From a virus, in the IMG/VR virus record IMGVR_UViG_3300005253_000634, positions 1 to 26,078 of that record: a DNA stretch of 26,078 nucleotides, one strand, 5' to 3'. Positions 1 to 26,078 of the stretch are shown piece after piece. A program made the translations under genes and the position numbers. Numbering within the stretch: the first letter of the stretch is position 1; the number at the start of each line of letters is the position of its first letter. A model generated the notes under the pieces. The model worked only from the letters and a program-made list of their open reading frames with translations, made no database searches and was not told where the DNA came from.

Positions 1-235
1 CATAAACTCTCTTGACTGCTAAGGGATGGATAATTCCAGCAGCTAAAGTATCAGCGGGAATTATTACATCTTCATCATTAACTGTGAGAACTCGCAACGC
101 ACCAGCAACCGCAATGGAAATACCCCTGGTTGCCATAGGAGTTCCTGCAAAATCTATAATGGCAGTATCGCTAGGAGTAATAAGGGTAATATGCTCTGCT
201 GGTATAATCTCTTTTCCAAATATTCTATGACCCAT
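1..235 (-). CDS. Spike-base-like phage structural protein, C-terminus beyond window
   Basis: This open frame starts at ATG 235 behind a very strong ribosome site (GGAGGTGA, 241-248) and runs off the left edge, so the C-terminus is missing. The visible 78 residues begin MGHRIFGKEIIPAEHITLIT and continue with PSDT, then a short beta-rich repeat ending in AGIIHPLAVKRVY. Small phage and gene-transfer-agent proteins of the spike-base type (RCAP_rcc01079-like) share this plan: a PSDT motif, a glycine/alanine-rich strand, then a strand ending in LPV-x-V-x-R-V. By that resemblance it would be a small virion or tail-spike-base component. It follows the sigma-like gene by 36 nt, so structural genes resume immediately downstream of the replication block. 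The family assignment rests on pattern memory only. The plus-strand frame at 12-230 is its shadow. Confidence 0.55.
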   Translation of the reverse strand, partial: MGHRIFGKEIIPAEHITLITPSDTAIIDFAGTPMATRGISIAVAGALRVLTVNDEDVIIPADTLAAGIIHPLAVKRVY

Positions 236-271
236 TATAGTCACCTCCGTCAATAATATTTACCAAAACCC

Positions 272-976
272 TCATGGCACCCTAAAATACAATCCACTAA
301 ACAGAATGGTAATCCTACCATAAGCTTCTTCTCCTAATACCTCTCTAAGCTCTGGTAACAATGAAAACTCATCAGGCTCATTATCAGTGATCTTAGAATA
401 ACCTTCGTACATCGTCCTGATATGAATTAGTGTACTATGGTAAAGTACAGTAGCAATATTCCTTTTGAGACTGTACATTCTCATCATATTGGCTATAGCT
501 CCTCTAGCTTTACCATATACCCCATCTATTATACAATCAAACACATATATCGTAGCATCATCTAAGATGTCTACAGGTATAGTTGGAAATCTCTCTCTAT
601 TTCTGATTATAAGATTTTTTATGATGTCATCCTCATAATCAAAGTCAAGCTTTACAGGCTCAAATACCTGTTCTAGAACAGCAGCCAGTCTGTATTCTCT
701 ATTCTCTTTGCTTATGTAGGTATTGCAACAGTTTGAAAATACTGAGGACAGGTAAAAGTGTAATATAGCTATATCAGGATTGAAATTACCTAGTGCGGCA
801 GGAATCTTTATAAGACATTCCTGTACCATATCATCCTTGTACTCCCTTGGATATTTCGATGCAATAACTTCTGCTAGGTTTATAGACTCCTCAATAATCT
901 CCTCTAAGATATCATTATCTTTAGAGAATAACCATTCCCCCGCCAACTCCGTTACGTAATCGCAATCGAATATCAT
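272..976 (-). CDS. Sigma-factor-like protein (possible late transcription factor)
   Basis: This is a 234-residue acidic protein. Residues about 40-100 look like sigma-70 region 2: a helix with DDMVQE, a segment with NFNP, then a helix running into YISKENRE. This resembles the layout of phage sigma factors such as those of SPO1 or T4 gp55. The C-terminal half is helical, but I see no clear region 4 helix-turn-helix. If the assignment holds, it would direct host RNA polymerase to a phage promoter class. It is the last gene of the block before structural genes resume, which fits a late-gene regulator. Its ATGA start overlaps the resolvase stop, implying translational coupling. A second protein of similar type lies at 14064-14708. 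The call is tentative because the motif match is weak and judged by eye. Confidence 0.4.
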   Translation of the reverse strand: MIFDCDYVTELAGEWLFSKDNDILEEIIEESINLAEVIASKYPREYKDDMVQECLIKIPAALGNFNPDIAILHFYLSSVFSNCCNTYISKENREYRLAAVLEQVFEPVKLDFDYEDDIIKNLIIRNRERFPTIPVDILDDATIYVFDCIIDGVYGKARGAIANMMRMYSLKRNIATVLYHSTLIHIRTMYEGYSKITDNEPDEFSLLPELREVLGEEAYGRITILFSGLYFRVP

Positions 977-1512
977 TCAGGAGATTCAATCTGTTCCCAT
1001 CCATACAACGCAATACAAATAGCATCAGCAATACCATCATGCAACTTTTTACCTTTAGGTTTCAAAGTAGGAAGTTTATATTCCAGGTCAAGACAATACT
1101 GAATTGATACGTCCTTGTCAGTCTCTCCCTCTTCTCTAGGTGGTAACATACCCTTCCACTCGACTGGACGAACCTCCTCTATTTGGATACTTAACAAGTC
1201 TAGTATAGCAGTGATCCTACCATAATTCTCAGCTATACCAAATTGTCCCTTCTGCCCACCTCTAACCTGTTGTATCTCTATAAACGCTTTATATTCAAAT
1301 GTAAAATGCTTTGATAACCAACTATGATGCTTTGATAACCAACTATGATGCTTTGATAACCAACTATGATAATACTCTAATATTAGCTCTTGTAACTTGC
1401 CAACATCAACCTTGCCATTCACCTGTGGTAATGGATATGCCAGACAGTTCTTACCCTCATCCATGAAGGCAATACCACCTTGCTTACCCGGATCGATCCC
1501 TGTGACAATCAT
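973..1512 (-). CDS. RuvC-like Holliday junction resolvase with an internal heptapeptide triplication
   Basis: This is a 179-residue protein of the RNase H-fold RuvC superfamily. Visible acidic metal ligands are D7 in GIDPGK, E79 in FIEIQQ, and D159/D163 in LHDGIADA, so the catalytic set appears complete. In phages such enzymes cleave branched recombination or replication DNA before packaging. Between the first and second catalytic motifs, residues 49-69 are three perfect copies of HSWLSKH, encoded by a 21-bp tandem repeat, where other family members have a short linker. The repeat keeps the frame. No clear ribosome site precedes ATG 1512, which sits 2 nt after the stop of the upstream gene, so coupling is likely. 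Context with RecA, flap nuclease and Mre11-like genes supports a recombination role. Confidence 0.8.
   Translation of the reverse strand: MIVTGIDPGKQGGIAFMDEGKNCLAYPLPQVNGKVDVGKLQELILEYYHSWLSKHHSWLSKHHSWLSKHFTFEYKAFIEIQQVRGGQKGQFGIAENYGRITAILDLLSIQIEEVRPVEWKGMLPPREEGETDKDVSIQYCLDLEYKLPTLKPKGKKLHDGIADAICIALYGWEQIESPE
1306..1368 (-). repeat. Three perfect 21-bp tandem copies inside the resolvase gene
   Basis: The plus-strand unit starts atgctttgataacc and ends aactatg. It occurs at 1306-1326, 1327-1347 and 1348-1368 without a single mismatch. Each unit encodes the heptapeptide HSWLSKH on the minus strand. Perfect identity at synonymous positions indicates a recent slippage or duplication event, or a locus that still changes copy number. 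Confidence 0.97.
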
Positions 1513-1513
1513 C

Positions 1514-2011
1514 TTAATCTGCTATAGCTATTAAAGCTATGTGTTGAGCTTCTCTTCTAATACGATCAATCAAGGCTTCTATTGTTGAATATTGTTGTAT
1601 GCCATATTCTCTACACACAATATCTACATTTCCTTTGCGCCAAAATCCTTCTGGACAACATACCTTCAGTTTTCTACTAGAACACCTAGCATACAGTCCA
1701 AACTCCATTAAGGTAATTGGTGCTATAGTATCAGGATCAAAGTACATCATAATCGAATCACAACGTTCTAGTCCTGTTAATTCCCATTCTACTTGTTCTA
1801 CAAACTGAGGGCTTTCCAATGTCTGTTCCCATGAACTGTCCCAATCATCTCTTCTGGGATTGATAATGATACCAACAACATCACTCAGTGCCTTCTCTAC
1901 CTTATCTTGCCAGTTCTCAGCTTTCCCCATTTCAATACTACCAGCTAGAAACACACTATAAAGTTTTGACATTGGATACATTACTTCACTTGGTGGTTTT
2001 ATTACTTTCAC
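1514..2011 (-). CDS. Nucleoside 2-deoxyribosyltransferase-like protein
   Basis: This is a 165-residue protein with a GTG start at 2011, placed 7 nt behind GGAG and overlapping the preceding stop (GTGA). Recognisable family features are the N-terminal strand with VFLAGSIEMG, then NPRRDDWDSSW, QVEWELTGLERCD, and FDPDTIAPITLMEFGLYA. This order (loop after the first strand, NPRRxxWD, central acidic helix, LMEFGL) is typical of the nucleoside 2-deoxyribosyltransferase-like family of phages and bacteria. Characterised relatives move deoxyribose between bases; many phage homologues have no proven substrate. The Glu in LMEFG is the likely catalytic acid. It sits among small unknown genes in the recombination cluster and may serve nucleotide salvage or base supply. 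Confidence 0.7.
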   Translation of the reverse strand: MKVIKPPSEVMYPMSKLYSVFLAGSIEMGKAENWQDKVEKALSDVVGIIINPRRDDWDSSWEQTLESPQFVEQVEWELTGLERCDSIMMYFDPDTIAPITLMEFGLYARCSSRKLKVCCPEGFWRKGNVDIVCREYGIQQYSTIEALIDRIRREAQHIALIAIAD

Positions 2012-2346
2012 TTCACTACTCCTACTAAAAATAGCTTATACAAGGAAACCATTGCAGCAGGTGCCACAATGGATAACCATACCAACCTTTGCCTAGTCCT
2101 TGATCCTATCTCAGGACGTGTAAACCTTTTCTTAGGTTTGGATACTTCCTCTAAACCTTTGAGATAATTTTCATTAAGCCTAACACGATAACCATATTCA
2201 GAGAGGGTATCCTCAATGATAGAATTATTCCACTGTATATCAAAACTGTAAGCCTCTAGGATCTTCTGAACCTCTTCAATGGTAATTACACCATCCTCTA
2301 ATGCTCTTTCAATTTCTCCTCCGACTCGTATATTGTTATTGTACAT
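2008..2346 (-). CDS. Hypothetical protein with one C-terminal membrane segment
   Basis: This is a 112-residue protein that I do not recognise. Residues 1-70 are charged and probably helical, and a basic patch follows (KPKKRFTRPEIGSRTRQR). The last 25 residues (from LVWLSIVAPAAMVSLYKLFL) are hydrophobic and could be a single membrane anchor with the basic patch on the cytoplasmic side. It starts at ATG 2346 behind AGGAG, with the ribosome site lying in the end of the upstream gene. A holin is conceivable from the anchor, but nothing specific supports that, and most class III holins have an N-terminal segment. Confidence 0.6.
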   Translation of the reverse strand: MYNNNIRVGGEIERALEDGVITIEEVQKILEAYSFDIQWNNSIIEDTLSEYGYRVRLNENYLKGLEEVSKPKKRFTRPEIGSRTRQRLVWLSIVAPAAMVSLYKLFLVGVVK

Positions 2347-2351
2347 CTTAA

Positions 2352-2552
2352 TTACTCCTCTTTCGCCCTGTCATGTACTGAACAATCAGCTTCAGGTACA
2401 AACTGTTGAATAGGATTCCCACTCAAATCCTTAAACCACGTCATTCCACATTCATAACCACAATTACCAGTCAGGATATATTTCAAACGTGTCCACATGG
2501 GCCATACCCAATAGAATTTGCCCGTCCAATTGCGATAGAATCTAGGCAACAT
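2352..2552 (-). CDS. Small hypothetical protein rich in aromatic residues
   Basis: This is a 66-residue protein of unknown function. It has many Trp/Tyr/Phe residues at the N-terminus (MLPRFYRNWTGKFYWVWPMW) and three Cys residues (NCGYEC and a later DCS), which might bind a metal. I place the start at ATG 2552, six bases after a GAGGAG site that straddles the end of the exonuclease gene. A TTG one codon earlier is possible but too close to the site. It is tightly coupled to neighbours on both sides, so it is probably real. Confidence 0.55.
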   Translation of the reverse strand: MLPRFYRNWTGKFYWVWPMWTRLKYILTGNCGYECGMTWFKDLSGNPIQQFVPEADCSVHDRAKEE

Positions 2553-2555
2553 CAA

Positions 2556-3536
2556 TCACTCCTCTATTGGAAATCTCTGTTCACATATAACTGGTGTTCT
2601 TAAAGGTGCTGTGCATAATCTTGGCTCCTCTAATACTCGTACATTCTTGTACAGGTCTGGTTCCATAAGACTGATAAATACATTACCAAACAGATAGTCC
2701 TTCAATGCCTTCACATTGGCTGTTTGGTAATATTCTAACTCCTCTATAATAGCTAACCTAGCTCCTGTCCTGTCTGCCCAAAGAGCCATGACCTTAACGT
2801 TCTTTGCCAAGTTCTCAATACCAAAATCTCTTATATTCTGACCTATCTTACCACTTATCTCACCTCTAGGATTAGCACCATGAGCAGCATTGATTATACC
2901 TGATAATGACTTGTATTTTTGGAAATATTCTGTAGCTCTCTTAGGACCAATGCCAGGAACACCCTTGATATTATCACTAGTATCTCCCTGTAAGGCTCTC
3001 CAATGAACATAGTCCTTGACTGATACACCACACTCCTTCTCTATATAATCCTCATCTATAATAGCCTTCTTACCTGGATGATAAACATAGACATCTTCCA
3101 TAGTTATAACCTGGAACATATCCTCATCACCTGAGACAATAATAACCTCTTCATAAAATGCCATGTAAGCCATAAATGCAGCTTGATACATTATATCATC
3201 TGCTTCCATGGCTCTACGCCTGACGTTTAATATACCTGCTGATGGTAGTGCTACTGTAGCTAACTCTTGTAGTTGCCGGATAAAGTTCGCATAATCATCT
3301 TCATCATCTCTAGTCCTGTTAGCCTTATATGATGGTACAACTTCCCTACGAAATCTTGGTATGCCACCATCCCAAGCCACTATACAAGCAGTAGGATGAA
3401 ACTTGTTGAATAAAGCCTTGATATTATGCATAAACCCATAGGTCACACTGACGTCTGTACCATCTGGATTGGTTAAACTGAACACATGTCTAACCCTATG
3501 AGCCATGTTGTTGCCATCAATTATTAGCAGTGTCAT
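2556..3536 (-). CDS. 5'-3' exonuclease / flap endonuclease
   Basis: This is a 326-residue FEN family nuclease, equivalent to T4 RNase H or the Pol I 5' nuclease domain, which removes RNA primers and flaps. Numbered from ATG 3536, the metal ligands are D7 (LLIIDGNN), D56 (AWDGG), E111/D113/D114 (MEADD), D137/D139 (SGDEDM) and D185/D188 (GDTSDN). A helix-hairpin-helix (GVPGIGPKRA, about 193-201) follows. The helical arch carries SYKANR. The DNA polymerase encoded in this window has no 5' nuclease domain, so this gene supplies that activity in trans. I chose ATG 3536 because AGAGGA precedes it at proper distance and the family starts right at this strand. The upstream in-frame ATG at 3572 has no ribosome site and lies inside the preceding gene. 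Confidence 0.9.
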   Translation of the reverse strand: MTLLIIDGNNMAHRVRHVFSLTNPDGTDVSVTYGFMHNIKALFNKFHPTACIVAWDGGIPRFRREVVPSYKANRTRDDEDDYANFIRQLQELATVALPSAGILNVRRRAMEADDIMYQAAFMAYMAFYEEVIIVSGDEDMFQVITMEDVYVYHPGKKAIIDEDYIEKECGVSVKDYVHWRALQGDTSDNIKGVPGIGPKRATEYFQKYKSLSGIINAAHGANPRGEISGKIGQNIRDFGIENLAKNVKVMALWADRTGARLAIIEELEYYQTANVKALKDYLFGNVFISLMEPDLYKNVRVLEEPRLCTAPLRTPVICEQRFPIEE

Positions 3537-3735
3537 GGATATCCTCTGCTTCGCACATAAACACCTTGACATTATGTGTATTTATCAAGTATGTTATCTC
3601 TAGTATAATCCATACCCTCCTCAAAGCATCCAGTGGTACTCTACTGAGCTTATCATAACTAGTGCTCAACATATCGTTTATACACCTGAGTAGCTCTTCA
3701 TCTGTCATTTGGTAATCACTAAGTAATTTCGTCAT
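3517..3735 (-). CDS. Small hypothetical protein between recA and the exonuclease gene
   Basis: This is a 72-residue protein, mostly helical by composition, with no motif I recognise. Its start overlaps the end of the recombinase gene by 17 nt, and its end overlaps the exonuclease start by 20 nt, so it is translationally sandwiched. The ribosome site is weak, and an internal ATG at codon 10 is an alternative start. Confidence 0.5.
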   Translation of the reverse strand: MTKLLSDYQMTDEELLRCINDMLSTSYDKLSRVPLDALRRVWIILEITYLINTHNVKVFMCEAEDIHDTANN

Positions 3736-4714
3736 CTAGGATCATCTGTGCTATCTCATCATAATACCTATCGAATACGTCATCCCATGTTAGTTTCTTA
3801 AACTTGACTTCACCAATGGATATATGCAACCCATAGTTACCACCTGATTTTACATCCATGTAATCTGTATCCTTGAGATACAAAAGTGCTGCACCTGCAT
3901 CATCTATACCATATCCAAAATATACTGGTAGTGTTGCTCTCCTAAATGGCATAGCCACTTTATTCTTAACTACACTAGCTATTATATCCTCTCCTATAAT
4001 CTTCTTACCCTCTTTGATTTTCTTAGCATGCTTTAGCTGCACTCTAATGGATGAATAAAATGCCACTGCCTTACCACCAAATGTAGCTGTCTTATCACCG
4101 TACATAACATCCAATCTCTGCCTAGTCTGGTTTAGGAACAGAGCACAAACCCTATCTTTGGATATCAGCTTGTCCAGTTTGCGTAATCCTTGAGATATTA
4201 ACAGTGCATGTCTGCCATATGTAGCCTTACCATATTCATTCTCTATCTCTTTCTTTGCAGATGTAGCAGCTATGCTATCCCAAACTACAAATAGTAGGCC
4301 ATCTGGATTAGTCTCTTGCTTGACTATAATTGCATTCTCTATTAATTGGAAAACACCGTCATCACCGTCTAGTGTATCTGGAACAGCGTATAATATAGTA
4401 TCTACATTTACCCCTAATTGCTTCATTACGTCAATGGAAACAGCACTCTCTGTATCGACATACAGGACTGTATGACCTTTCGCTTGTGCTTCTGCTGCTA
4501 CATGTGCTGCTATCAGGCTCTTACCTGTTGACTCATCCCCGTATATCTCTGTGATACGTCCTACTGGTAATCCTCCTCCTAGGATTGAATCTAGAGCTAA
4601 ACATCCTGTAGACATGACCTCATGGATAATACATGGGGAGTCATCATCACTCAGGAATGTAACCTTAGCACTACCACTCTCATTAAGAGCATCAATCATA
4701 TCTTGGATTGACAT
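3719..4714 (-). CDS. RecA/UvsX-type recombinase
   Basis: This is a 331-residue strand-exchange recombinase. It shows Walker A GDESTGKS (59-66), a catalytic-glutamate strand VDTES (E89), Walker B FVVWDS (D146), and an L1/L2-region sequence with LNQTR. A tail ending in ILDDEIT replaces the usual longer RecA C-terminal domain. The protein would form filaments on single-stranded DNA and drive homologous pairing in recombination-dependent replication. ATG 4714 shares a base with the stop of the phosphoesterase gene (TAATG). The SSB and a possible mediator are encoded upstream in the same direction, matching the UvsX/gp32/UvsY partnership of T4. Bacterial RecA and phage UvsX types are hard to separate by eye, so I leave the symbol blank. 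Confidence 0.92.
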   Translation of the reverse strand: MSIQDMIDALNESGSAKVTFLSDDDSPCIIHEVMSTGCLALDSILGGGLPVGRITEIYGDESTGKSLIAAHVAAEAQAKGHTVLYVDTESAVSIDVMKQLGVNVDTILYAVPDTLDGDDGVFQLIENAIIVKQETNPDGLLFVVWDSIAATSAKKEIENEYGKATYGRHALLISQGLRKLDKLISKDRVCALFLNQTRQRLDVMYGDKTATFGGKAVAFYSSIRVQLKHAKKIKEGKKIIGEDIIASVVKNKVAMPFRRATLPVYFGYGIDDAGAALLYLKDTDYMDVKSGGNYGLHISIGEVKFKKLTWDDVFDRYYDEIAQMILDDEIT

Positions 4715-5445
4715 TACTTTACCTCTACAAATTGATAGTCTGTCTGATCATTGGAAATAGTAACATGGCAGAATCCCTTAGTACCTTTCTCTATGCCATA
4801 CACTGCACCTAAGCTGCCTGAGTACACTATGTTCTTGGCTAACTCATGATATTTATGCTTGTGACCTAATGCCACATAATCCCAACCCCTAAGATCATTA
4901 ATGGATATCTGTGTGTAAGGTTCTAAATGAGCTACTAGAATAGATACACACTTGTACCTGTTAATATCCCACGACATGAAATCTATAGCCTGAGCAGTTA
5001 CCTCTATTGATAATTCCTGAGGACTCCTCTTATGCACATCCATATGATCTAACCACTGAGTCCTAGAGGGATATGGCAAACATGCAACATGGACATTTCC
5101 ACTCTTAGTTTCTATCAAAAATGACTTAGATATTACAGTAGTATACGTATTGAATATCCCTAAGTCTAGTGAATTATCTATACCTGTTCTCCTAGCAGTA
5201 GACTGATCATGATTGCCTGGAACTAGAACTACCGGACATGTATTGGATAAGTCCTCTATCCTCATAGCAAACTCATCCCTATAGACATAGTTAGGATCAT
5301 GCCTGTGATATGCATCACCAGCAAACACGACAAGATCAGCTTGGATATCCTCTGTGTATTCTACCATACAATCCAACATATCTAGAGGATCATCAAGCTG
5401 ATCGTTTACACCTATATGAAGATCTGAAAAGTGTACTATTTCCAA
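4714..5445 (-). CDS. SbcD/Mre11-like metallophosphoesterase nuclease
   Basis: This is a 243-residue calcineurin-like phosphoesterase. All metal-site motifs are visible: D8/H10 (FSDLHIG), D44 (AGDAYH), GNHD (77-80), H173 (VAHLEP) and GHKH (194-197). This is the nuclease half of SbcCD, Mre11/Rad50 or T4 gp47/gp46, which processes double-strand ends for recombination. At 243 residues it is shorter than SbcD (about 400) and lacks the C-terminal partner-binding region. No SbcC/Rad50/gp46-like gene is present in this window. The start is TTG 5445, because the family motif begins right there and TAGGAA precedes it; there is no ATG nearby. It overlaps the recombinase start. Confidence 0.85.
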   Translation of the reverse strand: MEIVHFSDLHIGVNDQLDDPLDMLDCMVEYTEDIQADLVVFAGDAYHRHDPNYVYRDEFAMRIEDLSNTCPVVLVPGNHDQSTARRTGIDNSLDLGIFNTYTTVISKSFLIETKSGNVHVACLPYPSRTQWLDHMDVHKRSPQELSIEVTAQAIDFMSWDINRYKCVSILVAHLEPYTQISINDLRGWDYVALGHKHKYHELAKNIVYSGSLGAVYGIEKGTKGFCHVTISNDQTDYQFVEVK

Positions 5446-5452
5446 GTAATTC

Positions 5453-5668
5453 CTATCTCCTAATGGCGACGGCTGGAATACTTGCTAAATGTTGCTCGAT
5501 TAGGCGCATTGTTCGTAGCTTTGCCACTGCATCATTAGCTTGGTAGGCTTTACCAATATCCTCAATGTACTTACTAAGAACAGGATCGTGTTTGCGCAGT
5601 ATGCTAGAAAGCCTGTAGCATACCTGTGCTTGTGCATCTAACTTATCCCTTATTGCATGATTTACCAT
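5453..5668 (-). CDS. Small helical hypothetical protein
   Basis: This is a 71-residue protein of unknown function, all-helical in composition (KLDAQAQVCYRLSSIL and further amphipathic helices). I start it at ATG 5668, which lies 5 nt behind a good AGGAGA site. A longer reading would need TTG 5689 with no site. It ends 7 nt before the phosphoesterase start, and its own stop region (AGGAGATAG) provides ribosome-binding sequence for that gene. Confidence 0.55.
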   Translation of the reverse strand: MVNHAIRDKLDAQAQVCYRLSSILRKHDPVLSKYIEDIGKAYQANDAVAKLRTMRLIEQHLASIPAVAIRR

Positions 5669-5676
5669 TTTATCTC

Positions 5677-5961
5677 CTATTTCCCCCAAGAATGGCTTTT
5701 AGTACCAATATTATTAACGTGGCTTATGTGTTTGCTATATAGTTGCCACAAAATATTGATACAAATACCCCCTATTTGAACGATTTCTAATTCCAGTGGG
5801 TCATCATGTTTTCCGCGTGAGGCTAATATAGCCTCTGCTATTTCTTCAAGCAACGTAGACATAGCGGGTCTCATTTCTCTGTGCTTGTGTGCGTCCTCTA
5901 ATACAGCGGTTACAGCATTATCGTAAAAACGCTTTTCCTGATATGTCATTTCTTTTGTCAT
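5677..5961 (-). CDS. MazG-like small protein (possible nucleotide pyrophosphohydrolase)
   Basis: This is a 94-residue helical protein. The central stretch LLEEIAEAILASRGKHDDPL followed by ELEIVQIGGICINIL has the layout of short MazG-like all-alpha NTP pyrophosphohydrolases: E-E-x-x-E on one helix, then a helix with E-L-x-Q. Those enzymes hydrolyse nucleoside triphosphates to monophosphates, and phages use them in nucleotide supply or in stress-alarmone control. The second acidic motif is incomplete (ExxxxV instead of ExxD), so activity is uncertain. Its ATG 5961 has only weak ribosome-site sequence (AAAGAG), and that site lies in one arm of a long inverted repeat described separately. Translation may therefore be structurally controlled. 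Confidence 0.5.
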   Translation of the reverse strand: MTKEMTYQEKRFYDNAVTAVLEDAHKHREMRPAMSTLLEEIAEAILASRGKHDDPLELEIVQIGGICINILWQLYSKHISHVNNIGTKSHSWGK

Positions 5962-5962
5962 T

Positions 5963-6142
5963 TTTAAGTAGCTCTTTACCAGAGGTAGGATTTAAGGTAT
6001 ATTTCCCAGATCCCAATCCATAAAACCGTTTCTAGAATGGTTAAATTTTATTGCCCTGAGTTCAATCCTAGGATCGCCTCTCTGAAGTTATTGCCCCAGA
6101 GTTTAGCTTGCTCAAGATACCTCTGGTAAAGAATCACTTAAA
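5963..6142 (-). repeat. Long inverted repeat with a 130-nt insert, abutting a start codon; possible structured RNA
   Basis: The arms at 5963-5987 and 6118-6142 match in inverted orientation at 22 of 25 positions, including 15 consecutive perfect pairs (TCTTTACCAGAGGTA at 5973-5987 against 6118-6132). On the minus-strand transcript the 3' arm ends one base before AUG 5961 and contains its only ribosome-site-like sequence. The enclosed 130 nt hold a further hairpin (CTCTG/CAGAG), a 10-bp palindrome (ATCCTAGGAT) and a near-duplicate AACTCTGGGGCAATAA / AACTCAGGGCAATAA (6088-6103 and 6048-6062). No open frame fills it. It could be a cis-regulatory or processed RNA, or a small mobile-element remnant. 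Confidence 0.7.
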
Positions 6143-6182
6143 TAAGATTAGGCTAGGAGCCTATTTCTAAACCCCTAGCCTA
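6143..6182 (-). terminator. Probable terminator or processing hairpin after ssb
   Basis: Perfect 9-bp arms TAGGCTAGG (6174-6182 on the minus strand) and CCTAGCCTA (6149-6157) enclose a 16-nt loop. ATCTTATTT follows on the transcript. The hairpin starts 13 nt after the SSB stop codon. The U-tract is interrupted, so termination is probably partial. Confidence 0.55.
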
Positions 6183-6194
6183 CTATTGGATATC

Positions 6195-6998
6195 TTACCG
6201 CCGTCTACGTCGTCTACGTCTGACTTCTTTCTTGACAGGATGATCGTCCTCTTCATCTTCATCATCATCCTCATCATCACTTACAATATCCTCTACATCC
6301 ATATCCAAATCGAACTCTTCAACTAGTCGATCATATGGCAATACATACACAGCATGACCCTCTGATAACTCTGAATCCTCTTCTGGATCATCACTGACTT
6401 CTACCCAGGACAGATCTTTAGCCTTTTCCAATATACCATCTGCATCTTCTAACTCACTTGGAAATCTTCTAGGGATGACCTGATATTCTGTATTAAAGCC
6501 TGTACCCTCTCGTTCAACAGTAATGTCTGTACCCTCTATTAAATCATATATATCTCCATAGTCAGGATCATTGATAAAAGCAGCTATGGAAGAGAACACA
6601 GTCACACCAGGAGTATAGATAAATGGACCTTGAACACTGTCACCATCCCTGACAACAATATTCATCCAAAACATCTTTCTTACCCTCAGTGTACTTCCTA
6701 ATTTACGAGAAGCTTTGTCACCTGCTGAATACAGTTCCTGGACTATCTCACATATCGGACAATCTAATTCACTATCAGAAGTAAAGGATGGACAATATGC
6801 ATATTTACCCTCAGATATATTGTGACGTCCTACTTCTTGGAAAAAGTAGTCCATATCACCTATCTCTGGTAATATACGGATTGTATTCGAGCCTTGTTTT
6901 GGACTCCAAAACCCGCTACTGCCTCCTAAATCTGTATTAGCTAGTTTCTCTCTGATCCTTTCTAGCTTTGCCTTACGGCTTGCCTTTTTCTTTGCCAT
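6195..6998 (-). CDS. T4 gp32-like single-stranded DNA-binding protein
   Basis: This is a 267-residue protein. After a basic N-terminus (MAKKKASRKAKLERIREKLA) comes the gp32-type core: GFWSPKQGSNTIRILP, then a zinc module H59, C69, C80, C83 (CP...DCPICE), whose spacing is close to the gp32 ligands. The C-terminal region 200-257 is strongly acidic, as expected for the partner-recruiting tail of SSBs. Unusually, the protein then ends in EVRRRRRRRR, so the acidic tail is not terminal. It coats single-stranded DNA at forks and in recombination, and should work with the polymerase, helicases and recombinase encoded around it. ATG 6998 has AGGAG 8 nt upstream. The untranslated leader is long and repetitive and is discussed separately. 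Confidence 0.85.
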   Translation of the reverse strand: MAKKKASRKAKLERIREKLANTDLGGSSGFWSPKQGSNTIRILPEIGDMDYFFQEVGRHNISEGKYAYCPSFTSDSELDCPICEIVQELYSAGDKASRKLGSTLRVRKMFWMNIVVRDGDSVQGPFIYTPGVTVFSSIAAFINDPDYGDIYDLIEGTDITVEREGTGFNTEYQVIPRRFPSELEDADGILEKAKDLSWVEVSDDPEEDSELSEGHAVYVLPYDRLVEEFDLDMDVEDIVSDDEDDDEDEEDDHPVKKEVRRRRRRRR

Positions 6999-7004
6999 CT
7001 TTAC

Positions 7005-7104
7005 ATCTCCTAGTAATATAGTAATACGGTAATATAGTAATAAGAACTAGAGTGATCCGCTTCGGTGGCTGGAATTCACCTTTGACTATGACTCTCTTTC
7101 AGCC
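7005..7104 (-). promoter_or_regulatory. ssb leader with AU-rich direct repeats and a possible pseudoknot
   Basis: The ribosome site AGGAG lies at 7007-7011. Immediately upstream are two perfect 14-bp direct repeats (plus-strand gtaatatagtaata) at 7013-7026 and 7029-7042, predicted to be unstructured and A/U-rich in the mRNA. Further upstream, four 5-nt segments can pair in the crossed order of a pseudoknot. GGCUG (7104-7100) pairs with CAGCC (7071-7067), and AGAGU (7095-7091) pairs with ACUCU (7053-7049). This arrangement recalls the T4 gene 32 autogenous operator, a pseudoknot followed by an A/U-rich tract up to the ribosome site. The stems are short, so chance pairing is possible. Confidence 0.45.
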
Positions 7105-7252
7105 GTATATAGGGTAGTTGCCAGTGTGCGAGTGCCGCATAAATCTCGTACTATCCCTACTATTAGTCCACTTTTACCCCGATATTGTTTATTTACTAGA
7201 GCGAATCCTCTTAGACAAGTTAATCTGTAAGGAGCTTGTCTGTTATACTAAA
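7105..7252 (-). other. Intergenic leader region upstream of ssb with one hairpin and a weak promoter candidate
   Basis: There is no credible gene here. A 7-bp inverted repeat (AGACAAG, 7235-7241 and 7213-7219 on the transcript) follows the end of the preceding gene but lacks a U-tract, so it is not a standard terminator. A weak promoter could be TTGTCT (7213-7218), a 17-nt spacer and TAAATA (7190-7195). The match is poor and its -35 overlaps the hairpin arm. Confidence 0.25.
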
Positions 7253-7792
7253 CTAGCCCTTCCTCCTCTTCCTAATCGTTCTCTTAGTATCCTCTACTGC
7301 TTTCTTAAATTCCTGATCTTTTATATGCAATCCTGTCATTTCAAACTCAGCACGTCTATGCGCTCCTAAGGAAATCAACATACTAGCTCTCTGATCCATA
7401 GCACTTACTATTGATTTCAATATATTATAATATCTCTGTACTTCGACCTCATTTTCTCTAGCTTCTTTGTATGCCTTGTCTAACATAACCTCAGACCTGA
7501 TAATAGCTTCTGTGTACTTGATGTCATCATGTTGGTAATCTGCACGATAGTCCAAGTCACAACTAGCATATACCCTGTCCTTGTTAACCTTGGCTCTAGC
7601 TAATTGGTAATCTGCTTCTGCTAGTTCCTTGGCAAAGAAGGCATACCATGCAGCCTGATTCCTAAACTCTGTATCTAAATCATATTCATCTATACGAAAT
7701 AGCTCAGAGATACGAAACTTCCTACCACTAATTATAACTGCCCCTAGATTATCTCCTAAATTTTGGTTTGACTTTACGTTTTCTTTTATCAT
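7253..7792 (-). CDS. Coiled-coil protein, possible UvsY-type recombination mediator
   Basis: This is a 179-residue, highly charged, helical protein. After a short N-terminal domain it carries NQAAWYAFFAKELAEADYQL and a long heptad-like stretch with many Glu/Lys/Arg residues, ending in a basic tail (KRTIRKRRKG). Phage proteins with this W-Y-A-F-x-A-x-L-x-A-E signature followed by a coiled coil occur next to SSB genes and have been proposed as UvsY-like recombinase loaders. Here it is the gene immediately upstream of ssb and shares strand with the recombinase, which supports the idea without proving it. ATG 7792 overlaps the upstream gene by 44 nt. An AGGAGA at the end of that gene has no start codon at usable distance, so the longer form is kept. 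Confidence 0.5.
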   Translation of the reverse strand: MIKENVKSNQNLGDNLGAVIISGRKFRISELFRIDEYDLDTEFRNQAAWYAFFAKELAEADYQLARAKVNKDRVYASCDLDYRADYQHDDIKYTEAIIRSEVMLDKAYKEARENEVEVQRYYNILKSIVSAMDQRASMLISLGAHRRAEFEMTGLHIKDQEFKKAVEDTKRTIRKRRKG

Positions 7793-8198
7793 TCTTCTTT
7801 ATCTCTTGTACTGCATACACTGACATAGGCTTACGAGTCATTGGATTTATAGTATGCCCTCTAGCTAATAATAACGTCACTCCAGGTAATACCCACTCCA
7901 CTACTACAGAGTTTTCATACTCCTTAAATGGATGGTCATCAGGCAGGTCAACATATTTTGGATCTTTCCATATATGACCTTTGGAAATACCATTCTTAGT
8001 CATATTTAGTATTTGTCTATTAGGATGTTTCTCTAATACTGTATCTGACCACCAACCTAACTCTACCCCCTTGAGAGCCTTTCTTAACTTGTCTGCATCC
8101 TCACCCGCTTGGTAATCCTTACATGACTGCTGATGAGCATAGACATCCTTCTTTATCTGTAATAGTTCACAGCATTTAGGCTCTTCTGGTTTATCCAT
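7749..8198 (-). CDS. Hypothetical protein (149 residues)
   Basis: I do not recognise a family. The N-terminus is Cys-containing (MDKPEEPKCCELLQIKKD). A central part has GWWSDTV and HIWKDP, followed by a hydrophobic strand VVVEWVLPGVTLLLARG, and the C-terminus is very basic (KKNDKRKRKVKPKFRR), suggesting nucleic-acid contact. I chose ATG 8198, which shares a base with the preceding stop (TAATG) and has GGAGAG in front. An in-frame ATG 11 codons upstream at 8231 lacks a site. Confidence 0.6.
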   Translation of the reverse strand: MDKPEEPKCCELLQIKKDVYAHQQSCKDYQAGEDADKLRKALKGVELGWWSDTVLEKHPNRQILNMTKNGISKGHIWKDPKYVDLPDDHPFKEYENSVVVEWVLPGVTLLLARGHTINPMTRKPMSVYAVQEIKKNDKRKRKVKPKFRR

Positions 8199-8440
8199 TA
8201 CTCTCTCCGGTTTAAAACTATTTCCACCCACTTCTGAATCTCCTCATCCTCCTGCTTACTAGCACCTACCCAAGGAATCTCGTTATTATAAAATGGCCTT
8301 ACTACATCAAGTAGCCTTCTAGCCATACCACAAGCCTCAGCTACTCTGACTATCGTTATTAACATGGCTAAATCGGGTCTTTTCAAGACTTCTAACTCTT
8401 TTTCGACCTCTAGCAACAAACTCTCTATCTTCTCATCCAT
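8198..8440 (-). CDS. Small hypothetical helical protein downstream of the polymerase gene
   Basis: This is an 80-residue protein with an acidic amphipathic N-terminal helix (MDEKIESLLLEVEKELEVL) and no known motif. It starts inside the last codons of the polymerase gene (8 nt overlap), and its stop overlaps the next start, so it belongs to the polymerase operon and is probably translated by coupling. Confidence 0.55.
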   Translation of the reverse strand: MDEKIESLLLEVEKELEVLKRPDLAMLITIVRVAEACGMARRLLDVVRPFYNNEIPWVGASKQEDEEIQKWVEIVLNRRE

Positions 8441-11132
8441 TATCTTCTATCCATATCTCATAAGGAATCTCTGTACCGTAATGTGTTCCTACCTCTATAT
8501 CAGCCTTTAGTGGACATGTTAACCAAGAGAAGTCTACACTAGGCATATACTCACCAGCATACTCAATTATCCCTTCCATTACGTCTACACAGATATTGGC
8601 AATATCATCTATCTCCTCTGGTGGTACATCTAATACTATACTATCATGGACTGTATTGACTATTCTAGTCTTATAATCGAATTGATAAATCAGGTCATCT
8701 ATAACTATAAGAGCACACAGGAGTATATCACTAGCTGCTGACTGCACTGGCATATTAACAGCCGACCGGATAGCTTTCCTTCTCTCTCCTACATTTCTAT
8801 CTGATAAATCTTGGATATATGGTAGTGCTTCCCTTCTGCCAAATGGAGATTCTATATAACCAAAGGTAGTAGCAAAGTCTACACACTCATCTTTATACCT
8901 TAACACCTCTGGAAATCTGTCATAGTACATATCTACTGCTTCTTTAGCCTCATCTAATGGAATACCATACATCTTGTGCAATGTGTATTCATCGCCACCA
9001 TAGAGTAATGTCCAATTAGTCCACTTGTATATATACCTGACTGGTTTCTTGTTAACCTTGAACCATGCTACATACTCATCATCTATATTGTCTAACATCA
9101 AACCTTCACTAACCATGAGTGCTACTACTGAATGGAAATCTATTCCTCTCCTGTGAATGTCTAGCATAGCTATACAGTCTGATAGACTAGCAAACACCCT
9201 TAGTTCCATCCCTGAATAGTCTGAGGACATCAGGACACCGTTTGGATAAGAGGTAGTAAATAGATTCTTTACTGGTAATATCTCTAATAACGTCCCTGGC
9301 TCCTTCTCTGGAGTAGGAATATTCTGTAAATTGGGATTTACACTGGCTAACCTACCTGTCACTGTACCATGTAAATTGTAGTTAGACCTGACTCTCTTAT
9401 CACTGCTGTACCACTCACCTGTAGCAGCAGGACGTATGTAGGTACTCAACATCTTACCTAGCAGCTTAAAATATCTGACATCATCTATGATTGGATAATC
9501 ACCTATCAGTTGAGTCATTACACTAGCTTTAGTTGTTGGTAATCCTGTATCAGTCTTTTCCAGGACAGGCATATTGTATACACCGTAAAACAATGTTCTC
9601 AAGTGAACAGGTGAATTAGGATTGAACTCTATAATTTTGCGTTTCCTCTTGCCATTTCTACCTTCAGCAGTAGTATAATTTATAACATCTGGATTAATGG
9701 ATATATTCTTCACACTAACATCAAACTTATCTGTAATGTCAAATATGATATCATCATCTGCTTTAGCCTGTAAAATCCTAACAGTCCTGTCTACCATAGG
9801 CTCATTGGATATCACATCATACAACTCCTCTTGTCGTTCTGAGTAGATGATATTGTATCTCCATGCTATATAGTCATCAATGGATATCCCATTGTATTCT
9901 ACCCTGGATAGAGCATTACTAACAGGTATCAAAACATCATGGTAAAAGCCAACCTGCTTGTCTGACAACTCTTTGTACATATGTTGGTGTAACCTGTAAG
10001 TTGCATCTGCATCCATAGCTGCATATGGTAATAATATGTCTAGTGGTACATTTCCGTAATTCCCTTCTCTAGCCGGGTTGGCTTCTGGATTAGCCTTAAT
10101 ATAGTCATTTAATCCTTTATCATAATCATACATCTCTAGATGCAGCCCTGCTAATCTTTTCAGTGAATGGATACCTCTCCTACTGTCTAGCATATGACTG
10201 AGCAGCATTGTATCGCCACCAGCTTCAAACTCAAAGTCATCTTCTACTGATCCTCCTAACTCAGATCGCGTATGCTGCTGATCGAACTTGATATTATGAC
10301 CTATAATATTACTGGTATGAGAGTGTAGTATACTTCTCAGTAAAAAGTAAACTGTCTCTAGTTGCTTATATGTCCAATGGTCTGAATGTCTCACTGGCAG
10401 TGAAAATGTCCGGTCACCACCACTAAATGACACAGCTACTATTTTAGAATCAAATGGATCTAGTGATGTGGTCTCTGTATCATACGCTATGACCTCTTGT
10501 GTTTGTAAGAAGTCATGCATCTCCTTAACCTCTTTAATAGTCAATGGATGTTCATAGTTATTACCTTCCTCTTCATCCTCATCCACTAGTGCTTCTACTG
10601 CTTTGTCCATACCTTCTAGCCATGTTCCCATAGCTAAATTGTTCCTCAAGATATATGCAGGATGGAAAAGAGGTACATATATAGCATCATCCCTCTTAAC
10701 TACCACTCCATTCCAGGTAGTTATACCCTGCTCTCCTAGTAATGCCTTGAGAGGACTATTACCAAACAGGAGTACTAAGTCAGGTTGATAGTGTTCTATC
10801 TCTTCTTCTACATAGTGTTTGCAATAGTTTATGGCTCTGGCTGTTATTTTATTATTAGGTGGTCTACATCTCACTATATTGGTAAACCTGACCATATCTG
10901 TGATATCATCTAACCCTAATTTACCTATATCTATAACATCACTCAGAGCATCTCTAAGCAATCTACCTGATCTACCTACAAATGGTAATCCCTGCTCATC
11001 TTCTGCCTCACCAGGAGCCTCACCTACAACCAATATGACAGGATCATCTGAACCAGACGACTGCATCCATGGATTATAGCAACCTTGGAAAAGGTTACAC
11101 TTATCGCAATTAGAGTTCTTCTCTATCTTCAT
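8433..11132 (-). CDS. Uracil-DNA glycosylase / DNA polymerase I fusion protein
   Basis: This is an 899-residue replicative polymerase in three parts. Residues 1-185 form a family 4 uracil-DNA glycosylase: Fe-S-type Cys C9, C12, C89, C104, motif GEAPGEAED (37-45) and HPAY (157-160). Residues 210-400 form a proofreading DnaQ-like exonuclease with AYDTET (D218, E220), GHNIKFD and the Y-x3-D motif in YAAMDAD. The remainder is family A polymerase without a 5' nuclease domain: motif A SSDYSGMEL (D638, E643), helix O with R699, K703, W707, Y711, and motif C VHD (829-830). Glycosylase-polymerase fusions are known from some large Bacillus phages such as SPO1. The residue aligned with E. coli Phe762 is tryptophan, which is unusual. 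The start overlaps the upstream gene by 23 nt. Functions, order and completeness look secure. Confidence 0.93.
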   Translation of the reverse strand: MKIEKNSNCDKCNLFQGCYNPWMQSSGSDDPVILVVGEAPGEAEDEQGLPFVGRSGRLLRDALSDVIDIGKLGLDDITDMVRFTNIVRCRPPNNKITARAINYCKHYVEEEIEHYQPDLVLLFGNSPLKALLGEQGITTWNGVVVKRDDAIYVPLFHPAYILRNNLAMGTWLEGMDKAVEALVDEDEEEGNNYEHPLTIKEVKEMHDFLQTQEVIAYDTETTSLDPFDSKIVAVSFSGGDRTFSLPVRHSDHWTYKQLETVYFLLRSILHSHTSNIIGHNIKFDQQHTRSELGGSVEDDFEFEAGGDTMLLSHMLDSRRGIHSLKRLAGLHLEMYDYDKGLNDYIKANPEANPAREGNYGNVPLDILLPYAAMDADATYRLHQHMYKELSDKQVGFYHDVLIPVSNALSRVEYNGISIDDYIAWRYNIIYSERQEELYDVISNEPMVDRTVRILQAKADDDIIFDITDKFDVSVKNISINPDVINYTTAEGRNGKRKRKIIEFNPNSPVHLRTLFYGVYNMPVLEKTDTGLPTTKASVMTQLIGDYPIIDDVRYFKLLGKMLSTYIRPAATGEWYSSDKRVRSNYNLHGTVTGRLASVNPNLQNIPTPEKEPGTLLEILPVKNLFTTSYPNGVLMSSDYSGMELRVFASLSDCIAMLDIHRRGIDFHSVVALMVSEGLMLDNIDDEYVAWFKVNKKPVRYIYKWTNWTLLYGGDEYTLHKMYGIPLDEAKEAVDMYYDRFPEVLRYKDECVDFATTFGYIESPFGRREALPYIQDLSDRNVGERRKAIRSAVNMPVQSAASDILLCALIVIDDLIYQFDYKTRIVNTVHDSIVLDVPPEEIDDIANICVDVMEGIIEYAGEYMPSVDFSWLTCPLKADIEVGTHYGTEIPYEIWIEDNG

Positions 11133-11853
11133 CTTTAGCTGCTTCTGTAATCATCCTGGTTAGTTCGTTGGTAACTGCTGATCTTGTATCTATACCTGGT
11201 TCTTCTTCATTTATTATACCAGTAGTAACTTGGAAGTACATATCAAGCACTTTTCTTTTCTCTTCATCTGATAACTGCTGTACCTCTTTATTTAACTGAA
11301 ATGCATATGCCTCAAACGCACTAAACATCTCTTCCTTTACTGCTTCTACTTCATCTATATCCCCACTTAACGGATGCAGCAATTGATATCTTGATGGATT
11401 ATCTGGTGCAAAGTCATCAGGATTTGTCACAGGTACATCTTCCAACTTAAACCTCTCTAGTGCATGTTCTGGCGGCACGTGCATAGCAGTGGCATATGTG
11501 GTCGCCACCCAATTCTGAAGATCCTCAGGACGTATCTCATATATAACTGCTAACCACTTAACAGCATATATAGCCATATCGACTAGGACATCTACTAACA
11601 GAGGATGTCTATTACCTTCTTCACTAAATAAGTTCTTTGCTATAGGATCTAGCCGATCCACCTTACGCCCAAGATTCATCCATACACCTATCTCTCCTCT
11701 CTTGGAAAAGGATAGTTCATATGTCTGCTCCTGGTTGCAATGGTACGTAATTAACTGATTAGCTATTAAGTTAAATATCGCAATATGGCCTGCACTGCCC
11801 TTACTTAATTTAAGCGTATCACTCAGGTCTGTAAATCTAGTATCTTCACTCAT
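11110..11853 (-). CDS. Nmad/DUF1599-like protein, possible nucleotide-modification factor
   Basis: This is a 247-residue protein. The segment GVWMNLGRKVDRLD, followed by HPLLVDVLVDMAIYAVKWL, resembles the core of the DUF1599 / nucleotide-modification-associated family (x-R-K-x-D-R-L, then D-x-L-x-D-x-A-x-Y). That family is all-alpha and found in phages with altered nucleotide pools. The exact reaction is not established. The C-terminal third is helical and acidic. It is coupled upstream by an ATGA overlap, with AAGGAG preceding, and downstream to the polymerase by a 23-nt overlap, so it is produced with the replication enzyme. The match is judged from motif spacing only. Confidence 0.5.
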   Translation of the reverse strand: MSEDTRFTDLSDTLKLSKGSAGHIAIFNLIANQLITYHCNQEQTYELSFSKRGEIGVWMNLGRKVDRLDPIAKNLFSEEGNRHPLLVDVLVDMAIYAVKWLAVIYEIRPEDLQNWVATTYATAMHVPPEHALERFKLEDVPVTNPDDFAPDNPSRYQLLHPLSGDIDEVEAVKEEMFSAFEAYAFQLNKEVQQLSDEEKRKVLDMYFQVTTGIINEEEPGIDTRSAVTNELTRMITEAAKDEDREEL

Positions 11854-12128
11854 ACAACTGGACTCCTTTCTTCTGGTGCTATCACCGGATCTCTATCAAT
11901 AAAATCACTATGAGTAACTGGACCTAATACAAAATGTTGTGTAGGAATATTACTTCTGAATCTAATAGGCAAGTCTATGCCATAGTCATCATCTATACTA
12001 CCTTCTCTTAATTCTACATACTCAGGATAGTATCCGTATTTCTCATGGAAACGCCCCTCACATTCTTCTATAACCTCTATCGGGTCATCTTTCTTTCCAT
12101 AACAATACATTTCACCTACTGCACTCAT
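11850..12128 (-). CDS. Small hypothetical protein (92 residues)
   Basis: The protein is unrecognised. It is acidic, with a tyrosine-rich centre (HEKYGYYPEYVELRE) and then a strand IRFRSNIPTQHFVLGP, suggesting a compact alpha/beta fold. AAGGAGAG lies about 9 nt before ATG 12128. The stop overlaps the next start (ATGA). Confidence 0.6.
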   Translation of the reverse strand: MSAVGEMYCYGKKDDPIEVIEECEGRFHEKYGYYPEYVELREGSIDDDYGIDLPIRFRSNIPTQHFVLGPVTHSDFIDRDPVIAPEERSPVV

Positions 12129-12163
12129 TCTTGATCTCTCCTTACCTTTCTAAACTTGCAAGA

Positions 12164-12562
12164 TCAATCGTTATACCACATGACCTGCCAATCATCTAGC
12201 AACCAATATAACCAATAAGGAGGATTAGTTGCACTCCATAGAACATCAAAATAGACTACCTCTTGTTGGTAATATTCGTTCCATAGTACAGTCACCTTGC
12301 CACCATTATCTACACACTTCATGGTAAAGTCGATAACAGGAAAATATATCTCTACTCCTAATAGGTTTGGATGACATGCACCTGCTTGATACCAATATTC
12401 ATCAAGTAGTGGACCTATAGCAACTGTCGTACAATCTTCATCACAGTTGATTCCTCCTAATATTGGATCGTATATTACCATAACAGCCGGATAATTCGTT
12501 ACTGGTTGTACTAATGCACCCCCGCACATTATCAGCCATGCCTCACAAATCACTTGGATCAT
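12164..12562 (-). CDS. Putative 3D/double-psi beta-barrel-like protein
   Basis: This is a 132-residue protein rich in Trp, Tyr and Cys. It shows YDPILGGINCDEDC, then GPLL, a segment with ACHPNLLG, and KCVDNGGKVT before VVYFDVLW. This order (small residue-rich strand, G-x-x-I, C-x-D-x-G-G, final D-V-L-W) resembles 3D-domain proteins, the barrel fold of RlpA and lytic transglycosylase-like enzymes, also seen as stand-alone phage proteins. The catalytic Asp set is not fully evident (DNGG replaces DTGG), so the role is unclear. The hydrophobic N-terminus (MIQVICEAWLIMCGGAL) could act as a short export signal. AGAGGA precedes ATG 12562, and the gene follows a terminator, so it may begin its own transcript. 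Confidence 0.45.
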   Translation of the reverse strand: MIQVICEAWLIMCGGALVQPVTNYPAVMVIYDPILGGINCDEDCTTVAIGPLLDEYWYQAGACHPNLLGVEIYFPVIDFTMKCVDNGGKVTVLWNEYYQQEVVYFDVLWSATNPPYWLYWLLDDWQVMWYND

Positions 12563-12614
12563 AATAATATCCTCTTACTTATAGAACGATATACTTATAA
12601 ACAAGCCGTTAGCC

Positions 12615-12639
12615 GTACAAAAACGTAGTTTTTCAGTAC
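12615..12639 (-). promoter_or_regulatory. Operator-like dyad upstream of the 3D-like gene
   Basis: AAAAAC and GTTTTT (12619-12624 and 12628-12633) form an inverted repeat around GTA. GTAC tetramers lie at 12615-12618 and 12636-12639. It lies 53-77 nt before ATG 12562, between the terminator and the gene. A promoter must exist here if the terminator is efficient, but I see only weak candidates, such as TATAAG behind TTGTAC with a short 15-nt spacer. Confidence 0.35.
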
Positions 12640-12725
12640 AAATCCCTATAAGGGTATAGCAAATGACCCATAAGATGGAAACCCGCTTAAACCAACAAAA
12701 ACATAGTAAATTTGCATGTAATCTA

Positions 12726-12772
12726 TAAAAATGAAGTGAGGGATACTACCATTTGTCCGTGTAGTATCCCTC
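12726..12772 (-). terminator. Strong hairpin terminator after the charged-protein gene
   Basis: A perfect 12-bp stem (GAGGGATACTAC, 12761-12772 on the transcript, pairing with GTAGTATCCCTC, 12738-12749) has an 11-nt loop. It is followed after ACTTC by a run of five U residues (12726-12731 region). It separates the operon that starts at the 13500 promoter from the polymerase operon. Confidence 0.75.
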
Positions 12773-12783
12773 TTGTATATATC

Positions 12784-12816
12784 TGCCCTTGTAAGGCATT
12801 AGCTCTTAGGAGCTAA
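12784..12816 (-). other. Two small hairpins in the 3' untranslated region
   Basis: Between the stop codon at 12823 and the terminator, the transcript can form TTAGCTC-CTAA-GAGCTAA (12799-12816) and TGCC...GGCA (12784-12798). They may protect the transcript end or form a compound terminator. Confidence 0.4.
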
Positions 12817-12822
12817 AAATCG

Positions 12823-13452
12823 TTATGATACGATGGCCTTTCGAGCAGCCGGACTATTATATTCAGCTTTGTATTTCTCAATACCAGCTTCTTTACGATA
12901 AGCTAAAGTCGCCCTCATTAGGTTGACCCTCTCATCATCATGCTCTTCCCACTCTGCCCCTGCATCATCAGCAGCTTCGAGTTTTTCATCATAATCCATC
13001 TCTTGCCACTCACTATGCCATTCAACATATTTGGGTGATAAGACTTCCTTAAAGTAGGCCACACTATTACGTTTGAACTTGGTAACAGAGTCAATAACAG
13101 CGTCACCGCCTACTCCTAAAACCCATTCATCCTCTGATTTACGGACAATGGTTAAGGATTGACCTTGCTCCATAGAGCCTAACAAATCGAACAAGAACTG
13201 ACCATCTAAAGTCCTGCTGAGAGATTTTGGTAACTCAACATTCTCATCTTCTTCTGGTTCGACCTCTTCTTCCACTTTCTTAGCAGTGGTTTTACGAGTC
13301 CGGGCAGGAGCTTTTTTGCGCCTAGCTTTCTTAGGAGGAGCTTTTACCTCTTCCTCTTCCTCAGTCTCGTCTACAACTTCAGGCTCTTCCACTTTCGCTT
13401 TAGTGGTTCGCCGTCTACGTCTACGAGTAGGTGTTGCTTTTGCCTTAGTCAT
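12823..13452 (-). CDS. Charged-tail protein with Arg/Lys-rich N-terminus
   Basis: This is a 209-residue protein. Residues 1-70 alternate basic and acidic blocks: a run of six Arg residues, an acidic stretch EETEEEEEV-like, then KKARRKKAPARTRKT. This resembles histone H1-like or nucleoid-associated tails. Residues 75-209 form a separate compact domain of unknown family (from LPKSLSRTLDGQFLFDLLGS onward) with acidic helices. DNA or protein bridging is a reasonable guess for the tail; the domain is unassigned. The Arg run uses the same alternating CGT/AGA codons as the Arg tail of the SSB. It is the sole gene between a well-formed promoter and the strong terminator, suggesting it is made in quantity. 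GGAGGTAAGG precedes ATG 13452. Confidence 0.65.
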   Translation of the reverse strand: MTKAKATPTRRRRRRTTKAKVEEPEVVDETEEEEEVKAPPKKARRKKAPARTRKTTAKKVEEEVEPEEDENVELPKSLSRTLDGQFLFDLLGSMEQGQSLTIVRKSEDEWVLGVGGDAVIDSVTKFKRNSVAYFKEVLSPKYVEWHSEWQEMDYDEKLEAADDAGAEWEEHDDERVNLMRATLAYRKEAGIEKYKAEYNSPAARKAIVS

Positions 13453-13499
13453 CTACCTTACCTCCATATAATACTATAAACCAATACAACCTAAAGCTA

Positions 13500-13548
13500 A
13501 TTATAACACATTTCTTGCAAAATAGCACAAAGTAGTACAAAAGTACCA
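13500..13548 (-). promoter_or_regulatory. Extended -10 promoter with GTAC-N4-GTAC dyad
   Basis: The minus strand carries TGTGTTATAAT, a perfect extended -10 (hexamer 13500-13505). There is no good -35; GTGCTA lies at 13523-13528. A palindromic GTAC-TTTT-GTAC lies at 13535-13546, 29 nt upstream of the -10. The same layout occurs at 20024-20070. Transcription would start near 13493, about 40 nt before ATG 13452. Confidence 0.7.
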
Positions 13549-13552
13549 TTTC

Positions 13553-14071
13553 CTACTGTGAAGATACTATATTGCAATCTGCAAACTCTAGGCAATTCTG
13601 ACATTCTTCTGCCTGTGAACTGAACTCTCTTCCAAAACACCTTGGTCTGGATGATATACGCTCTTCGTAGCAGTTTATATACAACTTACAACGGTTACAA
13701 GCAGGATCACGATTGTCTGCATACGTAAAGCACTCTGGTATATCCTCATCCAAAATCTCTGTACTCTCTTCCTCTTCTACACCACCTCCTGTGGAAATCT
13801 CTAGTTCCTGCACATCTCCATCTTCATCTATATAATTTGTATTGAGTAGGAACTCGAATAAACTATCACTACAATTCTCAACCTCTGGTATCCCTTCATC
13901 CTCTAGATTATTGGCTATGGTTAGCACTAGATTCCTGACATTCATACTCTTAAAAGACTCTAGACTTAACTCAGTGGCTATACCTTGTAATTCATTCTTC
14001 TTAAATAGCCTATGGATACCTTTGATTGGCTCTGGTAAATTAGTATGTGACTGATATATCAACTTAGTCAT
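13553..14071 (-). CDS. Cys-rich protein with a duplicated metal-binding-like module
   Basis: This is a 172-residue protein. Residues 1-60 are basic and helical (LPEPIKGIHRLFKKNELQG), and 80-105 form an acidic linker. The C-terminal 60 residues contain two copies of a P-x-C-F-x(8-11)-C-x2-C-x5-C pattern, PECFTYADNRDPACNRCKLY and PRCFGREFSSQAEECQNC followed by LEFADC. Each copy has four Cys residues and could bind zinc or an iron-sulfur cluster. Such modules are common in phage proteins of unknown role. ATG 14071 lies inside the end of the sigma-like gene (8 nt overlap), so the two are translationally coupled. Confidence 0.6.
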   Translation of the reverse strand: MTKLIYQSHTNLPEPIKGIHRLFKKNELQGIATELSLESFKSMNVRNLVLTIANNLEDEGIPEVENCSDSLFEFLLNTNYIDEDGDVQELEISTGGGVEEEESTEILDEDIPECFTYADNRDPACNRCKLYINCYEERISSRPRCFGREFSSQAEECQNCLEFADCNIVSSQ

Positions 14072-14708
14072 TCTCTAGCACCTTTGTATATGTCTGTTTG
14101 ATCTCATTGATTGCTTCTTTGACTGTCCTTTCACTTAAAGCTAGTGAACTCACCAAGTGATGTGGTCTCACTGTCACGCTACCACCGTTCTTGAATACAT
14201 AACTTGCACGTATACCGGATAGCTTCAAATTCTCTTCCAATAAGCCATTACCACATAGGACTGCATACAAAATGCTCTTGGCAATATCACCGACACTGTC
14301 ATATACCTGTCTCACCCTATCCATACTCTCTACAAACAGACTAGGATCTACCGTATTAGTTTCATCAGCAGTGGTAAATTGGTACTTGTATAATGTCTGC
14401 ACATTTACATCATCACTTTCTTCACTAATATAAGTGGTTATACTCAGAGCATTTACACCTAACTTCCTGTGCGTACCGTAGTATTTATGGATCAACTCTG
14501 ATATCCTATAATCCATCATCCTCTTCAGAACCATGATTAGCTCATCATCTGGATGACTATCTTTGTAAGCTTGATAACCCTTGACCAACTCTATATTCAA
14601 CTCTCCTACTATCTCATCATGATCCATGAGAGGAGCACCATTGTCATTACGCCATGCTAAATAATGGATAAACTTGCCTAGTTTCCCGTGTACTTCTTCA
14701 AACGTCAT
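14064..14708 (-). CDS. Second sigma-factor-like protein
   Basis: This is a 214-residue protein. Residues 1-100 have region-2-like helices: LMDHDEIVGELNIELVKGYQ, then a helix with MDYRISELIHKYYGT. The last 60 residues look like a DNA-binding helix-turn-helix (HHLVSSLALSERTVKEAINE), consistent with a region 4-type end. It could be an alternative sigma factor or a transcription regulator. AGGAG stands 7 nt ahead of ATG 14708 within the end of the upstream gene. Together with the 272-976 protein, this gives two candidate transcription factors for the unusual promoters in this window. The assignment is based on layout, not on an alignment. Confidence 0.42.
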   Translation of the reverse strand: MTFEEVHGKLGKFIHYLAWRNDNGAPLMDHDEIVGELNIELVKGYQAYKDSHPDDELIMVLKRMMDYRISELIHKYYGTHRKLGVNALSITTYISEESDDVNVQTLYKYQFTTADETNTVDPSLFVESMDRVRQVYDSVGDIAKSILYAVLCGNGLLEENLKLSGIRASYVFKNGGSVTVRPHHLVSSLALSERTVKEAINEIKQTYTKVLEND

Positions 14709-14709
14709 T

Positions 14710-14931
14710 TTACAACTCCTGTAGGCGACTCATCTCACCTTCGACCATCTCCTGCAAAGTGGGATAATACTTGTAGACTACTAGATCATTGTGCCAGTCA
14801 TAACCAGGAGGAGGACGATTTGAATTTTCCTTGTGCCACAATACACCCCATCCTGCTCTTCTATATGATATATCGTAAAGGATATAACCCTTCTCAGTAC
14901 CTAACTTCTGTAATTCTAACAACTCTTCCAT
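14710..14931 (-). CDS. Small hypothetical protein (73 residues)
   Basis: The protein is unrecognised. It is an alpha/beta-like small protein: an N-terminal helix MEELLELQKLG, a strand YILYDISYRRAGWGVLWH, a proline-rich turn, then a C-terminal helix. GGGAG lies 6 nt before ATG 14931. It sits between the helicase and the sigma-like gene in the same operon. Confidence 0.6.
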   Translation of the reverse strand: MEELLELQKLGTEKGYILYDISYRRAGWGVLWHKENSNRPPPGYDWHNDLVVYKYYPTLQEMVEGEMSRLQEL

Positions 14932-14947
14932 TTACATCTCCCTGCTA

Positions 14948-17125
14948 CTATACTACGATTGTCAATGTCTTCATAGCCCTAGTATATGCTACATACTCGA
15001 TATTCTCTTCCTGTTGCAATTCCCAGGTTTCACTGGCATAAGAGCTAGGCATTAGCTCTGGATTAAGGATATATACGTTGTCTGCCTCAAGACCTTTGGC
15101 CTTATGGACTGTAGAAAATACTACTCCTTCTACCTCATCACTAAATACCTCTTCAATCTTATCTTCTACCTCATGGATATACTGACATCCATTTCCTATA
15201 GCCAGGATGGTTTCAACCTTATCCTGTATAGTCTGTGCTGCATAACTCCTCTTGGCTAATAATAGCTTAGTTACCTCCAAATCCTCATACTCTACTAGCT
15301 TCTCTGATAAGTCAAAAACGTCATCAGCTTCCATCTTGCGAATGAGAGAAATCAGTCCTTTGCCTATATCTCTGCCCCTGATAACTGCCTTGATTCCATT
15401 TCTAATGAGAGCAAATGCTGGTCTCACCAAAGGTGCATTATTCCGGCATAAGACCATATCGCTACTAGCCATTCTATCTAAAGCTAGGCTATATGGTAAT
15501 GTCTGTAGCTGTCCCTCTTCTGCCCAATCTGCTGCATGTAAGGGAATATGTGGAAATCTCTCGTTGACTAGACTAACAACACACTTAGGATTCCGATATG
15601 TAATAGATAATGGTAAAGTGTCTGCACTTAGTGATTCTATGAGATTGGGGATAGCCTGGACATCTGCACCTCTGAATCCATATAAGGACTGGTACCTATC
15701 TCCACAAGCTACTATCCTGGTATCGTCATGAGCACACTTTAATGCTAATTCTATCTGGTTCTTGTTTGTGTCTTGAGCCTCATCTATAAATATGAAATCA
15801 TACTTTTCCATTGGTAGATTGTGATAAATAGGGAAGTAGCACATATCATCAAAGTCGATAGTGTTAGTATTGGCTGTACACTTAGCCATAACATACTCTA
15901 CTGCCTGATATACTGTCCTCTCATCACTATTTAAAGCTATATCGTAATAGTTTACCAATTGACTGAGACCCTCATAGGAAAGATCTTCCACTAGATTAGC
16001 CTTGACCAAGGATACAATCTGTCTCACTGGAGATATCAAACTGTACTGTGTCCTGTCAAAATAGACCTCTAGTAATCTCCTAACCTTTCTAGTATCAAGA
16101 TCGACTTTGCCATAAGCCTGTCTTACTGCTTTAAATCCAAGACTATGATAGGTAGTCACTCTCACATGACTAGGTGCTCTCTTAGCTAATTCCTTTGCGA
16201 TATGCTTGTTAAATGCAACGAACAATACCCGCTGGTTAGCTGGCACTAGCTCTAACATCTTGACGCCTGTAGTAGTCTTACCTGAACCTGCTACTGCTTC
16301 TACTATGAGATTCTTACCAGGACTACTCACCCAATCAAATATTGCCTGTTGGAATGGACTAGGAGTAAAATCCTTATCCTTAGATATAACTTGCTGATTT
16401 TTGGCTGTTCCAGGTAGTATACTATGGATCTTATCCTTTAAGGACTGTTTCACTGAATTTGAGCCGTTTTCATTAGTTTCCTTAGCCGTTTCATGTTCTC
16501 TCTCTAGCTTCTTCCAATGAGGCTCATCACCATCAATATTCCTGGTTCCCCTACAGTTTGGATATCCCCTACATCCCCAAAAGTCACCCTTATGACCTGT
16601 CCTCTTGACCATCGGTCTCTGGCAATTTGGACAGTCTGGTGCATCCTCTTCTACCTCATCCAACCAGATAAAAGCACAACCGTTTTCACAATTCTTGAAT
16701 ATCCTACCCTTATTGGCACCATCTTTCTTGACTATCCAAACCTTCTCAACTTCATTACAATCTGGACATATATTTATAGACTGAGCCATAGTAATAAGTT
16801 TGGATAACATATCTAATAGTCTCTGTTCCCACCCAGGTACCCTAGTAACCCACTTCTGAACTTTGTTTCCTAATGGAAATCCATCCTGATCAGCTATCCA
16901 GGCTCTAATACTATCCTCACCTGTACCAGCCGATATACCATCAGTACGAATACTAGAATTGACTTCTATACCAACGCTTAGGTTACTAGATAATTCCTTG
17001 ACAAGAATATGGAAATGTAGCTCTCCCCTCTGATAGCCAGCTTGCCGCCAACTAAGACCACTCTTTTCAAGAGCAATGGTCAAGGCTCCTTCAAATCTTA
17101 CGTCATCAAATACGTCTATGGACAC
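14948..17125 (-). CDS. UvrD-type SF1 helicase with N-terminal zinc fingers
   Basis: This is a 725-residue protein. Residues 1-115 are a domain ending in KVQKWVTRVPGWEQRLL that often precedes topoisomerase-type fingers. Residues 120-155 form a GRF-like finger (C120, C123, C146, C150, with GANKGRIFKNC), and 165-195 a topoisomerase I C4 finger (C165, C168, C185, C191). After a linker comes the SF1A helicase core: Q-motif with FQQAIFDW, Walker A AGSGKTT (279-285), DEAQD, GDRYQSLYGFRGA, STVHKAKGLE and YVAYTRA. It would unwind or strip DNA, with the fingers giving single-strand or flap affinity. The start is GTG 17125, six nt behind AAGGAG. It is driven by the promoter at 17188-17216, directly downstream of the VWA gene. 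Confidence 0.9.
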   Translation of the reverse strand: MSIDVFDDVRFEGALTIALEKSGLSWRQAGYQRGELHFHILVKELSSNLSVGIEVNSSIRTDGISAGTGEDSIRAWIADQDGFPLGNKVQKWVTRVPGWEQRLLDMLSKLITMAQSINICPDCNEVEKVWIVKKDGANKGRIFKNCENGCAFIWLDEVEEDAPDCPNCQRPMVKRTGHKGDFWGCRGYPNCRGTRNIDGDEPHWKKLEREHETAKETNENGSNSVKQSLKDKIHSILPGTAKNQQVISKDKDFTPSPFQQAIFDWVSSPGKNLIVEAVAGSGKTTTGVKMLELVPANQRVLFVAFNKHIAKELAKRAPSHVRVTTYHSLGFKAVRQAYGKVDLDTRKVRRLLEVYFDRTQYSLISPVRQIVSLVKANLVEDLSYEGLSQLVNYYDIALNSDERTVYQAVEYVMAKCTANTNTIDFDDMCYFPIYHNLPMEKYDFIFIDEAQDTNKNQIELALKCAHDDTRIVACGDRYQSLYGFRGADVQAIPNLIESLSADTLPLSITYRNPKCVVSLVNERFPHIPLHAADWAEEGQLQTLPYSLALDRMASSDMVLCRNNAPLVRPAFALIRNGIKAVIRGRDIGKGLISLIRKMEADDVFDLSEKLVEYEDLEVTKLLLAKRSYAAQTIQDKVETILAIGNGCQYIHEVEDKIEEVFSDEVEGVVFSTVHKAKGLEADNVYILNPELMPSSYASETWELQQEENIEYVAYTRAMKTLTIVV

Positions 17126-17130
17126 CTGTG

Positions 17131-17216
17131 TCTCCTTACAAATCTCCTATACAACTATTAACGTCTATGCAGTTCAACTGCAATGTAATTATAACTGAAA
17201 ATTTCAAAGTGCGCAA
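17131..17216 (-). promoter_or_regulatory. Promoter and 5'-hairpin leader of the helicase operon
   Basis: The -35 is TTGCGC (17211-17216), the spacer is 17 nt, and the -10 is a perfect TATAAT (17188-17193). The transcript would begin at TACAT and fold at once into TGCAG-TTGAA-CTGCA (17168-17182). A second shared block, AGATTTGTAAGGAGA (17131-17145), carries the ribosome site. The -10, TACAT, hairpin position and the AGATTTGTAAGGAGA block recur in the leader at 19966-20029. Confidence 0.75.
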
Positions 17217-17224
17217 CCTCAACT

Positions 17225-18526
17225 TCATAAATACACATTCACAAACTCAGATATAATATTTCTGAGCAACCCACCTAAATCCTCTGGATCTGCATGATAC
17301 TGGACACATTTCATTGGCAGATCGCTATTCACCCACTCACCTTCAGGTAAGAAGTTGAGCATTACAGTGTGTAGTGTGCCATCCCTACGTTCTTGGATAA
17401 CATCACTTCTACGAATATCTGTTGGGTGCTCTATAACTGCATCAGTTAGGATAATATCTAGCTTCAGTGCTCCTGAATCAGAGAATTCGTCCTCCCACTC
17501 CTCTATCTTAGTGAATAATGGGTAGAACCATGTATCCTCCCCATCAAAGGAATGATACCCCTCTACCTCTCCAAACATACGAACTGCACCTAAAGATTCT
17601 TCTGTACTATGCCTAATCTCTGGATCTTTACCGTACCATTTGTTTATAGTCAGGTTATTAACATTCCTACCCTTATTATTCTCTGAATAGCCGTTCTTGG
17701 AAAAGGTAAATGCACATATAAACAGGTCATTAGGATGTTCATCCTTTAGCTGTTCCAGTGCCAAATATAAATCACGAAAAGCAATAGCAGCAACCTTGTC
17801 TACCTTGTTATAGTACATAGAATTGGACATATCTATGGATACTGTAATTTGCAATTTAATACCTGATGGTTTTCTAACCTCTTCTGCAAATCCATAACCA
17901 GTGGCATAGCCCATAACAGGATCATCTAGCCAGTCACCTTCACGCAAATCATATACTTCCTCTGACGAAAATGCGTGTTGGAAATCAGCCTGTAATGCTC
18001 CTGATATCAACTGAGCAGCTTTCTTGACCGAAACAACTTCATCAGTCTGTCTCTTAATACGTTTAGCCTTATGTGCTGCCATTTTATGTTCGTGTCGCTC
18101 TGATCTATCAGCAGATACTTGCTCATCTAACTCTCGTTGTCGTTCCCATATTCTATGAGCATGTTCTTGGAATAGCAACCACGTAGGTACTCCACACTTC
18201 TTAATAACCAGACGTCTGACACGACCATCATTATTGGACGGATCTTCAAATTTGTTAAAAGCCCAATCATGGATATTATATCTCCAGGTCATATTATGGA
18301 TGTAGTGATATAATCTAGCATCATATAGACCTATAGCCATATCCTGTACATTCTCTGCACCCCTAATATTAAGCAACCAGTCCTCACTATAACCTGATGC
18401 TTCAAAGAGACGAGAAAATTCCTCAAACAATGTCTTACTAGTTCCTCTACCTTCATCATCATAGTCATAACTAGAACCACCACCTGTACTCCTACTACGC
18501 CTATATTGGATATCTCCTCTAGCCAT
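17225..18526 (-). CDS. VWA-domain protein, CobT-like partner of the adjacent AAA+ ATPase
   Basis: This is a 433-residue protein. The N-terminus is Gly/Ser/Tyr/Arg-rich and probably disordered (SRSTGGGSSYDYDDEGRGTS). A helical middle follows, with a strongly charged segment 125-170. The C-terminal half is a von Willebrand A domain with a MIDAS motif DMSNS (D232, S234, S236), and later FDGEDTWF and ILTDAVIE supplying Thr and Asp. In CobS/CobT, CbbQ/CbbO and related pairs, the VWA protein guides a MoxR-class ATPase to a target. ATG 18526 sits one base after the ATPase stop, with AGGAGA in front. A longer form from 18553 has no ribosome site. The target is unknown. Confidence 0.8.
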   Translation of the reverse strand: MARGDIQYRRSRSTGGGSSYDYDDEGRGTSKTLFEEFSRLFEASGYSEDWLLNIRGAENVQDMAIGLYDARLYHYIHNMTWRYNIHDWAFNKFEDPSNNDGRVRRLVIKKCGVPTWLLFQEHAHRIWERQRELDEQVSADRSERHEHKMAAHKAKRIKRQTDEVVSVKKAAQLISGALQADFQHAFSSEEVYDLREGDWLDDPVMGYATGYGFAEEVRKPSGIKLQITVSIDMSNSMYYNKVDKVAAIAFRDLYLALEQLKDEHPNDLFICAFTFSKNGYSENNKGRNVNNLTINKWYGKDPEIRHSTEESLGAVRMFGEVEGYHSFDGEDTWFYPLFTKIEEWEDEFSDSGALKLDIILTDAVIEHPTDIRRSDVIQERRDGTLHTVMLNFLPEGEWVNSDLPMKCVQYHADPEDLGGLLRNIISEFVNVYL

Positions 18527-18527
18527 A

Positions 18528-19754
18528 TTAGTTATCTCCTGGTGTGATACCATCTAGAACCTTCCTAGCTACTATCAGTGAATCTATATCAGCACCGACT
18601 ACCTCTAGCCCTGCTTCAATATCTCTATCTGTCAATCTAGTAGGTTTTGGTAATCTTCTCATTACTTCCTCTAGAACCTTCTTAGCTGCTCTACTCTCAA
18701 CAGGACTATCAATAGCCGAAATGACTGCTACTCTAATAGCCTCATCTGGTGCCATATCAAGCACGTTGATTAGGAGTAAAGCATCAGCTAACCGTCTAGT
18801 AGTAATCTGATACCTCATATGACCTCTCTCATGTGCATCCCACATCTTGACACCATACTGCACAATAGCAGAGTTTGGATAATCAGTAGAGGATAGTTTC
18901 CTCATCCCCATTGATAGTAATCTACGCTTTAGCTGTGACTCAGTGAAGAACGGAACTTTAATGGAAAAGAACCTATCCTTGAATGACTGAGGTAATGGCT
19001 TGGTGCCAATCAGCCCATGATTGTAACTGACAAATATACGAAAGTCATCATGGACTGGATATGCTTTGCCCTGCATAGTCACTACATAAGGAGGTGCCAA
19101 CTGAGCATTTATATACATCAGTGCATCTGCATCAGCGGCATTAACTTCTGTGAGTAGTACCCACCAACCATTGATAGCTGCTGCTGCATACTCACCTACT
19201 TCAAAGAATGAAGTACCATTGGAAATATGAGTAGTCCCTACTAAATCTCTACGTCTGAAACCAGCATCTCCACCAACTGTAACCAGTGAAACGCCTTTCA
19301 GAGCAGCTAACTGTTGTACTGCTGTATCCTTTCCTACCCCTGGTGGACCTTCTAAAGCTATATGCTTGCCATGATCCACCATAAACACCATAGTATCGAA
19401 CCAGTCAGGTTCATCGAAGTTTTCCATGAGGTCGATAATAGGTGGTGATTGTGGCCATCTTAGAGGATCATATTTCTCATCTGCACCTTTCTTCTTAGGA
19501 ACAGCTTTGGATATAACCTCTATGCTCTTAACATTCTCGATAGTAGCTCCCTCTACAACATTCCTGGTACTATCAAAACCAGCAACCTTGACTCCCTCTA
19601 TAGCAACTAAATCACCTACTACTGCATCTCTGATCTCTACATCTTCATACTGCCTTGGTAATTGCCTGAGAAGTTGAGTAGTGCTCAGTTTGCCAGCCTT
19701 ATTCTTAGACTTAGGCTTATTCTTGAGCTTTACGACAAATTTACTTCCACTCAC
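18528..19754 (-). CDS. MoxR/CobS-type AAA+ ATPase
   Basis: This is a 408-residue protein. The N-terminal 100 residues are Lys-rich and then beta-rich (a possible accessory domain). The AAA+ core has Walker A GPPGVGKD (136-143), a MoxR-type insertion after DLVG, Walker B region WVLLTEVN (198-205), sensor 1 YNHG, and an arginine finger in QSFKDRF. Walker A ends GKDT instead of GKT/S, and Walker B has T202 where Asp is usual, while E203 remains. These changes may lower or alter ATP hydrolysis. The start is GTG 19754, with AAGGAG 7 nt upstream inside an ATTTGTAAGGAG block shared with two other leaders. The VWA gene follows directly, forming an ATPase/adaptor pair. Confidence 0.82.
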   Translation of the reverse strand: MSGSKFVVKLKNKPKSKNKAGKLSTTQLLRQLPRQYEDVEIRDAVVGDLVAIEGVKVAGFDSTRNVVEGATIENVKSIEVISKAVPKKKGADEKYDPLRWPQSPPIIDLMENFDEPDWFDTMVFMVDHGKHIALEGPPGVGKDTAVQQLAALKGVSLVTVGGDAGFRRRDLVGTTHISNGTSFFEVGEYAAAAINGWWVLLTEVNAADADALMYINAQLAPPYVVTMQGKAYPVHDDFRIFVSYNHGLIGTKPLPQSFKDRFFSIKVPFFTESQLKRRLLSMGMRKLSSTDYPNSAIVQYGVKMWDAHERGHMRYQITTRRLADALLLINVLDMAPDEAIRVAVISAIDSPVESRAAKKVLEEVMRRLPKPTRLTDRDIEAGLEVVGADIDSLIVARKVLDGITPGDN

Positions 19755-19808
19755 TAGTTTGCTCCTTACAAATATGTTAACGTCAGTATACTTCTAAGTG
19801 GTGCTGTA

Positions 19809-19961
19809 CTAGCTGTTAGCTACCTTCCAGTCATTAAAAATGGTATCGTAACGATAAACGAAACAATTACCAAGAGAGAAAGTATCAGATTCTACCTCAT
19901 ATACTCCCCAACACGCACCTAACCAATACTTCTTACCATTTACTAAAGTATTCTCGTTCAC
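19809..19961 (-). CDS. Small hypothetical protein with GTG start
   Basis: This is a 50-residue protein (begins VNENTLVNGKKYWLGACWGV), rich in Tyr/Trp and with two Cys residues. It starts at GTG 19961, five nt behind AAGGAG; the only nearby ATG is followed at once by a stop. It is the first gene after the 20024 promoter and precedes the AAA+/VWA pair by 54 nt. I see no family. Good start signals, position and a clean stop make it credible despite its size. Confidence 0.55.
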   Translation of the reverse strand: MNENTLVNGKKYWLGACWGVYEVESDTFSLGNCFVYRYDTIFNDWKVANS

Positions 19962-19965
19962 GTCA

Positions 19966-20094
19966 TCTCCTTACAAATCTACTTATGCTTGCTTGTTTCT
20001 AGTGCGGATTGACCCGCAATGTAATTATAACACATTTTTCATAAAAAGCACGAAAGTAGTACAAAAGTACTATTGCAATCTAGTACAAGTGTAC
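19966..20094 (-). promoter_or_regulatory. Promoter with two GTAC dyads and a 5'-hairpin leader
   Basis: The extended -10 TGTGTTATAAT has its hexamer at 20024-20029 and lacks a proper -35. Dyads are at 20059-20070 (a full 16-bp palindrome TAGTAC-TTTT-GTACTA at 20057-20072) and at 20083-20094 (GTAC-ACTT-GTAC), centred 24 bp apart. The first lies 29 nt from the -10, exactly as at 13500. The transcript starts near TACAT and folds TGCGG-GTCAAT-CCGCA (20003-20018). The AGATTTGTAAGGAGA block (19966-19980) follows. Confidence 0.75.
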
Positions 20095-20108
20095 CATTTT
20101 CCTATTAT

Positions 20109-20960
20109 TTATTGCTTTCGTAACATCCAAGCACAGTTATTCGCTACATCAGGATATGGTACAGCTAATATAACTCTTCTCCACTGATTACCAAATCTCT
20201 CCTCTATCAATTTCACCTGCCAATCCTCCCAACCTTCTTCCCTATCTCCTGCCAAATACTCCTTCTGTGCTTTATTTATACTAGGCATCTTGGCAAAGGT
20301 TCCTACTACAGATTCTACATCAAAATACAACTCAAAGAGATCCCACAACTCATCATACCCCCACTCATATACATGATCCTTTGGTAATTTCTTATTACTT
20401 CCATCACTATTAGGAGTGCTGATATAAGCCAAACCACCCGAACGCATAGTTCTACATACATCTGATAACCAAGGTTCTACAAACTCTGGTTTCATATGCT
20501 CTATTACTTCTGTACAATAGAAGAAATCAATCGAACTATCTGGTATATCCAATTCAGGTTCTACAGTCAAATCCTGAATTCTTACCTCTCCATTGAAAAG
20601 CTTCAACCATTTACTATCGTTGATAGCTCCTCCTGAATTTGGCCAATACTTATGCTCTTTGAGACATGCAGGATCGATATCATAACCCGTAAATTTGCTA
20701 ACTACTTCTGATTTCTTCACCCAATAGGCCACTAGTAACACCCTTAAAGGCCATAATTCTCCACAACCTAGATCCAAAATGGTAATAGGTCTTCCTAACC
20801 TCTTAGACTCACTTATCATTAAACTTGCTATCTTGTCATAACGACTCATATGAGTAAGTATATCAGTTTTCCACCCTCCTTTTATACTATCTATAGATAC
20901 ATCCATCCTTGTATTCTTAGACTGATTGATATTAACTAACAACTTCTTTCTTATTGACAT
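20109..20960 (-). CDS. Class I SAM-dependent methyltransferase
   Basis: This is a 283-residue protein. The SAM-binding motif I is ILDLGCGELWPLRVLL (about residue 61-76), followed by an acidic strand end TGYDID, motif with FFYCTEVIEHM (post-motif III) and a segment SGGLAYISTPNSDG. This is the UbiG/methyltransferase-11 layout. There is no DNA-methylase catalytic motif (no DPPY, no PCQ), so the substrate is not evident; it might be a small molecule, sugar, RNA or protein. GGAG precedes ATG 20960 and overlaps the primase stop. It is the last gene of the helicase-primase operon before the dyad promoter. Confidence 0.8.
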   Translation of the reverse strand: MSIRKKLLVNINQSKNTRMDVSIDSIKGGWKTDILTHMSRYDKIASLMISESKRLGRPITILDLGCGELWPLRVLLVAYWVKKSEVVSKFTGYDIDPACLKEHKYWPNSGGAINDSKWLKLFNGEVRIQDLTVEPELDIPDSSIDFFYCTEVIEHMKPEFVEPWLSDVCRTMRSGGLAYISTPNSDGSNKKLPKDHVYEWGYDELWDLFELYFDVESVVGTFAKMPSINKAQKEYLAGDREEGWEDWQVKLIEERFGNQWRRVILAVPYPDVANNCAWMLRKQ

Positions 20961-20963
20961 TTT

Positions 20964-21878
20964 CTACTCCAATAACATCTTCAATTTAGTACCAAAATCA
21001 TAATCTGATTCCTCATAATTGCCTGAATCAGCTGGATCACCTTCCTTATAATGCCATACTACAACATCTTTACCTGTAGCCATAAGAGTATCGGCTATTT
21101 CAATCATACTCTCTTCTGCCCCTGATTCAATGGTAATGATAAACCTCTCAACATCTGAGCCAGTTATACGAGACATCTGCATATCGTTAGCATTCTTACC
21201 TAACAGAGCTACTGCATTATCCCCTACTGCTATGGCACTAAAAGCACCTTCACATATCACTACCTCATCATATAATTTTAGAGCTATAGAATTGAATAGA
21301 ACATCTCCTAACTCAATATCTGGATTGACGTATTTTGGCTCTTGGAATGGATATAGTGCTCTGGCTTGCCAGTATCTATCCTCTACAGGTATTATTACCC
21401 TGACTCCTACACTCTCTGCTATTCCCAATCCATGTTGTTCCCACTGCTTTCTTCTAAATCCCCTATTGCTAAGATACCTTATAGCATTGATTACTAAGCC
21501 CATTTTACAACTCTCATGTAATGGTAAAAAGTCTCCTGGTAACTCTACCTGTCTTATAGCCTTCTTTATTGCTTTAGCAGTCCATATTGAATCTATAGAA
21601 TCGAATCTGGATGGACTAGGAACTTTGTATAATTCTCCTAGTGCTTGTGCATAACTCTTACCAGTAACATCTATCACTAAGCCTATCCAGGTTCCACTGT
21701 AATCACACCTAAAGCAGTGGCATACCTCTTTGGATAAGTTGATGTGAAGATGATGTTTCGTATCCTCTGTACCTGCCCTATCTATACAAAATGGACAATG
21801 GATTCTTAACTCTACTCCTCTCTGGTATGGAATAACATCTTCAAATGTCTTATAGATAAAGTCCTGTATATCACGCAT
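20964..21878 (-). CDS. DnaG-like primase with zinc finger and TOPRIM domain
   Basis: This is a 304-residue protein. The N-terminal zinc-binding domain shows C28-x2-C31, a His-containing stretch, and C55-x2-C58 (CHCFRC). The middle has DRYWQARALYPFQEPKY, common in phage primases. The TOPRIM domain has the Glu motif VVICEGAFSAIAV. The usual DxD motif is replaced by IITIESGAEES. It should lay RNA primers in concert with the DnaB-type helicase of the same operon. At 304 residues it is small and has no helicase-binding domain in cis. Whether the altered TOPRIM acidic pair is active is uncertain. It starts at ATG 21878, next to the preceding stop. Confidence 0.82.
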   Translation of the reverse strand: MRDIQDFIYKTFEDVIPYQRGVELRIHCPFCIDRAGTEDTKHHLHINLSKEVCHCFRCDYSGTWIGLVIDVTGKSYAQALGELYKVPSPSRFDSIDSIWTAKAIKKAIRQVELPGDFLPLHESCKMGLVINAIRYLSNRGFRRKQWEQHGLGIAESVGVRVIIPVEDRYWQARALYPFQEPKYVNPDIELGDVLFNSIALKLYDEVVICEGAFSAIAVGDNAVALLGKNANDMQMSRITGSDVERFIITIESGAEESMIEIADTLMATGKDVVVWHYKEGDPADSGNYEESDYDFGTKLKMLLE

Positions 21879-21881
21879 CTT

Positions 21882-22106
21882 CTACTCTCTTGGGTACTTT
21901 CCAGTCCTTTTTGGATAATCATCAAAGTCCATCCCTATGACTTCCTCTGTTCCAGGTCTGGCCAGCACTATATTCTGACATGCATGCACATATATTTGAA
22001 ATTCACTTGTATCACTAGGATGAACCGGTTTTAATACTCTAAACTTTGTAGCTGCTTGTCCTAATAAATCTATTACTTCATATTCTTCTTCTGTTAAATT
22101 ACGCAT
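21882..22106 (-). CDS. Small hypothetical protein (74 residues)
   Basis: The protein is unrecognised. It begins with MRNLTEEEYEVIDLLGQAAT, suggesting a helix, followed by a short strand region and a polar C-terminus (FDDYPKRTGKYPRE). I start it at ATG 22106, 8 nt behind AAGGA. The ATG six codons upstream has no site. The start overlaps the end of the upstream gene by 8 nt. Confidence 0.55.
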   Translation of the reverse strand: MRNLTEEEYEVIDLLGQAATKFRVLKPVHPSDTSEFQIYVHACQNIVLARPGTEEVIGMDFDDYPKRTGKYPRE

Positions 22107-22323
22107 TAGATTGTTCCTTCTCATATTTTAAGCTATGTAATGCCTTATCCATAGCTTCATGCCATGTACCTCCTGTACCTGTATGTACTTCAACAAACCT
22201 AGATTCTTGAATATAGCACAACCATCCTATACCTTGACCATATTTCAAACTGAATGATAGCACTTGAGGACTACTATGAACATGGACCTCACCTAACTTC
22301 TCACTAAAACTTATTTCACACAT
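22099..22323 (-). CDS. Small hypothetical protein (74 residues)
   Basis: The protein is unrecognised. It has a beta-rich N-terminus (VHVHSSPQVLSFSLKYGQGI) and then WLCYIQ, HTGTGGTWHEAMDKAL and a C-terminal helix. The HTGTG-T-EA-AL ending occurs in small phage proteins without known role. It overlaps the helicase gene stop by 8 nt, using AAGGA within it. Confidence 0.55.
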   Translation of the reverse strand: MCEISFSEKLGEVHVHSSPQVLSFSLKYGQGIGWLCYIQESRFVEVHTGTGGTWHEAMDKALHSLKYEKEQSNA

Positions 22324-23581
22324 CAGTTTCCTTCTCTCTCCTCTTGGTAATCCCAGTAGTTATAATAGCTTGTTGTCTAGGGTAATATTTAGCATCGAAC
22401 ATAGCACCCTTGGCACCATCCCTAACCTTTGCTAAGAATAGCCTACATCTATCCTTCTCTTCTTCCTTCTTGGTCTGGCATAGAGCTACTACTATATCAC
22501 TAAGATTGACCTTGCCTATGTCTTCTGCTATATCCTCTAATGATACTACCTCTTTACGATAAGCTGCTCTATTAGCCTGTGATGCACCCCATACAGGTAC
22601 ATTATACTTCTCTGCTGTCCTCCTAAACCACTCATACGTCTCTGTTATCTCAAAGCGTCTCTCTTTCCTAAATCTAGGTGGTATAACTAAATCAGGGTAA
22701 TCATCTATAATCAATTGGAAATCATACCCTTCTGCTATCATTCTGTCTAATGCCACTTCTATTTGATTAGTGGTCATCCTCATACCACCTATAATTCTGA
22801 TCTTACCCGGCATTAGTTTTTTGGCGACATTTTTTACATCAGCCTCATATACTGTCAGATCACCACCTACTGTTGGAAATCTGAACAACATCCTAGCTGC
22901 TAACCTCTTGGCATATACTTTATAGGACATCTCATGAGTGAAAATAACTACATTTTTACCTGAACCGATACTAGCAGCACCATAAGCTATATTGACTAAG
23001 GCCATTGACTTACCTCTATTAGATGGACCTAGTATTATCCCTAACTCACCTGCTGCCAATCCTCCTCCTAAATGGATATCTACATGCGGCCAACCTGTCT
23101 TGATCTTTCCTATCCACTGCTGGTACAACCATATGTCTATATCATCTATTACATCTATACCTGGAAAAGCTAAGTCATCTCCCACTGATACAGCTTCTTC
23201 TATCCTGTCTAGAACTTGAGCTAGTCTACCTCTCTTGACGTCATCTATACTCTCAAGAATGGCAATCTTAGCTGCCTGTTCCCTAGCCCACTGTACTGCT
23301 ACATCTTTCGCTAGGTGTAAATCATAATCCTCTTCAAATATAGTATAGATCGTATCCCCATACTCTCCATTACACAGAACAGTGATATCATCAGGATCAG
23401 TAGGAGCTTGTTTGTATAACTTATAATATTCTAGTATGGCAGTGACTATTTCTATCTCATCATCTGATTCAAAGTAATCAGGGGATATGATAACTGAACC
23501 TGTCCTGGACATCCAAGCATCATCCAAACACAGAGATATTATCTTTAGCCGGAACTGCCTATTGTAGGGATAAATGCTCAT
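22316..23581 (-). CDS. DnaB/gp41-type replicative helicase
   Basis: This is a 421-residue hexameric RecA-fold helicase. An N-terminal helical domain (1-140) is followed by LGGGLAAGELGIILGPSNRGKS, with Walker A G185-S192, then VIFTHEMS (catalytic Glu), Walker B LIIDDYPDL, GASQANR and AKVRDGAKG. The last two provide the glutamine and arginine-finger positions of the DnaB family. It would unwind the parental duplex ahead of the polymerase and interact with the primase encoded downstream. The order helicase-small genes-primase is compact. ATG 23581 has only a weak GAAGAT site, and translation may be coupled to the preceding gene, which ends 14 nt upstream. Confidence 0.88.
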   Translation of the reverse strand: MSIYPYNRQFRLKIISLCLDDAWMSRTGSVIISPDYFESDDEIEIVTAILEYYKLYKQAPTDPDDITVLCNGEYGDTIYTIFEEDYDLHLAKDVAVQWAREQAAKIAILESIDDVKRGRLAQVLDRIEEAVSVGDDLAFPGIDVIDDIDIWLYQQWIGKIKTGWPHVDIHLGGGLAAGELGIILGPSNRGKSMALVNIAYGAASIGSGKNVVIFTHEMSYKVYAKRLAARMLFRFPTVGGDLTVYEADVKNVAKKLMPGKIRIIGGMRMTTNQIEVALDRMIAEGYDFQLIIDDYPDLVIPPRFRKERRFEITETYEWFRRTAEKYNVPVWGASQANRAAYRKEVVSLEDIAEDIGKVNLSDIVVALCQTKKEEEKDRCRLFLAKVRDGAKGAMFDAKYYPRQQAIITTGITKRREKETDV

Positions 23582-23595
23582 TATACATCTTCATA

Positions 23596-24177
23596 CTACT
23601 CTAGTATTAAGTCACTATACTTTGATATGTATCGACCATTTTCTTCTGATAAAATATCCAATGCACTACTGGTTAACTTTGCTCTCTTCTTTCTACGGTA
23701 TAAGTCTAGCCACTCTTTACTCAATACTGGGGACAACTCTTTTACAACTTGACTAAATATCTTATACCCATCATCTATATTGCATTGAATATAATACCTA
23801 GCTACTTTCAATTCTTCATCTAACAGAACGCCTTCATCTATATCCTCATCAGGACTACTCTCATACTGATCATTACCATAACGCTCTGTATAAATATTTA
23901 TAGCATAATCACTACAGAATACATTAACTGGTAAATAACTCCAGCCCTCTTTATCTATCCAGTTAATAAATCCGAATGTAATCTTATGTGCGTATTCCTT
24001 TGGATATATCCCCTTCTTTCTTAGCTTTGTCTCTGTCCTGGCAAACAGGTCATACATCTTTTCGTGAACATATACTGGTTCACCATACAAACTTTCACTT
24101 TCTCTCTCATACTGTATCGCTAATTGAGGTTTCAGCTTTGTCAATTTTGACTTTAAACCCTTCCCTTGTGTATACAT
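23596..24177 (-). CDS. Hypothetical protein between two helicase genes
   Basis: This is a 193-residue protein of unknown family. The N-terminus is basic (MYTQGKGLKSKLTKLKP), the core is mixed helical, with an acidic segment SSPDEDIDEGVLLDEELKVA, and the C-terminus is basic (YRRKKRAKLTSS). The position just upstream of the replicative helicase would suit a helicase loader, but no AAA+ or gp59 signature is visible. It overlaps the SF2 helicase gene by 71 nt, unusually long for this window. ATG 24177 has a good GAGGAG 7-8 nt upstream inside that gene, so the overlap is real rather than a start error. Confidence 0.6.
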   Translation of the reverse strand: MYTQGKGLKSKLTKLKPQLAIQYERESESLYGEPVYVHEKMYDLFARTETKLRKKGIYPKEYAHKITFGFINWIDKEGWSYLPVNVFCSDYAINIYTERYGNDQYESSPDEDIDEGVLLDEELKVARYYIQCNIDDGYKIFSQVVKELSPVLSKEWLDLYRRKKRAKLTSSALDILSEENGRYISKYSDLILE

Positions 24178-25498
24178 CTATACGCTCCTCAGTATGCTTC
24201 AGAAGGTATTCATTAGTATCGTCTAAGAAGTCATGTATCTCTATTATATTCCTTCCCTCTTTCTTCCTGAGACCTCTACCTATTCGTTGCAGCAACTTAA
24301 TATCACTTTTACCGCCACCTGCTAAAACCATAATATTTACGTCAGGAACATCCACACCCTCATCAAAGATGGTAGACGCTATATAAACCCCTGATCGCCC
24401 AGATTTCATGCGTTTTAGTACGTTCTGGCGTATGTTTGTAGTTATACCACCATGTACAAATACTGATCCTGGTATCATCCTCTTCAATGTATCTCCATGC
24501 TCAATTCTCGTAACCAGGATCAAAACTATACCATCTCTATCTTCTGCCACTGCCTTTATAATCCTATTCCTAGGATGATTATTTACTATCAATCTATCAT
24601 AGGCTACATGGTAATCCATATCCCAATTTGCTTTTTCAGGGGAATACACTTCATGTACAATGACTTCTGGAACAGCAGAATAGCCCTGCTCTATAAGTTC
24701 TGCATTACCCAGATCGTATATAACCCTGCCAGTAATGGAAATGAGCTTCATATCTGCTAGGACATCATTCTTTAATGGAGTGCCACTAAACCCATATCTA
24801 TATTTACCTGATATCTGGTATAAAACGTCCATCATCTGATCTGAGGATGTATGATGACATTCATCTACCATGACCACTTCCTGACTTTGGAAATAATCCT
24901 GATAAGAGTAATGTCCTTTCATATTGTGTAATGTTTGTATCATGGCCACTGTAATTATACTAGGTTGATGTATACCATCTCCTATCTTACCTATTGATCT
25001 ACCTAGTCTAGTTTCCAATCTCTCTGCTGTCTGATGTAACAATTCCTTACGATGAATTATAATGATAGCACGTTTATCTAACACTTTGAGCATAGCCGCC
25101 ATAACCTCAGTCTTACCAGAATTTGTAGCCATCTTAGCTATACCTCTACGTGCTCCTAATAGTTTATTGGCTGCATCGACTTGGTAATCTCTGAGAGTTA
25201 TACCTATTAACATATCAGGTGTAACTGTATAGACTGCATCAGTATGATGGTCCCCCCAATCTATGTCTACCTTATACCCTCTCTTATTCAGTGCTGGAAC
25301 AACATAGCCCAACAAACCTGTTGGAAATGACCTATGAGATGACATAAGTGATATGTAACCATCCCACAGACCTTTCTTAAACTTAGGCATAAACTGAAAT
25401 CCTGCTGGTCTGGCACGACAAACAGTACGAATGATACCGAGCACTCGCACGTCCTTTGTGTAAACCTTGGATTCAATATCACCTACAACTATCCTCAT
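24107..25498 (-). CDS. UvsW-like SF2 helicase
   Basis: This is a 463-residue superfamily 2 helicase. An N-terminal domain with FKKGLWDGYI (about 40-50) is characteristic of UvsW-like proteins. The core has LRDYQVDAA (Q-motif-like), Walker A ATNSGKT (124-130), DECHHT (212-217), FSGTP, FDEGVDVPDVNIMVLAGGGKS and QRIGRGLRKKEG (motif VI). UvsW branch-migrates recombination intermediates and unwinds R-loops, helping switch T4 from origin- to recombination-dependent replication. Here it is the first replication gene downstream of the structural gene. The upstream gap is 15 nt with no promoter, and the ribosome site is poor, so expression may be coupled or read through. Confidence 0.9.
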   Translation of the reverse strand: MRIVVGDIESKVYTKDVRVLGIIRTVCRARPAGFQFMPKFKKGLWDGYISLMSSHRSFPTGLLGYVVPALNKRGYKVDIDWGDHHTDAVYTVTPDMLIGITLRDYQVDAANKLLGARRGIAKMATNSGKTEVMAAMLKVLDKRAIIIIHRKELLHQTAERLETRLGRSIGKIGDGIHQPSIITVAMIQTLHNMKGHYSYQDYFQSQEVVMVDECHHTSSDQMMDVLYQISGKYRYGFSGTPLKNDVLADMKLISITGRVIYDLGNAELIEQGYSAVPEVIVHEVYSPEKANWDMDYHVAYDRLIVNNHPRNRIIKAVAEDRDGIVLILVTRIEHGDTLKRMIPGSVFVHGGITTNIRQNVLKRMKSGRSGVYIASTIFDEGVDVPDVNIMVLAGGGKSDIKLLQRIGRGLRKKEGRNIIEIHDFLDDTNEYLLKHTEERIDVYTREGFKVKIDKAETSISDTV

Positions 25499-25513
25499 AT
25501 AATACTAAACTTG

Positions 25514-26008
25514 CTAAACGGCTCTCGAAGCGTACCTTATCTGGACAACCATATCGTCAGCAGCAACATCTACAGCAGCATTATCAAAGACCCTCAAAAC
25601 ATAAGATGCTGGCAGCCACAATTCGGGAATAGGAGTAGTCAGATGATCAGTATCTCTAAATGCTGTCAAATCAGCAACTCCTAAGGCAAACAGATAATAT
25701 CGAGTTAAACTAGCCGTCTGAATTATACCTGCTCTTATTGACCCTATAACATCAGCAGAATCATCCTGGATCTGTATTTCCATCTGCCTATCACCCGCTG
25801 ATACAGTGGTTATAAGTTCTACCCAGATAGATTTGATCATCCATTCTGTATTGGCTGGAACAGTAAATGACTTGTCACTATCATTAGCCGTTTCCTCTGC
25901 ACTCAAACCCGGAGTAAATCCAGGGGATACTATTAACCGTCCCTCACTATCCACCAGCAACCAATAAGAATTACCAGTCCCATCTTTAATTGTATTTCCA
26001 AAGCTCAT
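25514..26008 (-). CDS. Phage structural-type protein of unknown role
   Basis: This is a 164-residue beta-rich protein. The N-terminus has MSFGNTIKDGTGNSYWLLVD, then an alternating strand region with WMIKSIWVELITTVSAGDRQ, MEIQIQDDSADVIG, IRAGIIQTASLTRYYLFALG, and an end with ADDMVVQIRYASRAV. Proteins with the NSYWLLVDSEGR start, W-x-WVEL-T-T-x-x-G-x-R-Q and Q-D-D-S repeats are frequent in tailed-phage virion gene clusters. They are thought to be minor capsid or tail components, though their place in the virion is unproven. The start overlaps the preceding stop as ATGA. This gene marks the right boundary of the replication block. Confidence 0.6.
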   Translation of the reverse strand: MSFGNTIKDGTGNSYWLLVDSEGRLIVSPGFTPGLSAEETANDSDKSFTVPANTEWMIKSIWVELITTVSAGDRQMEIQIQDDSADVIGSIRAGIIQTASLTRYYLFALGVADLTAFRDTDHLTTPIPELWLPASYVLRVFDNAAVDVAADDMVVQIRYASRAV

Positions 26009-26078
26009 ATCATCCTCACAAACACACCGTTGCCAGCGACTACCAATAAATCTGCACTATTCAGTTCAACGTTCATTT
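26005..26078 (-). CDS. Partial upstream gene, C-terminal end visible
   Basis: The frame ends at TGA 26005-26007, overlapping the next start (ATGA), and is open to the window edge. The visible end is MNVELNSADLLVVAGNGVFV followed by RMI. ATG 26076 could be the true start of a 23-residue peptide but is more likely internal to a longer protein. It is too short to assign a family; neighbours suggest a virion protein. Confidence 0.45.
   Translation of the reverse strand, partial: MNVELNSADLLVVAGNGVFVRMI

Follow-up and report, generated by a model that had tools for sequence, protein, structure and literature searches.

Analysis of the ssb leader in the window, the whole 26,078-nt stretch of viral DNA (IMG/VR record IMGVR_UViG_3300005253_000634, positions 1 to 26,078), revealed four tandem octamers that run into the ribosome site of the gene. 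The leader is a candidate gp32-type autogenous translational operator built of iterated putative SSB-binding units without the T4 pseudoknot, a reading in which we place about even confidence. This reading is built on what was observed: a product homologous to gp32, the array itself and where it lies, and an excess of repeats in the ssb leaders of relatives. The main features of the locus were as follows:

6195 to 6998, minus strand: ssb, 267 aa, gp32-type single-stranded DNA-binding protein with an acidic C-terminal tail and conserved H59-C69-C80-C83
7007 to 7011, minus strand: Shine-Dalgarno AGGAG, 8 nt 5' of the ATG at 6998, identified from sequence
7011 to 7042, minus strand: four tandem octamers TATTACYR, proposed SSB operator tract (TRF period 8, 4.0 copies), containing both 14-nt repeats
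7241 to 7255, minus strand: promoter-like element TAGTTTAGTATAACA, at the stop codon of the upstream gene

The ssb gene and its octamer array

The larger genes of the 26-kb window were all on the minus strand, and ssb stood in a replication region, between an upstream gene for a UDG-PolA polymerase and downstream genes for an SbcD-like nuclease and RecA. A single protein encoded at 8433-11132 (minus strand) fused a uracil-DNA-glycosylase domain, a 3'-5' exonuclease and a family A DNA polymerase. The ssb gene was directly preceded by a 254-nt non-coding leader, and no DNA-level relative of the gene and its leader was found in the phage collection.

The gene had been read as encoding a gp32-like SSB, and this was borne out by Pfam (gp32, PF08804; E 8.3e-18), by PHROG (single-strand DNA-binding protein; E 3.9e-31), by a profile built from 17 ssb relatives that matched the T4 and RB69 gp32 chains (2.9e-12), and by Foldseek. 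With the AlphaFold model of the protein (pLDDT 77.7), the gp32 cores 1gpc, 2a1k, 8gme and 2atq were the only Foldseek matches with E < 0.001, and the best six matches were all gp32 cores. The window SSB is a true gp32 homologue, with the gp32 core sequence and an OB-type fold. Its putative His-Cys-Cys-Cys zinc site (H59, C69, C80, C83) was invariant in 17 relatives, and the CPVC portion of the site aligned with gp32 in the profile comparison. The acidic C-terminal domain was present as the tail DDEDDDEDEEDD, common to the relatives.

From 7042 to 7011 the octamers were ordered TATTACTA TATTACCG TATTACTA TATTACTA, followed by GGAG, with 30 of 32 positions identical among the copies. The last base of the array is the A of AGGAG, the array abutting and overlapping the Shine-Dalgarno by that base. 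The sequence-only reading had reported two perfect 14-bp repeats, and TATTACTATATTAC was indeed exact at 7013-7026 and 7029-7042 (minus strand); the period-8 tandem array of four octamers describes these repeats better. None of 1000 dinucleotide shuffles attained the lag-8 self-match of the tract (23 vs 12.8 in shuffles), and a direct-repeat test on the window leader gave p 0.003, the floor at 300 shuffles. About half of the array was unpaired in the predicted leader ensemble. A start-stop ATGTAA (7006-7001, minus strand) lay right behind the Shine-Dalgarno, 8 nt 5' of the true start codon.

Architecture and repeats of related ssb leaders

Viral contigs were searched for ssb leaders by protein-based scans and a DNA pattern scan. 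Apart from the window (WIN), its ssb clade was represented by 31 leaders, 32 in all, and most of the clade proteins were 45-63% identical to the query used. Further samples were about 32 non-redundant leaders from distant gp32-type phages, largely marine ones, and 30 T4-like leaders, likewise non-redundant. The clade leaders were unalignable, so base-level conservation cannot be shown, and it is architecture that recurs. This architecture consisted of a conserved promoter-like element at or just past the end of the upstream gene (22 of 32 leaders), then a variable stretch that was a hairpin, a tRNA-like element, a longer domain or, in several leaders of 34-64 nt, nothing, and finally a tract of short direct repeats reaching up to the Shine-Dalgarno. 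The claim of a repeated A/U-rich tract entering the ribosome site was supported both by the position of the window array and by the leaders of relatives. A folded upstream domain common to the clade was rejected, as free energies ranged from z -7.1 to +1.3 and several leaders had no domain. Anti-Shine-Dalgarno motifs (CCTCC/CTCCTT) were observed 11 times in leader domains vs 4.4 expected, a count dominated by related loci.

The clade consensus of the promoter-like element was GCAAGTTTAGTATANTAG, with a -10-like TATNNT and no visible -35. Its 9-mer AGTTTAGTA was found 16 times vs 1.2 expected in the searched loci, mostly on the ssb strand and at gene ends. The element is probably a promoter with TATNNT as its -10. 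A second copy of the GCAAGTTTAGTATANTAG element in the window (25498-25512, minus strand) ended at the start codon of a UvsW-like helicase gene; if this copy is a promoter, the helicase transcript would be leaderless. The product of 272-976 (minus strand) gave a sub-threshold sigma-70 region 2 match (E 0.022) and might be a phage sigma factor able to recognise the element.

Repeats were assessed with a period-free direct-repeat test at positions -62 to -12, with 100 genes of the same loci as controls. The test was positive in the 18 first-found ssb leaders (Fisher p 3e-6), in the 14 added later as a check (p 0.013; p 0.009 vs controls) and in the pooled 18 + 14 leaders vs the 100 control genes (p 3e-5); the controls gave no signal (2% below 0.05). 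It was devised after the lag result of the later 14 had been seen, and its result on these is supportive, not strictly blind. T4-like coliphage leaders (p 5e-7) and estuarine T4-like leaders (p 0.003) were also positive.

The spacing of the repeats was analysed by pooled self-comparison, run first on 16 and then on 18 leaders, against shuffles that preserve composition, not relatedness; L021 and L026 are closely related (82% identical proteins). In the 18 leaders lag 8 peaked at 0.39 vs 0.28 shuffled (z 6.4), followed by lag 16 (z 3.3) and no other lag, and the lag-8 signal was confined to about -50 to -15. The top four lag-8 z values among all genes tested belonged to ssb leaders, with the window ranking third. 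Over all 32 clade leaders lag 8 had z 5.6, and when WIN, L021, L026 and L028 were left out lags 7 and 8 still stood out (z 3.2 and 3.1). In the 14 later leaders lag 8 was absent (z 0.9) and lag 7 had z 3.8, which ruled out a universal period of 8 across the clade; spacing 8 was dominant in the nearer relatives of the window. Leaders of the distant marine gp32-type phages peaked at lag 7 (z 7.1) and those of T4-like coliphages at lag 10 (z 5.1), T4 itself has a repeat period of 5 in its sequence, and the estuarine T4-like leaders showed no clear period. This variation of repeat unit and period by group (8 and 7; 10 in T4-like coliphages; 5 in T4) counts against the operator reading.

Composition and pairing were compared in 18 first leaders, a set that differs by a few loci from the 18 of the lag analysis. 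G made up 11.5% of positions -52 to -14 vs 23.6% in 39 same-locus control leaders (p 1e-6), and the predicted unpaired probability of the tract was 0.51 vs 0.39 in controls (p 9e-5). G-depletion was absent from the 14 later leaders (22% G), and universal G-depletion of ssb tracts was therefore ruled out; the lack of both G-depletion and lag 8 in these 14 also weighs against the operator reading.

The main and serious rival to the operator reading is a strong ribosome-landing site, in which the tract would be an unstructured A/U-rich standby and S1-binding region for an abundant early protein, with no autoregulation and with repeats arising by slippage and tolerated. An unstructured A/U-rich tract is also expected of a strongly translated gene, which counts against the operator reading; sites of strong initiation typically have unpaired tracts with little G, SSB is generally required in quantity, and the tract was predicted to be more unpaired than controls in the first 18 leaders. 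However, translation has no need of phased repeats, yet these were enriched over control genes, the later leaders included, and stood at a preferred spacing of 7-8 nt, and slippage alone leaves unexplained why it is ssb leaders that have them. We regard this explanation as possible, leaning towards doubtful.

Two further explanations were considered very improbable, to a similar degree. The tract may be the rut site of a Rho-dependent attenuator in the leader, being an unstructured stretch with C in excess of G (22% vs 11% in the first 18 leaders). The window array, however, contains a single C in every octamer but one, which has two, G-rich units (AGGC, GGCC) occurred in L015, L020, L028, L227 and L248, and the tract sits at the Shine-Dalgarno and not 5' of a stretch available for termination. 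The AT-rich octamers, which are direct repeats adjoining a replication gene, might also act in DNA as iterons or the unwinding element of a replication origin, or as sites for a protein binding duplex DNA. Against this, the strands were asymmetric, with little G on the mRNA strand (first 18 leaders only), and the position relative to the Shine-Dalgarno was fixed, both of which point to RNA; nor was there a turn in GC skew at the array.

A tRNA-like element of 72-140 nt was observed in the ssb leaders of eight relatives:

L224 2387-2460, L222 2366-2443, L220 2328-2402, L225 2372-2447 and L023 3833-3924, ssb leaders: compact forms
L018, L027 and L022, ssb leaders: longer forms

The element had a 7-bp acceptor (GCCAGYY/RRCTGGC) followed by A-C-C/T and a normal T-arm, with the D and anticodon arms replaced by one arm, whose loop was AUUCAGCCUCC in the compact forms. 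ARAGORN called none of these elements, and the Rfam tRNA score of 25.4 was below threshold. A covariance model from three elements recognised L023 (7e-8), L225 (2e-7) and L018 (0.003) and, weakly, L022 (0.15) and L027 (0.39), all ssb leaders. In an alignment fitted to the model, 92% of pairs were paired and 11 cells changed on both sides vs 3.4 in shuffles. A pattern scan of the collection returned four of the elements and four chance matches unrecognised by the model, and the element was found only before ssb. The covariance model found none in the window, where GTGAATTCCAGCCAC (7080-7066) briefly resembles the element loop GAATTCAGCCTCC, insufficiently for a model match; no tRNA or tmRNA was found in the window either. 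Other RNAs observed in the related contigs were an Rfam DUF3800-VI cis-regulatory RNA just 5' of the tRNA-like element in the ssb leader of L220 (2269-2321, plus strand; score 37.6 vs gathering score 35), a tRNA-Glu gene of 89 nt within the 550-nt ssb leader of L004 (2574-2662), and a tmRNA gene with the tag AKQPVKLAA in the phage contig L010 (4551-4905).

Predicted folding of the leader and the proposed pseudoknot

The sequence-only reading had proposed a T4 gene 32-like operator, in which an H-type pseudoknot at 7104-7049 nucleates SSB that then spreads over the repeats. The letters are complementary as claimed (GGCTG 7104-7100 with CAGCC 7071-7067; AGAGT 7095-7091 with ACTCT 7053-7049). When these 100 nt were dinucleotide-shuffled, 17% of the shuffles still offered a pair of crossing 5-bp stems with similar loops, and over all 100-nt stretches of the window the frequency was 12.5%, so the complementarity is at chance level. 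In the leader ensemble the proposed stem 1 had P of about 0.46 (nested) and the proposed stem 2 had P of about 0.0001, because the 3' arm of the latter sits in a predicted long-range closing stem:

7200 to 7211, minus strand: 5' arm of the predicted closing stem, pairing with 7049-7061 (P 0.88-0.98)
7049 to 7061, minus strand: 3' arm of the predicted closing stem, including 7053-7049, earlier assigned to pseudoknot stem 2

This predicted stem is of 12 bp and bulged, and no relative shares its sequence. The leader was no more stably folded than its shuffles, with z -0.14, +1.02 and -1.02 in three runs and z -1.9 for the 192-nt leader domain alone; in sliding-window folding (519 windows, minus strand) the leader was unremarkable (z -0.4 to +1.3). 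An Rfam scan of 5700-7400 gave one chance snoRNA match only.

Covariation in related leaders and energy folding had been named among the checks on the proposal, and both went against the pseudoknot. No ssb leader of a relative contained a counterpart or retained the crossed stems, several related leaders of only 34-64 nt had no room for a pseudoknot domain, and at least six lacked any upstream domain; folding never favoured the crossed stems (stem 2 P 1e-4). The pseudoknot half of the proposal thus falls by its own tests, and the 7104-7049 pseudoknot was rejected both as a structure and as the nucleation site for SSB, given its frequency in shuffles, the competing stem (P 0.98) and the lack of conservation. 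What stood of the earlier proposal was the gp32-like SSB and the repeat tract. The T4-type operator as first proposed, which has in its favour the complementary letters and the example of T4, T2 and RB69 (PMC535899, PMC3014915), is in our view the least probable of the explanations weighed.

Two other intergenic stretches of the window were observed to fold strongly. Between ssb and the next gene (5962-6194, minus strand) a 15-bp terminator-like hairpin was followed by a multibranched element of about 180 nt with a predicted closing stem of >20 bp (TTTACCAGAGGTA...TACCTCTGGTAAA; folding z -6.0). It had no Rfam match and no DNA match in the phage collection, and the stretch is a candidate structured RNA or inverted-repeat element. 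The stretch 12563-12822 (minus strand; z -3.6) had a 14-bp hairpin and no similarity to the element 3' of ssb. An in-frame 21-nt tandem repeat of 3.1 perfect copies (HHSWLSK) was also seen at 1306-1370 (minus strand), in the 973-1512 ORF.

The candidate operator and known autogenous systems

The comparison with relatives suggests that the array is a docking strip by which SSB shuts off its own synthesis. The transcript would begin just 3' of the TAGTTTAGTATAACA element, and the final 32 nt of its leader before the Shine-Dalgarno would be the four tandem UAUUACYR octamers. With SSB in excess over single-stranded DNA, protomers would dock side by side on the octamers and the docked SSB would extend over AGGAG, excluding the ribosome; accumulating single-stranded DNA would titrate SSB off the leader and allow ssb to be translated. 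The octamers would take the role of the T4 UUAAA/UAAA repeats, with nucleation that needs no pseudoknot. We infer the transcription start, the binding of SSB, the repression and the correspondence of the 7-8 nt spacing to the footprint of one protomer.

In T4 the gene 32 operator consists of a pseudoknot and an unstructured tract with UUAAA/UAAA repeats, both required for repression (PMC535899), and cooperative spreading carries gp32 on into the ribosome site (PMC535899; PMC3014915). The window shares with the operators of T4, T2 and RB69 a gp32-family SSB gene, a repeated A/U-rich and mostly unpaired tract before and into the ribosome site, and probably a promoter of its own just upstream. 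It differs in having no supported pseudoknot, in its UAUUACYR unit of period 8 in place of UUAAA/UAAA, in a leader that is longer (about 240 nt counted from the promoter-like element) and of unrelated sequence, and in that autorepression is putative. UUAAA units were absent from the window tract, and the test that covered the proposed 7104-7049 pseudoknot did not give the 5' pseudoknot of about 28 nt that characterises the T4 type; because neither was found, the window leader is outside the T4 operator type as defined.

The RB49 gene 32 leader was reported to retain UUAA units with no recognisable pseudoknot (PMC535899), and a later review describes it as without a pseudoknot and without A+U-rich sequence (PMC3014915). 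Repeats reported in the absence of a recognisable pseudoknot are common to RB49 and the window, the units being UUAA in the former and UAUUACYR in the latter, and regulation is putative in both. M13-type gp5, the translational repressor of gene 2, is likewise a phage SSB that represses a specific mRNA (PMC535899), as is proposed for the window; its SSB is unrelated, and its target is the mRNA of another gene, whereas the target in the window would be the SSB's own.

The occluded site of gp32 on ssDNA is 7 nt (PMC10484735), and repeat units 7-8 nt apart would therefore fit one protomer each. On a broader and more speculative reading, which we consider unlikely, gp32-family SSBs in distant phage groups would use their own mRNA as a measured docking strip, in which the distance between units equals the length that one protomer covers (8 nt among the nearer relatives of the window, 7 nt among marine gp32-type phages) and the units are divergent in sequence and conserved in register, so that cooperative filament growth on RNA becomes gene-specific without a pseudoknot. 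As a general law, equality of period and SSB footprint is weakened by T4-like coliphages (10) and fails for T4 (5).

Even in T4, the means by which an SSB indifferent to sequence picks out its own mRNA have been called unclear (PMC535899), and a 2010 review calls for gp32 autocontrol to be studied across diverse phages (PMC3014915). Should many phages manage with phased repeats and no pseudoknot, this specificity would become testable with simple RNAs that vary in unit sequence, number and spacing, and a repeat spacing tied to the SSB footprint, if true, would be a new kind of operator logic.
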